Shown: one piece after another, positions 1 to 64,000 of the stretch
How positions within the stretch are numbered: the stretch's first letter is position 1
Layout of the letters: every line of letters starts with the position of its first letter
Assembly: GCA_018831265.1 (NCBI GenBank)
Contig: JAHJCO010000012.1
Span: 1-64,000, forward strand
Length of the DNA stretch: 64,000 bases
Origin: Actinomycetota bacterium
GTDB taxonomy: Bacteria; Actinomycetota; Geothermincolia; Fen-727; Anoxymicrobiaceae
Reading direction: 5' to 3'
Notes under the pieces: generated by a model
The model's input: only the letters and a program-made list of their open reading frames with translations
The model's database searches: none
Told to the model about the DNA's origin: nothing
Position numbers and translations under genes: made by a program

Positions 1-2
1 GC

Positions 3-1382
3 GGTGAGGTCCCGGGACCGGCCTTCGACCTTGCCCCGGGAACCCGCGAGTCCATCAACGTGGGAGATACCGTCTCCACCTACGAGGTATCCACCGAGGT
101 GACCTCCGATGAGGGCGTCCTGGCAGAGAGGGCGGTGTACTTCGGGGGCGGTGGTTCGGCCCCTTTTGAGAAGTACACGCTGTTCGCTCCGCTCCGCTCC
201 CGGACCACATACCTGATTGACGGCGCGGGGACCGTGGTGCACTCGTGGGAGTCGGCCTACACCCCGGGCAACGCGGTGTACCTGCTGGAGAACGGCAACA
301 TACTCCGCACGGGCCGCGTATCCAACCCGGAGTTCGACGCGGGCGGCGCCGGGGGGATCGTCCAGGAGATAGCCTGGGACGGAACCGTGGTCTGGGAGTA
401 CACCTACTCCAGCCAGAAACACCTCCAGCACCACGACATAGAGCCTCTACCGAACGGCAACGTGCTCCTCATCGCGTGGGAGAAGAAGACGAGGGAGGAG
501 ATGCTGGCCGCGGGCGTGGACCCGGGGCTGATATCTCAGGGGGAGCTGTGGCCCGACCACATCATAGAGGTGGAACCCGAGGGTCGGAGCGGGGGCCGGA
601 TCGTCTGGGAGTGGCACGCCTGGGATCACCTGGTCCAGGACTGCGACCCGACCAGGGCGAACTACGGCGACATCGCGAAGCACCCCGAGCTGATCAACCT
701 GAACTACGGTGTCATCCACGGCGGGGTGGACATGACCCACACCAACTCGGTCGATTACAATGCCGCACTCGACCAGGTCTTGCTCAGCACGCCGAGGTTC
801 TCCGAGGTGTGGGTGATAGACCACGGCACCACAACCGCCCAGGCGGCGGGACACGCCGGGGGCAACTGCGGCATGGGTGGAGACCTTCTCTACCGATGGG
901 GCAACCCGAAGACGTACCGGGCCGCGGGCCCTCAGCAGCTCTTCTCGCAGCACGACGCCCAGTGGATAGACCCGCCGAACCCGGGCGCCGGCGACATCCT
1001 GGTTTTCAACAACGGAAACGGCCGGCCGGACGGGGCCTATTCCACGGTCGACGAGATAGTGCCCCCGGTGGACGCCCACGGCCGCTATGCCCGCGACGGC
1101 GGCGCCTACGGGCCCGCCGCGCCGGCCTGGACGTACTCCGCTGTGAACCCGACCGATCTCTTCTCGAAGAACATCTCCGGCTGCCAGAGACTTCGGGACG
1201 GCAACACCCTGATCTGCAGCGGAGCGAACGGGACGTTTATCGAGGTCACCCCGTCGAACGAGGTCGTATGGCAATACGTCAATCCGTTCTCCGCGCCGGC
1301 GCGGGGTGAGGAGGACAACAGCGTCTTCAAGGTCAGGGGCTATCCCGCGGACTATCCCGGGCTAGCCTCGAGGTCCCTGTAG
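3..1382 (+). CDS. Arylsulfotransferase-like secreted protein with upstream YFAEG-type repeat, 5' end cut by window edge
   Basis: The reading frame is open from base 3, so the gene begins before the window; the GTG at 60 is only an internal codon. The first ~40 visible residues (DLAPGTRES, INVGDTVSTYEV, VLAERAVYF) are the end of the ~110-residue repeat that occurs four times in the next gene. The rest resembles the arylsulfotransferase (ASST) beta-propeller family, with the strands YLIDGAGTVVHSWES and HHDIEPLPNGNVLLI and the His-containing segments HTNSV and FSQHDAQWI, which lie where the family keeps its active-site histidines. Known family members move sulfate between phenolic compounds outside the cytoplasm. 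The exact substrate and the N-terminal secretion signal cannot be seen. The family call is fairly sure; the activity is not. Confidence 0.75.
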   Translation, partial: GEVPGPAFDLAPGTRESINVGDTVSTYEVSTEVTSDEGVLAERAVYFGGGGSAPFEKYTLFAPLRSRTTYLIDGAGTVVHSWESAYTPGNAVYLLENGNILRTGRVSNPEFDAGGAGGIVQEIAWDGTVVWEYTYSSQKHLQHHDIEPLPNGNVLLIAWEKKTREEMLAAGVDPGLISQGELWPDHIIEVEPEGRSGGRIVWEWHAWDHLVQDCDPTRANYGDIAKHPELINLNYGVIHGGVDMTHTNSVDYNAALDQVLLSTPRFSEVWVIDHGTTTAQAAGHAGGNCGMGGDLLYRWGNPKTYRAAGPQQLFSQHDAQWIDPPNPGAGDILVFNNGNGRPDGAYSTVDEIVPPVDAHGRYARDGGAYGPAAPAWTYSAVNPTDLFSKNISGCQRLRDGNTLICSGANGTFIEVTPSNEVVWQYVNPFSAPARGEEDNSVFKVRGYPADYPGLASRSL

Positions 1383-1521
1383 CAACCCGCAACAAATCCG
1401 CCCCGGGTACGGTAGGAATAGAACCCATCTGAAGGTATTATTCTCAATATCGAATACTTCAGCCATCGAACGGCAGGACCGCCGGTGACGGACGCCGGTG
1501 ACGCCGGAGGGAGGAAGCCTC

Positions 1522-3942
1522 ATGTCCCGTACAAGCAGCCTCGCGCCCGCTGGAGATGGAAGCCGAAGGACCGCTGCACGAAGACCGGTACTGGTCCTGG
1601 TCTCCTCGTTGTTGTTCGTCCTCGCGCTCTGCACCTTCGGCCCGCCGGCCGGGACGTCGACCTTCCTCGACCTGCGAAACGGGCGCAACGGGTTCGGGGA
1701 TCCCGCCAACACCAGCGTAGAGGGCATGAGCTACTGGGACCAGTCGCTCTACTTCGCCACCGGCAACTGGGCGGGCGCATCCATCTACACGGTTGATGCT
1801 GCCGGCAACATAACGAAGGTAAAGGACCTCCCGGCCAACGATACTGGCGCCCCGGCGTTTCGGCCGTACAACGGGTCCCTGTACTTTGGCACCACCAACG
1901 ACACCAACGGCGCGTCCCTGTGGCGGATCGGTCCGGACGGCCAGATCACAAAGGAGAAGGATCTCGGGGCGACGAGGCGGAGCGTGAGCCAGATGAGTGG
2001 CTTCAACAACACGCTGTACTACGGCACCATCAACTCCGACGGCTCGAGCTCGATCTTCAGCATGGACTCGACTGGCAAGCTCACCAATCTTCACAACATC
2101 CCCAACGCGAGCACGACGGGGATGGCGAGCACCAGCAACTCCGTCTGGTACGGGACGCAGAACTCGGACGGCTCGAGCACGGTATACAGGATGGACGCCA
2201 CCGGGCACACCACCAAGGTGCTCGACATCCCGAACAAGCAGGTCTCGGGCATGGAGAGCTACAAGGGCGATGTCTGGTACGGGACGATCAACCAGGACGG
2301 AACCTCCACGCTGTACCAGATGAACGGCACCGGGCAGGTCACCAATCATCTGAACATCCCCGCGGCCGGTAACGAGGTCCAGACCCTGTACTCCACCGGG
2401 GGCACCCTCTACAGCGGTACGAAGGATTTCGCGAACGGCGGAAGCGTCTGGGCGACCGACGGGAACAGCATCACCCCCGCGAGCGACCCCGGGTTCGGGA
2501 ACACGAAGAATATGTCGGTCAGCAGCCTCGGGGAGTACAACGGGCGGCTCTTCGCCGGCACCTTCAACGTCAATTCCGGGGCGGAGCTCTGGAGCGGCGA
2601 CCTCTTTCCCAACACCTACTACTTCGCCGAGGGGACGACCCGCCCCGGCTTCCAGCCCTTTGTCGCCATCAAGAACCAGTCTCCGACCAATGACGCGACC
2701 GTCGACATCGATTTCCTCAAGGGAGACGGAACTACCCAGGAGTACCAGACCACAATACCCCCGAACTCACGCGGCACCGTCAACGTGCAGGACGTGCTCG
2801 GGACGGGTGACGACACCGCCCACGACTTCTCCGCCACACTCCAGAGCACCGAGCCGATCCTGCCCGAGCGCTCCATGTACTTCAACTACAAGGGTCAGTG
2901 GCCGGGCGGGACGGACGTGCTGGGAGCCACCAGCCCCGGCAGCACGTTCTACTTCGCGGAGGGCACCACGCGGCCCGGATTCACATCCTACGTGGCCGTG
3001 GCCAACACCAGCCCGACGGACACCGCCGATGTGACAACGACTTTCTACAGGGGGGACGGCGGCACACAGGATACCTCCATACACGTTCCGCCTTCATCCA
3101 GGGCGACCGTGAACGTGAACGACCTGCTGGGCAACGCGGACAGCCCGGCTTCGGACTTCTCCACGAAGGTGGAGAGCACGGGCGGAGTCCCGATACTGGC
3201 CGAGAGGCCGATGTACTTCAACTACAAGGGCATGTGGCCGGGCGGGACCGATGTCATAGGCGTTCCATCACAGGGCACCGACTTCTACTTCGCGGAGGGC
3301 ACCACCCGGCCGGGGTTCGACTCGTACTTCAGTATCGCGAACTTCGGCGGGAGCGACGCGAGCGTCCAGGTCACGCTCTTCCCGGGCGAGGGCGACGTGA
3401 AGACGCACGACGTCACGGTCCCCGCCCAAAGCCGCCAGACGGTGAGCGTGAACGACATCCTCGGCACAACCGACAGCCCCGCCTCCGACTTCTCGGCGAA
3501 GGTCGAGAGCACGAACGGGCAGCCGATCCTGGCGGAGAGGCCGATGTACTTCAACTACAAGGCCGTGTGGCCGGGCGGGACCGACGTCATCGGAGCGCCG
3601 CAACTGGGAACCGATTTCTACTTCGCGGAAGGCACGACAAGGCCCGCCTTCAACACCTACTACTCGATCGCGAACACGTCGCCGACGACGACCGCGGACG
3701 TCCAGATAGACTTCTATCCCGGGGCGGGCGAGACGAAGACGACCAGCGTGTCTCTCCCGCCACAGAGCCGGGCGACCATAGACGCCAGCAGCGTGATGGG
3801 CGTCGGCGAGGATGCCGCCCACGACTTCGCGGCGACCGTGACGTCCACCAACGGCGTGCCGATACTGGCTGAGCGCCCGATGTACTTCAACTACTCGGGG
3901 CAGTGGAGCGGCGGTACCGACGTGATAGGTTACACACCGTAG
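1522..3942 (+). CDS. Secreted protein: propeller-like repeats plus four YFAEGTTRPGF repeats
   Basis: The ATG at 1522 is chosen over the upstream GTG (1498) because GGAGGGAGGAAG lies 6-8 nt before it. An Arg-rich start and hydrophobic stretch (VLVLVSSLLFVLAL) form a signal peptide or anchor. Bases ~1690-2610 encode short propeller-like repeats with YYGTINSDGSS / VWYGTQNSDGSS / VWYGTINQDGTS motifs. Bases ~2611-3942 encode four ~110-residue repeats, each with YFAEGTTRPGF, a TVNVxDxLG turn, ILAERPMYFNY and GGTDVIG. This repeat is common in proteins of deep-branching Actinomycetota, where its role is unknown; a surface or extracellular structural role is inferred. It shares the repeat with the arylsulfotransferase just upstream, so the two genes probably act at the same surface. 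Confidence 0.8.
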   Translation: MSRTSSLAPAGDGSRRTAARRPVLVLVSSLLFVLALCTFGPPAGTSTFLDLRNGRNGFGDPANTSVEGMSYWDQSLYFATGNWAGASIYTVDAAGNITKVKDLPANDTGAPAFRPYNGSLYFGTTNDTNGASLWRIGPDGQITKEKDLGATRRSVSQMSGFNNTLYYGTINSDGSSSIFSMDSTGKLTNLHNIPNASTTGMASTSNSVWYGTQNSDGSSTVYRMDATGHTTKVLDIPNKQVSGMESYKGDVWYGTINQDGTSTLYQMNGTGQVTNHLNIPAAGNEVQTLYSTGGTLYSGTKDFANGGSVWATDGNSITPASDPGFGNTKNMSVSSLGEYNGRLFAGTFNVNSGAELWSGDLFPNTYYFAEGTTRPGFQPFVAIKNQSPTNDATVDIDFLKGDGTTQEYQTTIPPNSRGTVNVQDVLGTGDDTAHDFSATLQSTEPILPERSMYFNYKGQWPGGTDVLGATSPGSTFYFAEGTTRPGFTSYVAVANTSPTDTADVTTTFYRGDGGTQDTSIHVPPSSRATVNVNDLLGNADSPASDFSTKVESTGGVPILAERPMYFNYKGMWPGGTDVIGVPSQGTDFYFAEGTTRPGFDSYFSIANFGGSDASVQVTLFPGEGDVKTHDVTVPAQSRQTVSVNDILGTTDSPASDFSAKVESTNGQPILAERPMYFNYKAVWPGGTDVIGAPQLGTDFYFAEGTTRPAFNTYYSIANTSPTTTADVQIDFYPGAGETKTTSVSLPPQSRATIDASSVMGVGEDAAHDFAATVTSTNGVPILAERPMYFNYSGQWSGGTDVIGYTP

Positions 3943-3957
3943 GTACAGGGCTCGACG

Positions 3958-3999
3958 GACCGGCACCAGCGGTGCAGGGAGCGCAGTGCTCGGTCCGGC
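3958..3999. other. Hairpin-forming intergenic segment after the YFAEG-repeat gene
   Basis: GGACCG near 3960 pairs with CGGTCC near 3991, with smaller pairings inside (GGCACC/GGTGC). It begins about 15 nt after the stop codon and has no T-run. It could be a terminator or a mild transcript-end structure. Weakly supported. Confidence 0.3.
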
Positions 4000-4053
4000 G
4001 CGCTCCATCCCGCCGGGCCTCTGTCGTCGTGGATCCGGGGATGGGAGGTGTTT

Positions 4054-4551
4054 GTGGTCAGGGAACTCACCGTTGAGATAAAGGCAACCGCCGAGCAGGT
4101 ATACACCTTCTTGAGCGACTACGCCGGGCACTTCAAGGAGGTGAGCCCCGACCACATCGAGCGCGGGGCCGTGATAAAGAGCATCCGCATGAAGGACGGG
4201 CAGTTCGTCGGCGGCAGGATCTACTTCTACTTCAAACAGGTCTCCCCCGTGACCGGAAGGGTGCAGAAGGTGCGGGGCAGGCTGCTGGAGGTCGAACCGA
4301 ACAGGTACATCAGGTACAAGTTTCTCTTCCCGGTGTCGCTGGTACTGCCGAGGATCGAGAACACCCTCGAAGCCCGGGAAGGGCTCACCGAATACAAGAC
4401 GTATCTCCACTTCAGCAGACCCGTCTCCTGGCTTGCCGCACGGTCCGCAAAGGTGAGAGAGAAACTGGAGGCCGTCGTATCCCATATCCAGGAGGAGATG
4501 GACAACACGAAGCGCATACTCGAGGAGCAGACCTCAGTGGCTCCTCCCTAG
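4054..4551 (+). CDS. SRPBCC (START/polyketide cyclase-like) family protein
   Basis: About 165 residues. The N-terminal strand VRELTVEIKATAEQVYTFLSDYAGH and the later GRVQKVRGRLLEVEPNRYIRYKF and C-terminal amphipathic helix are typical of the SRPBCC helix-grip fold, which binds hydrophobic ligands or lipids in a deep pocket. The GTG at 4054 is chosen because GGGAGG (4043-4048) stands 5 nt before it; a GTG at 4048 overlaps that site. No enzyme residues can be assigned, so ligand and role are unknown. It stands alone between a secreted protein and a small membrane protein. The fold call is fairly confident. Confidence 0.7.
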   Translation: MVRELTVEIKATAEQVYTFLSDYAGHFKEVSPDHIERGAVIKSIRMKDGQFVGGRIYFYFKQVSPVTGRVQKVRGRLLEVEPNRYIRYKFLFPVSLVLPRIENTLEAREGLTEYKTYLHFSRPVSWLAARSAKVREKLEAVVSHIQEEMDNTKRILEEQTSVAPP

Positions 4552-4704
4552 GCCGGAACATTGTCCCGCTATCTCACAAAGTGTAAGCAATAAGCCGACC
4601 GCCCCGTCTCCGCGCCGGGTGACCTGAAAAACAGCCATCCGGTCAGTATGCCGGCTCACCCGTTTCGCCGATAGGATGTTGTGGCGACCGAAAGGGTGGG
4701 TGGC

Positions 4705-4992
4705 ATGAAAGAAGTTCGACGTCCCAGATTCGGCTTGTGGTGGTGGCCCGCCGCGTTCGCGGTCCTCGCGCTGGCGGGCATGGTCGCGCTGTGGACCGTC
4801 ACCGGCGCACTGTACGGCTTCATGTCAGCGGAGGCCGCTTCCAGCTACGTGCTGGTGGGCGAAGGCCTGCTGGTTTGCCTGTACATCAGCGCCACGGCGG
4901 CGACGATGATGCGCTGGATCCGGCGCAGGCAGCGCAGACGCCCCGAGCTCAGGCTGGTCATCAACGAGACCCGGTTCGAGACCGCGGCATAG
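4705..4992 (+). CDS. Small membrane protein with two transmembrane helices, unknown function
   Basis: About 95 residues from the ATG at 4705, preceded by AAAGGGTGGG. Two hydrophobic helices (WWWPAAFAVLALAGMVALWTV and SYVLVGEGLLVCLYISATAA) are followed by a strongly basic stretch RWIRRRQRRRPELR, which by the positive-inside rule should be cytoplasmic. I do not recognise the family. Codon use and high GC match neighbouring genes, and the helix pattern argues that the frame is real. A GTG at 4681 could extend the N-terminus by eight residues. Confidence 0.55.
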   Translation: MKEVRRPRFGLWWWPAAFAVLALAGMVALWTVTGALYGFMSAEAASSYVLVGEGLLVCLYISATAATMMRWIRRRQRRRPELRLVINETRFETAA

Positions 4993-5254
4993 CGGAGCAG
5001 CCGCGCGGGTCCGTGAGTAAGACGGTGGGGTCCGTGCCCGCAGCCCCCGGTCGCTGTGGCGACACTCACCCTTCGGCGATCGCATGTCCCACGAGGGGAC
5101 ATGGAACGGGTCGGATCCCACCACCCCTTTTTACGGCGGATATGCAGCCGGCCACCCGCCTGATTCCAACGTTGCGACGTACTCTTCACAGTCTCCCCCC
5201 GGAAGTAGTAGCCTGTGCGTAAGGGGTCACCTGCGATCGAACGGGGGAGCCAGA
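4993..5254. other. Intergenic region with two palindromes
   Basis: No convincing gene is seen. GTGAGT (~5022) pairs with ACTCAC (~5063) around a GC-rich loop, and ATGTCCC-ACGAG-GGGACAT is a perfect hairpin at about 5082-5100. No T-run follows either one. A frame through here continues into the FkbM gene, but its translation is low-complexity and unlike the family. Confidence 0.4.
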
Positions 5255-6079
5255 TTGATATACCGCCTGCAATCGCTGAAGTACTGGCTCGCGGGCAGGA
5301 GGCCGGAGGTCGGCTGGCGCGAGATGCTCCGGTTCATGACCGAACCCGTCTACAAGAAGAAGGCGCTTTCGGCGATCGACCGCGTGGAGCTCGATGACGG
5401 GTACCGGGTGGTCCACCTGAAGAACTTCGAACGACCCCTCTTCTACCCGGCCGAGCTGCCCGTGGAGTCCCTCTACCTGTCGCTGTCCGAGCAGTTCTAC
5501 CCCGGCAACTGGCACGACTACGAGAAGCTGGAGGAGACCCGGGTGCGGCACGGCGACGTGGTCCTGGATTGCGGAGCCGGGGAAGGGGTGTTCAGCCTCG
5601 CGGTGGCGGGCCGGTGCGAGCGGGTCTATACCGTCGAGCCGCTTCCCAGGTTCGTGGAGGCACTGGAGCGCACCTTCGCCGGGGTCGAGAACGTCGAGGT
5701 GCTTCCTTACGCTCTCTCGGACCGTGCCGGCCGGGCGCGGCTCTCACCCCAGGACGTGTCGTCGAGCCTCCAGGAGGAGGGGGAGTCGCTGGTGGAGGTG
5801 CCTGCCGAGACCGTGGACAACCTCCGGCGCTCACTGGGGACCCGCATCGATTACATGAAGGTGGACGTGGAGGGCGCCGAGGCCGCCATGATGAGAGGTG
5901 CCGAGAGCACGCTGAGGGAATGCAGGCCCAGGCTTGCCGTTGCCACCTACCACGTGGTCGGGGCGGCCGGTGAGATAAAGGACTTCCTGGAAGGGCTTGA
6001 TGTCGGCTACCGGGTCCGGTTCACCGGGGTCGCCGCCCGTGAGGGGGAGCCGTTCATGCTCCACGCCTGGTGTGAGTAA
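5255..6079 (+). CDS. FkbM-family SAM-dependent methyltransferase
   Basis: About 274 residues. Motif I of the class I methyltransferase fold is VVLDCGAGEGVFSLAVA, followed by VYTVEPLPRFVEALERTF and the FkbM hallmark IDYMKVDVEGAEAAMMRGAE (a Lys-Val-Asp-Val-Glu-Gly core). FkbM members transfer methyl groups to hydroxyls of sugars or polyketides; here a glycan or surface substrate is inferred only from the other glycan genes in the window. TTG at 5255 is chosen as the start because CGGGGGAG lies 6-8 nt upstream and the family homology starts soon after; the longer upstream frame is low-complexity. No operon partner is adjacent. Confidence 0.8.
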   Translation: MIYRLQSLKYWLAGRRPEVGWREMLRFMTEPVYKKKALSAIDRVELDDGYRVVHLKNFERPLFYPAELPVESLYLSLSEQFYPGNWHDYEKLEETRVRHGDVVLDCGAGEGVFSLAVAGRCERVYTVEPLPRFVEALERTFAGVENVEVLPYALSDRAGRARLSPQDVSSSLQEEGESLVEVPAETVDNLRRSLGTRIDYMKVDVEGAEAAMMRGAESTLRECRPRLAVATYHVVGAAGEIKDFLEGLDVGYRVRFTGVAAREGEPFMLHAWCE

Positions 6080-6105
6080 AGCCTCCGGGGCACGGCAACG
6101 TGTAG

Positions 6106-6111
6106 TACAAT
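6106..6111 (+). promoter_or_regulatory. Candidate -10 box (TACAAT) before the kinase gene
   Basis: TACAAT stands about 50 nt before the ATG at 6162. No good -35 is seen at the right distance. Weak call. Confidence 0.3.
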
Positions 6112-6161
6112 AGTCCTACTCGGCTGGGGTCAACGGTGATTGGGGCACCAGGATCAACAAC

Positions 6162-8015
6162 ATGGCAGGCAACGGCTCCACCCATAACATCCTTATCGTC
6201 GAGGACGAGGCGGACTCGGCGCGCCTCATCGAAATGCTCCTGAGGATGAAGTTGGGGGCCGCCACTGAGATCGCCACGGACGCCGCGGCCGCCCGGGACC
6301 GGCTGGCATCCGGACGCTTCGACGCGGTTACCCTGGACTACCAGCTGCCCGACGGTGACGGGCTCTCCCTCCTGGAGGAGATCCAGGCGATGGAGTCCCC
6401 TCCGCCGGTGGTGCTGGTGACGGCGCACGGGGACGAGGACGTCGCCGCCAGGAGCCTCGAGCTCGGGGCGTCCGGGTACGTGGTAAAGGACCAGAGGCTT
6501 TCCTCCCTTCTCGTCGCCACGGTGAAACGCGTCCTGGAGATCGCTCAGGCGCGACTCGAGCTGAGGGGGAGCGAGGAGCGCTCCAGGGAGTACCTTGACC
6601 TGGTGGGGGCGATAATCGTGGCCCTGGACCGCCGGGGAAACGTGATGCTCATGAACGGCTACGGCCTCAGGCTGCTCGGATACGCGAGTGAGGAAGAAGT
6701 CATCGGTGTCAACTGGTTCGACCGGCACATTCCTGAGGAAGGCCGCGCCACCATCCGTGATGTGTTCGACGACGTGATGGAGGGCCTCGAGGACGTGGAC
6801 TACCACGAGAACGAGGTCGTGACGACGTCCGGCGAGCGGCGGCTCATCGGATGGCACAACACGATACTGCGCGGCCCGGCAGGCGAGATCACCGGGACCC
6901 TGAGCGCCGGGGAGGACGTCACCGAGCGCCGCCGCATCGAGCAGGCCCTGCACGACAGGGAGGAGACGTACAGGGAACTCTACGAGCAGTCCCCGGTCGC
7001 CTATCAAGCTCTGGACGCGGAAGGGTACCTGATGACGGTCAACGAGGCGTGGCTGGAGACGCTCGGGTACGAGAGGGACGAGGTTGTCGGTCGGTGGTTC
7101 GTGGACCTGCTGACGCCGGAGTCCATCGAGCACTTCAAGCAGTGCTTCCAGGAAGTCAAAGCGACCGGGAGGGCCCACTCCGAGTTCGAGATGATCCTCA
7201 GGGACGGGAGCCACCTCATCGCGGCGTTCGACGGCAGGATCGGCTACGACGAGCACGGGGACTTCAAGCAGACCCACTGCATCCTTCAGGACATCACCGA
7301 GCGTACACGGGCCGAGGAGGAGCTGCGCCACGCCAATACGGAGCTGAAGGGGTACGCGCATACCGTTTCACACGACATGAAAGGCCCGCTTTCCGCGGCC
7401 ATCACGGCTAAAGACCTCGTCCATGAGCTGCTCACCAGTGGGCCGACTCCCACCCTCGAGGAGCAGCTCGAGGGAGCCCTGGGGATCCTGGACTCCTGCC
7501 TGTCCAGGGCTTACGCGCTGGCCGATGACCTGCTGATGCTTGCCGAGGCCGGCAACGAGCCGGTCAGGCTGGAGGAAGTGGAAGTCTCGGAGGTGGTTGG
7601 CCTGGTGCTCGCCGAACGCGATAGCGGCATCCAGGAAGCGGGGATTGAGTTCGAGGTGGATGGGGACCTTGGGAGAATACGGGCGCAACACACTCACATC
7701 TACCAGGTCTTCGCCAACCTCGTCGACAACGCCCTCAACTACGGGCGGGGGCAGCCCCCCAGGGTGCGGATATCGAGGTTGGAATCGGACGAGCCCGGCT
7801 CCCACCGCTACCTCGTACGCGACAACGGCCCGGGCATCCCGGCGGAGATGATCGACGACCTGTTCACCCCTTTCACCAGGGGCGAGTATGGGGGGACGGG
7901 CATCGGCATGGCGATAGTCGCCAGGATAGTCGGGATCTACGGTGGAGAGGTGAAGGCCTATAACGACCCGGGCGCGTGCTTCGACCTAACCGTCAGGGAC
8001 TACGAATCTCCCTGA
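6162..8015 (+). CDS. REC-PAS-PAS sensor histidine kinase
   Basis: 617 residues, soluble. An N-terminal receiver domain (residues ~9-125) has acidic pocket ED, phospho-acceptor Asp59 in TLDYQLPDGDG and Lys110. Two PAS domains follow (~145-255 and ~270-380, each ending in a DxTERxR linker). Then the dimerisation domain has phospho-acceptor His404 in YAHTVSHDMKGPL, and the ATPase domain shows NLVDNALNYG, DNGPGIP and GTGIGMAI. With REC at the front it probably takes phosphate or a signal from another kinase and senses cytoplasmic cues through PAS. No membrane segment and no adjacent response regulator exist, so its partner is elsewhere; the GGDEF-like regulator at 13.3-14.2 kb is one possible candidate, by inference only. 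Confidence 0.9.
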   Translation: MAGNGSTHNILIVEDEADSARLIEMLLRMKLGAATEIATDAAAARDRLASGRFDAVTLDYQLPDGDGLSLLEEIQAMESPPPVVLVTAHGDEDVAARSLELGASGYVVKDQRLSSLLVATVKRVLEIAQARLELRGSEERSREYLDLVGAIIVALDRRGNVMLMNGYGLRLLGYASEEEVIGVNWFDRHIPEEGRATIRDVFDDVMEGLEDVDYHENEVVTTSGERRLIGWHNTILRGPAGEITGTLSAGEDVTERRRIEQALHDREETYRELYEQSPVAYQALDAEGYLMTVNEAWLETLGYERDEVVGRWFVDLLTPESIEHFKQCFQEVKATGRAHSEFEMILRDGSHLIAAFDGRIGYDEHGDFKQTHCILQDITERTRAEEELRHANTELKGYAHTVSHDMKGPLSAAITAKDLVHELLTSGPTPTLEEQLEGALGILDSCLSRAYALADDLLMLAEAGNEPVRLEEVEVSEVVGLVLAERDSGIQEAGIEFEVDGDLGRIRAQHTHIYQVFANLVDNALNYGRGQPPRVRISRLESDEPGSHRYLVRDNGPGIPAEMIDDLFTPFTRGEYGGTGIGMAIVARIVGIYGGEVKAYNDPGACFDLTVRDYESP

Positions 8016-8016
8016 G

Positions 8017-8035
8017 GCGGGGCTCTCAGCCCCGC
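8017..8035 (+). terminator. GC-rich hairpin after the kinase gene
   Basis: GCGGGGCT-CTC-AGCCCCGC is a perfect 8-bp stem immediately after the stop codon. No T-run follows, so intrinsic termination is uncertain. A second stem, CCCGGCC...GGCCGGG, follows at about 8041-8073. Confidence 0.45.
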
Positions 8036-8156
8036 AGCATCCCGGCCCGAGAGGTCGGGCTCAAGAGGCCGGGCGCGAGGTGGAACATCTATCCGCCGGC
8101 GTTCCCAGTCAGTATTATTGTCACAGCGTCGGGTTGCCCAATAGGAGGAGGTCGCG

Positions 8157-8999
8157 ATGTGGTCTAACAGCATGGAGCTGCTCAAGGCATCGTGGGCGGT
8201 GCTCCGCAAGGAGAAGTCGCTGGTGATCTTCCCCATTGTGTCGGGGATACTCAGCATAGTACTTATCGCCGCCCTGATCGTGCCGGTGTACTTCCTGACC
8301 GGGATCAAGGACGGAAATGTCAGGAACAACCCCCTGTTCTACGTGTTCTTCTTCATCTTCTACTTCGTCACTTCATTCGTGGTTTTCTTCTTCAACACCG
8401 GGCTCATAGCGTGCACACAGGAGGTCATGCGCGGCGGAGACCCGGATTTCAGCTACGGGTTCAATATCGCCATGCAGAACGTCGGCAAGATCGCAGGCTG
8501 GGCGCTGGTGAACGCCACGGTAGGGGTGATACTGAGGATTATCAGGGAGCGCCTCGGCATCTTCGGGGTCATAATCGCGGGGCTGGCCGGCCTGGCCTGG
8601 AACCTCATCACCTTCTTCGTCATCCCCGTGCTGATATTCCAGGGTTACGGCGTCATCGACGCCGTCAAGGAGTCCGCCAAGATATTCAGGCGCACCTGGG
8701 GGGAGAACGTGGTGGCACGCTTCTCCCTGGGGCTCATCTTCCTCCTGCTCGGGATCGTGGGAGTAGTCCCCATAGCTCTTGCCTTTCTTACCGGTTCCGG
8801 TCCTGTCATCATAGGGGCGATCGGCATCGCCCTCGCCTACTGGGCCGTGCTGGCGGTCGTCAGTACCAGTCTTACCGGGATCCTCTCGACGGCGCTGTAC
8901 GACTACGCGGTGACGGGGCAGGTGCCGGCGCCGTACGACGCCCAGATGATAGCGGCAGCGTTCCGGCCGAAGCAGAGGAGGGGGATGTTCAGCCGCTGA
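8157..8999 (+). CDS. DUF6159-like polytopic membrane protein
   Basis: 280 residues. The start has a strong AGGAGG 7 nt before the ATG. Hydrophobic stretches include SLVIFPIVSGILSIVLIAALIV, FYVFFFIFYFVTSFVVFFF, the region around WNLITFFVIPVLIFQGYG, and two C-terminal helices (FSLGLIFLLLGIVGVVPIALAF; IGIALAYWAVLAVVS). The pattern, with MWSNSMELLKASWAVLRKEKSLVIFP at the start and a conserved ILSTALYDYAVTG near the end, matches the DUF6159 family as I recall it. Function is unknown. The 3' end abuts a palindromic element (9005-9081) that also reaches into the convergent gene. Confidence 0.7.
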   Translation: MWSNSMELLKASWAVLRKEKSLVIFPIVSGILSIVLIAALIVPVYFLTGIKDGNVRNNPLFYVFFFIFYFVTSFVVFFFNTGLIACTQEVMRGGDPDFSYGFNIAMQNVGKIAGWALVNATVGVILRIIRERLGIFGVIIAGLAGLAWNLITFFVIPVLIFQGYGVIDAVKESAKIFRRTWGENVVARFSLGLIFLLLGIVGVVPIALAFLTGSGPVIIGAIGIALAYWAVLAVVSTSLTGILSTALYDYAVTGQVPAPYDAQMIAAAFRPKQRRGMFSR

Positions 9000-9004
9000 A
9001 AGAC

Positions 9005-9081
9005 GGGGTCAAACCCCGCTTTTGTCGTTCGATGAGTCAGCCAGCGACTGCGTTTGAATGTAAAAGCAAGGGGTTTGACCC
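9005..9081. repeat. Palindromic intergenic element A (GGGGTCAAACC family)
   Basis: Left end GGGGTCAAACCCCGCTTTTG at 9005; right end TAAAAGCAAGGGGTTTGACCC to 9081. The arms are complementary over about 20 nt with a 2-nt bulge. It lies between convergent genes, and the stop codon of the minus-strand gene (9037-9039) is inside it, so the last ~15 codons of that gene come from the element. Confidence 0.75.
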
Positions 9082-11013
9082 ATAGTTGGAATAGCCTCCC
9101 CGGGAGACAAACCCGGGTTCCTTCTTTATCCAGATCTCGGTGCCGTCCACGGTACGATAGGGCTCGTAGTTCCGGTCGATGTAGTCGAAGACGATCGGCA
9201 GGCGCTTGACGTTCTTTATGTTGTCTATGTTGTTGACGGGGTTCCTGTTCCTGTAGATGACGTACCTGACGTTGTTCTTCTCCATGTCGGCCACCATCTC
9301 GCGCTGGAACTGCTCGGGCATGGCGAACCAGACCACGGGGAAGCGCACCGGTGAGGGCCTGCCCACGAAGTAGTAGTACGACGCCTCGTTGGTCATGGTG
9401 ACGAAGTTCTCCCCGGGTTTCAGGGTCCCGCTCAGGAAGGTCGAGGCGTTCTGGTACTCGTCGGGGATGAAGTAGGAGTCCTCGTACCCTTTGACGACCG
9501 GGAAGTTGGAGTCGAAGCGGTCGCGGTCGACGATACGGTAGGCGTCGACCCCGATCAGCACAGCCAGCACTATCGCCAGCCCGGCCGCGAACACTTTGCG
9601 CCCTCCGAGCCCGGTAAGCCAGCGCGACAGGTAGTGCTTGATGAAGATGAAGACCAGCAGCAGGTAGGTGAACGCCGAGCTGTACTGGATATGCCCCATG
9701 TCCGCACGGCCCAGAGCGCTCCTGAACGAGAACACCGCCAGCATCAGCAGCGTCAACTCGACCAGGTACTCCTGAAGGAATGACCGGACGGCGACCATGA
9801 ACCGCCGGGCCGCCTTCTCCCAGGTGCGCAGGAACCGGTATCCCGTCCAGAAGATGACGAGGGCGATCAGCAGCACCATCCTGAGGCCGAAAGCGGAGCG
9901 GATGGGATAGACGAAACCGTCCATGAGCTCCTTGTAGCGCGGCATGTCGAGGAAGGCGAACCGGAAGAAAGCGACGTACTGCCAGCGGATGGCGAACCCC
10001 AGCACCAGCAGGCCCGCCGAGACCCCCAGCAGCGTCGAGGATATGAAGGTGAGGCGCAGCCCCTTCCGGTAGAAGAACGCGATGAACAGGAGGAAGACCA
10101 GGACCGCGTAGGTCCCGGCGTTGTAGAAGCCGCGATCGATCGAGTAGGCGAATGGGACCAGGGCGAAGAAACCCATGAGCGCGCTGATGATAAAGAGGCG
10201 GCGGCCCCCGGCTTTTCCGGCTTTCAGCGCCTCCCACATGTAGGTGACCGTGATGATGAACGCGAACGCCGTCATATCCCTCTCGGGAAAGTACATGACT
10301 ATCGGGTTGCGGAAGAACGGCCCGGCGAGCGGGCCGCTGAAGAACACGATCAACACGAAGGTGAGGAAGGTGAATAGCCAGTCGCCCTGGAACAGGCGGA
10401 AGAGCATGAACGCCAGCAGCAGGAATCCCACTATCTTGTTCAGGGACTGCAGGGTCCGCGCGGAGGCTATGGACCTGCCGAAAAGCTTCCAGGCCAGGAC
10501 GCACCGGATCGGGTCCTCATAGGGCCCGTGCACGAAGACGAAGTCGCGGTAGGGAGCCTGGCCCTGCGCCAGGCACTCCCCGGGCCCCAGGCTCTCACCC
10601 TCGTGGAAGGTGTCCATGACCGGGGCGTCTGAGGGGAAGGTCGGGAAGTCGAGTGCCGCCACGATCGCCAGGGCTATCAGCAGAAACGCCAGCAGGACCG
10701 TGACCCCGCGCGTGAGGCGCGGCCCCGGCCGGTAGTCCGGGGCCCCCGGCTCGAAGAAGAGCACCCCCACCGACCGATCCCTCATGGCCAGCACCAGCAG
10801 GAAAAGCAGCACGGTAGGCAGAAGGACCACCAGCCCGAAGCGCGCGATGTTGTTGGCGGGATTGAACCGGATGAGGGTGAGCGGGCCGGTCACGTTCCAG
10901 GGATTCCTGAAAGGCAGCCGGATGAACTTCCAGGCGGCCAGTCCCAGGCCCGTGCCGAGGACGAACAACGCGGCGAGGACGGCGTACTTCCCGGGGTACC
11001 TACCGCGACTCAT
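9037..11013 (-). CDS. Large multi-pass membrane protein, GT-C/GT39-like
   Basis: 658 residues with roughly 11-13 hydrophobic helices, an early acidic segment [25 protein letters not shown] between the third and fourth helices, and a soluble C-terminal region of about 160 residues. That layout is typical of GT-C-fold glycosyltransferases that use polyprenyl-linked sugars, with acidic residues in the first large outer loop. No clear family motif is visible, so the call is by topology. Its start overlaps the upstream oxidoreductase gene by 14 nt, indicating co-translation. The last ~15 residues ([14 protein letters not shown]) are encoded by palindromic element A and are probably not part of the ancestral protein. 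Confidence 0.65.
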
Positions 11014-12568
11014 GGTATTCGTCCTCGGCGTTGACCTCCCATATCTCCGACTTGTCCTCCACGCCGGATATGATGTTGTCCACCGCGATCATGGCGGTCA
11101 GCATGGAGTGGTCCTGGTTGTTGTAGCGATGCATGCCGTTGCGACCTACGGGGAAGAGGTTGGCGAAGCCGTCCAGGTATGAGCGGACCTCCTCGAAGCG
11201 CGCGTATGTCCCGAAGTAGGCCGGGTAGGTCTTGGGCATCCTGATAACCGTGGCGTCCAGCACCTCGTCGGGGGTCGAGAACCCCAGCCGGTCAAGCTCC
11301 TGGACGGCGAGCGCGATCACCCTGTCGTCAGGCATCCTCCAGAGGTCGTCGGTCTCGTAACAGAAGTACTCCAGGCCGATCCACACCCTGACCGGGTCGG
11401 CCACCAGGTAAGGGCTCCAGTTGTTGAATATCTGCATTCGGCCCACCAGCACGTCCGGCTCCTGGATGTAGATCCAGTTGTCGTCGACCAGCCCGCCTTC
11501 CCCGTCGCCGTCGCCGAGCCGGAGCCGCTCCAGCAGCAATCCCACCGTCAGGAAGTCGCGGTATGCCAGCCCGTCGCTGATCTCCACCACCTCCGATGGT
11601 TTCTCCACATCCAGGGCCCGGATAAGGTCGCGCACCGGCATCGTGGAGAATACGTAGTCGGCCATGAAGGTCCGCGGCCCCTCGGGGGTCGAAGCCTCCA
11701 CCGCTGAGATGCACCGCCCGTCGACCAGGAGCCTCTCCACGCGGCAGCCGGTGAGCACATCGCCGCCTGCTTCGACCACCCGCTCGGCGACACGCTCCCA
11801 CATCTGGCCTGGCCCGTACTTGGGATACAGGAACCGCTCGATGAGAGAGGTCTCGACGTCCTTCTGGGCGACCCCGGAGCCACGTCGGAAGAGTGACCGG
11901 AAGAAGTGCAGCGCCGCGCTGAAGATGGAGAGGCCTTTCACCCGCTGCGCCCCCCACTCCGGGCTGATCTCGCTGCAGGGGACCCCCCAGACCTTCTCGG
12001 TGTACGACTTGAAGAACGTCCGGTACAGCTCGCGGCCGAAGCGGTTGATGAAGAAGTCCTCGAGGCTCCTCTCATCCCTGATGGGGAAGGCGGCGCTGCG
12101 CAGGTAGGAGAGCACGATGCGGAACGCCCGCGCCAGGCCGAGCTTGAGCAGGGTCTCGGGGGAGAGGCTCACGGGGTAGTCGAACAGCTTGCGGTTGAAG
12201 AAGATCCTTGACCTGCGAGTACGCAACAGCATGACCGGGTCGTCCGTCTCGGGGTCGGGGCCGTCAGGCGATTCGGTGGACCTTGCCATCGGCATCATCT
12301 CGAGCCACCAGTCCATGACCCTGTCCGACTTTGAGAAGAACCGGTGGCCCCCGATGTCGATGCGGTTTCCGTGATACTCGACCGTCCTGGAGATTCCGCC
12401 GAGAGTCCGGTCGGCCTCAAGCACAACCGGCTTTATCCCGGTCCTGGTGGCGAGCTCGTAGGCGGCGGTAAGCCCCGCGGGGCCCGCGCCGATGATTATC
12501 GCTGTCTCACTTCCGGGTTTATCGGCCAAGTCGTCACCGGTTGGATGTAGGGTGGACGGCCGTGCCAA
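11000..12568 (-). CDS. FAD-dependent oxidoreductase, UDP-galactopyranose mutase / protoporphyrinogen oxidase-like
   Basis: About 522 residues. An N-terminal dinucleotide-binding motif [18 protein letters not shown] is followed by [31 protein letters not shown], as in the UDP-galactopyranose mutase-like amine-oxidase superfamily. The C-terminal [20 protein letters not shown] segment is characteristic of the uncharacterised GLF-like group usually found beside polysaccharide genes. The likely role is FAD-dependent rearrangement or oxidation of a nucleotide sugar or lipid. The start is a TTG at 12568 with a weak site (GCGGAACGG); another TTG about 14 codons downstream (LADKPGSET) is possible. It overlaps the downstream membrane glycosyltransferase-like gene, so the two form one operon. 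Confidence 0.8.
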
Positions 12569-12784
12569 GCCGTTCCGCGTACCGGACTCAATCTAATAGT
12601 TGTAGGCGGGGCTCATGATTTCCTCTTATGGGAGACGTCTTGTGGCCGCGGCAGGTTTTCCCGTGCCCGGGCGTATCCGTAACAGAAAAATGGGACTCGA
12701 CATATAGTGCCTGCGTCGGGCTATTCAGCGCGATTCCCACAATATGTAGCGTTTGAAGGGGCAGGGACGGTTTGCTTGGTCTGT

Positions 12785-12812
12785 TTGACGTTGCGCCCAC
12801 CTGTGATAGAAT
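12785..12812 (+). promoter_or_regulatory. Sigma-70-type promoter with extended -10
   Basis: TTGACG at 12785-12790, 16-nt spacer, TGA-TAGAAT with the -10 at 12807-12812. The same extended TGNTAGAAT occurs before several genes in the window. No protein gene follows, so it probably drives a non-coding transcript. Confidence 0.55.
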
Positions 12813-12819
12813 GGTTCAA

Positions 12820-12844
12820 GGCGATACGAAATCGCCGTTTTTTT
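12820..12844 (+). terminator. Hairpin with T-run directly after the 12785 promoter
   Basis: GGCGAT-ACGAA-ATCGCC followed by G and seven T. The expected start of transcription is about 12819, so the hairpin would be the first thing transcribed. It may terminate some other transcript, or act as a 5' stem in a short RNA. Confidence 0.5.
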
Positions 12845-13007
12845 ATGCTCAGATTCACCCCTTCCGCGACCTCTCACCGTTCACGGTCAGGGACCGATGT
12901 CCTGTCCGGACCCGATACCCGACATCTCGATCCAGGCCCGGTCGGCCAATTGGTGAGGGGAGCGGTCACCCTATTGCCCGCGGTAATGGTACCAACGACG
13001 TATGTTG

Positions 13008-13037
13008 TTGACGCCCGGGGTTCCCGAATACTAATAC
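13008..13037 (+). promoter_or_regulatory. Candidate promoter in the non-coding region
   Basis: TTGACG at 13008-13013, 18-nt spacer, TAATAC at 13032-13037. Transcription would start near 13044 and run into the stem at 13114-13183. It fits the consensus but is unsupported by a gene downstream. Confidence 0.35.
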
Positions 13038-13113
13038 GAGGTAGGTATCCACGTAAGCGTGAAAGGATCCGAGTTGTAAGAAGTGTGGATGCCAGTCTGT
13101 GTTAGTTTGCCCT

Positions 13114-13183
13114 CAGGTGGGGCGGGAGGAGTGCACCTGCGTCAGACCTCAAGCAACCGCCTACCCGCCTTCCGCCTCACCTG
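13114..13183. repeat. GC-rich inverted repeat (element O)
   Basis: CAGGTGGGGCGGGAGG at 13114 pairs with CCTTCCGCCTCACCTG ending at 13183, with one mismatch or GU pair on each side. The interior contains CGTCAGACCTC, the same TCAGACC core seen in the other intergenic elements. It could be an element of that group or a small-RNA stem. Confidence 0.5.
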
Positions 13184-13216
13184 CCCTCCCCATATATAAC
13201 GTCAAAACCCCCAAAA

Positions 13217-13323
13217 GGGGTCAAACCTGAGATTTTGCATTTTTTGCATATGGGGTCAAACCTGAGATTTTGCATTTCTTGCACTGGAACACAAGAAACG
13301 ACAAAATCGCCAGGTTTGACCCC
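13217..13323. repeat. Palindromic intergenic element B with duplicated left arm (GGGGTCAAACC family)
   Basis: Two tandem 35-bp left arms (13217-13251 and 13252-13286), each beginning GGGGTCAAACCTGAGATTTT, then a short spacer and a right arm ending CCAGGTTTGACCCC at 13323. The right arm is complementary to the left over ~30 nt with small bulges. It ends 1 nt before the stop codon of the minus-strand gene at 13325. Confidence 0.85.
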
Positions 13324-13324
13324 A

Positions 13325-14230
13325 CTACCACTTGTGGTCTTTGAGGTCGGCGCAGTAGTGGCCCGGCTGCTTGCGGGCGGTCTTCAGTACCTCCAGGGCC
13401 ACGTTCTTTACCTGGAGGGGATCGCCGAACTGCTTGCGCTCGTTGGTCACGACTCCGACGGCTATCTTCACCCTGTCCGTCTCGGGACCGCACTTCTCGT
13501 CGAAGTCCGGGCAGATCTCGCTGAGCGCCTCGTCGAAGCGCGCGGACATCCTGTTGAAGATCTGCTCCACCCTGAGGGGCACCGAGATGATGACGAAGTC
13601 GTCCTCGCCCATGTAGCCCAGGAACTCGGCGGTAGGGTTCACTATCTCGCGTAGCAGGTTGCCCAGGCCCCGGATGAGCAGGTCGCCGCGATCCACGCCG
13701 TAGTGGTCGTTCACCAGCCGCAGGTTGCTGATGTCTATGTAGAGAAAGGCGAAGAACTTGCCCCGCTGCTCCAGGCGCTTGCGCGTCTCCTCGTAGATCT
13801 GGTGCTTGCCGGGGAGGTTGGTGAGCGGGTCCACGGCCATGCCCTTGCTGGCCTTGGTCAGAACCGACTTGATGCGGGCGAACAGTTCCGCGTTGTCGAA
13901 CGGCTTGGACAGGTAGTCGTCCGCCCCGCTCTCGAACCCCTTGACTATGTGGTGGGGCTCGTCCAGCGCGGTCAGCATGATGATGGGTATGTACCTCGTG
14001 CGGGGGTCGGAGCGAAGGCGGTTGCAGATCTCCCAGCCATCGATGTCCGGCATCATGATGTCCAGGATGACAACGTCCGGCTGGTCGACCACCGCGGAGA
14101 CCAGCCCCGTCTCACCGCTCATCTCCGTGACGACCTCGTAGCCCTCGATCTCCAGGTTGGTCCTCATGACCTCCAGAAGGGCGATCTCGTCATCGATGAG
14201 TAGTACTTTTCGTTTGGTGACTTCGACCAT
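13325..14230 (-). CDS. Response regulator with degenerate GGDEF domain
   Basis: About 301 residues from ATG 14230. The receiver domain (residues 8-122) has the acidic DDE, phospho-acceptor Asp57 in VVILDIMMPD and the SKPFD lysine. A GGDEF-fold domain follows (ASKGMAVDPLTNLPGKHQIYEE, then FLYIDISNLRLVND), but the signature reads GYMGEDDFVII, so GGDEF is replaced by GEDDF; diguanylate cyclase activity is doubtful and a binding or protein-interaction role is more likely. The start at 14230 is supported by an extended -10 (14265-14273) 35 nt upstream; the longer frame to 14299 starts inside an intergenic element and is rejected. It may answer the orphan kinase at 6.2 kb, which is inference. Confidence 0.85.
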   Translation of the reverse strand: MVEVTKRKVLLIDDEIALLEVMRTNLEIEGYEVVTEMSGETGLVSAVVDQPDVVILDIMMPDIDGWEICNRLRSDPRTRYIPIIMLTALDEPHHIVKGFESGADDYLSKPFDNAELFARIKSVLTKASKGMAVDPLTNLPGKHQIYEETRKRLEQRGKFFAFLYIDISNLRLVNDHYGVDRGDLLIRGLGNLLREIVNPTAEFLGYMGEDDFVIISVPLRVEQIFNRMSARFDEALSEICPDFDEKCGPETDRVKIAVGVVTNERKQFGDPLQVKNVALEVLKTARKQPGHYCADLKDHKW

Positions 14231-14264
14231 AGTTCCACCGGTAGGATGTGATTCCGCTACCCGG

Positions 14265-14273
14265 ATTCTAACA
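14265..14273 (-). promoter_or_regulatory. Extended -10 promoter of the response regulator gene
   Basis: On the minus strand the sequence reads TGT-TAGAAT. It lies 35 nt before the chosen ATG (14230), which places transcription start near 14258. No clear -35 is needed for extended -10 promoters. Confidence 0.5.
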
Positions 14274-14279
14274 TAATGA

Positions 14280-14359
14280 GTGGCGTCGGACGTTTTCATT
14301 GCGTTATAACCTGATCAAAGTCTACGTACTCCAACGGCACTGCAAACGTCCGACCCCAC
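14280..14359. repeat. Palindromic intergenic element C1 (family I)
   Basis: 80 bp. The minus strand reads GTGGGGTCGGACGTTTGCAG ... ATAACGCAATGAAAACGTCC GACGCCAC. Outer arms pair as GTCGGACGTTT with AAAACGTCCGAC. The middle (GTTGGA-TAC, then GGTTATAACGC) is shared with element D1 at 22387 and in part with C2 and L. Confidence 0.85.
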
Positions 14360-14407
14360 GGTCATCGCCGTCTGGCTGCTGCTGTTCGAGGATGTGGCGC
14401 GCCTGAA

Positions 14408-14485
14408 GTGGCGTCAGACGTTTTCGTTGCGCGGTGACCAGATCCTACTCAGAGTGCTGCAACGCACCGCAAACGTCTGACCGCC
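14408..14485. repeat. Palindromic intergenic element C2 (family I)
   Basis: 78 bp, same orientation as C1, 48 bp away. Minus strand: GGCGGTCAGACGTTTGCGG ... GCGCAACGAAAACGTCTGAC. Compared with C1 the G-C pair of GTCGGAC/GTCCGAC is an A-T pair here (GTCAGAC/GTCTGAC), a compensated change. On the minus strand it is preceded by CGGAGTGGTTGATCAACCC, which also precedes D1. Confidence 0.85.
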
Positions 14486-14496
14486 GGATCATCCAT

Positions 14497-14515
14497 GGGT
14501 TGATCAACCACTCCG
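14497..14515. repeat. 19-bp sequence shared with the flank of element D1
   Basis: The minus strand reads CGGAGTGGTTGATCAACCC and contains the perfect palindrome GGTTGATCAACC. Near 22356-22374 the plus strand has CGGAGTGGTCGATCAACCC. In both places it lies about 12 nt outside a family I element in the same relative orientation. The region 14486-14607 otherwise holds nothing recognisable. Confidence 0.6.
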
Positions 14516-14607
14516 TTCGGATGTTGCATGTGCTTCCTCCCGGGCCGGAGCCCCCTCGTATGGATTCGGCGCGATCCGCGCGCCTCTTGAGCACCCTCGA
14601 TGAGGCC

Positions 14608-15315
14608 CTAGAGCAGGCCGTGGCGCTCCAGCAGTGCCGCGTCGCCGAGGACTGAGTCAGTAGTACCGTCCGCCACCACCCGGCCGTCATCCATGAGTAC
14701 GACGCGCCCCGCCGTCTTCCGGGCCATCTCCAGGTCGTGCGTGACAATGAGCTTGGTCGCCTCCAGGACACCGATGATCTCCAGGAAGTGCCGCCTCCCC
14801 CTTGGATCGAGGTTGGAGACGGGTTCGTCCAGCACGAGTATCTCCGGTTCCATGGACAGGACGGTGGCGAGGCTCACCCTCTTCTTCTCTCCGAAGCTCA
14901 TGTGGTGGGGAGAGCGGTTCTCGAACCCATCCAGGCCTACCCATTTCAGGGCGCGTTTCACCGCCAGGTCGACCTGCGCGGCGGACATCCTCATGTTGAT
15001 CGGGCCGAAGGCGACGTCCTCGCCGACCGTGGGGCTGAAGAGCTGGTCCTCCGGATCCTGAAACACCAGCCCGACCTTGCCGCGCACCTCCCGCATGTTC
15101 TTCTTGTTGACCTCGAGCCCCGCGACCTCGACGGTTCCCTCTCCCTGGAGTATCCCGTTGAGGTGCAGCATGAGGGTGGACTTGCCCGCGCCGTTCGGCC
15201 CCATCACCGCGACCGTCTCACCCGTGCGGACCAGCAGGTCGACGTCCCTGAGAGCCTCCGTGCCGTCGGGGTAGCGGTAGCTCAACCCCACCACCCTCAC
15301 CGCGACGTCCGCCAT
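14608..15315 (-). CDS. cbiO: ECF-type cobalt/nickel transporter ATPase CbiO
   Basis: 235 residues. Walker A GPNGAGKST, Q-loop VFQDPEDQLF, signature MSFGEKKR, Walker B ILVLDEPVS and switch THD are all present, so it should be an active ABC ATPase. QDPEDQLFSPTV is typical of energy-coupling-factor ATPases. It powers uptake through CbiM and CbiQ encoded just upstream in the same operon. ATG 15315 is chosen because the protein family begins at MADVAVRVVGLSYRYPDGTEAL; the stop of CbiQ is only 5 nt away. It is the last gene of the operon; two palindromic elements lie beyond its 3' end. Confidence 0.9.
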   Translation of the reverse strand: MADVAVRVVGLSYRYPDGTEALRDVDLLVRTGETVAVMGPNGAGKSTLMLHLNGILQGEGTVEVAGLEVNKKNMREVRGKVGLVFQDPEDQLFSPTVGEDVAFGPINMRMSAAQVDLAVKRALKWVGLDGFENRSPHHMSFGEKKRVSLATVLSMEPEILVLDEPVSNLDPRGRRHFLEIIGVLEATKLIVTHDLEMARKTAGRVVLMDDGRVVADGTTDSVLGDAALLERHGLL

Positions 15316-15320
15316 GGATA

Positions 15321-16085
15321 TCACGCCCAAATCGCCACCACCCTTCCACCGGCGGCGATGGCGATGACCACGGCCATGAAGAAGTAGTCCGCGGCCCGCA
15401 TCCGCAGCTCGACCGTCCTGGGGAAATGCCCGTCGAAACCCCGGGCGGTCATGGCCTGGTACACGCGCTCGGCCCTCTCCTGGCTCCGCAGGAACAGCGA
15501 GGCGACCATGTGGCCTATCACCTTCGCCTGCCAGATCCAGCGGCCCTGGAAGTTGCGCGAGTCGCGGGCCCTCTTCATGCGCTCCGCCTCGTCCACGATG
15601 ATGAAGAGGTAGCGGTACATGAACGCCGAGACGACCGTGAAGAACCTGGGTACGCGCATGCGCTCCAGCCCGTGCATCAGGTCGTTGAAGTGCGTCGTCG
15701 AGGACAGCAGGATGAGGCAGGAGACGGAGATAAGCGCCTTGATGGTGACCCCCCACAGGACCAGGAGGCCTTCCCTGGACACCGAGACCGGTCCCAGGTC
15801 GACGGTAGGCCCTCCGGGATGCATGAACGGCACGAATATCGCGACGGCCAGCACGAACGGCAGAACCACCAGCATCCTGGTGAGCAGGTAGGACATCGGT
15901 ACGTTTGAGGCGACGGCGATTATGAGAACCACGCCGGCGTATATGCAGAACGAGTACCAGGAGCCGGGGGGTGTCAGGACGCAGGCGATGATGAGGGCGA
16001 ACAGCGCGAGGGTCTTGGCGCGCGGATCGAGGTCGTGGACGGGGCTCTGCAGCCGGGAGTACCGGTCGATGAAGTCGTGTTTCAC
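15321..16085 (-). CDS. cbiQ: ECF-type cobalt/nickel transporter transmembrane protein CbiQ
   Basis: About 254 residues from GTG 16085 (VKHDFIDRYSRLQSPVHDLDPRAKTLALF), the usual CbiQ start; the longer frame upstream is low-complexity. Several transmembrane helices are followed by the ERMRVPRFF and SRNFQGRW segments and the QAMTARGFDGHFP motif (an Ala-Arg-Gly box), which couple CbiQ to the ATPase. It is the T component of the metal transporter, between the PDGLE protein (upstream, 70 nt) and CbiO (5 nt). Confidence 0.9.
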   Translation of the reverse strand: MKHDFIDRYSRLQSPVHDLDPRAKTLALFALIIACVLTPPGSWYSFCIYAGVVLIIAVASNVPMSYLLTRMLVVLPFVLAVAIFVPFMHPGGPTVDLGPVSVSREGLLVLWGVTIKALISVSCLILLSSTTHFNDLMHGLERMRVPRFFTVVSAFMYRYLFIIVDEAERMKRARDSRNFQGRWIWQAKVIGHMVASLFLRSQERAERVYQAMTARGFDGHFPRTVELRMRAADYFFMAVVIAIAAGGRVVAIWA

Positions 16086-16155
16086 AACCGGGTACCCCGC
16101 TGTGCCGGTACGACGTACGGGTGTTTCTTCGCCGCACTCATGTGACGTGGCGCGC

Positions 16156-16548
16156 TCAGTCGGTCGGCGGCGCGTGGACCGGCGGGGTAGCGGACGCGGG
16201 ACCGTCGCCCGCACGGCCGCTCCTGCGCTTAGCCACCAGGTAGAGGAGGGCGCCGGCCCCAAGGGCCAGGGCCAGCGTCACCAGCACCCCGACCAGGCCG
16301 GCCAGACCCGTGGAGGCACCCTCGTCCCGGATGCCGGGCACCTCGTAGTCGGCCAGGGGAGACTCGCCCTCCCTGGCGCGCTGGCTGAGCCCTTCCTGCT
16401 CCACCGTCCGCTCCAGGCCGTCCGGGCTCCTCGAGGCGAAGGGTGAGGCGAAGACCGCCAGCCCGACCGCCACCACCAGTGCCGCGCCGATGAAGACCCA
16501 GAGCCCGACGTGCTTCCCTTTGAAGAGGTCCCTTATCCTGTCGGGCAT
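16156..16548 (-). CDS. PDGLE-domain subunit of the CbiM-type transporter (CbiN-like)
   Basis: 130 residues. Helix LWVFIGAALVVAVGLAVFASPF is followed by SPDGLERTVEQ, the PDGLE signature, then an outside loop (ADYEVPGI) and a second helix GLVGVLVTLALALGAGALLYLVA with a basic tail. PDGLE proteins replace or resemble CbiN/NikN, the small subunit needed by CbiM for metal uptake. ATG 16548 overlaps the stop of cbiM, so translation is coupled. Confidence 0.85.
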   Translation of the reverse strand: MPDRIRDLFKGKHVGLWVFIGAALVVAVGLAVFASPFASRSPDGLERTVEQEGLSQRAREGESPLADYEVPGIRDEGASTGLAGLVGVLVTLALALGAGALLYLVAKRRSGRAGDGPASATPPVHAPPTD

Positions 16549-17237
16549 CAGGCCACCTCCCCGGCGGGCAAACCCGCCGAGAGCCCCGGGCTCTTGTACG
16601 CGCTGACCAGGTCGGGCCTGGCCTGGAGCACCACAGCCAGTACGGCGACCGTGATGAACGCCTCGCCGATCCCTATCAGGCTGTGCACCCCGACCATCGT
16701 CGGCAGCCCGGTGGAGAGCGGAAGGGTCCCCGATATCGCCAGCTCGAAGGAGCAGGCGACGCTGGCGATCACGACCGAAAACCAGGCGAACAGCCCCGCG
16801 GAGGTCAGTATCGCCGCCTTCTCGCCGCCCCGCCTGGCGATCAGTGACTTGGCCAGCGCGAACAGGTAGTAGGAGAGGAGCCCGGACAGGATGGCCATGT
16901 TGAAGATGTTCGCGCCGAGGGCGGCCAGGCCGCCGTCGGAGAACAACAGGCACTGGACCAGCAGGACCACCTCCATCACCAGGAAACCCTCCCAGGGGCC
17001 GAGCAGGACGCAGGCCAGCAACGCGCCCACGAAGTGACCGCTCACCCCTCCCGCCACGGGGAAGTTGAGCATCTGGGCGGCGAACACGAACGCGGCGGTG
17101 ACACCGATCAGCGGGACCTTCTTCGCGTCATCGAGGGTCTCGCGGACCCTGTACAGCGCATAGGCCGTGGTCGCCCCGGAGACGCCCCACAGCGCCCCCA
17201 TGGTCCTGCCGTCCAGGAACCCGTCCGGAATGTGCAT
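16548..17237 (-). CDS. cbiM: Cobalt/nickel transporter substrate-binding membrane protein CbiM
   Basis: 229 residues. Begins MHIPDGFLDGRTMGALWG; in CbiM/NikM the N-terminal Met and His2 bind the metal ion. Six to seven helices follow, with AAQMLNFPVAGGVSGHFVGALLACVLLGPWEGFLVM, a family block containing the other metal-binding His. The ion may be nickel or cobalt; nickel is favoured by the neighbouring CooT and DUF3842 genes. A leader with a terminator-like hairpin lies upstream (17267-17314), so expression may be attenuated. Confidence 0.92.
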   Translation of the reverse strand: MHIPDGFLDGRTMGALWGVSGATTAYALYRVRETLDDAKKVPLIGVTAAFVFAAQMLNFPVAGGVSGHFVGALLACVLLGPWEGFLVMEVVLLVQCLLFSDGGLAALGANIFNMAILSGLLSYYLFALAKSLIARRGGEKAAILTSAGLFAWFSVVIASVACSFELAISGTLPLSTGLPTMVGVHSLIGIGEAFITVAVLAVVLQARPDLVSAYKSPGLSAGLPAGEVA

Positions 17238-17266
17238 TCGTCACCTCCAGTCGACATGTGGCATAG

Positions 17267-17314
17267 AAAAAAGCCACGCCTGCCGGTTTCGCACCGCTTA
17301 CCGGCCTTCGTGGC
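17267..17314 (-). terminator. Rho-independent terminator or attenuator between cooT and cbiM
   Basis: On the minus strand GCCACG and then GCCGGT pair with ACCGGC and CGTGGC (two stacked 6-bp stems around AAGCGGTGCGAA), followed by six T. It lies ~30 nt before cbiM and ~105 nt after cooT. It either ends the trxB-DUF3842-cooT transcript or works as an attenuator in the cbiM leader. The loop GCGGTGCGAAACCGG faintly recalls a cobalamin riboswitch core, but the B12 box GCCACTG is absent. Confidence 0.65.
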
Positions 17315-17420
17315 CTTGCTCTTGAAAGGACTACCGTATCTCCTGGAAGCCTACTTAGCCTCCATTCGATTCATTTGTACCAGAAACCGGGCCGCGCCGC
17401 AAACGGGCGGGGGGCCACCG

Positions 17421-17606
17421 CTACTGGGAGAGGATTATCTCGTGGCCGGTCAGGTCAACCTTCTCCACCTTCGCCGTAATCAGCTTCTGCTCGCCGAACA
17501 GGTCGGTCAGCAGGAGCTGCCCGCCCTCGGGTGTCACGGTGACCACGTTCTCCATCACCTTGTGCCGCTCGCCGCCGCGGACCACGAAAACGGCTGCCTC
17601 ACACAT
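17421..17606 (-). CDS. cooT: CooT-family nickel-binding protein
   Basis: 61 residues starting MCEAAVFVVRGGERHKVMENV, the CooT signature in which Cys2 binds nickel; the rest (VTPEGGQLLLTDLFGEQKLITAKVEKVDLTGHEIIL) is a small beta-barrel-like sequence. CooT is an accessory protein for nickel supply to CO dehydrogenase. Its start overlaps the end of the DUF3842 gene by 8 nt, and the metal transporter follows, which fits a nickel module. Confidence 0.85.
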   Translation of the reverse strand: MCEAAVFVVRGGERHKVMENVVTVTPEGGQLLLTDLFGEQKLITAKVEKVDLTGHEIILSQ

Positions 17607-18042
17607 CTTGCTCCTCCCGGGGGCCCGCGGGCAGACCGAAGTGCTCCCGGACCACTTCTATCGCTTCTTTTATCAGCGCCTGGAGCGGTTTCCGCGAGGC
17701 GCCCATGATGTCCAGCGGCGGGTTGGAGACGGGCAGCAGGACCTTGCGGCCCGGCGCGCCCGCTATCGCGGTGGCTATGGCCGGGCTGACCTCGCCCATC
17801 ATCGAGTTGGGGACGACTATGGAGAGCGAGCCCATGATCAACCCCGCCTCCGGGATGCTGTAGACGATGGCGTTCTCACCGGTCGCCCCGCGGGTGGCCT
17901 TCGCCTTCATCATGGAGCCGGTGGCGATGGCGTTGGTGCCGAGCGCCATGATCTCCGTCTCCTCGGGCAGGCATCGTCGCAGCTCCAGCACTATCTGGGT
18001 GCCGATGCTCCCGCCCATGCCGTCCACTACCGCGATGATCAA
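17599..18042 (-). CDS. DUF3842 family protein
   Basis: 147 residues. Begins MIIAVVDGMGGSIGTQIV, a glycine-rich nucleotide-binding-like start, and keeps conserved blocks IMALGTNAIATGSMMKAKATRGATGENAIVYS and PVSNPPLDIMGA. Function is unknown, but the family is often next to CooT and nickel transporters in anaerobes, as here. It overlaps trxB upstream (4 nt) and cooT downstream (8 nt), so all three are translated together. Confidence 0.85.
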   Translation of the reverse strand: MIIAVVDGMGGSIGTQIVLELRRCLPEETEIMALGTNAIATGSMMKAKATRGATGENAIVYSIPEAGLIMGSLSIVVPNSMMGEVSPAIATAIAGAPGRKVLLPVSNPPLDIMGASRKPLQALIKEAIEVVREHFGLPAGPREEQDV

Positions 18043-18998
18043 GCGGCGCCTCCCGGGTAGGCCTTGCGGGCTCCTATGCGCTCCAGGTATCTCTGCGAGC
18101 TCATCGCGGCCAGGGCGCCCTCGGCGGCCGCCAGGATGACCTGCTTGAAGTTGCCGCTCCGGACGTCGCCCGCCGCGAAGACGCCCGGTATGCTGGTCTC
18201 CATCAGCGTGTCGGTGATGATATATCCCGCCTCGTCCACGTCGACCGAGTCGGGCAGGAACTCCGTGTTGGGGACGTTACCCACGTAGAAGAAGACGCCG
18301 GAGACCGGCACCTCCCTGCGCTCACCCGAGATGGTGCTGGCGACAACGACCGAGCTGACCAGGTTGTCCCCCTTTATCTCGGTGAGCTCGCTGTTCCACA
18401 TGAACTCGACCTTCGGCTCGCTGAGTATGCGCTCCTGATGGTAGGAGGCCGCCCGCAGCTCGTCGCGCCGGTGGACCAGGATGATCTTGCTGGCGAAGCG
18501 CGCCAGGTGGAGCGCTTCCTCGACCGCGGCATCGCCGCCGCCGACTACCATGACGACCTTGTCGCGGAAAAGCGGGGCGTCACAGGTCGCGCACCACGAG
18601 ATCCCCCTGCCCGTGAACTCGTCCTCTCCGGGTATGCCCATCTTCTTGGGTCGCCTGCCCGTAGCCACCACCACCGCGCGGCACTGGAGCGTGTCGCCCT
18701 CGATGCGCAGGGTCCTGGCCTCACCGCCGCTCTCCAGCGCGTCGACCCTCTTGAAGGTCCTGGTCTCGACCTCGAAGCGGTCGACCTGCTCCTTCATGAG
18801 CCCGGCGAGGTCGGCCCCGGAGATGCCCTGGGGGAAGCCCGGGTAGTTCTCGATGAGGGGGGAGTTGACGGCCTGCCCGCCGGGAAGCTCCATCTCGACG
18901 AGCACACAGTCTATCCTGGCGCGCCCGAGGTAGAGCGCCGAGGTCAGCCCCGCGGGCCCCGCCCCGATCACCGCCACGTCTCTTATCAGCTCAGCCAT
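18039..18998 (-). CDS. trxB: Thioredoxin reductase
   Basis: 319 residues, full length. FAD motif [18 protein letters not shown] (residues 10-27), NAD(P)H motif MVVGGGDAAVEEALHLA, redox pair Cys136/Cys139 in SWCATCDAPLF and C-terminal FAAGDVRSGNFKQV are all present. It reduces thioredoxin (or a related thiol carrier). It is the first gene of the run trxB-DUF3842-cooT; a physiological link to nickel handling is possible but only inferred. A TACAAT box ends 10 nt before the ATG, so the transcript is probably leaderless. Confidence 0.92.
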   Translation of the reverse strand: MAELIRDVAVIGAGPAGLTSALYLGRARIDCVLVEMELPGGQAVNSPLIENYPGFPQGISGADLAGLMKEQVDRFEVETRTFKRVDALESGGEARTLRIEGDTLQCRAVVVATGRRPKKMGIPGEDEFTGRGISWCATCDAPLFRDKVVMVVGGGDAAVEEALHLARFASKIILVHRRDELRAASYHQERILSEPKVEFMWNSELTEIKGDNLVSSVVVASTISGERREVPVSGVFFYVGNVPNTEFLPDSVDVDEAGYIITDTLMETSIPGVFAAGDVRSGNFKQVILAAAEGALAAMSSQRYLERIGARKAYPGGAA

Positions 18999-19008
18999 GA
19001 TAACCCCG

Positions 19009-19014
19009 ATTGTA
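19009..19014 (-). promoter_or_regulatory. -10 box of trxB (TACAAT), leaderless arrangement
   Basis: TACAAT on the minus strand, 10 nt before the trxB ATG. That spacing puts transcription start at or next to the start codon. No -35 recognised. Confidence 0.45.
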
Positions 19015-19052
19015 GCAGATACTTTTTCGCCCCGAGCCGGCGCGATCCCCCC

Positions 19053-19127
19053 GGGGTCAGGCTCAATTCAATGTCAGCTTCAAGTCCACCCGACCTGTGT
19101 GGTGTGACTTGAATTGTGCCTGACCCC
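19053..19127. repeat. Palindromic intergenic element G (GGGGTCAGG family)
   Basis: 75 bp, ends GGGGTCAGGCTCAATTCAA and TTGAATTGTGCCTGACCCC. Arms pair over ~20 nt with one mismatch and a bulge. It shares ATTCAAGTCA with element F. It is one of the few elements in a divergent intergenic region, between trxB and the radical SAM gene. Confidence 0.85.
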
Positions 19128-19170
19128 TGATCCAGTCACTTTGTGGCCGCTCAAGAAGAGCCCGCGGCAC

Positions 19171-19176
19171 TATAAT
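19171..19176 (+). promoter_or_regulatory. -10 box TATAAT before the radical SAM gene
   Basis: A perfect TATAAT ends 9 nt before the ATG at 19186, again implying a leaderless transcript. No -35 is clear. Confidence 0.5.
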
Positions 19177-19185
19177 TGATTCGAG

Positions 19186-20208
19186 ATGCTGGACAGGTAC
19201 TTCGCGATAGAGAAGAAGGAGAGGTTCGCGGTCCACTGGGTGACCCGCTCGGTAGCGAGCCCCTGCCCGGACCCGGTGTCGGGGGGTGAGGAAGAACTGG
19301 TCAGGGCCAACGCGCTCGGCCTCGAGCGTGTTCGCGGGCTGAAGGACCGGCCGGCGTCCACCGCCCTCGAACCCGCCGAGCCCAGCCTGCTGGACGTGAA
19401 GGTGGAGCTCGCGCGCCGGATGCTGACCCACTGTCACTTCTGCGAGAGACGCTGCGGGGTAGACCGGACGGCCGACGAGACGGGCTTCTGCGGGGTGGGG
19501 GCCGAATCGCGCTACAGCTCGGACTTTCTGCACCTGGGGGAGGAACCCGAGCTGGTGCCCAGCCACACCATATTCTTCTCGGGGTGCACCTTCGAGTGTG
19601 TCTACTGCCAGAACTGGGACATCGCAATGCACCCCGACTCCGGGTTTCACGCCGAGCCGGAGATGCTGTCCGCGGTCCTGCTGGAGGGCATCTCACAGGG
19701 GTCCCGCAACGCCAACTTCGTGGGGGGCAATCCCGATCCGAACCTGCACACGATCCTGGAAACCGTGAGGCTGGTGGGCTACCACGGCCGTTTCCTGCCG
19801 ATAGTATGGAACTCCAACATGTACACGTCGGAAGAAGCCATGGACGTGCTGGAGGGAGTGATAGACGTCTACCTGGGGGATTTCCGATACGGGAACGACG
19901 GCTGCGCGCGTGAGCTGTCCGGCGTGGAGCGGTACTTCGAGGTGGTGAGCGGGAGCTTCGAGCGCGCCTGGAAGAGCGCCGAGGTCATGGTGCGGCACCT
20001 GGTCCTGCCGGGCCACCTGGAGTGCTGCACGCACCCAATCATGGAGTGGGTCTCGAAGAGAATGCCCGGCGCCTACTTCAACCTGATGTTCCAGTACCGG
20101 CCCGAGTACAGGGCCGGGTTGCACCCGGAGATAGATCGCCGGTTGACGCAGGAGGAACGGAACAGGGCGCTGGCCCTCGCCGCGGAGTACTCCATCAACT
20201 ACCAGTGA
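19186..20208 (+). CDS. Radical SAM protein, PflA-like (COG1313 type)
   Basis: 340 residues. The radical SAM cluster motif is CX3CX2C at Cys134, Cys138 and Cys141 (FFSGCTFECVYCQNW), which binds a 4Fe-4S cluster and S-adenosylmethionine. Four more cysteines upstream (83, 86, 90, 102; CHFCERRCGVDR ... FCGVG) resemble the extra N-terminal zinc or cluster site of archaeal-type pyruvate-formate-lyase-activating homologues. FVGGNPDPN and PIVWNSNMYTSEEAMDVL are family blocks. The target protein or substrate is unknown. Its stop codon TGA is the first three bases of the palindromic element H. Confidence 0.85.
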   Translation: MLDRYFAIEKKERFAVHWVTRSVASPCPDPVSGGEEELVRANALGLERVRGLKDRPASTALEPAEPSLLDVKVELARRMLTHCHFCERRCGVDRTADETGFCGVGAESRYSSDFLHLGEEPELVPSHTIFFSGCTFECVYCQNWDIAMHPDSGFHAEPEMLSAVLLEGISQGSRNANFVGGNPDPNLHTILETVRLVGYHGRFLPIVWNSNMYTSEEAMDVLEGVIDVYLGDFRYGNDGCARELSGVERYFEVVSGSFERAWKSAEVMVRHLVLPGHLECCTHPIMEWVSKRMPGAYFNLMFQYRPEYRAGLHPEIDRRLTQEERNRALALAAEYSINYQ

Positions 20209-20355
20209 AAGATAACCTCAAACTGAAAGATAACCTCAGACCAAAACTTTCATCGAAAGCTTGAATGAAAGATAACCTCAAACCAAAACTTTCATCGAAG
20301 CCTGAATCACCATTCCCTGCCGATCATGAAAGAAATGGTCTGAGGTATTTTTTCA
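20206..20355. repeat. Palindromic intergenic element H with three left arms (family II)
   Basis: Left arms start TGAAAGATAACCTCAAAC (20206, short), TGAAAGATAACCTCAGACC (20224) and TGAAAGATAACCTCAAACC (20266); the latter two end CTTTCATCGAA. The right arm is TGAAAGAAATGGTCTGAGG to TTTTTTCA (20326-20355). Each arm can form its own hairpin (TGAAAG with CTTTCA), and the left and right arms are also mutually complementary. It exactly fills the space between two convergent genes. Confidence 0.9.
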
Positions 20356-20356
20356 C

Positions 20357-20704
20357 TCACTGGGTCTGGGGGGTTATCTTGATGACCACGTTCTTCGCCC
20401 CGAGCTGCTTGAAGACTTCGGCGATGCTGTCCTTGAACTGCTTGTTGGTGGGGTTGTAGTCGCGGCTCTCCAGCTCTTTGGTCGAGATCTCCACCGTGAG
20501 GGTGACGTCGGAGTTCTTGACCGCCTGCTTTATCTTGTGGCTTTTCTGGTAGCCGGGGAAGTACTGTACCAGCATCAGGATGAAGACCAGCAGGGCCACC
20601 ACCAGCAGGCTGATGATGTAGACCGCGAAGCTGACCTTCAGAGGCTGGCTCTTGACCGGCGGCATGGTCTCGTTCTGCGGTATCTCGACGTACTTCTTGG
20701 CCAT
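20357..20704 (-). CDS. Single-pass membrane protein of unknown function
   Basis: 115 residues. A short cytoplasmic start (MAKKYVEIPQNETMPPV) is followed by one strong helix, FAVYIISLLVVALLVFILMLV, and an outside domain of ~60 residues with alternating charged residues (VTLTVEISTKELESRDYN ... VVIKITPQTQ). I do not recognise the family. The clean membrane anchor plus globular domain, and a stop placed 1 nt from element H, support a real gene. It is divergent from the HtrA protease gene, and both may act outside the membrane. Confidence 0.6.
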   Translation of the reverse strand: MAKKYVEIPQNETMPPVKSQPLKVSFAVYIISLLVVALLVFILMLVQYFPGYQKSHKIKQAVKNSDVTLTVEISTKELESRDYNPTNKQFKDSIAEVFKQLGAKNVVIKITPQTQ

Positions 20705-20802
20705 TTCTGACTACCCCCCGGGAGCGGAACCGGCGGCCCGGCTGGAACCGTCTAAACTCCGGGTGCCGCTGTCGGCCGCGAAAAAGTGGCTGAAATCGGG
20801 TG

Positions 20803-20811
20803 TGCTAGAAT
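20803..20811 (+). promoter_or_regulatory. Extended -10 promoter of the HtrA gene
   Basis: TGC-TAGAAT, 66 nt before the ATG at 20878. The same sequence occurs at 30401-30409 before the HD-GYP gene. Confidence 0.55.
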
Positions 20812-20877
20812 CTGGTGCGGCTCCATAATGGGACGAGTATAGGGGAATGATCCCTTGCGTACAAGGAGGACGAGGCA

Positions 20878-22347
20878 ATGAACGGGACCGAGGGAGGCGT
20901 GCCGCCGGGCGGCACTCCGCCGACTGAGCCAGGCGGGTCCAGGCCCGGAGACTACAGCGCCCCGGGGCTCGGGAGCCAGGGCCCGGGAGCGTATGACGCG
21001 GAGCCCGTGGGCCCGGGACAGCCCCCGCAGCAGGCGCCGTACCAGGGCGCCGCGGAGCCGCCCGCGCAGCCGCCGGCACAACCCCCGGGGCAGGTGCCGG
21101 GCGAGACACCGCCGCAGCACTTCACGCCCACCCCGGGCGCCGGAATGATCCCCGAGTCCACGCTGCCTCCACTGCCGAAGCGGGCCGACATGAAGAACCA
21201 CAGGTCGCGCGGGGGAGCCTGGATGATGGTCCTGCTGGCCCTGGTGGCGGGGATCATCGGGGCTCTCATCGCGATGCTGGTGGTCCCGTACGCCGTCGGA
21301 GTGAACCCGGTAGACCTCCTGCGCGGCAAGCTGCGGAAGGCGGAGGAGAAGAGTTCGAAGACTTCGACGAGCGTCCTCAGCCCCACCGAGGGCGCGACCG
21401 GCGTGGCGGGCATAGCCCGTAAGGCGATACCCTCCGTGGTGAACGTCGACATCCGGACCGCTCCCCAGGCCAACCCCTTCTTCCCCACCCAGGCGCAGGA
21501 GGGCACAGGTTCGGGGGTCATCTACAGCGCCGACGGCTACATCATCACCAACAACCACGTCGTGGCCGACGCCCAGGAGATCAGTGTGACCCTGGCCTCC
21601 GGCAAAGAGCTGAAGGGTCAGAAGGTCGGAGCCGACCCGGAGAACGACATCGCGGTCGTCAAGATAGAAGAGAGCGGGCTGCCGGTCATGACGCTCGGCG
21701 ACTCGGACAACCTGGTGGTCGGCCAGCTGTGCGTGGCGGTGGGAAGCCCGCTGGGATTCGAGAAGACCGTCACCTCGGGCATAGTCAGCGCGCTGCACAG
21801 GAGCGTGCCGGTGACTTCGAGCACCGGGCAGACCACCGTGCTGACGGACCTCATCCAGACCGACGCCGCGATAAATCCGGGCAACTCGGGCGGCGGGCTC
21901 TGTGATTCCCAGGCGAGGCTCATAGGGATAAACGCGGTAATCGCGACCCAGTCGGGCGGCTCCGAGGGAATCGGCTTCGCGATCCCCATCAACACCGCCA
22001 AGCAGGTCGCGGACGACCTTATCGCCGGCCGGCCCGTTTCGCACCCCTACCTGGGGATTCTGGGACAGACGGTCAGCGCGAACGTGGCCCAGCAGTACAA
22101 CCTCCCGGTCGACGAAGGCGCCTACGTGACCAACATCGTGCAGGGAGGGCCCGCGGACAAAGCCGGTATCAAGACCGGCGACATAGTCGTTGCCATAGAC
22201 GGCAAGCCGGTGAAGTCGATGGACGACGTCATCGCCGAGGTCCGCACCAACCAGGTGGGGGACAAGGTCGTCCTCACCTACTACTCCGTAAACGAGAAGA
22301 AGACCGCGGAGGTCACGCTCGAGGAGAAGCCCCAGACAACACCGTGA
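20878..22347 (+). CDS. HtrA/DegP-like serine protease with PDZ domain
   Basis: 489 residues. A Pro-rich cytoplasmic region (residues 1-105) precedes one membrane helix (~114-140), then a trypsin-like domain with catalytic His227 (NNHVV), Asp257 (ENDIAVVKI) and Ser337 (INPGNSGGGL), and one PDZ domain (~385-480; LGQTVSANVAQQYNLP, GDIVVAIDGKPV). This is the layout of actinobacterial PepD/HtrA proteases, which degrade or refold misfolded extracytoplasmic proteins. A good site (AAGGAGGACGAGG) precedes the ATG. It is transcribed alone from an extended -10 promoter; element D1 follows its 3' end. Confidence 0.9.
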   Translation: MNGTEGGVPPGGTPPTEPGGSRPGDYSAPGLGSQGPGAYDAEPVGPGQPPQQAPYQGAAEPPAQPPAQPPGQVPGETPPQHFTPTPGAGMIPESTLPPLPKRADMKNHRSRGGAWMMVLLALVAGIIGALIAMLVVPYAVGVNPVDLLRGKLRKAEEKSSKTSTSVLSPTEGATGVAGIARKAIPSVVNVDIRTAPQANPFFPTQAQEGTGSGVIYSADGYIITNNHVVADAQEISVTLASGKELKGQKVGADPENDIAVVKIEESGLPVMTLGDSDNLVVGQLCVAVGSPLGFEKTVTSGIVSALHRSVPVTSSTGQTTVLTDLIQTDAAINPGNSGGGLCDSQARLIGINAVIATQSGGSEGIGFAIPINTAKQVADDLIAGRPVSHPYLGILGQTVSANVAQQYNLPVDEGAYVTNIVQGGPADKAGIKTGDIVVAIDGKPVKSMDDVIAEVRTNQVGDKVVLTYYSVNEKKTAEVTLEEKPQTTP

Positions 22348-22355
22348 CATCCAAG

Positions 22356-22374
22356 CGGAGTGGTCGATCAACCC
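22356..22374. repeat. 19-bp flank shared with element C2
   Basis: CGGAGTGGTCGATCAACCC here matches the minus strand at 14497-14515 with one change. CCAAG and CTTGG around it make a small hairpin. It stands 12 nt before element D1. Confidence 0.6.
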
Positions 22375-22386
22375 TTGGGCGAACCG

Positions 22387-22466
22387 GGGGGTTCAGACAC
22401 TTGCAGTGCTGTTGGATTACGCCGATTTCGAAAAGGTCATAACGCAATGAAAGTGTCTGACGCCCC
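22387..22466. repeat. Palindromic intergenic element D1 (family I)
   Basis: Ends GGGGGTTCAGACACTTGCAG and ATGAAAGTGTCTGACGCCCC. Compared with C1, three adjacent positions in each arm differ (CGT to CAC; ACG to GTG), yet pairing is fully kept. The middle, GTTGGA-TACG then GGTCATAACGCAATGA, matches C1 closely. Confidence 0.9.
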
Positions 22467-22481
22467 TCTATTCTTGAAAAG

Positions 22482-22507
22482 AACGCAATGAAAACCTCCG
22501 ACGCCAC
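22482..22507. repeat. Solo right arm of a family I element (D2)
   Basis: AACGCAATGAAAACCTCC then GACGCCAC repeats the right end of C1 and D1, but no matching left arm is present. It is a partial copy placed between D1 and the argS start. Confidence 0.7.
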
Positions 22508-22528
22508 TGTTCATTTAGGAGCCCCGCG

Positions 22529-24196
22529 ATGTCCAGGGAGAAGATAGTCGAGCTCATAGAGGGCGCGGTGGCGGCGGCGGTCGAAGCCGGCGAGATACCG
22601 CCCGTCGCCGACGTATCGGTCGCGCTGGAGCGCCCCAAGAGGCTCGAGCACGGTGACTGGGCGACGAACCTCGCCCTGGTGCTGGCGAAGCATACAGGGG
22701 CCAGGCCCCGCCAGGTGGCCGAAGCCCTCGCCCGGCACATTGAGCCCGTGCCCGGCGTGGTCTCCTGCGTGGAGGTCGCCGGCCCGGGGTTCATAAACTT
22801 CCGCCTGGCCCCGGAGTTCGTACGCGGGATCCTCTTCGAGATCGACGCCAGGGGAGACGGTTTCGCTTCCTCAGACGCCGGGGGCTCGCGTAGGGTCCAG
22901 GTGGAGTTTGTGAGCGCGAACCCCGTCGGACCCCTGCACGTGGGGCACGGCCGCTGGGCCGCCTACGGCGACGCTCTGGTCCGGGTGATGGAGCGCGCCG
23001 GCTTCGATGTGCAGCGCGAGTTCTACGTGAACGACTACGGGACGCAGGTCGCAAATTTCGGCAGGTCCATCTCCGCGCGTTACATGGAGGCGCTTGGGCG
23101 CGAGGCGACCTTCCCGGAGAGCGGGTATGCCGGTCGCTACATCGTGGACATCGCCGACAGGATCGTCGAGGAGCACGGCGAGGAGTACGCCGATCTGCCG
23201 GACGAGGAGCGCTCGCGCCTTTTCGCCGATGCGGAGTACCCGAGGATGCTCGAGTCCATCCGTGCGACTTGTGAGCGTATGGGGGTCGGGTTCGACGTGT
23301 GGTTCAGCGAGCGGGAGCTGTACCGGAAGGGCGAGGTCGAGCGCACGCTGGCCGAGCTGGAGGAGAGGGGCGAGGCGTACCGCAGCGAGGGCGCGCTCTG
23401 GCTGAAGACCTCGGAATACGGGGACGAGAAGGACCGGGTGCTGGTCCGCTCGAACGGTGAGCCCACCTACTTCGCCTCGGATATCGCCTACCACCACGAC
23501 AAGATGCTGCGCGGCTTCGACCTGGTCATCGATATCTGGGGGGCGGACCACCACGGCTACGTGGCCAGGATGAAGGCGGCCATGGACGCGATGGGGTACG
23601 GGGCCGAGCACCTGGAGGTGATCCTGGGGCACCTGGTGCGGCTGTACCGGGCGGGCGAGCCGGTGGTCATGTCCAAGCGCACCGGCGACATCATCACGCT
23701 CGACGAGCTGCTTGATGAGGTCGGCCCGGATGCCGCGAGGTACTTCTTCCTGCAGCGCACCAGCGACTCGCCGCTCGACCTTGACATAGACCTGGCCAGG
23801 AAGGAGTCGCCCGAGAACCCGGTCTACTACGTGCAGTACGCGCACGCCAGGATTTGCAGCATCCTCCGGTTCGCGGCCGAGCAGGGGGCGGGCGACAGGG
23901 TGCCCTCGCCCCGGGACGTCGCCCTTCTGGACACCGCCGCGGAGATGGACCTCATACGCAAGCTGGCCGAGCTGGAGGAGACGGTGGTCATCTGCGCGCG
24001 GCAGAGGGCGCCGCACCGGTTGACGAAGTATGCGGAGGAGCTGGCCGCGCTCTTCCACGTCTTCTACCGTGACTGCCGGGTGGTGACCGAGGACGAGGGC
24101 CTCACCGCCGCCCGCATGTTCCTGGTGAAGGGGGTCAGGCGGGTGCTCAAGATCACGCTGGGGCTGCTGGGTGTATCGGCCCCCGACAGCATGTGA
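22529..24196 (+). CDS. argS: Arginyl-tRNA synthetase
   Basis: 555 residues, complete. The N-terminal Add-1 domain recognises the tRNA D-loop (residues ~5-85). The HIGH-type motif appears as PLHVGHGRWAAYGDALVRV and the KMSKS-type site as VVMSKRTGDIITLDELLDEVG; the C-terminal anticodon-binding domain ends near RVLKITLGLLGV. It charges tRNA-Arg with arginine using ATP. The ATG has AGGAG 10 nt upstream. No T-box leader is seen; instead the upstream gap holds elements D1 and D2. Confidence 0.95.
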   Translation: MSREKIVELIEGAVAAAVEAGEIPPVADVSVALERPKRLEHGDWATNLALVLAKHTGARPRQVAEALARHIEPVPGVVSCVEVAGPGFINFRLAPEFVRGILFEIDARGDGFASSDAGGSRRVQVEFVSANPVGPLHVGHGRWAAYGDALVRVMERAGFDVQREFYVNDYGTQVANFGRSISARYMEALGREATFPESGYAGRYIVDIADRIVEEHGEEYADLPDEERSRLFADAEYPRMLESIRATCERMGVGFDVWFSERELYRKGEVERTLAELEERGEAYRSEGALWLKTSEYGDEKDRVLVRSNGEPTYFASDIAYHHDKMLRGFDLVIDIWGADHHGYVARMKAAMDAMGYGAEHLEVILGHLVRLYRAGEPVVMSKRTGDIITLDELLDEVGPDAARYFFLQRTSDSPLDLDIDLARKESPENPVYYVQYAHARICSILRFAAEQGAGDRVPSPRDVALLDTAAEMDLIRKLAELEETVVICARQRAPHRLTKYAEELAALFHVFYRDCRVVTEDEGLTAARMFLVKGVRRVLKITLGLLGVSAPDSM

Positions 24197-24201
24197 CGGC
24201 A

Positions 24202-24250
24202 CTAATACTTTTCAACTAATGTGCCAGGCACATTAGCGAAAGATTATTAG
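24202..24250. repeat. Palindromic element E between argS and endonuclease IV
   Basis: The perfect core CTAATGTGCC-A-GGCACATTAG (24216-24236) has flanks that also pair with small bulges (CTAATACTTTTC with GAAAGATTATTAG). It starts 5 nt after the argS stop and ends 8 nt before the next ATG, so it could also affect the nfo start. Same general plan as the other elements but different sequence. Confidence 0.65.
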
Positions 24251-24258
24251 GGAGTGCG

Positions 24259-25089
24259 ATGCGCTTCGGTTACCACGTAGGCGTGAGCGGACCGCCGGTC
24301 TCCGCCATCCTCAACGGGATAGACACCGGCTGCGACGCCATCCAGATGTTCCCCGGCAGCCCCCAGCAGTGGGGCACGACCGAGGTGGGCGACGAGGAGG
24401 CCCTGGAGTTCGCCGAGGCGAAGCGTTCGTCGGGGATAGACCCCGTGCTGCTGCACTCCATCTACCTGGTCAACATGGCTGCGCCCTCAGAGCAGATCTT
24501 CAAGCGGTCGGTGGCGTCGCTCTCCAGCGCCCTTCAGAAGGCCGAGAGGCTGGGCGCGGCCGCGGTCATAACCCACATCGGCAACCACAAGGGCGAGGGG
24601 GAGGAGTACGGCGTGCGCAGGATCGCCGGGGCGGTGACCGAGTGCTTTGAGCGCACAGGTGGGGAGGCGATGCTGCTGCTCGAGACCACCGCCGGCGCCG
24701 GGACCTCCATCGGAAACACCTTCGAGCAGTTCGGGGCGGTGTTCGACGCCTCGGGGTGGCCCGCGAGGCTGGGGTTCTGCATGGACACCTGCCACGTGTT
24801 CGCGGCGGGCTACGACATCAGGACACCGGAGGGGATCGAGGGCGTCCTGGAGGAGATGGAGCGCTTCATCGGGCTGGACCGCCTGAGGGCCATACACATG
24901 AACGACTCGAAGGGTGAGCTGGGCTCCCATCTCGACCGCCACGCCCACATCGGCGAGGGGGAGATCGGGCTGGCGGCGTTCTCCTACATCGTCAACCACC
25001 CGGCGCTACGCGACCTGCCCGCCATCGTCGAGCTGCCCCACGAGTCCCCCGAGGACCCCGACGACCTGGCCCTCCTCCGCTCCCTGTGA
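24259..25089 (+). CDS. nfo: Endonuclease IV (AP endonuclease, family 2)
   Basis: 276 residues, normal length. The zinc-site motifs of the family are all visible: LLHSIYLVN, LLLETTAGAGTSIG (Glu), CMDTCHVFAAGYDI (Asp and His), AIHMNDSKGELGSHLDRHAHIGEG (His, Asp, His) and AIVELPHESP (Glu). It cuts the DNA backbone 5' to abasic sites during base-excision repair using three zinc ions. The ATG follows GGGAG by 5 nt. Convergent with the short gene at 25162, separated by the perfect palindrome F. Confidence 0.93.
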   Translation: MRFGYHVGVSGPPVSAILNGIDTGCDAIQMFPGSPQQWGTTEVGDEEALEFAEAKRSSGIDPVLLHSIYLVNMAAPSEQIFKRSVASLSSALQKAERLGAAAVITHIGNHKGEGEEYGVRRIAGAVTECFERTGGEAMLLLETTAGAGTSIGNTFEQFGAVFDASGWPARLGFCMDTCHVFAAGYDIRTPEGIEGVLEEMERFIGLDRLRAIHMNDSKGELGSHLDRHAHIGEGEIGLAAFSYIVNHPALRDLPAIVELPHESPEDPDDLALLRSL

Positions 25090-25102
25090 AGCGACTACAT
25101 AT

Positions 25103-25157
25103 GGGGTCAGGTCAGATTCAAGTCACTCCATGGGTGACTTGAATCTGACCTGACCCC
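25103..25157. repeat. Perfect palindromic element F (GGGGTCAGG family)
   Basis: 55 bp: 24-bp perfect arms (beginning GGGGTCAGGTCAGATTCAAG) around the 7-nt loop TCCATGG. It lies between two convergent stop codons (25089 and 25162). Among the elements here it has the only perfect pairing, suggesting recent formation or strong constraint. It would also act as a bidirectional hairpin. Confidence 0.92.
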
Positions 25158-25161
25158 GATC

Positions 25162-25398
25162 TTAGTCATCATCCGCCTGCTGCGCTTCGAAGCAGGCCGA
25201 GGCGGCCGCCTCTGCGTGGCTCGCGGCATCGTCGAGCGCCGCCGAGAGGGCCTCGAACCCCGCGGCCACCTCGTCGAAGCCCCGGTTACGCGACAGCGCC
25301 GCCCACTGGGACGCCGCTTTCGCCTCGACCTCTACCCGCGAAGCCTGCTGCCTGGCGGCGGTCTTCAGAGCGACCAGATCGGGGTTTGTGGTGTGCAT
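25162..25398 (-). CDS. Small Ala-rich helical protein, unknown
   Basis: 78 residues, soluble, about a third Ala, predicted mostly helical (VEVEAKAASQWAALSRN, AALDDAASHAEAAASACFEAQQ). No family recognised. GGAAGGAG lies ~10 nt before the ATG at 25398. High GC makes chance frames common, so this is a moderate call; the heptad-like spacing and the position divergent from lysA favour a real gene. Confidence 0.5.
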   Translation of the reverse strand: MHTTNPDLVALKTAARQQASRVEVEAKAASQWAALSRNRGFDEVAAGFEALSAALDDAASHAEAAASACFEAQQADDD

Positions 25399-25431
25399 GA
25401 CGGTGCGGCTCCTTCCCGGGTTCGGACGGTT

Positions 25432-25460
25432 TTAACTACTTCTGACGGTTATGTTATTGT
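25432..25460 (+). promoter_or_regulatory. Promoter of lysA
   Basis: TTAACT (25432-25437), 17-nt spacer, TGT-TATTGT with the -10 at 25455-25460. It lies ~30 nt before the TTG start at 25491. Confidence 0.5.
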
Positions 25461-25490
25461 AATAGCCCAACGACTCTCGCGGGTGGTGTC

Positions 25491-26747
25491 TTGAACGATT
25501 TTGTTTACAGGGACGGCGTGCTGTACTGCGAGGAGCTGAAGGTCAGCGACATCGCGGCCAAGGTCGGCACGCCCTTTTACCTCTACAGCAAGAACACCTT
25601 CACAAGCCACCTGCAGCACGTCGAGGCCGCCTTCGGGGACCTCGCCCACATCGTCTGTTACTCAGTCAAGGCGAACAGCAACGTGGCGATCCTGTCGATG
25701 ATGGCCAGGGAAGGGGCCGGGGCCGACGTGGTGTCCGGAGGCGAGCTGTACCGGGCGCTCAAGGCCGGCATGGACCCCCAGAAAATCGTGTTCGCGGGGC
25801 TGGGCAAGACAGAGCAGGAGATCGAGTACGGCCTGTCCGAGGGCATACTCATGTTCAACGTCGAGTCCAGCCAGGAGCTGATGCTGGTCAACGACGTCGC
25901 CCAGCGCCTGGGAACGCAGGCTTCTATCGCCCTCAGGGTAAACCCCGACATCGACGCGAAGACCCACCCCTACATCGCCACCGGGCTGAAGCAGAGCAAG
26001 TTCGGCATCCCCCTGAGCCAGGCCATGGCCGAGTACGAGGTTGCCCAGAAGCTCCCCGGTCTGAACCCGACCGGGGTCCACCAGCATATCGGCTCTCAGA
26101 TACTGGAGCCGGGCCCGTTCGAGGCCAGCCTTCGCAAGGTGACCAACCTCGCCAAGAGCCTCAAGGTGCTGGGCCTGGACATACGCTACATCAACATCGG
26201 CGGGGGCTTCGGCATCCAGTACACGGACGAGGACGCTCCGGAGCCCGAGCAGTTCGCGGCGGGGATAGTGCCCATCCTCAAGGAGACGGGTTGCACGGCA
26301 ATCATGGAGGTCGGCCGCATGATCGCGGGTAACGCCGGCATTTTGGTGACGAAGGTCCTGCTCAACAAGCAGGGCGAGGACAAGCGCTTCGTGGTGGTGG
26401 ACGCCGCCATGAACGACCTCATCAGGCCGAGCCTGTACCAGGCCAACCACCACATCGGCCCGGTTGTCTATCGAGAGGGCGCGGCCGAGGTCAAGGTGGA
26501 CGTGGTCGGTCCCATCTGCGAGTCCGGTGACTTCCTGGCCCAGGACCGAGCAATCCCCGAGGTCCAGTCCGGGGAACTGCTGGCGGTGTTCACGGCCGGG
26601 GCGTACGGCTTCACCATGTCCTCCAACTACAACTCGCGCACCAGGCTGCCGGAGGTCCTGGTCTCCGGGCGGCGGGCGTTCGTCATCCGCCGGCGCGAGA
26701 CGTACGAGGACCTGGTCCGGGGCGAGGCCATACCCAAGGACCTCTAG
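25491..26747 (+). CDS. lysA: Diaminopimelate decarboxylase
   Basis: 418 residues, full length, TTG start with GGGTGG upstream. PLP-binding Lys60 in CYSVKANSN, the glycine-rich YINIGGGFGIQY phosphate-binding loop, HQHIGSQI, and the C-terminal VGPICESGDFLAQDR (Cys-Glu substrate site) with GAYGFTMSSNYNSR are all present. It removes CO2 from meso-diaminopimelate to make lysine. It is close to the downstream DUF362 gene (27 nt), so the two may be co-transcribed. Confidence 0.95.
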   Translation: MNDFVYRDGVLYCEELKVSDIAAKVGTPFYLYSKNTFTSHLQHVEAAFGDLAHIVCYSVKANSNVAILSMMAREGAGADVVSGGELYRALKAGMDPQKIVFAGLGKTEQEIEYGLSEGILMFNVESSQELMLVNDVAQRLGTQASIALRVNPDIDAKTHPYIATGLKQSKFGIPLSQAMAEYEVAQKLPGLNPTGVHQHIGSQILEPGPFEASLRKVTNLAKSLKVLGLDIRYINIGGGFGIQYTDEDAPEPEQFAAGIVPILKETGCTAIMEVGRMIAGNAGILVTKVLLNKQGEDKRFVVVDAAMNDLIRPSLYQANHHIGPVVYREGAAEVKVDVVGPICESGDFLAQDRAIPEVQSGELLAVFTAGAYGFTMSSNYNSRTRLPEVLVSGRRAFVIRRRETYEDLVRGEAIPKDL

Positions 26748-26774
26748 CGCGAGGGCCTGATCGCCGGGAGTGCG

Positions 26775-28070
26775 ATGACTCACACCACCGTCTCACTGAT
26801 CGACGTCAAGAGGGACCTGCCCGGAGCGGTCGCCCTGGTGATGGACGAGCACGGCGTGGCCGACATCGTGAAGGCCAGGCCTGAGGTGTACGTCAAGGTC
26901 AACGCCATCGACTTCAAGCCGTACGTCTTCACCAGCCCGGCCGTGGTCGCGCAGGTGCTCGACTACTGCCACGACGCCGGCGCCGAAAAGATCTACCTGA
27001 TGGAGAACGCGACCCAGGCCAACTTCACCCGCCTGGTGTTCCACGTGACCGGCCTCGAGCAGACGGCACGGACCCACCACGCCGAGCCCCTCTACCTGGA
27101 CGAGGGGAAGCAGGTCCCCGTGGAACTGCCCCACATGGGATACCGGGTGCGCGTGTCCCGACATGTCAAACACATCATCGAGGAGCGCGACTCGGTCACG
27201 TACATAAACGTACCAAAGCTGAAGACCCACTCCATGACCGTGCTCACCTGCGGGTTGAAGAACCAGTACGGGCTCCTGGCGCACGCCGACCGCTCCCCGG
27301 ACCACAACTGGCGCCTGCACAGGAAGATCGCCGACATCTACAGCGTGATCAGGCCGGACTTCACCCTGGTGGACGGGACGGTGGGGACCGCCTACGGGCA
27401 CTACCCGCCCATCGCCCTGCACAAGCAGAGCCTGGTCCCGTTCAACATGCTCATCGGGGGGACCGACACGCTCGCGGTGGACACGGTTTGCGCGCGGATG
27501 TTCGGCTACTCGGTCGACGAGGTAAAGCACCTGGCCGAGGCGCGCGACATGGGCCTGGGGTGCGCGGACCTGGAGCAGATAGAGGTGCTCGGCGAGAAGC
27601 TGGGGAGGTTCCGAAGGAAGTACCCCTACGAGCTGTACGACGCGTTCCCCCACGACGTGGAGATCATCAGGGGGGAGGAGCGCAACTGCCTGGAGGGGTG
27701 CGACGCCAACACCATGGCGCTCCTGCAGGTGCTGTACCTGGACTTCGACGGCAGGGGCGGGTTCACCATCGTGATGGGCAAGGGCTTCGACCGGGAACGG
27801 ATCGATGCCATCGAGGGGAAGGTGCTGGTCGCCGGGCCGTGCGCCTGCGAGGAGGTCGGCGGCCGGCTGGTGAAGAGGCTGGGAAAGAAGAACGTGTTCT
27901 TCAGCCGGGAGTGCAACGACCTCGCGGGCACCACGGGGGCGCTGAACAGGCTGATGAGGGTAAACCCGCTGAAGATGGTCCCGATAAACCCCGTGAAGTC
28001 CCTGGAGCTGCTCGCGCAGGCGAGGCTGCACAGGACCACCGCTCGCATAACCCCGATAATCCCCTGGTAG
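26775..28070 (+). CDS. DUF362 domain-containing protein
   Basis: 431 residues. The DUF362 pattern is clear: KVNAIDFKPYVFTSP early, then YINVPKLKTHSMTVLTCGLKNQYGL, the block DFTLVDGTVGTAYGHYPP and later LIGGTDTLAVDTVCARMFGY. The family is common in anaerobes, often with ferredoxin domains; here no CxxCxxC ferredoxin motif is seen, although Cys pairs occur at ERNCLEGCDAN and GPCACEE. The function is not established. It follows lysA closely and precedes an endonuclease III-like gene. Confidence 0.8.
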   Translation: MTHTTVSLIDVKRDLPGAVALVMDEHGVADIVKARPEVYVKVNAIDFKPYVFTSPAVVAQVLDYCHDAGAEKIYLMENATQANFTRLVFHVTGLEQTARTHHAEPLYLDEGKQVPVELPHMGYRVRVSRHVKHIIEERDSVTYINVPKLKTHSMTVLTCGLKNQYGLLAHADRSPDHNWRLHRKIADIYSVIRPDFTLVDGTVGTAYGHYPPIALHKQSLVPFNMLIGGTDTLAVDTVCARMFGYSVDEVKHLAEARDMGLGCADLEQIEVLGEKLGRFRRKYPYELYDAFPHDVEIIRGEERNCLEGCDANTMALLQVLYLDFDGRGGFTIVMGKGFDRERIDAIEGKVLVAGPCACEEVGGRLVKRLGKKNVFFSRECNDLAGTTGALNRLMRVNPLKMVPINPVKSLELLAQARLHRTTARITPIIPW

Positions 28071-28084
28071 GGACAGTGCTTGGG

Positions 28085-28102
28085 CGCGGACTTCAGTCCG
28101 CG
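28085..28102 (+). other. Hairpin abutting the endonuclease III start
   Basis: CGCGGAC-TTCA-GTCCGCG is a perfect 7-bp stem that ends directly before the ATG at 28103. It would hide the ribosome site region and may regulate translation; no Shine-Dalgarno sequence is otherwise seen. The second ATG at 28112 would be 9 nt clear of it. Confidence 0.5.
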
Positions 28103-28780
28103 ATGAAGCGAATGGACAGAAAACGCAAAGCCCGCGAGATAGACAAACGCCTCGTAAAGGCGTTCGGCATGAGGCTTCCTCAAGAGCGCCGCGACGTCAT
28201 CCACGAGCTCGTCCACGCCGTGCTCTCGCAGAACACCTCACGCCGCAACTACAATCTGGCCTACGCACGCCTGATTGAGGAATTCCCCACCGTCGAGCAG
28301 CTGGCCGCGGCGCCGGTCGGCCGCATCGAGCGGGCGATAAAGCCGGGCGGACTGTCCCGCCAGAAGTCGGCCGCCATAAAGGAGATACTCTCCCGGATCG
28401 CAGACGAGCGCGGCGACCTCTCGCTCGAGTTCGTCCGGGATTTGAAGGTGACCGAGGCGCGCGAGTGGTTGACCTCGCTGCCGGGAGTAGGCCCCAAGAC
28501 CGCATCGGTGGTCCTGATGTTCGCCGACGGCCGCAAGGTCCTGCCGGTTGACACCCACGTGCTCAGGACCTCAAAGCGCATAGGGCTCATCGACAGCCGC
28601 GCGACGGCCGAGAAGGCCCAGGAGATCCTTGAAGAGATCGTTCCCCCGGCGATCCGGCCCCGCATGCACCTCAACCTGGTCGAGCTGGGCCGCGAGGTCT
28701 GCCACGCCCGCAACCCCGCGCACGAGATCTGCCCGGTCAACATGCTCTGCGACTACTTCGCACTGGGAAAAAACCTCTGA
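28103..28780 (+). CDS. Endonuclease III-like DNA glycosylase with altered cluster ligands
   Basis: 225 residues. Helix-hairpin-helix motif LPGVGPKTASVVL with the catalytic Lys, and VDTHVLRTSKRIG with the catalytic Asp, as in Nth glycosylase/AP-lyases of base-excision repair. The C-terminal cluster loop reads C-HARNPA-H-EI-C-PVNML-C, with spacing of the usual four-cysteine 4Fe-4S site but His at the second position, so cluster binding may be changed. The start is ATG 28103 or 28112. No strong ribosome site is seen because of the hairpin just upstream. Confidence 0.85.
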   Translation: MKRMDRKRKAREIDKRLVKAFGMRLPQERRDVIHELVHAVLSQNTSRRNYNLAYARLIEEFPTVEQLAAAPVGRIERAIKPGGLSRQKSAAIKEILSRIADERGDLSLEFVRDLKVTEAREWLTSLPGVGPKTASVVLMFADGRKVLPVDTHVLRTSKRIGLIDSRATAEKAQEILEEIVPPAIRPRMHLNLVELGREVCHARNPAHEICPVNMLCDYFALGKNL

Positions 28781-28789
28781 GGTGAATTC

Positions 28790-30262
28790 TCACTTGAGGT
28801 TGAGGACGTAGGCCCAGGGGGTGTCGCGCAGCATGTCGAAGGGCGTAAGCTCGGGCAGCCTCGCCAGGAATGAGTCCACCAGCGCGGCGTACCCGGCGCC
28901 CTGCCCCTTCTTGATGTACAGCCAGTTGGAGAAGTACTGCCTGACGTACCTCTGCAGCAGCGCCTCGGGGTCGGTCATCGCGCCGGACGCCAGGACTATC
29001 TGCGGCGTGTCTCCCAGGTAGTAAGTGAGCACCGCCTCCCTGTCCAGCGACTTCTCGTCCAGCACTACCACGACTGGCGTGTCGCCCGCCCCCGACCTCA
29101 TCAGGCGCGCGTCGTTCTTCGTGGAGACGGCGTAATCCCAGTACTGCTCCATCTTCGCCTTGTTGTACCCCAGGTAGCCGAGAGTAACACCGGATACCAG
29201 CCCCACCACCACGACGACGGCGACCACCGCGACCAAGGCCACCTTCCTCGGCTTCTCCTCCTTGAACACCGTCGAGCAAAGGTCCAGCGCCCCCAGCGCA
29301 CCGATCCCGCACAGCAGGGCCAGGGCCGGAAAGGCTGGCGGTATCATCCAGTAAGGCTTGCCAACCGAGAACGAGAGGAACAGGTAGATGCCGCCGAACC
29401 AGACCAGCGGCAGGACGTAGTCCTTCTCACGCCGCTTCGCCAGGTGGTACACGCAGGCCGCCAGGCCGGCGAGCATCAGCACGAACAGCGGCCAGCCCAG
29501 GTCGCGCGGCAGGCCCGTGAAGTAATACAGGAACGGCTTGCCGAACAGCGGGCTTTCCGAGCCCCCGGTCCGGAAGAACTCCCAGGAGTGACCGACCCCC
29601 CGGCTGAACCAGACGTACCACCAGGACGACATCAGGAACCCTATGCCGGCGACGCCGGCGGTCCGCTTCATCCTGGCGCCGTCCCAGGTGGCCAGCGAGT
29701 AGAGGAAGATGACCGCGAGCGCGAAGACCGCGGTCTCCTTGGTCAGCATCCCGATCCCGAACGCGATGCCGGCCCAGACCCAGTTCTCGCGCACGAAGAG
29801 GAAGATCGCGAGAACCACCAGGAGGTCGGCCAGGGGGTCCTGCTTCACCCAGGTGTCCATCACGAGAGCCGCGGGCATCACCGCCAGGCAGAACGCGGCC
29901 AGCAGTGCGACCTTCTCGCCGTAGAGGCGCCTGGCCAGCAGGTAGGTGACCGCGAGCGTGCCGAACGAGAACACCACCGAGAAGAACCTGTAGATCGCGC
30001 CGCTCGCGCTCAGCAGCCGCGCGACGCCGGACATCAGCCAGAGATAGAACGGCGGGTGTATGCGGGCCAGCGAGCTCCAGACGTCCTTCTGCCCCGCGGA
30101 GAAAGACCGGATGGTGAGGGCGAGCTGGGCCTCGTCCCACGGCAGGACCTGGTGCAAGTTCCTGAGCCTGAGGTAGAAGAAGACGGCCGCGATTCCGCCG
30201 AGCGCGCACCACACCAGCCACCGGGGCAGGCTTCCGTTCTTGGGTTCTTTCTCCGCCGGCAT
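28790..30262 (-). CDS. Glycosyltransferase family 39-like membrane protein (ArnT/PMT type)
   Basis: About 490 residues from ATG 30262. The N-terminal helix and loop LVWCALGGIAAVFFYLRLRNLHQVLPWDEAQLALTIRSF carry the DE pair that GT39/ArnT enzymes use in the first outer loop. ARIHPPFYLWLMSGVARLL and ten or so further helices with the short RNA-like PPAFPALALLCGIGAL region follow, then a soluble C-terminal domain. Such enzymes move a sugar from a polyprenyl carrier to protein or lipid outside the membrane. A TACAAT box ends 6 nt before the ATG, implying a leaderless transcript. Confidence 0.8.
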   Translation of the reverse strand: MPAEKEPKNGSLPRWLVWCALGGIAAVFFYLRLRNLHQVLPWDEAQLALTIRSFSAGQKDVWSSLARIHPPFYLWLMSGVARLLSASGAIYRFFSVVFSFGTLAVTYLLARRLYGEKVALLAAFCLAVMPAALVMDTWVKQDPLADLLVVLAIFLFVRENWVWAGIAFGIGMLTKETAVFALAVIFLYSLATWDGARMKRTAGVAGIGFLMSSWWYVWFSRGVGHSWEFFRTGGSESPLFGKPFLYYFTGLPRDLGWPLFVLMLAGLAACVYHLAKRREKDYVLPLVWFGGIYLFLSFSVGKPYWMIPPAFPALALLCGIGALGALDLCSTVFKEEKPRKVALVAVVAVVVVVGLVSGVTLGYLGYNKAKMEQYWDYAVSTKNDARLMRSGAGDTPVVVVLDEKSLDREAVLTYYLGDTPQIVLASGAMTDPEALLQRYVRQYFSNWLYIKKGQGAGYAALVDSFLARLPELTPFDMLRDTPWAYVLNLK

Positions 30263-30268
30263 GCCTGG

Positions 30269-30274
30269 ATTGTA
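30269..30274 (-). promoter_or_regulatory. -10 box (TACAAT) of the GT39-like gene
   Basis: It reads TACAAT on the minus strand, 6 nt before the ATG at 30262. A leaderless transcript is implied. Confidence 0.4.
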
Positions 30275-30400
30275 ACACCGGAGCGCGGGGCAGCCGCTAC
30301 CCGGTGGGTCGCCGCTCGGCCCCCCCGACGGGCCAGTCCGACCGTCCGCCGACCCCGGTGCCACGCTTGCGCGATAGCATGCTGAGCAGGCCCGCACAAG

Positions 30401-30409
30401 TGCTAGAAT
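30401..30409 (+). promoter_or_regulatory. Extended -10 promoter of the HD-GYP gene
   Basis: TGC-TAGAAT, 36 nt before the ATG at 30445, identical to the box before the HtrA gene. Confidence 0.55.
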
Positions 30410-30444
30410 TACTAAGAATCACCGTGGGTGCGAGAGAGGGTAGC

Positions 30445-32406
30445 ATGACCTGGATTTCGCGGGCCTTGTCCGACAAGTCGTCCGAGATAATGGAAGGGGT
30501 GGCGCGGCTGGCGGCCGGAGCCGCCGGGCCGGCCGTTCCCGCGCCCGAGATCACCAGGCAGGCCGAGCAGACCCTGGAGCTGCTGCCGGACGCGCTGGAG
30601 GGCAACAACCCGCGGCTGCTGGAGCGGTGGGAGGCCATCGGCCGCCGCTACGCGGAGCTCGAGCTCGCCATGTCCGAGATACCCGACACTCCCGAGGTGC
30701 TGAAGCACGCCGTATGGAGCGTCATGCAGGAGCGCGTCAGCGCCGGGGCGGTAGAGCTGGCCGACCTGGTGGACGCGATGATGGACGTGGAGAAGGTCCT
30801 TGGGGACTGCTGGACCGCCATGATCCTGGGCTTCCTGGGATCCCGCGACACCGCGGTCACCGCCCAGGCCGAGCGGGTGGCCGCCATGTACGCACTGACC
30901 GACGTCCTGTCCACCGAGGGAGACCGCTTCGACGTGTACAGGGCCATAGTCAACCAGGTGGCCGCCATCACGGGGATCACCCGCTGCAGCCTGCTGGTGT
31001 TCGAGGACACCGGCAACCTGGTCCCGGCCGCCTCGAACTTCAGCAACGCGTTCGAGATGCTGATGAGCCTGCCCGCGGACGAGCTCGCCGCCCTGGAGGC
31101 GGCCGGGGCGCTGGGCGGGCCCACAGTCCTCAAGAGGGGGGACCGCAATCCCGCACTGGTGGAGAGCCTGCTGACGCACTACCACACCCCGGTCCTGCTG
31201 GTGATCCCGGTCCGCACGCCGGAGCGGCGCCTGGGCCTCCTCCTGCTGGACATGGAGAAGGAGGGCGAGTTCACCGGCGAGCAGATAGAGCTGGCCGCCG
31301 CCTGCGCCGGCCAGGCGGCCATGGCCATCGACCGCATAGGGCTGCTTTCCGAGATCGAGACCAGGCTCAAGCACATGGCGGCCATCGGCATCGTCGCCCG
31401 CTCCCTGGGCACCTACATGGCGCCCGGCGAGCAGATGGACGGCCTGCTGGACATGGCCTGCGTGCTGGTCAGGGCGGACTCGGGGGTGCTGCTGCTGGCC
31501 GAGGAGATGTTCGGCGAGCTCAAGCTCGAGGCGCACACCGGGACGTTCGACTGGGCGACGGGGAGCGATTTCCAGGGTGTGGCCCGCTGGGTGCTGAACA
31601 ACGGCGAGCTGGTGCTGTGGCGCAAGGGGATCGGCGATCCACGGTTCGTGGAGCTGGACCTGCCCGTGCAGGCGGTACTTGCCGCACCGCTCAAGGTGCG
31701 GGACAAGGGCATCGGGGTCATCGCGGTGGCGAGCTCGGGCCCGGGCGAGACCTACAGCGCGGAGGACCTCCAGATGTTCGACAACTTCAGCGCCCAGGTT
31801 GCCGTCTCCATTGAGAACACCCAGCTGTACGACCGGCTGCAGGATACCTACCTGGGCGCCATCGGCGCGCTGGCGGCGGCCATCGAGGCAAGGGACCCAT
31901 ACACGGTGGGGCACTCGGCCCGCGTGACGCAGTACGCCGTGGCCATCGCCCAGTCCATGGGGCTGGCGACTGAGGAGGTGGAGGACCTGCGCCTGGCCGG
32001 CCTGCTCCACGACCTGGGAAAGATAGGCATACCGGACAGCATCCTCAACAAGCCGGGGCGGCTGTCCGAGGAGGAGTACTCGGCCATCAAGATGCACCCG
32101 GCCCTTTCGATGAGGATAATCGAACCGCTGCCTCAGCTGGGGAACATTATCCCGATCATCTACCACCACCACGAGCGGTTCGACGGCCACGGCTACATAG
32201 AGGGCAAGGCCGGGGAGACCATCCCCCTCGGCGCGCGGATAATCGCGGTGGCCGACTCGTACGAGGCTATGACATCCGACAGGCCCTACCGCTCCGCACT
32301 CACACGCGAGCAGGCGATGGCCGAGCTCGAGCGATGTTCGGGCACCCAGTTCGACCCCCTGGTGGTAAAGCACTTCATGGAGCTGCTCCAGAGCACCGTC
32401 GCCTGA
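30445..32406 (+). CDS. GAF-GAF-HD-GYP signalling protein
   Basis: About 653 residues. ATG 30445 is chosen: GAGAGAGGG lies 5 nt before it and a promoter 36 nt upstream. After an N-terminal helical region (~1-140) come two GAF domains (DVLSTEGDRFDVYRAIVNQVAAITG..., and IGIVARSLGTYMAPGEQMDGLL...), then the HD-GYP domain with HSARVTQYAVAIAQ, LLHDLGKIGIPD, HHHERFDGHGY and IIAVADSYEAMTSDRPYR. HD-GYP enzymes break down cyclic di-GMP. The GYP motif reads GYI here. No membrane helix is seen, so it senses cytoplasmic signals. The stop codon TGA is part of element I. Confidence 0.88.
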   Translation: MTWISRALSDKSSEIMEGVARLAAGAAGPAVPAPEITRQAEQTLELLPDALEGNNPRLLERWEAIGRRYAELELAMSEIPDTPEVLKHAVWSVMQERVSAGAVELADLVDAMMDVEKVLGDCWTAMILGFLGSRDTAVTAQAERVAAMYALTDVLSTEGDRFDVYRAIVNQVAAITGITRCSLLVFEDTGNLVPAASNFSNAFEMLMSLPADELAALEAAGALGGPTVLKRGDRNPALVESLLTHYHTPVLLVIPVRTPERRLGLLLLDMEKEGEFTGEQIELAAACAGQAAMAIDRIGLLSEIETRLKHMAAIGIVARSLGTYMAPGEQMDGLLDMACVLVRADSGVLLLAEEMFGELKLEAHTGTFDWATGSDFQGVARWVLNNGELVLWRKGIGDPRFVELDLPVQAVLAAPLKVRDKGIGVIAVASSGPGETYSAEDLQMFDNFSAQVAVSIENTQLYDRLQDTYLGAIGALAAAIEARDPYTVGHSARVTQYAVAIAQSMGLATEEVEDLRLAGLLHDLGKIGIPDSILNKPGRLSEEEYSAIKMHPALSMRIIEPLPQLGNIIPIIYHHHERFDGHGYIEGKAGETIPLGARIIAVADSYEAMTSDRPYRSALTREQAMAELERCSGTQFDPLVVKHFMELLQSTVA

Positions 32407-32506
32407 AAGATAACCTCTGAAAGAAAACCTCAGACCATTTCTTTCACAACAGCCGATAGGACGGGGATTGTATATGATGAAAGAGATGGTTCGAGGTATT
32501 TTTTCA
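32404..32506. repeat. Palindromic intergenic element I (family II)
   Basis: A short left arm TGAAAGATAACCTC (32404), a full left arm TGAAAGAAAACCTCAGACC (32418), a 35-nt spacer, then right arm TGAAAGAGATGGTTCGAGG to TTTTTTCA (32506). It begins with the stop codon of the HD-GYP gene and ends 20 nt before the cooC start. Same plan as H and J. Confidence 0.88.
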
Positions 32507-32526
32507 TCACCGGGAGGCGGTCTCAC

Positions 32527-33324
32527 GTGAAACTGGCTGTCAGCGGAAAGGGCGGGGTAGGAAAGAGCACCATTGCGGGCGCGCTGGCGCGCTCCTTCGC
32601 GGCGGAGGGCCGCAAGGTGCTGGCCATTGACGCGGACCCCGACGCGAACCTCGCGGTCTCGGTCGGCATAAGCCCCGAGACGGCGGCCGACATCATCCCG
32701 CTCGCGGAGATGCAGGACGTTGTGGAGGAGCGCACGGGGGCCAAGCTCGGCACCTACGGGCAGATGTTCAAGATGAACCCCCGGGTGGACGACCTGCCCG
32801 ACCAGATCTGCGTCGAGCACTCGGGCGTGCGCCTGCTGGCCATGGGCACGGTCAAGGAGGGCGGCGGCGGATGCGTGTGCCCCGAGTCCGTCCTTCTCAA
32901 GGCATTGATGAGGCACATACTCCTGGAGCGCGACGACGTGGTTGTCATGGACATGGAGGCCGGTATCGAGCACCTGGGCAGGGGCACCTCGGAGAGCGTC
33001 GACGCCATACTGATAGTGGCCGAGCCCGGTCTGCGCTCCGTGCAGACGGCCAGGACCACCGCCAGGCTCGCGGACCAGCTGGGCATCAAGCGGCTGTTCG
33101 TCGTCTTCAACAAGGTGATTGACGAGTCCGAGGTGGAGATGCTCTCCGACGGGCTCGGCGACATAGAGAACCTGGGGATGATCCACTACAGCGACATGGT
33201 CCGGAAGGCGGACCTGGAGGGCATGAGCGCCTATGACGCCGACCCGGAGTTCGTGGGCGAGATCGAGCGGCTCAAGGAGCGGCTGGAGGAGGCGCTGGAA
33301 GGGAGCGGGGTTGGAGCGGGCTAG
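32527..33324 (+). CDS. cooC: CooC-like nickel-insertion ATPase
   Basis: 265 residues. Deviant Walker A GKGGVGKSTIAGALA (residues 8-22), switch DADPDANLA, and Cys116-Val-Cys118 in GGGGCVCPESVLL. That CxC pair is the metal-binding hallmark of CooC, a dimeric ATPase that helps insert nickel into the C-cluster of CO dehydrogenase. VVVMDMEAGIEHLGRGT and LIVAEPGLRSVQTA are family blocks. No CO dehydrogenase is in the window. Its 3' end overlaps the next gene, suggesting co-expression with the flavoprotein. The nickel transporter and CooT genes 15 kb away are likely functional partners. Confidence 0.85.
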   Translation: MKLAVSGKGGVGKSTIAGALARSFAAEGRKVLAIDADPDANLAVSVGISPETAADIIPLAEMQDVVEERTGAKLGTYGQMFKMNPRVDDLPDQICVEHSGVRLLAMGTVKEGGGGCVCPESVLLKALMRHILLERDDVVVMDMEAGIEHLGRGTSESVDAILIVAEPGLRSVQTARTTARLADQLGIKRLFVVFNKVIDESEVEMLSDGLGDIENLGMIHYSDMVRKADLEGMSAYDADPEFVGEIERLKERLEEALEGSGVGAG

Positions 33325-34180
33325 GTTCGAGGTCACCGACAGGGAGGGTCTCGCGCCGGACGTCTTCCGGATGACCGTTCGGGCACCCCTCATCCCGCCG
33401 AACGCGGCGGCCGGGCAGTTCATCATCGTGCGCGTGGACACTCAAGGTGAGCGCATCCCGCTGACCCTCATGGACTACTCCCGCGAGGAGGGGACGGTCG
33501 AGATGGCCTTCCAGGTGGTGGGCACCACCACCATGAAGCTCTCCCGCTGCGAGGTCGGCGACTGCCTGGCCGACGTGGTCGGGCCCCTGGGGCGGCCGAC
33601 CGAGGTGATGAGGTTCGGGAAGGTCGCCTGCGTCGGGGGAGGGGTCGGCATCGCCGCGCTCTACCCGATCGCGCGGGCCATGGTGGACGCCGGCAACGAG
33701 GTGCGGGTGCTGCTGGGGGGGCGGGACCGGGAGCACCTGATACTCACCGACAGGATGGAGGCGCTGGACGCGGACCTCCGGGTCGCGACCGACGACGGCT
33801 CCTTCGGCGTGAGGGGCTTCGTCACCGAGCTGGTGCTGGAGGCCATAAACGAATGGGGCCCTGACAGGGTCGTCGCGGTGGGGCCGGTTCCCATGATGCG
33901 CGCGGTCTCGATGCTCACGAAGGAGCACGGTGTCCCGACCGTGGTCAGCCTCAACGCGATAATGCTCGACGGCACAGGGATGTGCGGTACATGCCGTTGC
34001 GAGGTCGCCGGCGAGACGAAGTTCTCCTGCGTGGACGGGCCGGAGTTCGACGGCCACCAGGTCGACTTCGAGGTCCTGGTGTCAAGGCTCAAGGCCTACC
34101 TGGACGAGGAGGCGGTATCGCGCGACCGCTTCGCGGGCCTCGCCGAGGGGTACAGGCCGGCCTGCGGGGAGGGCGGATGA
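33311..34180 (+). CDS. FAD/NAD-binding flavoprotein subunit, SudB/NfnA/PyrK-like
   Basis: 289 residues from TTG 33311 (AGGGAGC 6 nt upstream), overlapping cooC by 14 nt. The FAD-binding barrel (FRMTVRAPLIPPNAAAGQFIIVRV, RIPLTLMDYS) precedes the NAD(P) domain (VACVGGGVGIAALYPIARAM) and a C-terminal 2Fe-2S loop with cysteines in GMCGTCRCEV and KFSCVDGPEFDGHQVDF. This matches the small subunit of NfnAB/sulfide dehydrogenase, which passes electrons between NAD(P)H and ferredoxin. The large partner (GltA/SudA-like) is not next to it; it may be elsewhere, or this subunit serves another partner. Confidence 0.82.
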   Translation: MERARFEVTDREGLAPDVFRMTVRAPLIPPNAAAGQFIIVRVDTQGERIPLTLMDYSREEGTVEMAFQVVGTTTMKLSRCEVGDCLADVVGPLGRPTEVMRFGKVACVGGGVGIAALYPIARAMVDAGNEVRVLLGGRDREHLILTDRMEALDADLRVATDDGSFGVRGFVTELVLEAINEWGPDRVVAVGPVPMMRAVSMLTKEHGVPTVVSLNAIMLDGTGMCGTCRCEVAGETKFSCVDGPEFDGHQVDFEVLVSRLKAYLDEEAVSRDRFAGLAEGYRPACGEGG

Positions 34181-35658
34181 GCGCGGACGAGAAGGTGAGG
34201 GTCCGCTTCGCCCCGAGCCCCACGGGTAAGCTGCACCTGGGCTCGGCCCGCACGGCGCTGTTCAACTGGCTGTTCGCGCGGGGGCGCTCGGGCGTGCTGG
34301 TGCTGCGCCTGGAGGATACGGACCCCGAGCGTTCATCGAGTGAGTTCGAGCGCGACATCATCGGCTCGCTGCACTGGATGGGCCTGGACTGGGACGAGGG
34401 TCCCGACGTGGGGGGAGAGTACGGGCCCTACCGCCAGAGCGAGCGCATGGACCTGTACCGCGAGCACGCCGACCGCCTGCTGGAGACCGGCAGGGCCTAC
34501 CGTTGCTTCTGCACCGCGGAGGAACTGGACGCGCGCAGGAAGGCCGCGATCGCCGAGGGCAGGGCCTGGCGTTACGACCGCGTGTGCACCGGGCTCGGCG
34601 AGGCGGACGCGGCGGGGAGGGCTGCCGCCGGGGAGCCGTTCGCCCTCCGCTTCCGCGTCCCGGAGCAGGTCATCATAATCGACGATATGCTGCGCGGCGC
34701 GGTCGAGGTGGACTCGCACGAGATAGACGACTTCATAATAATGCGCTCTGACGGGACCGCGGGGTTCCACCTCGCGGTGGTCGTGGACGACTTCACCATG
34801 GGGATCACGCACGTGATAAGGGGGGACGACCACCTGACCAACGCGGCCAGGCACGTCCTGCTCTTCGAAGCGTTCGGCGCCCCGACGCCGCGCTTCCTGC
34901 ATCACTCGCTGCTCATGGGAAAGGACGGGGGGAAGCTGTCCAAGAGGCACGGCTCCACGGCCGTCTCCGACTACCGCGAGAAAGGCTACCTCCCGGTGGC
35001 TCTGACCAACTACCTGGCGCTGCTGTCCTGGGCGCCCGGCGACGACCGTGAGCTCTTCAGCCTGGGCCAGCTCGTGGACGAGTTCGGCATCGAGGGTGTC
35101 TCGGCGAGCAAGGCGATATTCGACGTGGACAAGCTCAACTGGCTGAACCGCCAGCACATGAAGGCGCTCTCCGACTCCGAGCTCACCGACCTGGTGATAC
35201 CTTTCCTCCAGGCCGAGGGCCGGACCGCCCTGCTGGGCCTGCCCCGCGTCAGGCTGGAGGTCGCGGTGGCCTCGGTGCGCAACGGCATGGAGACGCTTGT
35301 CGACGCTGTCGAGCCGATGGACATCTACGCGCGCCCCGCCGGTGAGATCTCGGCCAAGGCGCTGGCCGAGCTGCGCAAGTCGGGCGAGCTGGACGAGGCC
35401 CTGAGGCTCTGCGTCGAGGCACTGCGCTCAGAGTCCTCAGACGACATGGAGACAGCGGAGCGGATAGTCGCACGGCTGCGCGGTGAGGCGAAAGAACGTG
35501 GATGGGGGGCCAAGAAGGTGCTCTGGCCGTTCAGGCTGGCCGTGACCGGCCTCACGGTCGGTCCCGACCTCGTCTACCTTATAATGTTCTGGGGGCCGGG
35601 CGGCTGCGCTGACCGCATAGAGGCCTCGATGCCGGCACTGGAGGGTAGCCTTGGCTGA
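34177..35658 (+). CDS. gltX: Glutamyl-tRNA synthetase
   Basis: About 493 residues. ATG 34177 overlaps the previous stop (ATGA) and follows GGGGAGGGCGG. HIGH-type motif [21 protein letters not shown] and KMSKS-type motif [16 protein letters not shown] are intact, with [10 protein letters not shown] and [21 protein letters not shown]. It charges tRNA-Glu (and perhaps tRNA-Gln) with glutamate. It lies in the tight run cooC-flavoprotein-gltX-cysE with overlaps at each junction, so the four are co-transcribed. Confidence 0.95.
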
Positions 35659-36331
35659 GGGTCACAGAGGGCTCGGGGAGTTTATAAACGATGCCATTGC
35701 AGTGCTGCGCTCAGACGTCCGGGCGGTCAAGGACCGCGACCCGGCGGCGACCAACACGCTCGAGGTGATCCTCACCTACCCGGGCCTGCACGCGGTCTGG
35801 CTGCACCGCGTGGCCAACTACCTCTGGCGCCGGAAGGTGCCGGGACTGCCCAGGGCCATCTCCATGTTCGCCCGCATGCTCACCGGCATCGAGATACACC
35901 AGGGCGCCACAATCGGCCACGGCTTTTTCATAGACCACGGCATGGGCGTGGTCATCGGCGAGACGACCGAGATAGGCGAGAACGTCACGCTGTTCCAGGG
36001 CGTGACCCTCGGCGGCACGGGCAAGGAGAAGGGCAAGCGCCACCCCACCATCCAGGACAACGTGGTTATCGCCGCGGGTGCCAGCGTACTGGGGCCGATC
36101 ACGGTGGGGGAGAGCTCCAAGGTGGGCGCCGGGGCGGTGGTCATCCAGGACGTGCCACCGAACTGCACGGTGGTGGGGGTCCCGGGGCGCGTGACGGTAT
36201 GCTCGGGAGAGCGCATCAGCCCCATCGACCTTCACCACGAGGATCTGCCCGACCCGGTGCTGGACATGTTCAACACCATCGAGCGCCGCCTGGACCGCAT
36301 CGAAAAACGCCTGGACAAAGAGCCCCGATAA
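35651..36331 (+). CDS. cysE: Serine O-acetyltransferase
   Basis: 226 residues, TTG start overlapping gltX by 8 nt and preceded by GGAGGGTAGCC. Left-handed beta-helix hexapeptide repeats ([54 protein letters not shown] in the gene, quoted here only as the region around residues 85-140) include the catalytic HGMGVVIGE and GKEKGKRHP blocks. It makes O-acetylserine from serine and acetyl-CoA for cysteine synthesis. The C-terminal tail ([16 protein letters not shown]) is a short coiled coil. Last gene of its operon. Confidence 0.93.
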
Positions 36332-36456
36332 GGAACTCAACCTACCGCACAACCCTTTAGAAAACCTCCCAGTTGCCGATACTACATCTAACTCTGGTGG
36401 AACCATGCCTGGGCTCTGCCAGGACCGGGGGCAAAACGATCGAAGGGGAGGCGGGG

Positions 36457-39400
36457 ATGAGCGGCAACCCACACGTAAGGACCAGGACCCTTGTGACCAC
36501 AATCGCGGCATTCCTGTTCGTAACCTGTGTTCTGCTGGCAATCTCGACCATCGCACAGGCATCAAACCCGGATAACGACCAAACCCCAATGGGGGGGGGG
36601 CCTAGACTCCCTCCTGACCTCTACCCTTAGCTCCCGTGCCCCCGCCCCCGTCGTCACCTCAATCACCCCCGATTTGGCCAGAAGCGGCGACACCAACGTG
36701 AAGATCACCAAGCTCTCCGGCACCGGCTTCCGCTACGGGGCCACTGTGAGGCTCACCAGGAGCGGCCAGAGCTACATGGAGGCCAGGTACGTAAGGGTAG
36801 TCTCCTCGAAGAAGATAACCTGCACCCTGGACCTTACCGGCGCCCTGCCCGGGGCCTGGAACGTGGTGGTCATAAACACCGATGAAGGAAGGGGTACACT
36901 CAGAAACGGCTTCACCGTACTGCCCCCTCTTCCCACCATCACCTCCATAACCCCCGACAACGCGGGAAGCGGAAATCCCGCCTTGTCCACCGCGGTAATC
37001 GGCACCAACTTCGTCTCCGGCGCTCAAGTCGTCTTGAGGCGAAACGGCCATGACGACATAGTCGCAAACCCCGGGACGTTCATCTCCTCCACCAGGCTGG
37101 ACTGCGTATTCGACCTCACGGGAGCCGACGACTGGTACTACGAAGTGGTTGTGACCAACCCGGACGGGGGGAGCGCCACCCTCCAGTACGGCTTCTACGT
37201 GAACCCTGCTCCCGACGTGCGTTCCATCAGGCCATCCTCGGCTGGAACCGGGAACCCGGCCTTCACAGCCCAGATTCGTGGAAGGCACTTCGAAGAGGGT
37301 CTCGTGGTGAAGCTCACCCGGACAGGGTGCCCGGACATCGTGGCATCAAGCGTTGAAGTTCGCTACGGCACCACCATCAGCTGTTCCCTCGACCTCTCAA
37401 CTGCTGAACTCGGTGCCTGGGACGTGCACGTCATCAACCCTGACGGGGGCAGATCCGTGCTTCCCGCTGGCTTCACCGTCACCTCCAACCCGACTTTGAC
37501 CTCCATCACCCCGGACAACGCCGGGAGCGGGAACCCCGCCTTCCAGGCACTGATAACGGGGGCCAATTTCGATCCTCTGGCCGCGTTCAAGCTCCAGAGA
37601 GGCAGCACCAACATACAGGCCTCCACCACCTCGGTTGACGAATCGCGCACATATGCCGACTGCACCTTCGACCTGAGGGGCGCTTCCGTCGGTCCGTGGG
37701 ACGTTGTGGTCACTAACCCGGACGGAGGAACCGCCACACTGGTTCGTGGTTTCCGTGTGAACCAGTATCCCAGGGTGTACGCTATTACCCCGAACAGCGC
37801 CCCGGGCGGGAAAGCGAGCGTTCCGGTTGCCATCTCCGGCAACCTCTTCTTCTCCGGAGCCCAGGTCTCCCTCGAGAGGGAAGGGGAGCCTGCAATCGAT
37901 GCTCGAGAAGAAGTGGTGACCCCTTACTACGCGATTACCTGTACCCTCGACCTCACCAACGCTCTCCCGGGAGCCTGGGACGTGGTCGTGACCAATCCCG
38001 ACGGGGGGAGGGGAACGCTTCCGGCAGGCTTCACCGTCACCCCGGGACCGACCGTAACCTCAATCACCCCAAATAGCGCCAGGACCGGTGAGATCGTCCA
38101 GATAACGGACCTTGCCGGAGACCTCTTCCAGGCCGGAGCGACAGTCAGGCTGACTCACGAAGAGCTTCCCGGCATAGACGCCACCGAAGTGGATGTGGTC
38201 TCACCTCAGGAGATAACCTGCTCCATCGACCTCACAGGCGCCTCTCCCGGGGCCTGGAACGTGGTCGTCACCAACCCGGACGGGGGCTCCGGGTCTCTGG
38301 GAGGAGGCTTCACCGTCGATTCTCTCCCTCCGCCCACAGTCACCTCCATCGAGCCCGACTGGGCGAACAGCGAAAACGGCGTGGTCTCCGTCACGGTCAC
38401 CGGGACCGGCTTCGTAAACGGAACCTCAGACGAAAAGACCTCCTTCCGGCTCTCTCGAACGGGCCACACCGACATCGAAGCCGAGAACGAGACAGTGCTC
38501 TCCACATCGGAGATGACCGGTACCCTGGACTTGAGCCAGGCGGCTTCCGGCTCCTGGGACGTAGTGGTGACCAACCCCGATTCCCAGAGCGGTGTCCTTC
38601 CCAACGGCTTCACGGTCAACCCCCCGCCATCTCCCACCTCCATAACCCCTGCAAGTGCGGGAAGCGGCGCTGCCGAGGTCAGGATAACCATCCAGGGCAG
38701 TCACCTGGACCACACCGATACTGTGGTCCTTGTAAGAGGCGATCTGACCATCACCGCCTCCAACCTCTCGTTCTCAGCGGAGCAGATAACCGGCACTCTG
38801 GACCTCAGGGACGCCGAGCCCGGCCCCTACGAACTGGTGGTGAGAGACACCTATGCCGGAGAGGGGACGCTTCCCAATGCCTTCACCGTGAATCCCGCTC
38901 CCATTGTCTCAGGCATCACCCCTGACAAGGGACGGACCGGCGAGGTAATGGAGGCAGCCGAGGTCTCCGGCTCCAGCTTCGCACAGGGAGCGATCGTCAG
39001 GCTCACCCGGGAAGGACACGCAGATATCACCGCCATGGAGGTGATCGTGGTCTCCCACGAGCACATCACCTGCACACTCGACCTCTATGAGGCCGAGCCC
39101 GGCCCCTGGAGCGTATCCGTGATCAACCCGGACGCAGGCATGGGTACCCTCACCGACGGATTCACCGTAACAGCCGTCCAGACCCTCACCTCCATAGAAG
39201 TCACACCCTCTGACATCACCCTCTACAACGGCTCGCAGCAGCAGTTCGAGGCGATCGGGCGGGACCAGGATGAAAACCCCGTGACCATAACCCCGGAGTG
39301 GTCATGCGATGCCTGGGTGGGAACCATAGATCCTCAGAGCGGTTTATTCGACGCCACCGGCTGGGGCACAGGGACGATCAACGCGACGTTTGAAGGCGTC

Positions 39401-42400
39401 ACTGGTACAGCCCAGGTACACATCCCCAGCATCCTACCCGAGGTCATCAACGACCCCGATTACCGCCTGGAGAAGAAATACAGCCCCTACATCCTGACCA
39501 GGCCGATGACCATCGATTACGGTGCCAGGCTTACCATAGAGCCCGGGGTGATGATAAAGGCCCAATCGGGAATCCGGAACGCGACGATAATCGTGTATGG
39601 AGTACTCCATGCCGACGGGGCCATCAGGGACGCGGAAGGAAACATCACGGCGGTGGACCCCGTCACCATAACCTCCCTCAAGGACGACGACCCTGTCTAC
39701 GGCGACACCAACGGGGACGGTCCGAGCCAGCCCCGCTGCGGGGACTGGTTCATCGTCTACTTCTACAACCCGGCCGAGGCCTCCACTCTCTCCCACTGCG
39801 TGATGCGATACGGCGGAGGGTCTGGCACCGAGGAGATGAACCTGGTGCTGGACGGAAGCCACCTGATAGAGAACACGGTCATGAGCGACTACACCCGGGT
39901 GGGGGTGGAGGTCCGGGGCGGCTCTCCCCTCATCCGTGACTGCCTCTTCCACCGACTGGACGAGGTCTCGGGCGCCCTGACCCAGACCGCGGTATCGGTA
40001 CTGGGCGGCTCTCCCACCGTGGAGGACTGCACCGCGAGCGGCCTCGCCGGCACCGGACTGGTGGCAAAAGGGGGCACTCCAGTTTTCAGGAACAACACGA
40101 TCGCGAACTGCGCCTCTGGGATCGTGGTGGCAAAGGAACCGGGCTACGGCGAGCCATGTCCCGCCCTCACCGGAAATCGCATCCATGCTTGCGCCGGTGA
40201 CACTATTTATATGAGCGACTGCTCCTGGAGCGCTCTATCGGCCAACACTTGGAAGAGGCCCGGGGGAGAGGACCCCTCAGACTGCAACGGCATAAACGGG
40301 ATACGGGTGCAGGGCACCTACTCCTCGGACATGAGGTGGAACAACGCCAATCCGGACCTGCCGTTCGTACTCTACGATACCGGTCAGCCCTCCGGCGTCA
40401 CGGTGACGACCGGAGCCACCCTGACAATTGAGCCCGGAACCAGGATCAAGGCCGGTGCGGCTTCATCCATCTGGGTCTGGGGCCGACTGCAAGCCCCCGG
40501 CACCTCGGACCAGCACATCACCATGACCTCCATCTTCAACCTGGATGGAGGTTCAACCTACAACCTGGCCCCTATCCAGAACCCTACCCCCGGGGATTGG
40601 AAGGGCATAAGGCTGGAGAACACCGACCCCGCCCTCGCCTCCAGTCTCTCATTCTGCGACGTCTCATACGCGGGGGGAATACCCACAACGGATGGAGGTG
40701 CTATCGGGGTACGGGGAGACCACCAGGTGACCTCCTGCTCGATATCCTGCTGCGCTTCCGACGGCGTGCATGTCTTCTCGGGCTCTCCACTTGTGAGGGA
40801 CCTGTCCACCTACCAGGTGAAGCTCCTCGGCGGTGATCCCCCGCCGGCACCCGCGATGGCATCGGTGAGGGTGGTGGACGGCAGCGCACTGGTCGAGAAC
40901 TCGAGCGGCTCTACCGCCTCCATGCAGGATGGAGACTACGGGGTCTGGATCGAGGGGGGGAGCCCGACGATACAGAACGGACTGCATATCAACGGGATGC
41001 GGGCGGTGGGGGTGCAGATCACCGGGGGGACGCCGGCAGTTCAAGGAAATCTGATCGAGAGCTGTCAGTACGGGATCAAGATCGATGGGTGCGATGCAAT
41101 GACCACTGTCGCTGAAAACACCGTGAACAACTGCACGGAGTTCCTGGGCCGTGTTGAAAACGGGTTGGAGAACCTGCAGATATTCGACAATAGTGGCTCG
41201 GGCTGCAGGATTAATGGCATTGAGCTTTCCGCCTACTCGTGGTTCGCCACTAACTCCATTCGCCTCATGGCCAACCTCGTTCCGTATACCATGACCGAGA
41301 GCGACTTCACGGTCCCGGCAGGTTCTACCCTGGTGATAGACCCAGGCGTTATCATCAAGTGGCTGGATGTGAGGATGACTGTCGCAGGGTCTCTGCAATG
41401 CGTAGGCACGCAGCAGGACCGGATCTGCATCACCAGTCTGTACGACGATTCTGTTGGAGGACCGACGAGCAACGACGGTTTGCCTCACTACCCATCGTAC
41501 AACGATTGGGGAGGGATCAGTCTGGCGAATGACCAGTGCTTCGTCCAATGGACCCGGCTCGCCTACGGTGGTTCCGGGAACGCTCTCTTAAACGTGGAAA
41601 ACTGCTCTCCAATTCTGAGCAAGCTCACTATAGACGGTGGTACATCCTACGGGGATAGAGGAGGCACCGGGATCAGGCTATCTGGTGATACTTGCACCAG
41701 GATCGATGACGACGAACCTGGAGCCACCACGATTTCCTATTGCGATGTCGCGGTCCTGGTGGACCTAGACGACCACTCCCGCCCTGGCCAGCCTATCGTG
41801 AATGGCTGCAATCTATGGGATTCCAACTACGGCGTGCAGTTACTGAACGGCGATCCGGAGAACCCGTTTAACGCGGAGTGGAACGACTGGTGCCACTTTG
41901 GAGTAGAAAACGGCCCGGCGCCGGCGGGCGACGGAAGCGCCGTGTCTGACTTCGAGACAACGGACGTTCTGCCATGGAAGGGCCTTGGTCAGAATCACGA
42001 GCAAGACCACGACAACGACGAAACGCAACCCGAGGTGGGGATATCATATAGTGTTTATGACAGGCCAGGAGCAGTTGATGCATGCGAGGGGCTTGCGACC
42101 GTCTTCGCCCTCGATGGAGCCACTATCCGGCAGAGAAGAGGCAACGTAGCCCCATCTGAACCCCATTATCCGTTACTCCTTTCCGGCAGAGAAAGAGATC
42201 TCCGCGACTATTACCTGAATCCCGGAGACCCACAGACCGAAGGTCAAGATCCCCTTTCTTCCGACAATGTGGACCTTGTAATGAACGCGGGCCACGGGTG
42301 GCTAAAGCAGCCGCCTGGTTCAGGTGATTCGATCATCGACTACCAGAATGGGATGGGGCCTAATGGTGGTTTGTTGCCTTCATCCAGCCTGGGCTGGGGG

Positions 42401-43294
42401 GACCAGGATCTAGAGTGGGCGATCGTATACAATTGCAGGCTCCTTGCCAGGAACGATCAGGCAGACGTCGCTGCTGAAATGCCGGACAGGGCTGGAACAC
42501 CGGGTGTAGTACCGGAAGACGTCCAGTATAACGAGAATGATTATTACACTCTGCTGGATGTGGAGAGTAGATTCCGCTACAGAACTGTTGCCAAGGGCCT
42601 TCATCTGCTGATGGGCATGGGGACCAAGTGTTGGATGACGGGTGCTGTGGGGGTTGAGACCGCACAGCGGATCACTCAGCCTGACCCGAGGAATATGACG
42701 GATGCATGGAAGCTTGCCAACTACCATAATCAAGCGCAGGACAGGCGGGACGAAGCCCAAGTTTGGGAGGACAGAAGTATCTGGGACCCCTATAACCTGG
42801 CTGTCGTTTACGGCGCAAGTGAATCCTTCGGTGATTTCTTCTTCGGGCACGGGCCGCAGTCATCAGATCCGGGCCTCAATTCCGGGCGTCGTCTCGAGTA
42901 CCAAGTGTGCGACTACGTACGAGAAGACGGCGGCTATGTGGAGTTACCGAGCAGTGAGCTACCAAAGGGCAACATCGTTGTCGTAACAACAAACTATAAC
43001 GTTCAGCCGGGGCAGGAGGTTGAGTTCATCGCTCTGTCCGAAGGGGGCCCCGGTGAGACCCCCCAGCCGTTTGACTCGGGCGTGATCGTCAGATTCAGGA
43101 AGACCGAAGCCGAGGGGACCCGGCAGTACATACAGCAACCAGCTACATTCATCGACGAGCACAGAGTCAGGGTTGTTATTCCCTCGAACGTGGAAAGAGG
43201 CAAGGATTATCAGGTGTTGTTCCTCAACCACAACATGAACTTTGGATACCTGGAGGTCGATTTGCACATAGAGGAGGCGTTACCCCCGCCATGA
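36457..43294 (+). CDS. Giant secreted IPT/TIG - Ig-like - beta-helix protein, frame broken at a G10 tract
   Basis: Start ATG 36457 (GGGGAGGCGGGG upstream) opens a signal peptide (RTRTLVTTIAAFLFVTCVLLAISTIAQA). That frame ends at 36630, while the body continues in the +1 frame after ten G at 36591-36600; nine G would join them. The body (~2,230 residues) has about ten ~80-residue IPT/TIG repeats (SITPD-AGSGN ... WDVVVTNPDGGxGTL-GFTV), a Big2-like domain (~39180-39430), right-handed beta-helix repeats (TIEPGVMIKA, VRGGSPLIRDC; ~39440-41900), and a C-terminal region with VDLVMNAGHGWL and EWAIVYNCRLL, resembling DUF6345/caspase-like folds. A surface adhesin or enzyme is inferred. The partner gene at 43291 overlaps by 4 nt. 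Confidence 0.8.
36591..36600 (+). repeat. Homopolymer G10 tract at the frame break
   Basis: Ten consecutive G between the signal-peptide codons (DNDQTPM) and the mature part. Removing one G restores a continuous frame. It could be a slippage switch (phase variation) or an assembly error. Confidence 0.85.
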
Positions 43295-44253
43295 GTAAGT
43301 CACTGTCCAAATCAACCTGTATTGCTCTTGGTGGTGCGCTGGTCGCAGTGGTCGGCACTGCAATTGTCCTCGTGATGTTCCTGGGGGGTGGAAACGCCGT
43401 CCCTCCACTGGACGCCCCACCGGAGGCTGCCAATAAGCCTGTGAAAGGTAGCTTACTCCTCACCGCAAAGGAAGCACCTCAGGTTCCCGAGGTACTCACG
43501 GTATACCGCTTAGAGCAAATTGCGAAGAACAGGAAAGAAATCGAGGAATTGGCAAAAGAGTTTGATCTCGTACAACCTATCAAACTCGATGAATTAGGAG
43601 CAGGAAGCAGGAGTAGCGGAGTTGAACACGAAGAATTCGACAACTACTACGCGCGTGAGGGCGATCCGAATATTGGCCGCATCTTTCACTACTACTTCAG
43701 GACAGGTAATTACGAGTTCTGGATAGGTTCTAAGTACGGGGAGGAGAATCCCGACCTTCCAACGGTCGAAGAAGCCGGTGCGCTTGCTATGCATGCGCTT
43801 GAAGAACGGGGCCTTTTGCCCGACGAGGCCTTTGTGTCAACAATAGGTGGACCCCAAGCCGAGACGATTATTGATGACCAATATAGGAAGTTCCTTCTAC
43901 AGAGAGACGTCGAGATATCAAGAGAGGTAGATGGCAGGACGATCGTCGGTCCCGGGATGCGCATCATGGTTTCGCTGGGGACTGATGGGGAGCTGATCGG
44001 CGTCGACAGCACCATGAGAAACCTGGTTCCTTACAAGAAGTTCGAGGTCAAGTCGCTTGAAGAAGCAATCGAGGACGCAGAGAAGGGCAATGACACGATG
44101 AACCTCCATCCTGATGTGGAGAACCCTGAAGTCTCGCGGGTGGAGCTGATCTACTACGCCGACCCCTCGAAGACGACCAATCAGTTCCTGCAGCCCGTCT
44201 ACTGCCTTTCCGGCCCCGAAACCTGCATCTATGTACCTGCAATAAAGCAGTGA
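43291..44253 (+). CDS. Membrane-anchored extracytoplasmic protein coupled to the giant secreted protein
   Basis: 320 residues. ATG 43291 overlaps the previous stop (ATGA). One N-terminal helix (CIALGGALVAVVGTAIVLVMFL) anchors an outside domain rich in charged residues: FDNYYAREGDPNIGRIFHYYFRTGNYEFWIG, LPTVEEAGALAMHALEERGLLPDEAF, and a two-Cys end (YCLSGPETCIYVPAIKQ) that could form a disulfide. No family recognised. Strict coupling suggests it helps secrete, anchor or inhibit the upstream protein. The GC content here and in the last ~1.5 kb of the upstream gene is visibly lower than in neighbouring genes, hinting at transfer. Confidence 0.7.
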   Translation: MSKSLSKSTCIALGGALVAVVGTAIVLVMFLGGGNAVPPLDAPPEAANKPVKGSLLLTAKEAPQVPEVLTVYRLEQIAKNRKEIEELAKEFDLVQPIKLDELGAGSRSSGVEHEEFDNYYAREGDPNIGRIFHYYFRTGNYEFWIGSKYGEENPDLPTVEEAGALAMHALEERGLLPDEAFVSTIGGPQAETIIDDQYRKFLLQRDVEISREVDGRTIVGPGMRIMVSLGTDGELIGVDSTMRNLVPYKKFEVKSLEEAIEDAEKGNDTMNLHPDVENPEVSRVELIYYADPSKTTNQFLQPVYCLSGPETCIYVPAIKQ

Positions 44254-44300
44254 TGCCAAATACTTAAGCTATAAGGCAGTCTAACCCAGAATCTTCACAT

Positions 44301-44309
44301 TGATATAAT
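44301..44309 (+). promoter_or_regulatory. Extended -10 promoter of cysS operon
   Basis: TGA-TATAAT with -10 at 44304-44309, about 80 nt before the cysS ATG. The leader contains the hairpin CTCGGG-N10-CCCGAG (about 44319-44340). No T-box motif is seen. Confidence 0.6.
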
Positions 44310-44389
44310 GTCTAGACGCTCGGGGCGCTGAAATCCCGAGTGGTTATCGGTTCCTTTCAGCCATCGACAAGAGCCAACAAGGTTGAAAC

Positions 44390-45847
44390 ATGGCCATCAG
44401 GCTATACAACACCATGACGCGAAGGAAGGACGAGTTGGTCACCCGCGAGGAGGGTAAGGTCCTCATGTACGTGTGCGGGCCGACCGTGTACAACTACATC
44501 CACATCGGCAACGCGCGCACCTTCCTCAACTTCGACTTCATACGGCGATACATGGAGTTCGCGGGCTACGACGTCACCTTCGCCCAGAACGTCACCGACA
44601 TAGACGACAAGATAATCAACCGGGCGCGCGAAGAGGGCATAGAGGCCGAGCAACTCGCCGAGAAGTACCGCGTGGCCTTCGAGGAGGACATGAGGGCTCT
44701 GGGGGTCAGGCCCCCTTCAATCGCCCCCCGCGCCACGGAGCACGTCAACGAGATGCTCGAGGTCATCGGAGCGTTGGTCGAAAGAGGCGTCGCTTACGTG
44801 TCCGAGGGCGACGTCTACTTCGAGGTAGCGAAGTTCCCCTCGTACGGGAAGCTATCCGGGCGCGCGCTTGACGAGCAGATGGTGACCGAGTGCGTGAACC
44901 CGGCCGAGCGCAAGCGCGACCCCCAGGACTTCGCCCTGTGGAAGGCGGCCAAGCCGGGGGAGCCCTCGTGGGAGAGCCCCTGGGGCCCGGGGAGACCCGG
45001 CTGGCACATGGAGTGCTCGACCATGTCGGTGCAGTACCTGGGCATGGGCTTCGACATCCACGGCGGCGGGCTCGACCTGGTGTTCCCTCACCACGAGAAC
45101 GAGAGGGCCCAGGCCGAAGCATGGGCCGGCGCCGGGCCGTTCGTGCGCTACTGGATACACAGCGGGATGCTGAACATCGACGCGGAGAAGATGTCCAAGT
45201 CGCTGGGCAACATCAAGACGCTGCGGGAGGTGCTCTCCGATTTCGACCGCGACGCGGTCAGGATGCTCATGCTGGGCACGCACTACCGCAGCCCCCTGAG
45301 CTTCTCCGACGAGAGCCTGGCCGAGGCGGCCGCGGCCCTGGAGCGGATAACGAACTGCCGCTTCAATGTGCGGGACGCCATCGCCCGGTACGACGCCGAG
45401 GTCGGCGGGGAGGACGGGCCGGCCACGGAGGCCGAGCGCGGATTCCGAACCATGCTGAACAGGACCGAGGAGGAGTTCCGCGCCCACATGGACGACGACT
45501 TCAACACCGCCGCCGCCATGGGGTCCGTTTTCGAGATGGTACGCGACACCAACTCCTACCTGGCGGGTGTAACCGGGGCATCCACGGCCGGCGAGAAAGC
45601 CGCCCTCCGTGACTCGCTGGAACTGCTGGAGGGACTCTGCGGCGCCCTTGGCCTGTTCGAGGAGGAGGAGGCCGGCGGGGAGATGGCCCGCCTGGCCGAC
45701 GGGCTGGTCGGCCTGCTGCTGGAGGTGCGGCTGGCGGCGCGCGCCAAGAAGGAGTTCGAGCTGGCGGACCGGATACGGGAAGGTCTCGCGGAGCTCGGCG
45801 TCCGGGTGGAGGATGTGGCCGGCGGGTACCGCTGGCGCCTGGAGTGA
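44390..45847 (+). CDS. cysS: Cysteinyl-tRNA synthetase
   Basis: 485 residues, complete. HIGH-type motif YNYIHIGNARTFLNFDF, zinc-binding residues including Cys in MYVCGPTVYN and WHMECSTMS with HHENERAQAEA, and KMSKS motif AEKMSKSLGNIKT are all present. It loads cysteine onto tRNA-Cys. It is the first gene of a run with rlmB (4-nt overlap) and yacP, a common arrangement in Gram-positive bacteria. Confidence 0.96.
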   Translation: MAIRLYNTMTRRKDELVTREEGKVLMYVCGPTVYNYIHIGNARTFLNFDFIRRYMEFAGYDVTFAQNVTDIDDKIINRAREEGIEAEQLAEKYRVAFEEDMRALGVRPPSIAPRATEHVNEMLEVIGALVERGVAYVSEGDVYFEVAKFPSYGKLSGRALDEQMVTECVNPAERKRDPQDFALWKAAKPGEPSWESPWGPGRPGWHMECSTMSVQYLGMGFDIHGGGLDLVFPHHENERAQAEAWAGAGPFVRYWIHSGMLNIDAEKMSKSLGNIKTLREVLSDFDRDAVRMLMLGTHYRSPLSFSDESLAEAAAALERITNCRFNVRDAIARYDAEVGGEDGPATEAERGFRTMLNRTEEEFRAHMDDDFNTAAAMGSVFEMVRDTNSYLAGVTGASTAGEKAALRDSLELLEGLCGALGLFEEEEAGGEMARLADGLVGLLLEVRLAARAKKEFELADRIREGLAELGVRVEDVAGGYRWRLE

Positions 45848-46662
45848 CGGCTCGAGAGAAGTACCCGGGACGACCTATGAGCGGCTCAGATCGCAATAAC
45901 CCCAGAAAGCCCCCCCGCGTATCCTCGTGCCGTATCGAGCAGGTCGAGGGCAGGAACCCCGTGCTCGAGGCGCTGAAGGGCCCCAGGAAGGTCCACGCGG
46001 TCTACATCGCCGATGGTGCCGGAGGGGCGGCCGTAGCGGCCGTGAAGGAGCTCGCCGCGCGGAAGGAGGTCCCGGTCAAGATCATCCCGCGGGGGGACCT
46101 GGAGAGCATGGCCTCGACCGACGTGCCGCAGGGTGTCATCGCGCGGGTCGCTCCGTACAGGTGCTTCGAGCTCGAGGACGTGCTGGAGCGAGCGAAAAGC
46201 CGGGTCCCGCTACTCCTTGCCCTGGACGGCGTCGAGGACCCGCACAACCTCGGGTCCCTCCTGCGCGTGGCGGATGCGACCGGCGTCGATGGGGTCGTGG
46301 TCACGAGACGTCGCACCGCCCCTATCGGACCCTCGGTCGCCAGGGCGTCGGCGGGAGCCCTGGAGCATGTCCATCTGGCGCGGGTGGCGAACATCGCCGC
46401 CACGCTGGAGCGGCTCAAGGAGGAGGGGCTCTGGGTGGTCGGCGCTGACGGCGACGCGCCGGATGACTACACCGCTATCGACATGACCATGCCGCTGGTG
46501 ATCGTCCTGGGAGGGGAGGGAAAGGGCCTCTCCCGCCTCGTCCGCGAGCGGTGCGACTTCCTGGTGAAGATCCCCATGCTCGGGCGGGTCTCCTCCCTCA
46601 ACGTTGCGACGGCGGGTGCCGTCCTCCTGTACGAGGCGGTGCGGCAGAGAGGAGGTGGTTGA
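45844..46662 (+). CDS. rlmB: TrmH/SpoU-family 23S rRNA 2'-O-methyltransferase
   Basis: 272 residues. GTG 45844 overlaps the cysS stop (GTGA); ATG 45877 is an alternative, since the first 30 residues are not conserved. The substrate-binding domain begins QVEGRNPVLEALKGPRKVHAVYI. The knotted SAM-binding fold shows LALDGVEDPHNLGSLLRVADATG, VIVLGGEGKGLSRLVRERCD and IPMLGRVSSLNVATAGAVLLYE, the three SpoU motifs. By context with cysS it should be RlmB, which methylates G2251 of 23S rRNA. Confidence 0.9.
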   Translation: MTAREKYPGRPMSGSDRNNPRKPPRVSSCRIEQVEGRNPVLEALKGPRKVHAVYIADGAGGAAVAAVKELAARKEVPVKIIPRGDLESMASTDVPQGVIARVAPYRCFELEDVLERAKSRVPLLLALDGVEDPHNLGSLLRVADATGVDGVVVTRRRTAPIGPSVARASAGALEHVHLARVANIAATLERLKEEGLWVVGADGDAPDDYTAIDMTMPLVIVLGGEGKGLSRLVRERCDFLVKIPMLGRVSSLNVATAGAVLLYEAVRQRGGG

Positions 46663-46664
46663 GG

Positions 46665-47183
46665 GTGCCGAAGCGCCTTATCGTGGATGGCTACAACCTC
46701 ATCCACGCGGACCCCGGGCTCAAGGCGTTGTTGGAGAAGGACGCGGAGGCGGCGCGGGCCAGGCTGGTCGAGATCCTCATCGAGCACTGTTCCAGGCAGG
46801 ACGTGGAGATCGAACTGGTGTTCGACGCGGCCGGACGCGACGGCCCGGCCGCGACCGAGCGCCCCTCGAAGAGCCTCAGCGTCACTTACACCGCGAAGGG
46901 TGAGAGCGCCGACGCCTACATCGAGAGGCTGTCCTGCGGCACGAGGCCGCCCGGCTCCGCGGCCGTGGTGACCGGGGACTACGACCAGCAGAAGGTGGCA
47001 GGCGGCGCGGGGATGCTGAGGATATCGTCCCGCGAGTTCGCGATCGAGATGCGGACCTCGCGCGAAGAGGCCGCGCGGGAGGCAGAGCCGGCGTCCTCGT
47101 CCTGGAAGGTCAGCGTCCGCGACCGGATCCCCCGCGACGTCCTGGAGTCCCTGGACGAGCTGAAGAGGAAGAGCCGCAAGTAG
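46665..47183 (+). CDS. yacP: NYN-domain nuclease-like protein (YacP/Rae1 type)
   Basis: 172 residues from GTG 46665, preceded by AGGAGG (46651-46656), 2 nt after rlmB. LIVDGYNLIHADP starts the PIN-like NYN fold; VFDAAGRDG, VTYTAKGESADAYIERL and AAVVTGDYDQQKVAGGAGM carry its acidic residues. YacP (Rae1 in Bacillus subtilis) is a ribosome-associated mRNA endonuclease; here the same role is inferred from sequence and gene order cysS-rlmB-yacP-sigH. Confidence 0.88.
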   Translation: MPKRLIVDGYNLIHADPGLKALLEKDAEAARARLVEILIEHCSRQDVEIELVFDAAGRDGPAATERPSKSLSVTYTAKGESADAYIERLSCGTRPPGSAAVVTGDYDQQKVAGGAGMLRISSREFAIEMRTSREEAAREAEPASSSWKVSVRDRIPRDVLESLDELKRKSRK

Positions 47184-47298
47184 TCCCGCCGGGCGAAATA
47201 CAGGAATTGTCTCCGGGCGATTTCCTTCCCGGATACTGCTCAGTAATTAACAGCCTCAACACTCCTGAAAAAAAATCCAGAAATATCCACTCAGGGCA

Positions 47299-47327
47299 TT
47301 GACACCCGGCGATAATCAGAATATATT
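47299..47327 (+). promoter_or_regulatory. Consensus promoter before sigH
   Basis: TTGACA (47299-47304), exact 17-nt spacer, TATATT (47322-47327). It is the best sigma-A-type promoter in the window and lies ~50 nt before the sigma factor start. The 115 bp between yacP and it hold no gene. Confidence 0.75.
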
Positions 47328-47379
47328 GCGGCTGAAATACGAGGTTAAAAGGTCTGAAAAGGGATTTGGACGGTAATAA

Positions 47380-48117
47380 TTGGCTGATAAACGGGAGTGG
47401 GTGGGTCAGGTGTCGAAACCCCGGGAACAGCGCGAGTCGAGGATCTTCATGTACCAGGAGGCGACCGACGTCGAGCTCGTGGGCATGGCGCAGGCCGAGG
47501 ACACGAAGGCGCTGGTTACGATGCTCGAGCGCTACCAGGACTTCGTGAGGCTGAAGTCCCGTTCGTACTTCCTGGTCGGAGCGGACCGCGAGGACATCGT
47601 CCAGGAGGGCATGATCGGTCTGTACAAGGCGATCCGCGATTACCGCAGCGACCGCGAGACCTCATTCAAGGCGTTCGCCGAGGTGTGTGTGACCAGGCAG
47701 ATGATCACCGCAATAAAGACGGCGACCCGCCAGAAGCACCTTCCGCTGAACACTTACGTATCACTGCACAACCCCATAAGCGAGTCGGACGAGCCCGACC
47801 GCTCATACATGGACTTCCTGGCCTCCAGCCGCTCGACCGACCCGGTAGAGATGGTCATCAGCTTCGAGGAGGCCGAGAGCATAATGACCAACTTCCGCGA
47901 GATGCTCTCGCCGCTGGAGACAGAGGTGCTGCGCCTGTACGTCGAGGGGCGCTCTTACCAGCAGATCGCCGAGGACCTGGACCGGCACGTGAAGTCTATC
48001 GACAACGCGCTGCAGAGGATCAAGCGGAAGGTCGAGCAGCACCTGGAGTACCGGGAGAACCTGGCCAGGGGCATCCTGCCCGGGGGTAGCGTGGCACCTC
48101 GCTCGCTGGCGAGCTAG
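47380..48117 (+). CDS. sigH: RNA polymerase sigma factor, SigH/Spo0H-like
   Basis: 245 residues at most. TTG 47380 is the longest start; a GTG at 47410 (VSKPREQRESRIF) is also possible. Region 2 is ELVGMAQAEDTKALVTMLERYQDFVRLKSRSYFLVGADREDIVQEGMIGLYKAIRDYRSDRETSFKAFAEVCV (residues ~32-105, region named only), and region 4 is SPLETEVLRLYVEGRSYQQIAEDLDRHVKSIDNALQRIKRKV. The block GADREDIVQEGMIGLYKAIRDY is typical of sporulation-type SigH. The gene order after yacP also matches Firmicutes sigH. Targets are unknown. Confidence 0.88.
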   Translation: MADKREWVGQVSKPREQRESRIFMYQEATDVELVGMAQAEDTKALVTMLERYQDFVRLKSRSYFLVGADREDIVQEGMIGLYKAIRDYRSDRETSFKAFAEVCVTRQMITAIKTATRQKHLPLNTYVSLHNPISESDEPDRSYMDFLASSRSTDPVEMVISFEEAESIMTNFREMLSPLETEVLRLYVEGRSYQQIAEDLDRHVKSIDNALQRIKRKVEQHLEYRENLARGILPGGSVAPRSLAS

Positions 48118-48181
48118 ACTGCCGTTCGACCGGACCGCGATTGACTGCGAATATCTCCTCACCCTATGCTCGTAGGTGCAT

Positions 48182-48254
48182 GCCGGCGTAGCTCAATTGG
48201 AAGAGCATCGCACTTGTAATGCGAAGGTTGGGGGTTCGATTCCCTCCGCCGGCT
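48182..48254 (+). tRNA. tRNA-Thr (anticodon TGT)
   Basis: The 7-bp acceptor stem GCCGGCG / CGCCGGC, D-loop AGCTCAATTGG, anticodon loop CTTGTAA with TGT, and T-loop GGTTCGATTCC are all present. CCA is not encoded. The last 29 nt are repeated, with one inserted C, at 48413-48442. Confidence 0.95.
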
Positions 48255-48412
48255 TGATTCCACGTCTTCCCGAACCCCCAACCAGGGGGGAGCCGGGGGG
48301 ATTCCCCCCGAATTATTTCACTGTCAGGGGGGTAACAGCGGACCTGCGAAGCAGGTCCAGCGCCGTAGGGGGGACGGAAGTCCCCCCTCGGGGAGCGAAC
48401 GGAGTGAGCGAC
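48255..48412. mobile_element. 158-bp hairpin-rich segment between duplicated tRNA 3' ends
   Basis: It has four runs of six G (48285, 48295, 48327, 48368), two runs of six C that can pair with them, the perfect hairpin GGACCTGC-GAA-GCAGGTCC (48340-48358), GGGGGGA-CGGAAG-TCCCCCC (48368-48387), and GAGCGAACGGAGTGAGCGAC at the end. No gene. Its position between direct repeats of a tRNA 3' end is the mark of site-specific integration. Confidence 0.6.
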
Positions 48413-48442
48413 GGTTGGGCGGTTCGATTCCCTCCGCCGGCT
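48413..48442 (+). repeat. Duplicated tRNA-Thr 3' end (att-like direct repeat)
   Basis: It matches the last 29 nt of the tRNA (T-arm and acceptor 3' strand) with one extra C (GGTTGGGC-GGTTC). This is the form expected of an attachment site left by a tRNA-targeting integrase. Confidence 0.75.
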
Positions 48443-48877
48443 CTCTTACTCCGGGGTTATGGAGCGGGGCGTATGAACAGGCGCATACCCCAGGCGCGCC
48501 AGTCGGCGGGGTCCCTGGGGGGTCGGGGGACGGTGGGCGCGGGACGCCCCGACAGGCTGTCCCTGCGCAGGTCGATGGGTCCGCGGAGCAGCGACTGGTT
48601 GCGTCGATGCGCGGCGAGCCATCCCGTGCTCTCCAGCAGCGGACCGCTGGAACCAGAATCCAGGCCCATCCTTTCCACCTCTCATCCAGCCAGGTCTATT
48701 AGATCTCCACTCGGGTTGCATCACGTATCGTGGTACCGGTCCTGCCTGCATTCACAGCATAAGAACCCTTGCGTCGCAAACCTGGCACCACTTGCGGATT
48801 ATTTCGGCCATCATGCCTGTATTCCTTTATCCAATATCGCGGCCGGGCGAACGGCACATGCCACCGCCACGGGCACC
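48443..48877. other. Gene-poor stretch after the tRNA locus
   Basis: No gene is clearly supported. A minus-strand frame at about 48457-48678 (73 residues, with basic RRDSLSG and WRAWGMRL) has GAGAGGTGGAAAGG near its start and might be a small protein, but there is no family match. Several short GC palindromes occur. Confidence that a real protein is encoded is low. Confidence 0.25.
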
Positions 48878-48886
48878 TGCTATACT
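48878..48886 (+). promoter_or_regulatory. Extended -10 promoter of the cyclophilin gene
   Basis: TGC-TATACT, 49 nt before the GTG start at 48936. Confidence 0.5.
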
Positions 48887-48935
48887 TGCGGGTGCCGATA
48901 ACACATCGACGGATCGAAACCGCGGAGGAAACGTT

Positions 48936-49589
48936 GTGAAGAGGCTTGCATCGATATTGATGATAGCGACCGTTCTGATCCTGGTGATCGCCCTGGTGGG
49001 GTGCGGTGGCACCGAGCAGGCCGACACGGGCGGGACGGATGAAAGCACGACAGGAGAGGAGCAGACCACCATGCCACCATCGAGTTCAGCGACGAAGACC
49101 CTCGCCGACTTCCCGAACGACCAGGACGGAGCGAGCGTCCGGGCGGTCGTGAAAACAGACAAGGGTGACATCACCTTCGACCTCTATCCGGACGTGGCCC
49201 CGGTGACCTGCGCCAGCTTCCTCAACCTGGCCAGGTCCGGCTTCTACAACGGGACCCGCTTCCACCGCGTCGTTCCGGGCTTCGTTGTGCAGGGAGGCGA
49301 CCCCAAGAGCAAGGACCCCAACGCGACGGACGCAGGCACCGGCGGCCCGGGCTACAGCGTTCCCGCGGAGTTCAACGCGCGCAAGCACGAGACCGGCACC
49401 GTGGCGATGGCGCGCTCGAGCGACCCCAACAGCGCGGGCAGCCAGTTCTACATCTGCCTGGGGCCCCAGCCCAGCCTGGACGGCCAGTACACGGTCTTCG
49501 GCCAGGTCGTCTCGGGCCAGGAGGTCGTGAACGCGATCACCCAGGGCGACGTCATCAACGAGGTAGTCATCCAGCCCAAGCCGCAATAG
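48936..49589 (+). CDS. Cyclophilin-type peptidyl-prolyl isomerase lipoprotein
   Basis: 217 residues from GTG 48936 with GGAGGA 6 nt before it. The signal peptide ends in a lipobox LVGC (Cys23), so it is a membrane-attached lipoprotein. A Thr/Ser/Glu-rich linker follows, then the cyclophilin domain: FDLYPDVAPVTCASFLNLARSGFYNGTRFHRVVPGFVVQGGDP region (residues ~83-125), GSQFYICLGPQPSLDGQYTVFG. Active-site Arg (FHRV) and Gln (SQFYI) are present. It helps fold secreted proteins by turning peptidyl-proline bonds. Confidence 0.92.
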   Translation: MKRLASILMIATVLILVIALVGCGGTEQADTGGTDESTTGEEQTTMPPSSSATKTLADFPNDQDGASVRAVVKTDKGDITFDLYPDVAPVTCASFLNLARSGFYNGTRFHRVVPGFVVQGGDPKSKDPNATDAGTGGPGYSVPAEFNARKHETGTVAMARSSDPNSAGSQFYICLGPQPSLDGQYTVFGQVVSGQEVVNAITQGDVINEVVIQPKPQ

Positions 49590-49607
49590 CTGCAGAAGGG
49601 TGCAATT

Positions 49608-49705
49608 GTGCAAAAGGGTCAGGCACTTTTGCACAACTCTCGCAATGGTGCCAGACGCCGATGCGAAACGCCAACGATGTAACGAAAGGGTCAGGCCCTT
49701 TTGTT
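49608..49705. repeat. Palindromic intergenic element K with two self-pairing arms
   Basis: Left arm GTGCAAAAG-GGTCAGGCA-CTTTTGCAC (49608-49634) and right arm AACGAAAGGG-TCAGG-CCCTTTTGTT (49681-49705) each form a hairpin with TCAGG in the loop, and CAAAAGGG also pairs across. It sits between the cyclophilin and amidohydrolase genes, ending ~25 nt before the next start. Confidence 0.75.
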
Positions 49706-49730
49706 GTATGCGGACGACTGGAGAACCCGC

Positions 49731-50591
49731 GTGAGCCACTACCAGGGTCGCATCATCGATATGCATACCCACTTCTTCCCCGAGAAGGTGTTCGAGTCAA
49801 TCTGGGAGTGGTTCGGTAAGCGCCTCTGGGGAGTGCGCTACAAGGACACCCCCGACGGCCTCGCCGAGATTCTGCGGGGGTTCGGTGTGGAGCGTTTCGT
49901 CACCTACAACTACGCGCACAGGGAGGGGATGGCCGCCGGGCTGAACGAGTGGACGGCGGGGTTCGCGCAAGAGCATCCCGAGGCTATTCCGTTCGGCACG
50001 GTCATGCCGGGGGACGATGGCAACCTGGCAATGCTGGAGGACCTCTTCGACCGAGGCTTCTTCGGCATCAAGATACAGCCGCTGGTGAGCGACTTCTACC
50101 CCTGCGACGAACGGATGTTCGAGGTGTACCAGCTGCTGCTGGAGCGCGGCAAGGTGCTGGCGGTCCACGCGGGGACCGCCCCCATCGCGAATCAGTACGT
50201 GGGAGCCGGCCACTTCGAGCCGGTGATGGAGCGCTTCCCGGAGCTGAAGGTGGTGGTCGCCCACATGGGGGCTTACGAGCTCGACCGCTTCTTCGGGATG
50301 GTGCGGACCTACCCGAACCTCTATCTGGACACCGCGGTCAGCTTCATCGCTCCGGCGGTTGTCGCCGAGCAGGTGGCGCGCGGGCGGTTTCCGCCTCTCC
50401 CCATCCCCCACGAGTTCGATCCCGAGGTGCTGCTCGAGTTCTCCGAACGCATCCTGTTCGGCACCGACTACCCGCACTTCCCCTACGAGTACGAGGACTG
50501 CATGGACGGCATCCTGGCCCTCGACCTTGGCGAGGAGTTCGAGCGCAAGGTGTTCCACGAGAACGCCCGGGGGCTGCTGAGCCTGGATTGA
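49731..50591 (+). CDS. Amidohydrolase family protein (TIM-barrel metal hydrolase)
   Basis: 286 residues from GTG 49731, with GGAG 7 nt upstream. The HxH metal motif is IIDMHTHFFP (His12, His14); VLAVHAGTAP, VVVAHMGAYELDRFF and ILFGTDYPHFPYE carry the later His and Asp ligands, as in the amidohydrolase-2 family (decarboxylases and lactonases). The substrate is unknown. The start chosen excludes codons from element K. Followed by a glycosyltransferase gene after 73 nt. Confidence 0.85.
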   Translation: MSHYQGRIIDMHTHFFPEKVFESIWEWFGKRLWGVRYKDTPDGLAEILRGFGVERFVTYNYAHREGMAAGLNEWTAGFAQEHPEAIPFGTVMPGDDGNLAMLEDLFDRGFFGIKIQPLVSDFYPCDERMFEVYQLLLERGKVLAVHAGTAPIANQYVGAGHFEPVMERFPELKVVVAHMGAYELDRFFGMVRTYPNLYLDTAVSFIAPAVVAEQVARGRFPPLPIPHEFDPEVLLEFSERILFGTDYPHFPYEYEDCMDGILALDLGEEFERKVFHENARGLLSLD

Positions 50592-50664
50592 CCGGGATAC
50601 GGAACCCCAGGGGGTACGTTGCCGATATAATCGTCGCTGTAGCTGGAGGGAGGCGCACAGGGCT

Positions 50665-52317
50665 TTGAGGATACTCATCGCGCACGGGTACCTGCTCAAG
50701 GGGACCGGCAGCAACCAGTACGTGCAGTCGCTTGCCCGGGCGTTCTGCGGCCAGGGCCACCACCTCCTCGTCACCTGCCAGGACGATGACCCCGACCTCG
50801 ACTTCGTGAGCGTGTTCATGGCGGACGAGGCCGGGCTCGCGGCCCCGCGGGTGGTCTGGGAGAAGGAGACCGACTACCCGGGAAGCTGCATGGTGGTCAA
50901 GCCGGACATAGGGGGGCTGCTCCCGGTCTACGTGATGGACAGCTACGAGGGGTTCAGGGTCAAGGAGTTCACGGACCTCACCGACGACGAGCTTCACACT
51001 TACGTCGAGCTGAACCGGGGGTCCCACACCAGGCTGGTGGAGCAGTTCGTGCCAGACGCGATCCTGGCCAACCACGCGGTGATGCTGCCGGCGATACTGA
51101 GGCCGGTCGCCGAGGCGGCCGAGGTTCCCTACTTCGTGTGCACCCACGGCTCGGCGATAGACTTCACGGTCAGGCGTGACGACCGCTACCTGCACTACGG
51201 GGCGCTCGGGCTGGCCGGCGCGCGTGCGGTATTCGTGCCCAGCGAGCACTCACGCGAACAGGTACTCGAGGTCTTCGCCGACAGGACAACCGCCCTCGAC
51301 GAGAAGTTGGTGCTGGTCTCGCCCGGGGTTGATACCGAGCTGTTCGACCTGGCCAAGCGGGAGTTCGACGAGGCCGTCGGCCTGATGGGGGAGGAGGTCT
51401 CGGCGAGGACCGCCTCCGTGAGGGTGGGTGACTTCCTGGGAAGGGGCGAGGACGGGGAGGCAGGGGGCGGGTCCGGCGCCTCGGACTTCGCGCGCGACAT
51501 AACCTGGATCAACGGCCTGCACCCGGAGTGGCTCCCCGAGCCTGACGTGACCGAGAGGCTGGGTGAGCTCGCTGAGAGTGAGAGACCGTTCGTCATGTTC
51601 CTGGGCAAGCTCCTGGAGACCAAGGGCGTGCAGTGCATCCTTCCGGCGCTGCCCCTGGTCATGCGCGGGCACCCCGACCTCGCGCTGGTGGTGGTCGGCT
51701 TCGGCGAGCAGAGGGGGATGCTCCAGCTGATGCTGCAGGCCCTGGCGGACGGCGACCTGCTGCGGCTCAAGCGGCTCTCCGAGTACGGGAACCGCGAGTA
51801 CGATCGGGTGGACGGGGCCTTCGAGCCCGTCCTGAGCTTCCTGGAGGGCCTGTCGGACGCCGGGGAGATGGACGAGTATATCCGGTCGTGCCGGGAGGGC
51901 GGGCTCGTCGACGCGGTTACATTCACCGGGTATCTGACCCAGGAGGAGCACCGGCACATACTGCCGTACGCGAAAGCCCTGCTGGTGCCGTCCCTGGCCC
52001 CCGAGGCGTTCGGGCTGGTGGCAACCGAGGCGATGGCGTGCGGGGTCGTGCCTGTCGCTTCGCTGCATTCCGGCCTGCGGACCGCGCTCGAACCCCTGGA
52101 AGGGATATGGGGCGATGACCTGGACGAGCTCCGTCTCGAGGACGGTGAGGGGATCGTAAGGCGCATCGCGTCGGCCGTATCGGCCGTTCTGGACATGCCG
52201 GCCGACCTGCTCGCGTCGCGCGGGCGCGAGATGCGCTCGGTGGTCAGGGAGCGGTTCAGCTGGGACGCGGTAGCCGCGAGGATGACCGATTCCTTCGACG
52301 AAGCGGCGGCCGACTGA
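50665..52317 (+). CDS. Glycosyltransferase family 4 protein
   Basis: 550 residues, TTG start after GGAGGGAGGCGCAC. GT-B fold: MRILIAHGYLLKGTGSNQYVQSLARAF opens the acceptor domain; FVCTHGSAIDF and VFVPSEHSREQVLEVF follow; the donor domain has PFVMFLGKLLETKGVQCILPALPLV and PSLAPEAFGLVATEAMACGVVPVA, the GT4 E-x7-E motif. It adds a sugar from a nucleotide donor to an unknown acceptor. An unusual insert of ~60 residues (TASVRVGDFLGRGEDGEAGGG) breaks the middle. Element J follows its stop. Confidence 0.88.
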   Translation: MRILIAHGYLLKGTGSNQYVQSLARAFCGQGHHLLVTCQDDDPDLDFVSVFMADEAGLAAPRVVWEKETDYPGSCMVVKPDIGGLLPVYVMDSYEGFRVKEFTDLTDDELHTYVELNRGSHTRLVEQFVPDAILANHAVMLPAILRPVAEAAEVPYFVCTHGSAIDFTVRRDDRYLHYGALGLAGARAVFVPSEHSREQVLEVFADRTTALDEKLVLVSPGVDTELFDLAKREFDEAVGLMGEEVSARTASVRVGDFLGRGEDGEAGGGSGASDFARDITWINGLHPEWLPEPDVTERLGELAESERPFVMFLGKLLETKGVQCILPALPLVMRGHPDLALVVVGFGEQRGMLQLMLQALADGDLLRLKRLSEYGNREYDRVDGAFEPVLSFLEGLSDAGEMDEYIRSCREGGLVDAVTFTGYLTQEEHRHILPYAKALLVPSLAPEAFGLVATEAMACGVVPVASLHSGLRTALEPLEGIWGDDLDELRLEDGEGIVRRIASAVSAVLDMPADLLASRGREMRSVVRERFSWDAVAARMTDSFDEAAAD

Positions 52318-52332
52318 ACGGGGGCTGACTCT

Positions 52333-52488
52333 TGAAAGAATACCTCAGACCATTTCTTTCATCGAGTGAAAGAATACCTCAGACCATTTCTTTCATCGAG
52401 GGTCCTTTCCCGTTCCACCAGCGAGAATTCAAGTCAGAGTCCATTTCGCGCCGCGCTTGTGAAAGTTTTGGTCTGAGGTGTTTTTTCA
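52333..52488. repeat. Palindromic intergenic element J with exact tandem left arms (family II)
   Basis: Two identical 34-bp left arms (52333-52366, 52367-52400; TGAAAGAATACCTCAGACC ... CTTTCATCGAG), a 59-nt spacer, and right arm TGAAAGTTTTGGTCTGAGG to TTTTTTCA (52460-52488). TGAAAGAA pairs with TTCTTTCA within each left arm. It lies between GT4 and CoA-transferase genes, 16 nt before the latter's start. Confidence 0.92.
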
Positions 52489-52504
52489 TGTTGGGGGTGG
52501 ACTG

Positions 52505-54280
52505 ATGTTCGGTGATTTCGACGAGGCGGTAGCCAGGCAGCAGAGGATCTCTCGTTCCGGGCACGCGGCGGACAAGGTGATGTCGCTCGAGGACGCGATC
52601 GACCGCTTCGTGCGGCCGGGGATGTTCATTCACATCGGGCACAGCTACGCCAGGCCGTGCGCGGTGTACCAGCAGCTCGCGCGACGGTTCTGGGGTACAG
52701 ACCCCGGGTTCACCATCAGCACTCTCGGGTTCACGGGCGACATGTCCACGATCTTCTCGGCGGGCATCATCAAGAAGGCCATCGGCACCTTCTACGGCGA
52801 CGCGTACCCCATGCCGGGGCCCAATCCCGTCTACCAGCAGGCGTACCGGGACGGCACGGTGGAGATGGAGCACTGGACCATACTGTCGTTCTCGCTGAGG
52901 GTGCTGGCCGGGGCGCTCGGGCTCGAGTGCATCCCCGCGCCGTCCCTCGCGGGCACCACCATCGCGGAGGAGAACGAGGACTACTTCGAGGTCGAGACGC
53001 CGGACGGGCCCGTTGGCTTCGTTCGCGCTCTGGTCCCGGACCTCACCTTCCTGCACGGCTGGGCGGCCGACCCGGCCGGAAACCTGATATGCGCCCCACC
53101 CTACGCGGAGACCGCCGCCTCGGCGCGCTCCGCGAGGCAGGGCACCATAGTCACCGTCGAGAAGCTGGTGGACGACTCGTTCCTGAAGCGATTCAGTCAC
53201 TTCGTCAAGGTGCCCGCCTACCTCGTGAACGCCGTCTGCGTGGTGCCCATGGGCTCGCACCCTGCGGGGATGTCCAACTACGGCCTGGAGCGCGAGGTCG
53301 AGGGCTACGAGGTGGACCGCGAGTTCCTGATGGACCTGCGGGAGAGGGCGAAGGACCCGGCGAGACTCCAGGAGTGGATGGACGAGTGGATCCTGGGGTG
53401 CGCGAACCACGAGGAGTACCTGGCGAAGCTCGGCCACGAGAAGATCTGGTACCTCAAGGGCAAGTCGGCCCCGGACTCCTGGACCTCCGAACTGGTGGAC
53501 GCACTACCCCGGATGAACCCCGGGCCGGAGTACAACCCCGTGGAGATGATGGTGAGCGTGGGGGCCCGCGTGATAGCCGGGAAAGCCAGGGAGAACGGCT
53601 ACCGGACCATCCTGGCCGGAGTCGGTGCGAGCAACCTGGCGGCGTGGCTGGCATACTATAACCTGGCGGAGGAGGGGCACGACTGCGACCTCATCGCCGA
53701 GGTCGGTTTCTTCGGCTACAGCCCGCAGCCGGCCGACCCGTTCATCTTCAACCTGCGCAACGTCCCCCAGTGCACGATGCTCACCGACATCAACGACATC
53801 CTGGGCTCGCTGGTGGGCGCCCCAAGCAACAGGTGCATAGGCTCGCTGGGCGCCGGTCAGGTGGACCGGAGGGGCAACATCAACTCGACCGCGATACCCG
53901 ACATGAAGCTCCTGCTGGTCGGCTCGGGCGGCGCGGCGGACGTGGCCGCCGGCGCGAAGGACGTGGTGATACTGACCGATCACCTCCCGTTCCGGCTGGT
54001 GGAAAAGGTGCCGTACGTGACCTGTCCCGGGGAGCGCATCACAGCGGTGGTGACCACCAGGGGGCTGCTCGAGAAGCGGGACGGCGAGCTGGTCCTGACC
54101 GGCTACTTCCCGTCGGCGGACGGGGACCGCGAGGCGGCCCTGGCGGCTGCGCGCGAGACCTGCGGCTGGGACCTGAAGGTGGCCGACGACGTCGCGGAGA
54201 TCGAGGTGCCCTCGGTCGAGGAGCTCCGCTTCGCGCGGATGTTCGACCCGCACCAGTATTTTCTCGGCAAAGGTGATTGA
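52505..54280 (+). CDS. Fused two-domain CoA-transferase (glutaconate CoA-transferase/IpdAB-like)
   Basis: 591 residues from ATG 52505, after GGGGGTGG. The first half (residues ~20-290) resembles the alpha subunit (KVMSLEDAIDRFVRPGMFIHIGHSYARP, TISTLGFTGDMSTIFS), and the second (~340-590) the beta subunit (MMVSVGARVIAGKARENGYRTILAGVGASNLAAWLAYY region; DLIAEVGFFGYSP with the likely catalytic Glu; GAGQVDRRGNINSTAIPDMKLLLVGSGGAADVAAGAKDVV region). Most family I enzymes have two separate chains, so this is a fusion. Acyl-CoA substrate unknown. Ends near a bidirectional hairpin. Confidence 0.82.
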   Translation: MFGDFDEAVARQQRISRSGHAADKVMSLEDAIDRFVRPGMFIHIGHSYARPCAVYQQLARRFWGTDPGFTISTLGFTGDMSTIFSAGIIKKAIGTFYGDAYPMPGPNPVYQQAYRDGTVEMEHWTILSFSLRVLAGALGLECIPAPSLAGTTIAEENEDYFEVETPDGPVGFVRALVPDLTFLHGWAADPAGNLICAPPYAETAASARSARQGTIVTVEKLVDDSFLKRFSHFVKVPAYLVNAVCVVPMGSHPAGMSNYGLEREVEGYEVDREFLMDLRERAKDPARLQEWMDEWILGCANHEEYLAKLGHEKIWYLKGKSAPDSWTSELVDALPRMNPGPEYNPVEMMVSVGARVIAGKARENGYRTILAGVGASNLAAWLAYYNLAEEGHDCDLIAEVGFFGYSPQPADPFIFNLRNVPQCTMLTDINDILGSLVGAPSNRCIGSLGAGQVDRRGNINSTAIPDMKLLLVGSGGAADVAAGAKDVVILTDHLPFRLVEKVPYVTCPGERITAVVTTRGLLEKRDGELVLTGYFPSADGDREAALAAARETCGWDLKVADDVAEIEVPSVEELRFARMFDPHQYFLGKGD

Positions 54281-54305
54281 CAGAGTTCGCCTGGTCTGCT
54301 AATAT

Positions 54306-54345
54306 CTGATTTGCTTGCTCCGCTTCGAGCGGGGCGCTGAATCAG
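54306..54345. terminator. Hairpin between convergent CoA-transferase and methyltransferase genes
   Basis: CTGATT (54306) pairs with AATCAG (54340), and CCGCT-TCG-AGCGG inside forms a tight loop. It could end transcription from both sides; no long T-run on either strand. Confidence 0.45.
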
Positions 54346-54389
54346 GGAGAGGGCGCTGCGCCGGACCTCCGGGTCAAAGGCGCGGCGCT

Positions 54390-55043
54390 TTATTTTGGGC
54401 GGCCCAGGACGATCTCGACGGGGAGGCCCCACATGGACAGGAGCTTCTCGTCCAGTACCTCGAATCCCGCGTCCTCCAGCGTCTTGCGCGCGAATATCGG
54501 CCTGCAGTCCACGAAGTGCGGAAACCTGCGGTGTGCCCACACGTACGACCGCATCATCAGACCGTTCTTCCCCCGGGCCGACATGCTGGCCACACAGATA
54601 CGGCCGCCGGGCTCCAGGACGCGCCGGCACTCCGAGAGGACCACAGGTATCTCGTCGTCCGGGAACAGCTCCAGGGTGAAGCTCATGAAGACGGCGTCGA
54701 AGGTGGCATCGGCGTAGGGCATGGACGAGGCATCCCCCCGTCGTATCTCGACTCGATCCTCGACCCCGCTCCCCGCGAGTCGCCTGCGGGCGGCCGCGAC
54801 CATGCCGTCGGATACGTCTATGCCACAGACCCTGCCCGTCGGGCCGACCATCCGAGCCAGCGCCAACAGGACCTGCCCGGCACCGAACCCCGGCTCGAGT
54901 ATCACCTCACCATCCCGGGGCTCGAGCACCTGCCGGATGGCGACCTCGACGAACTTCTTCTCGCTGCTGTTGGAGAGGAGGCCGTAGACGCGGCTCATCC
55001 TGTTGTAACTTGCCCTCGCTGCCTCGCTCTGTTCGACACTCAT
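54390..55043 (-). CDS. Class I SAM-dependent methyltransferase
   Basis: 217 residues from ATG 55043, overlapping the upstream stop (TGATG). Motif I VILEPGFGAGQVLLALA, then VCGIDVSDGMVAAARRRL, GDASSMPYADATFDAVFMSFTLELF and VLEPGGRICVAS: the UbiE/Methyltransf_11 pattern. The start SEAARASYNRMSRVYGLLSNSSEKKFVEVAI is typical of menaquinone/ubiquinone-type or small-molecule enzymes. Substrate not known. Coupled to the small Cys-rich DUF6485 gene. Confidence 0.85.
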   Translation of the reverse strand: MSVEQSEAARASYNRMSRVYGLLSNSSEKKFVEVAIRQVLEPRDGEVILEPGFGAGQVLLALARMVGPTGRVCGIDVSDGMVAAARRRLAGSGVEDRVEIRRGDASSMPYADATFDAVFMSFTLELFPDDEIPVVLSECRRVLEPGGRICVASMSARGKNGLMMRSYVWAHRRFPHFVDCRPIFARKTLEDAGFEVLDEKLLSMWGLPVEIVLGRPK

Positions 55044-55234
55044 CAGACGCTGCGCTTGAACATGTCGAAGGAGCGGTCGTAGGTGCGCTCCGCCTCCGGC
55101 GGGAACGCGCACGCCGGCAGCTGCCGCTTCGTTACGTGGTAGCGCACGCACTCGCAGCACCGGCCCTTGCGGCTGCACGGCTCGTAGGTGCAGTTGCAGA
55201 ACTCCAGGTTCTCCTCGGTCCTCGGACAGTCCAT
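55043..55234 (-). CDS. DUF6485 family Cys-rich small protein
   Basis: 63 residues from ATG 55234, with AGGAGG 6 nt upstream. MDCPRTEENLEFCNCTYEPCSRKG and RCCECVRYHVTKRQLPACAFP hold about nine cysteines, likely a zinc or iron-sulfur site. The DUF6485 family is small and uncharacterised, seen in anaerobes. It is read just before, and coupled to, the methyltransferase. Confidence 0.75.
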   Translation of the reverse strand: MDCPRTEENLEFCNCTYEPCSRKGRCCECVRYHVTKRQLPACAFPPEAERTYDRSFDMFKRSV

Positions 55235-55375
55235 GACACCTCCTGGTGGTACTGAGTACTCCAACCCACAATCGCGGTTACGTATTCTCCCGACCATGTT
55301 ACTACGCTGCCCCTGCCGAGATCACATGGAGGCCGTCGGGGCACCACGCCTAGCGCGACCGCCTGCACCATCCGC

Positions 55376-55831
55376 GGTCCGGAATTCCTCAGCGTGGAGC
55401 CGGCTCTGTCCCTGTTCTCGACCGACAAGAGAAGGGCCCGCAACACATACATCGACTTCGTAAGCGGGTTGTCACCGGAGGTCGAGCGTGACATGAAGTC
55501 CAGGTACTACTCTAGTGAGCCCGTTACTTCGTGCAGGGTAAGGGAGCGTACACGACCGACTCTGGCCGAGTTGTTCGACGGGTGCGGTTCGATCGAAACA
55601 CGGAACCATGCAATCCGCCAGGCTTACATGGTGTTCGGGTATACACTGGCCGAGATCGGGGAGCATGTCGGGTTGACCGCTTCCATGGTCTGCAAGATCT
55701 CGCGAGGTGTCGGAGGTTTGAATCACCAGCAACACCAGTTGACCCGACAGATCAACAATCACAGGAAGACTCCAGATGCAGGTCTGCAAGCCCTACTGGT
55801 CGTTATTCCAGTTGAAAGGGTTCTTTTCTGA
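55376..55831 (+). pseudogene. C-terminal remnant of a REP-associated tyrosine transposase (RAYT, IS200-like)
   Basis: The frame reads EFLSVEPALSLFSTDKRRARNTYIDFVSGL, then RPTLAELFDGCGSIETRNHAIRQAYMVFGYTLAEIGEHVGLTASMVCKISRG. This matches the back part of RAYT transposases: the VLSLFxxDxxxARxxYxxFV block, the LEEL segment, and the final YGYSxxEIAxxLGxxxSTVSRI helix-turn-helix. The N-terminal HUH catalytic part with the active Tyr is missing, so it cannot move DNA itself. After ~55715 the frame enters a palindromic element and is not homologous. RAYTs mobilise palindromic REP sequences, which is relevant to the many palindromic elements in this window. Confidence 0.7.
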
Positions 55832-55863
55832 TAATCTAGTCAACTATTGTTAGTCAAACCTCC
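55712..55863. repeat. Inverted GGAGGTTTGA ends around the 3' side of the transposase remnant (element P)
   Basis: GGAGGTTTGA at 55712-55721 and TCAAACCTCC at 55854-55863 are inverted repeats 152 bp apart. They resemble the GGTTTGACC ends of elements A and B. The interior is AT-richer than surrounding DNA. Confidence 0.5.
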
Positions 55864-55872
55864 GAGACCGCA

Positions 55873-56901
55873 CTAGGCGAGCAGGTCCTCTCTGGTCAGC
55901 ATCACCGGGCCCTCGCGGCCCAGCTCGAACAGCTTGATGTCGCCGTCGATCTCCACCCAGGTACGTGTGGGCATCGCCTCCTCCTTCTGCCGGACCCACG
56001 ACCCGCAGTTGACGATGACGGTCTTTCTGCCCGGAAGCCTCCCCACGCCCGGACGGTGGGTATGCCCGTAGACGAAGCAGAGCGGCTCGGGGGTCCCGAA
56101 CTGCGGGAGGAGCTGCTCTATCTCGGCGTAGTTCTCCCTGATGAGGGAGTCGCGCAGCGGCGACTCGCGCAGCTTGTCGGAGCTGAACAGGCGCCCGAAA
56201 AAGCTGATAACCCTGTAGTAGCGCAGGCCCTCATCGACGAGCTCGGGCACCCAGGGGGCAGCGGACATGGCGCCGCAGAACGGGATGTTGGCCATCTCGA
56301 TGTCGTGCAGCGTGACAAGCTTGTGGCCCCTCTTGCCTATTATGTGCCGCCCCAGCCAGAAGGTACGGGCCCAGCCGTGCGTCTTCGCGTAGAAGTCGAG
56401 GTGGTGGCCGTGAGCCAGGACGACCTCCCCGCCGTCCAGCGGCCGGACCAGGTACGGGTAAGTCATGGAGATGTGGAGCCTGCTCCGATGGGCCGCCAGA
56501 CCGTTGAGCAGAGTCTCGCCGTAGGAGCGGGCGGGCATGAACCGGGCGGTGGACAGATCGCCCTGCATGATGCGCACGTCCTGCTCCAGGCGGAACGCGT
56601 CCATGAACATCTGGTGGTCGTGGTTCCCCGGCACGTAGATCGCACTCGCCACGTTTGTCAGGCGCGACAGGCTCTCGATGAAGTACCGGGCCTTACGCAG
56701 CGCGGGCATCAGGGTCTCGACCCAGAGGTCCAGTATGTCGCCCAGCAGGACCAGCTCGGACACGGGCCCGCGGTCGGCGAGCGCCTCCATGAGGCGGTCA
56801 ACGGTGCGCCTGTCGTCCAGCAGCTGGGTCTCATCCCCGAAGTGCGTATCGGAGATCACCACTATCTTCCCGTGCCCGGGGGCCTTCTTTGCTCTGCTCA
56901 T
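55873..56901 (-). CDS. Metallophosphoesterase
   Basis: 342 residues from ATG 56901 (a TTG two codons earlier is possible). The calcineurin-type motifs are complete: VVISDTHFGD, LVLLGDILDLWVE, VPGNHDHQMF, VVLAHGHHLDFY and VYGHTHRPGVG. These bind two metal ions and cut phosphate esters. The overall size and GHTHRP end resemble UDP-2,3-diacylglucosamine-hydrolase-like (LpxH-type) or unknown-substrate enzymes; lipid A is unlikely in this lineage. No close operon partner. Confidence 0.85.
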   Translation of the reverse strand: MSRAKKAPGHGKIVVISDTHFGDETQLLDDRRTVDRLMEALADRGPVSELVLLGDILDLWVETLMPALRKARYFIESLSRLTNVASAIYVPGNHDHQMFMDAFRLEQDVRIMQGDLSTARFMPARSYGETLLNGLAAHRSRLHISMTYPYLVRPLDGGEVVLAHGHHLDFYAKTHGWARTFWLGRHIIGKRGHKLVTLHDIEMANIPFCGAMSAAPWVPELVDEGLRYYRVISFFGRLFSSDKLRESPLRDSLIRENYAEIEQLLPQFGTPEPLCFVYGHTHRPGVGRLPGRKTVIVNCGSWVRQKEEAMPTRTWVEIDGDIKLFELGREGPVMLTREDLLA

Positions 56902-57042
56902 AGGCAAGATGATAACAATGGTGCCCGTGGTAAGTCACTGACACGCACTCCAGGGAGCCGGACCCGGCACTCGCGATACCGTTGACTGATGTCAATGCGA
57001 TTCCCCCTCCCCGGGCGTATTCTTGGAACAGAAAGGTCGCTT

Positions 57043-57201
57043 ATGCGTCAAAAAGTCAAGGACCGGAAGAAGGCGGAAGCGGGAAGTACTCAAGGGTACT
57101 GCTGTTCGCACTGTGCGGGATCCAAGTTCCCTTGTGTGAACATGGAGAAGGCGCTGCGGTCCGCGAAAAAGGACAGGGACCAGGACAAGAAGAGAGATTG
57201 A
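57043..57201 (+). CDS. Small basic Cys-containing protein, unknown
   Basis: 52 residues from ATG 57043, with AAAGG 6 nt before it. MRQKVKDRKKAEAG is followed by YCCSHCAGSKFPCVN and a very basic tail KALRSAKKDRDQDKKRD. The four cysteines could hold zinc. Codon bias and site support a real gene; the longer frame to 56989 is less likely. Not recognised. Confidence 0.5.
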   Translation: MRQKVKDRKKAEAGSTQGYCCSHCAGSKFPCVNMEKALRSAKKDRDQDKKRD

Positions 57202-57320
57202 CAAGAACGGTTTGCTCCTCCCGGGTGCTGTACTCCGGGGACCCCCCTCCCCGGTAACGAGCCACGAGCAGCCCCCAGTGCCATCTCCTGCTGCCGGGTA
57301 CTCGGGAGGAGTCTCCTTTA

Positions 57321-57347
57321 TCGGGCGGGTTTTCGGGCCCGCCCAAC
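57321..57347. other. GC-rich hairpin upstream of the DUF255 gene
   Basis: GGGCGGG-N-CCCGCCC around TTTTCGGG, shortly before the ATG at 57364. No T-run. It may shape the leader of the next gene. Confidence 0.35.
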
Positions 57348-57363
57348 GGGATGGCGGGCCACC

Positions 57364-59184
57364 ATGGCGAATATGGACGAGTCAAACGGAAGCGGGACCG
57401 GAAGGTTCCGCTTCAGCCCAGGGCCCAACCGCGCGGGCGAGATAGAGTGGCGCGGGTGGGGGAGAGAGGCTTTCGCCGAGGCCGGGGCCGCCGGCAGGCT
57501 CGTCCTGCTCTCCATCTCGGCGGTCTGGTGCCACTGGTGCCACGTGATGGACGAGACCACCTACTCCGATCCCCGCATTATCGAGGCGATCAACCGCGAT
57601 TTCATCCCCGTACGGGTGGACAGCGACATGCGGCCCGACGTCAACCGCCGCTACAACCAGGGTGGGTGGCCCACCACGGCTTTCCTGGTCCCGTCGGGCA
57701 GGGTGGTCGCGGGCCTCACCTACGCGCCCCCCGAGCAGCTGCTGGCCCTCCTGGGGAGGCTTGCAGCCGTCTACGGGGCGCGCAGGGACGACGTCGAAGT
57801 GGACGCCGCGGCACAGGGAGCCGGGGAGAGGAGCGCCCTGGAGAAGCTGCGCGCGGCCGGGGAGATAGACAATGACGCTCCCACCTACGTGGCCGAGGCC
57901 ATCCTCGAGGAATGGGACCGGGGGTTCGGTGGCATGGGCGAGGGGATGAAGTTCCCCCCCTTCGCGGCCCTCGAGTTCGCCCTGCAGAGGTTCGTGGACA
58001 CGGGCGACGCCTCTCTCCGGTCCTTCGTGATATCCACGCTCGACGGCATGGTGAACGGCGGACTGGAGGACAGGGTCGAGGGTGGGTTCTTCCGCTACGC
58101 CACCTGCCGGGACTGGAGCGAGCCCCACTACGAGAAGATGCTCGATGACAACGCCCGGATGGCTTACCTGTACCTGGCGGCCTCCGTAGCGCTGGAGCGC
58201 CCCGACTATGCGGAAACGGCAAGGAGGACCCTTGACTACGCGCTGGCGAACCTGCTCGACGACGAGCGACGCGGGTTCTTCGGGAGCCAGGACGCCGACG
58301 AGAAGTACTACCACAGGGACGCGGCCGGACGTGCCGGCATCAAGACGCCGCCGGTGGACCGCACCATCTACGTGGACTCGACCTCGGCGATGCTCTCCGC
58401 GCTCTCGTACGCGTCGGCGGTGCTGGAAGACCGGGACCTCCTCGAGCTGGCCGGTGGGGCGGCCGACCATGCGTGGCACAACGGTTTCAGGCACCCGCTG
58501 GGAGTCTGCCACTATTTCGACCCGGAGGACGGCTCGGCGATCCTGTGGGGGCAGGCGGCCGACCAGGTGGCGTTCCTGGGGGCGCTGCTGGATATCTACC
58601 AGGCGACCGGCGAGGCGGCGACCCTGGAGCGCGCCACCGAGCTTGCGGACGTCATCACCGCGGCCTACGTCGACGGGCCGGGATGGCTGGTGGAGGCAAG
58701 AGCCGAGGCGGGGAACGGGGGCGTGCTCGACGACCTGCCCGTGGACACACCCGATGTGGCGGTGAACGCGCGGGCGGCCCGGGCCTTCCTGCTGCTGGAG
58801 GCGCTCTCCCCCGGGAGTGGTTACGGGGAGGCGGCCCAGCGGATCCTCCTGGCGCTCGGCGGCACGTACAGGGGTTACGGGCACTTCGCGGGTGGGTACG
58901 CCCTGGCGGTAGACCTGCGTGAGCGGGGCCCGGTCGAGGTCCGCCTGGACGGCGGGACGCCGGGCGAGGTCTCCGGCGAGCTGAGGAAAGCCGCGCTTGC
59001 GGCGTTCAACACCCGCAAGCTTATAAAGCCCGCGACGGTCGAAGACTTCATGCCGGAGGACGGCGCTCAGACGCCGCCCGCCGTACTGTGCACGCCCGGC
59101 ACCTGCGTGCCCGTGTTCAGCGTGGACGATATCCGGCGCGCGCTGGGGGGAGGCCTGGCCGAGCATGCGGGCCGGGGCGCCTGA
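57364..59184 (+). CDS. Thioredoxin-fold DUF255 / YyaL-type protein
   Basis: 606 residues. The N-terminal thioredoxin-like domain has SAVWCHWCHVMDETTYSDP (Cys56/Cys59), and QGGWPTTAFLVPSGRVVAGLTY, the DUF255 pattern. A long alpha/alpha-toroid domain follows, with LYLAASVALERPDYAETARR, FFGSQDADEKYYHRD and QAADQVAFLGALLDIYQATG, as in the glycoside-hydrolase-like fold of YyaL/SSP411. It ends with a shortened C-terminus (LCTPGTCVPV). Function in bacteria is unclear; a redox or sugar role is proposed for the family. Not in an obvious operon. Confidence 0.85.
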   Translation: MANMDESNGSGTGRFRFSPGPNRAGEIEWRGWGREAFAEAGAAGRLVLLSISAVWCHWCHVMDETTYSDPRIIEAINRDFIPVRVDSDMRPDVNRRYNQGGWPTTAFLVPSGRVVAGLTYAPPEQLLALLGRLAAVYGARRDDVEVDAAAQGAGERSALEKLRAAGEIDNDAPTYVAEAILEEWDRGFGGMGEGMKFPPFAALEFALQRFVDTGDASLRSFVISTLDGMVNGGLEDRVEGGFFRYATCRDWSEPHYEKMLDDNARMAYLYLAASVALERPDYAETARRTLDYALANLLDDERRGFFGSQDADEKYYHRDAAGRAGIKTPPVDRTIYVDSTSAMLSALSYASAVLEDRDLLELAGGAADHAWHNGFRHPLGVCHYFDPEDGSAILWGQAADQVAFLGALLDIYQATGEAATLERATELADVITAAYVDGPGWLVEARAEAGNGGVLDDLPVDTPDVAVNARAARAFLLLEALSPGSGYGEAAQRILLALGGTYRGYGHFAGGYALAVDLRERGPVEVRLDGGTPGEVSGELRKAALAAFNTRKLIKPATVEDFMPEDGAQTPPAVLCTPGTCVPVFSVDDIRRALGGGLAEHAGRGA

Positions 59185-59202
59185 AAGCGGCGGTTCAAGT
59201 TG

Positions 59203-59269
59203 GTTGGGGGTTGGAGGCAAATTGAATATAGCGCGGTCAAGGGCTCCTGGCGACGCTTCCGCCCCCAAC
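59203..59269. repeat. Inverted repeat after the DUF255 gene (element M)
   Basis: GTTGGGGG-TT-GGAGGC at 59203 and GCTTCC-GC-CCCCAAC to 59269 are complementary with a few mismatches. Same plan as the other elements; sequence family not matched. Moderate support. Confidence 0.45.
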
Positions 59270-59278
59270 TGAGTAGAG

Positions 59279-59310
59279 GCGAAACGGCCCCGCGAGAGCG
59301 GGGCTTTCGC
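59279..59310 (+). terminator. Strong hairpin before ychF
   Basis: GCGAAA...TTTCGC outside and CCCCGC-GAGA-GCGGGG inside give a long stem. A T-poor tail follows (TTGTG), so it is a likely but not classic terminator for the DUF255 gene. Confidence 0.55.
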
Positions 59311-59416
59311 TTGTGCGGATGAGCCCGGCGCCTACCGCGCCCCGTTTATCGTGCACCACCTCTTGTAGTAGGCTTAGGCCGTTACCCGAGAGCGGGCTTC
59401 ACCAGGGCGGTGGCGG

Positions 59417-60511
59417 ATGAGCTCCCTTCGAGTCGGTATAGTCGGACTCCCCAACGCGGGCAAGACCACCCTATTCAACGCCCTGTCCAGGGCGGGCGCC
59501 GCGGTAGCTTCCTACCCCTTCACCACCGTCGAGCCCAATGTCGGCGTGGTGCCGATGCCCGATCCGAGGCTCGAGGCCGTGGCCGAGCTGGCGGAGTGCG
59601 AGCGGCGGGTGCCGGCGATGGTCCGGTTCGTAGATATCGCAGGCCTGGTCGAGGGAGCGAGCAGGGGGGAGGGGTTGGGCAACCGCTTCCTGGCCAACAT
59701 CCGGGAGGTGGACGCGGTCGTGCACGTGGTGCGGGGCTTCGAGAGCGGCAACGTGGCTCACGTCGCGGGCGCGCTGGACCCCGTCCGTGACGCCGAGCTG
59801 ATCGAGACGGAGCTGCGACTGGCCGACATCGAGGTGCTGGGCAGGGAGATCCACAAGGCGAAGGCGGCCGCGAAGAGCGGCAGCAGGGACAAGATCGCAC
59901 GCCTGGAGGGTCTCGAGGCGCTGGAGGCGCTCATCGAGGCTCCGGGCACGATCGACCGGATCAGGGCATCGGGCGTCGCCGACTCGTGTGCCCTGGAAGC
60001 GGGGCTCCTTTCCATGAAGCCGACGCTTGTGGTCCTGAACGTGGGCGAGGACGCCGGGGCCGCGGAGGGGCTCGCCCGGGAATTGGGGGTCTGGGCGGCC
60101 GAGCGGGGGCAGCCCGTGCTCACCGTGAACGCCGAGATAGAGGCGGAGCTGGCGGAGCTCGAGCCGGATGAGGCGGCCGAGTTCGAGGAAGCGATGGGGA
60201 TCGCCGAGGAGAGCCTGGCGCGGGTCGTGAAGGCCAGCTACCAACTGCTCGGACTGATCACCTTCTTCTCGATCGACTCGGGCGAGTGCAGGGCCTGGCC
60301 TGTTCCCGTCGGCTGCCGGGCGGACGCGGCGGCGGGCTGCATCCACACCGATTTCGAGCGGGGTTTCGTGAAGGCGGAGGTGGTACACCAGGAGGATTTT
60401 CTCTCCTGCGGGTGCTTCGCCACCGCGAGGGAATCTGGCGCGCTGCGCCTGGAGGGTCGCGACTACCTGGTGCAGGACGGCGACGTAATCCACTTCAAGT
60501 TCGCCACGTGA
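59417..60511 (+). CDS. ychF: Redox-regulated ATPase YchF (Obg family)
   Basis: 364 residues. P-loop VGIVGLPNAGKTTLFNAL, then TTVEPNVGVVPMPDPRL, FVDIAGLVEGASRGEGLGNRFLANIREVD (region), and the altered G4 motif LNVGED in place of NKxD, which explains ATP preference in YchF. The TGS domain at the C-terminus ends with DYLVQDGDVIHFKFAT. It binds ribosomes and affects stress responses. Element L lies between it and the kinase gene. Confidence 0.94.
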   Translation: MSSLRVGIVGLPNAGKTTLFNALSRAGAAVASYPFTTVEPNVGVVPMPDPRLEAVAELAECERRVPAMVRFVDIAGLVEGASRGEGLGNRFLANIREVDAVVHVVRGFESGNVAHVAGALDPVRDAELIETELRLADIEVLGREIHKAKAAAKSGSRDKIARLEGLEALEALIEAPGTIDRIRASGVADSCALEAGLLSMKPTLVVLNVGEDAGAAEGLARELGVWAAERGQPVLTVNAEIEAELAELEPDEAAEFEEAMGIAEESLARVVKASYQLLGLITFFSIDSGECRAWPVPVGCRADAAAGCIHTDFERGFVKAEVVHQEDFLSCGCFATARESGALRLEGRDYLVQDGDVIHFKFAT

Positions 60512-60554
60512 TGTTGCCACACCTTTGCCTCACAGCAAACAGACGTCTACAACC

Positions 60555-60636
60555 GTGGTGTCGAACGTTTGCCGTTGCCGTTGGAACACCCCGAATAGCC
60601 TGAAGGCCATTACGCAATGCAAACGTGCGAAACCAC
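60555..60636. repeat. Palindromic intergenic element L (family I)
   Basis: GTGGTGTCGAACGTTTGCC at 60555 and ACGCAATGCAAACGTGCG then AAACCAC to 60636. CGTTTGC/GCAAACG pair, and GGCCATTACGCAATG matches the right side of C1 and D1. Arms are more diverged than in C1/D1. It ends 12 nt before the AGGAGG of the next gene. Confidence 0.75.
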
Positions 60637-60659
60637 TCCATGTTTCGAAGGAGGTACAC

Positions 60660-62204
60660 TTGACCGACAGCAGGACTGAAAAGCGTTACGTGATCGGATA
60701 CGACGTGGGCACCGGCGGGTGCAAGGCCGTGCTGGTGACGCTCGATGGATCCATCCGGGCGACCGAGTTCGAGCCGTACGAGGTCGCATTCCCGCAGGAC
60801 CACTACGCCGAGCAGGACCCGGCCGACTGGTGGCGCGCCGTCTGCGCGACCACCGGGCGGCTGGTCGAGAGCGCGCGCGTCGACCCCTCGGAGGTGATGG
60901 GACTGGCCTTCGCATCCCAGATGCTCGGCGTGGTCCCGGTGGGCCAGAACGGCGATCCGTTGTGCCCCGGCATCATATGGATGGACTCACGGGCCGAGAA
61001 GCAGGCCGCCCGCCTGGTGCGCCGGATGGGAGGCCGCAGGGTGCTGATGACGCTCCTGGGAGTGGTGCCCAGCGGCAAGGACGTCCCGTGCAAGTTCAAG
61101 TGGGTGGAGGAGGACGCGCCCGAGATCTTCGCCCGCACACTGTACTTCCTCGACGTGAAGGGCTACCTGGTTTGGCGCGCGACCGGCAGCTACGAGTACG
61201 ACCAGACCGCCTGCTCCGTCACGGGCTTCATGGACAGTAGGAGCCGCGGCTGGTCGGGGCTGGCGGCGAAGGTGCTGGGGGGAAGGCTGGATAAGATGCC
61301 TCCGGTCAAGGGGTGCACCGAGATCGCGGGCGAGCTGACGGAGGCCGCCGCGACCGGTATGGGCCTCGCGGCCGGGACACCGGTGGCGAGCGGCATGGGC
61401 GACGCCCCGGCGGCGATGATAGGCGCGGGAGCCCTGTCCCATGGTGAGTGCGTGGTCAGCATCGGCACCTCGGGCCTGCTGCTGATAAACAGCGAGAAGA
61501 AGGTCAACCTGGGCAGGAACGGGATGGCGTCCATCGCCTCCTCCGACCCGGAGATGTGGCTGCTGACGGGCGAGATGATCACCACCGGCAGCTGCCTGAA
61601 GTGGTTCGCCGAGCAGCTCGTCTCCCCCGGGGAGCGCGAGCGGGCGGGCGAGGGCGGCATATATGCAGAGCTGGACAGGGTGGTGACCGGTGTGCCGGCG
61701 GGCTCCCGGCGCCTGATATTCACGCCCTGGATGTACGGGGAGCGCGCGCCGGTGACCGATAACATGCTGCGCGGGGCCTACGTCAACCTGAGCCTTGACC
61801 ATACGCGCGACGACATGCTGCGGGCCCTCTACGAGGGCGTCGCCATGAATTTCCGTTGGGGGTTCGAGGCCGCGGCCCGCAAGAAGTTGCCCTGCCCCAC
61901 GGTCAGGGTCATCGGGGGCGGCGCCCTCTCGGACCCGTGGATGCAGATCTTCGCCGACGTCACGGGACGCGTGATGGAGCCGGTGGAGGGAGCACAGGAG
62001 GCGGGGGCGCTGGGAGCCGCGCTCTCGGTCCCGCTGGCGCTGGGCGTCTACCGCGACTACTCCGCGGTAAGGGCAGCGGTCAAGGTACGCCGCCGCTTCG
62101 AGCCCGACCGTTCGAAGGCCCCGGTCTACGACGAGCTGTTCGAGCAGTTCAAGAGGCTCTACGACGGGCTGGCCCCTGTCTACCACGAGCTGAACCGCCT
62201 TTAG
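60660..62204 (+). CDS. FGGY-family carbohydrate kinase (xylulokinase-like)
   Basis: 514 residues from TTG 60660, with AGGAGG 6 nt upstream. VIGYDVGTGGCKAVLVTLDG opens the ATPase fold; WWRAVCATTGRLVE, GIIWMDSRAEKQAARL and CSVTGFMDSRSRGWS follow; the second half has VASGMGDAPAAMIGAGA, VSIGTSGLLLIN and VRVIGGGALSDPWMQIFADVTGRVMEPVEGAQEAGALGAAL (region), the FGGY signature. It phosphorylates a sugar or polyol; which one cannot be told. No sugar transporter or isomerase is adjacent. Confidence 0.9.
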   Translation: MTDSRTEKRYVIGYDVGTGGCKAVLVTLDGSIRATEFEPYEVAFPQDHYAEQDPADWWRAVCATTGRLVESARVDPSEVMGLAFASQMLGVVPVGQNGDPLCPGIIWMDSRAEKQAARLVRRMGGRRVLMTLLGVVPSGKDVPCKFKWVEEDAPEIFARTLYFLDVKGYLVWRATGSYEYDQTACSVTGFMDSRSRGWSGLAAKVLGGRLDKMPPVKGCTEIAGELTEAAATGMGLAAGTPVASGMGDAPAAMIGAGALSHGECVVSIGTSGLLLINSEKKVNLGRNGMASIASSDPEMWLLTGEMITTGSCLKWFAEQLVSPGERERAGEGGIYAELDRVVTGVPAGSRRLIFTPWMYGERAPVTDNMLRGAYVNLSLDHTRDDMLRALYEGVAMNFRWGFEAAARKKLPCPTVRVIGGGALSDPWMQIFADVTGRVMEPVEGAQEAGALGAALSVPLALGVYRDYSAVRAAVKVRRRFEPDRSKAPVYDELFEQFKRLYDGLAPVYHELNRL

Positions 62205-62220
62205 AACCATCGGCCTGATC

Positions 62221-62381
62221 CCGCAGGTTTGAATCGCAATAGGTAACAGTATTGTTCAATAATATGATGTACCATTCGTGAGTAACAGGTTAAACTGGCT
62301 TTTCGCGAATATGCTGTGGTTAATCAATATTAAATAGCAATATTGTTAACGACACAGTATTGTTGTTATTCAAATCTGCGG
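62221..62381. repeat. AT-rich segment with inverted CCGCAG-TTTGAAT ends (element N)
   Basis: CCGCAGGTTTGAAT at 62221 and ATTCAAATCTGCGG ending at 62381 are inverted repeats. The interior is much more AT-rich than the chromosome and has ACAGTATTGTT twice (62246, 62354) and AATATTG repeats. No gene. It may be another intergenic element, or a foreign segment. Confidence 0.65.
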
Positions 62382-62418
62382 CACTGGCTTGCGGGCCTCC
62401 CTTCTCACAACGTGGTCA

Positions 62419-62467
62419 GATCCTTACCACACCGAGGTAAGATCCTTACCATGCCATGGTAAGATCC
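62419..62467. promoter_or_regulatory. Candidate operator: repeats of GATCCTTACC upstream of radC
   Basis: GATCCTTACC (62419), GGTAAG-ATC-CTTACC (62436-62450, a 15-bp palindrome) and GGTAAGATCC (62458-62467) give two pairs of inverted half-sites, ~40 nt before the -35 of the radC promoter. The spacing suits a dimeric regulator. No regulator gene is adjacent. Confidence 0.5.
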
Positions 62468-62501
62468 CGTTCCTCACACTAAACCCCGACGATTGATTGT
62501 A

Positions 62502-62530
62502 TTGATTCGGGGATCCCGTTGTCGTATAAT
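62502..62530 (+). promoter_or_regulatory. Promoter of radC
   Basis: TTGATT (62502-62507), 17-nt spacer, perfect TATAAT (62525-62530). Transcription should start near 62537, ~70 nt before the TTG start. Confidence 0.7.
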
Positions 62531-62605
62531 ATGCTTGTACTGCTTTGACCTCTCCGGGCACGCAGGCGCGGGGCATGTCCCGCCGAGACGACAGGAGGGG
62601 TCCAC

Positions 62606-63328
62606 TTGTCATTCAACGGTAACGGCGATCGGAAGCGCTTCGACGAGATCCGGTCCAGGCTAGCGGGCGAGAGCCCGACCGTGCTGTCAGACGAGCAACT
62701 GCTCACCATGCTCCTCGGGCCCGGTACCAGGGGCCTGGCCGCGGACGCCGTCGCGCGCGGGATAGTCAGCTCCTCGGGAGGAGCCAGGGGGCTGGTGGAC
62801 CTGTCGCACCAGGAGCTCTGCGCCCTCGAGGGGGTCGGGCCCGCGAAGGCCGCGGCGATACAGGCCGCCATCGAGCTCGGGCGCCGGGCGCTCGCCGGCG
62901 TGTACCCCGGGTCCAGGCTGGCGTGCAGCGCGGACGTCTACGACGCGATGTGGCCCATGATGGTGCGCGAGCACAGCGAGGTATTCGCCTGCGCCCTGTT
63001 GGACGCGAAGCTCAGGCTCATCCGAGCAGAGCTGGTATCGCGCGGCACGCTCACCGCCAGCATAGTCCACCCCAGGGAGGCGTTCCGCCCGGCCGTGCGC
63101 GGGGCGGCGTCCGGGGTCATATTCGCCCACAACCATCCCAGCGGCGACCCCTACCCCTCAGACGAGGACCGCAGGATCACCGCCAGGCTGGAGGAGGTCG
63201 GCCGGATCCTGGGGATACCCGTCCTGGACCACCTCATCCTGGGTACGCGGGGCGAGTATTTCAGCTTCGCCGACTCGGGGCAGCTCGAGCCTCAAACGTC
63301 CGGGTACCGTGGTATGGTATTGAGATAA
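62606..63328 (+). CDS. radC: RadC/JAB-domain protein
   Basis: 240 residues, TTG start with AGGAGGGG 7 nt upstream. An N-terminal helix-hairpin-helix (LCALEGVGPAKAAAIQAAIELGRR) is followed by the JAMM/MPN domain with VIFAHNHPSGDPYPSDEDRRIT (His-x-His and Asp metal ligands) and DHLILG. Named RadC for an old repair link that is disputed; a metalloenzyme of unclear substrate. The upstream operator-like repeats suggest control. Possibly one transcript with the next gene (18 nt). Confidence 0.9.
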   Translation: MSFNGNGDRKRFDEIRSRLAGESPTVLSDEQLLTMLLGPGTRGLAADAVARGIVSSSGGARGLVDLSHQELCALEGVGPAKAAAIQAAIELGRRALAGVYPGSRLACSADVYDAMWPMMVREHSEVFACALLDAKLRLIRAELVSRGTLTASIVHPREAFRPAVRGAASGVIFAHNHPSGDPYPSDEDRRITARLEEVGRILGIPVLDHLILGTRGEYFSFADSGQLEPQTSGYRGMVLR

Positions 63329-63346
63329 TCTTGAGAGGAGACCTCC

Positions 63347-63970
63347 TTGAGCTTCGACAAGGTCAATGCGCTGGCTTTCGCCGCCCGCAACCCGCGGGTC
63401 CTCATCAACGCGTGGGACCTGAGGCGGAGGGGCGTAACGCTGAAGGGCAGGGCCTGGATCCCCGGCCGCGTCGAGCTCGCGCTGGCCGGCAGGGCGTCCG
63501 TCGAGCTCGGCGACGGGGTCTTCATCCCCAGGCGGATCGAGCTCATGGGCAACGACGACGGCCGCATCGTCACAGGGGACGGCGTCACCATAGACTCCGG
63601 CGCCAGGTTACACGTCGCGAACAGGGCCACCCTCCGTGTCGGCGACCGGGTGGGTATCGGTCCCTATAACATATTCAACGCCTTCGACGACCTGACCATC
63701 GGACACGACACGATGTTCGGGCCGTTCGTGAACGTGAACTGCGCCGACCACGGCATGGAGCGAGGGGTCCCGATGCGCGAGCAGTACGGCTGCTACGGCC
63801 CTGTCAGCATAGGCGCCGACTGCTGGCTCGGGGCGATGGTGGTGGTCACCAGGGGGGTCACCATCGGCGAGGGGGCGGTCATCGGAGCCGGCTCGGTGGT
63901 GTGCTGCGATATTCCAGAATACACCATCGCCGCCGGGTCCCCCGCGAGGGTCATCCGTGAGAGGTGCTGA
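63347..63970 (+). CDS. Hexapeptide-repeat acyltransferase (LbH/maltose O-acetyltransferase-like)
   Basis: 207 residues, TTG start after GAGAGGAGACC. Left-handed beta-helix repeats: VELGDGVFIPRRIELMG, VTIDSGARLHVANRATLRVGDRVGIGPY (region), then NVNCADHGMERGVPM with the catalytic His, and CWLGAMVVVTRGVTIGEGAVIGAGSVVCCDIPEYTIAAGSPARVI (region). It moves an acetyl or acyl group, usually to a sugar in surface polysaccharides. The gene 3' end meets the window edge, where another gene seems to start. Confidence 0.88.
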   Translation: MSFDKVNALAFAARNPRVLINAWDLRRRGVTLKGRAWIPGRVELALAGRASVELGDGVFIPRRIELMGNDDGRIVTGDGVTIDSGARLHVANRATLRVGDRVGIGPYNIFNAFDDLTIGHDTMFGPFVNVNCADHGMERGVPMREQYGCYGPVSIGADCWLGAMVVVTRGVTIGEGAVIGAGSVVCCDIPEYTIAAGSPARVIRERC

Positions 63971-63971
63971 A

Positions 63972-64000
63972 CTGAACCCGTGGAAGGTGAGCAGCGTCGG
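63972..64000 (+). CDS. Possible start of next gene, cut by window edge
   Basis: CTG at 63972 opens LNPWKVSSV, with GAGAGG ~6 nt upstream. Only nine codons are visible and CTG starts are rare, so this is a weak call. Confidence 0.2.

What the first reader, a model, noticed from the sequence alone, without database searches (positions are those of the whole stretch)
36457..36640. G10 tract separating a signal peptide from a 2,200-residue surface protein
A clear start, ribosome site and signal peptide run in one frame up to ten G (36591-36600); the rest of the protein is in the next frame. With nine G the gene is intact. Slippage at such tracts is a known on/off switch for surface proteins, so this cell would carry the OFF state.
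Basis: partly seen in the sequence, partly recalled or inferred. Interest (0 to 1): 0.72.

Follow-up and report, generated by a model that had tools for sequence, protein, structure and literature searches.

The report
Slippery G-tract switches on surface-protein genes
A run of ten G's splits the secretion signal of a giant surface protein from the rest of the protein, and the same genome carries long G/C runs at the start of a small set of similar genes, so this is very probably a random on/off switch of a known type in a little-studied bacterium that lacks recognisable mismatch-repair genes.

Summary
ATG 36457, with a good ribosome site and signal peptide, runs into G10 (36591-36600) and stops at 36628-36630. 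The frame of about 2,230 codons (TIG repeats, beta-helix, DUF6345) is one base out of register.

The wider genome supports a slippage switch. G/C runs of 10 or more occur seven times in 3.87 Mb; extrapolating from 74 runs of 8 and 6 of 9 predicts about 0.5 (about 2 with a generous ratio). One lies at a contig end. The other six all lie at the 5' end of large secreted-protein genes: two inside the coding start (window, C60) and four 74-78 bp upstream of the ATG.

Two copies identical immediately around the tract (C60, C15) carry G10 and G8. Three related upstream regions carry C8, C10 and C11. Two other genera have such tracts between recognisable -35 and -10 boxes. No MutS, MutL or NucS was found. 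Coding G8 runs are in frame, which argues against general homopolymer error.

Length variation within the population was not seen, and the OFF state is inferred. Best reading: a new member of a known kind (simple-repeat phase variation), here as a multi-locus set using translational and probably transcriptional switching.

The parts
36445..36451 (+). Ribosome-binding site GGGGAGG, 5 nt before the ATG
   Evidence: sequence
36457..36630 (+). Short frame: start codon, signal peptide (36457-36561), tract, early TAG stop (36628-36630)
36591..36600 (+). G10 tract, the proposed switch
36601..43294 (+). Body of the surface protein in the next register, about 2,230 codons, no internal stop
36640..39140 (+). 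TIG/IPT repeat region (approximate limits; best Pfam stretch is residues 701-787 of P0001)
   Evidence: PF01833, 6.9e-16
39857..40264 (+). Right-handed beta-helix region (best stretch)
   Evidence: PF13229, 4.6e-19
42227..42466 (+). DUF6345 match (best stretch)
   Evidence: PF19872, 1.3e-14
43291..44253 (+). Downstream 320-aa gene with an N-terminal membrane segment; its ATG overlaps the stop of the surface gene, so it is probably co-translated and would be affected by the same switch (inference)

Best explanation
The locus is a phase-variable (contingency) gene. During replication the G tract slips and gains or loses bases. When its length puts the signal-peptide frame and the body frame in register (a multiple of three), the roughly 2,275-residue secreted protein is made; at other lengths, such as the assembled ten, translation ends after 57 residues. 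It belongs to a set of at least eight loci with a G/C tract at the 5' end. Three have the tract inside the coding start (window, C60:71663, C15:26808). Five have it 73-78 bp upstream of the ATG (C54, C56, C58, C59, C60:104597), where length changes would alter promoter or leader spacing. No MutS, MutL or NucS mismatch-repair gene was found, which would let slippage products persist. Shown: anatomy, distribution, and tract-length differences between close paralogous copies. Inferred: slippage in living cells, the OFF state, surface exposure, and the effect of the upstream tracts.
For: Exact frame anatomy. Excess of tracts of 10 or more (7 against about 0.5). All six that can be judged lie at starts of large secreted-protein genes; a uniform crude detector gives 5 of 7 for tracts of 10 or more against 6 of 79 for tracts of 8-9. 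G10 against G8 in copies identical for about 60 nt before and 29 nt after the tract. C8/C10/C11 in homologous upstream regions, and C10 at the same distance behind an unrelated upstream region. Tracts inside promoter spacers of secreted-protein genes in two relatives. No MutS1, NucS or MutL over cut-off. Paralogue aligned over about 2,100 residues without stops.
Against: No read-level or strain-level length variation could be examined. No full-length orthologue exists in the held relatives. Many similar secreted genes in the genome lack a tract. Promoter boxes are not recognisable at most upstream tracts of the own genome. The statistics were made after seeing the pattern. One paralogue (C59) is damaged by single-base deletions.
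Confidence: 0.8

Rival explanations
1. Assembly or sequencing error: the true tract has an in-frame length and the gene is intact and constantly expressed.
For: Homopolymers of 10 or more are hard for most sequencing methods; this is one consensus sequence. Some relatives show very long G runs at contig ends that look like artefacts.
Against: Coding G8 runs are in frame in 33 of 36 cases and the other three are gene junctions. Error does not explain why tracts of 10 or more sit at starts of large secreted-protein genes. A tract of 9 would still be slippage-prone.
Confidence: 0.1
2. Fixed frameshift: the gene is a young pseudogene and the tract is where it broke.
For: A related gene on C59 carries single-base deletions in its body, so decay does occur in this group of genes.
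Against: The window frame has no other lesion in 6.7 kb and aligns with its paralogue almost end to end. The sister loci have tracts outside the coding frame.
Confidence: 0.06
3. The gene is expressed at G10 through transcript slippage or ribosomal frameshifting at the tract, so the tract sets a low constant level rather than a switch.
For: Slippage of polymerase or ribosome at homopolymer runs is known in general (own knowledge).
Against: Does not explain tracts upstream of the start codon in five loci or DNA-level length differences between copies.
Confidence: 0.04

Closest known systems
Poly-G/C homopolymeric tracts of Cutibacterium (Propionibacterium) acnes (PMC4746626)
   Same: Almost only G/C tracts, both inside genes and upstream of them; surface proteins included; one tract inferred to lie between -35 and -10 boxes.
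   Different: There 54 tracts compared over 90 strains, with length changes that follow clades (slow); here one genome, a small set limited to large secreted proteins, and no strain comparison.
Gardnerella homopolymer-tract loci (PMC11287997)
   Same: Tracts of 8 or more, mostly upstream of genes, many for surface proteins; 9- and 10-base lengths seen among colonies of one strain.
   Different: Host-associated, many A/T tracts; here essentially G/C only (four A9 runs in the genome).
Neisseria opc promoter poly-C and in-gene poly-G switches such as hmbR/hpuA (PMC3447861; PMC3786947 abstract)
   Same: Poly-C of 11-12 in a promoter sets surface-protein level, and switching rises in a mutS mutant; poly-G inside reading frames switches surface receptors.
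   Different: Unrelated proteins and lineage; promoter function here not demonstrated.
Listeria inlA 5' poly-A tract (PMC2831843)
   Same: A homopolymer near the 5' end of a surface-protein gene causes early, reversible termination.
   Different: Poly-A there, poly-G/C here.

Membership tests
Simple-repeat phase-variable loci, translational type | Homopolymer of about 8 or more near the 5' end of a coding sequence | tested here: met
   G10, 45 codons after the ATG
Simple-repeat phase-variable loci, translational type | Tract length decides whether a start is in frame with an otherwise intact body | tested here: met
   Short frame ends at 36630, body open to 43294 in the next register
Simple-repeat phase-variable loci, translational type | Tract length differs between cells or strains of one species | not testable with these tools
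   No reads, no second strain; only paralogous copies differ (G10/G8; C8/C10/C11)
Simple-repeat phase-variable loci, translational type | Product is secreted or surface-exposed, or modifies the surface | tested here: met
   Signal peptide and TIG/beta-helix domains; actual location not tested
Simple-repeat phase-variable loci, translational type | Reversible change of expression | not testable with these tools
   Needs an experiment
Promoter-spacer phase variation (opc/porA type), for the sister loci | Tract lies between -35 and -10 boxes | tested here: inconclusive
   Clear in relatives G007:C39 and G017:C13 (shuffle p about 0.0007 each); weak in C58 (p about 0.09); not found in C54, C56, C59 or C60:104597

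The most novel reading that the evidence does not exclude
A lineage without any recognisable mismatch repair runs a multi-locus random switching system for giant secreted beta-helix, TIG and LamG proteins. It combines in-gene tracts with tracts 73-78 bp upstream of the start, and the tract position is kept even where the surrounding upstream sequence is unrelated.
Probability: 0.4. Interest if true: 0.62.

Novelty: new member of a known kind. Interest (0 to 1): 0.5.

Why it matters
Slippage switches are known best from host-adapted bacteria. Here the same logic appears in an unnamed lineage, with a plausible enabling condition (no MutS, MutL or NucS found) and a ready list of about eight loci to test. 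The original reads of the sample could settle it without any new experiment.

Tried and rejected
(1) Direct orthologues in relatives: none full-length outside the own genome, only TIG-repeat matches. (2) genome-contig scan with the protein confirmed nothing; a second scan with CysS gave only distant, pattern-biased hits and did not name the lineage. (4) Viral contigs for tract-flanking DNA: no match. (6) Poly-A switching: only four A9 runs in the genome. (7) Most G10+ tracts in other relatives lie at contig ends or in unrelated places, so the pattern is not uniform across the class. (8) Three apparent frameshifts at G8 controls were ordinary gene junctions. (9) The standard 16-18-nt promoter scan finds nothing at C58, C56 or the window.

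Full report
What is there. The window holds ATG 36457 with an upstream GGGGAGG and a typical signal peptide, then G10 at 36591-36600, then an early stop at 36628-36630. The next register is open from 36527 to 43294 and encodes TIG/IPT repeats, a right-handed beta-helix region and a DUF6345 match. Its only upstream start (GTG 36527) has neither a ribosome site nor a signal peptide. A paralogue on contig C58, 48% identical over about 2,100 residues, has signal peptide and TIG repeats in one frame, so the two pieces in the window belong together.

Is the tract unusual? Yes. The genome is 3.87 Mb in 60 contigs and has 74 G/C runs of exactly 8, 6 of exactly 9, and 7 of 10 or more. Extrapolating the 8-to-9 ratio predicts about 0.5 runs of 10 or more; even a generous ratio predicts about 2. 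A-runs of 9 number only four.

Where are the other long tracts? Of the seven, one lies at a contig end (C23) and cannot be judged. All six others lie at the 5' end of genes for large secreted proteins. Two are inside the coding start: the window, and C60:71663, where GTG-VKPEWSSRT runs into G10 and the signal peptide SSATTAALFLLIL... follows in another frame. Four lie 74-78 bp before the ATG: C56, C58, C59 and C60:104597. The products carry LamG, Ig-like, beta-helix or TIG domains. Two further members have 8-base tracts: C54, upstream and homologous to C56 and C59, and C15:26808, coding and homologous to C60:71663. With one crude detector applied to all tracts, 5 of 7 tracts of 10 or more sit at such gene starts, against 6 of 79 tracts of 8-9. 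The detector misses C60:71663 because start and signal peptide are in different frames, and two of the six 8-base hits are the family members just named. Many other TIG-type secreted genes in the same genome have no such tract, so it is a property of a subset.

Do lengths vary? Within a population this could not be tested. Between paralogues they do. C60:71663 and C15:26808 are identical for about 60 bases before and 29 bases after the tract, yet carry G10 and G8. C54, C56 and C59 share an upstream region at 84-87% identity and carry C8, C10 and C11. C60:104597 shares the signal-peptide DNA with C56 at 97% but not the upstream DNA, and yet has C10 at nearly the same distance from the ATG. This suggests that the tract position, not just its ancestry, is maintained.

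How could the upstream tracts work? In two relatives from other genera, a long G tract lies between good promoter boxes in front of secreted-protein genes: TTGACT-N8-G11-TATTAT (G007:C39, a homologue of the C60:71663 gene) and TTGACA-G10-N10-TAGAAT (G017:C13) (shuffle p about 0.0007 each). Spacers of 19 and 20 nt are longer than the usual 17, so loss of bases would be expected to raise expression (inference). In the own genome only C58 shows a hint of this (TTGCGC-21-TAGAAT, p about 0.09). The other upstream tracts have no recognisable boxes, so their mechanism is open.

Why would slippage be tolerated? No MutS1, no MutL above cut-off and no NucS were found in the own genome (94.8% complete), and MutS1 over cut-off is missing from all 29 genomes of the class that were searched. 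The positive controls rang as expected. Absence from incomplete genomes is not proof, but its consistency across relatives makes an assembly gap unlikely.

Could it be an error? Coding G8 runs were in frame in 33 of 36 cases, and the three exceptions are normal junctions between neighbouring genes. General homopolymer error is therefore unlikely, but runs of 10 or more are harder to sequence, and this remains the main rival. A fixed pseudogene is less likely because the body of the window gene is otherwise intact, although one paralogue (C59) does contain single-base deletions.

Comparison with the known. Poly-G/C tracts in or before surface genes are documented in Cutibacterium acnes, including one inferred to lie between -35 and -10 (PMC4746626); in Gardnerella, with 9- and 10-base lengths among colonies (PMC11287997); and in Neisseria, where opc poly-C switching rises in a mutS mutant (PMC3447861). 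The present case works like these. Membership in the strict sense needs observed length variation, which could not be tested. The lineage could not be named with the tools at hand.

Verdict. The finding is broader than reported: a set of about eight loci, most with the tract upstream of the gene.

Noticed in passing
window 33982-46662: The surface gene and its 320-aa neighbour sit between a serine-acetyltransferase-like gene (35651-36331) and cysS (44390-45847), inside a gltX-cysE-cysS-SpoU run. Third-position GC of the surface gene is 0.73 against about 0.85-0.9 in housekeeping genes, which would fit insertion of a foreign gene.
   Followed up: partly
L036 1800-1960 (G000:C59): The C59 paralogue with a C11 upstream tract carries two single-base deletions about 60 nt apart relative to C54 and C56, so it is either a pseudogene or locally misassembled.
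   Followed up: partly
L030 8059-8071 (G000:C23 end): A G13 run lies 9 bases from a contig end, next to a transposase-like gene; the gene it belongs to is not assembled.
   Followed up: no
L177 3961-3971 (G001:C3): A G11 tract lies directly before the start of a metal-binding-lipoprotein-like gene in another genus of the same family; a possible further switch.
   Followed up: no
L184, L187 (G007:C7, G007:C128): G10 and G13 tracts lie inside a phosphomannomutase-like gene and a gene next to a response regulator in G007; not examined for frame effects.
   Followed up: no
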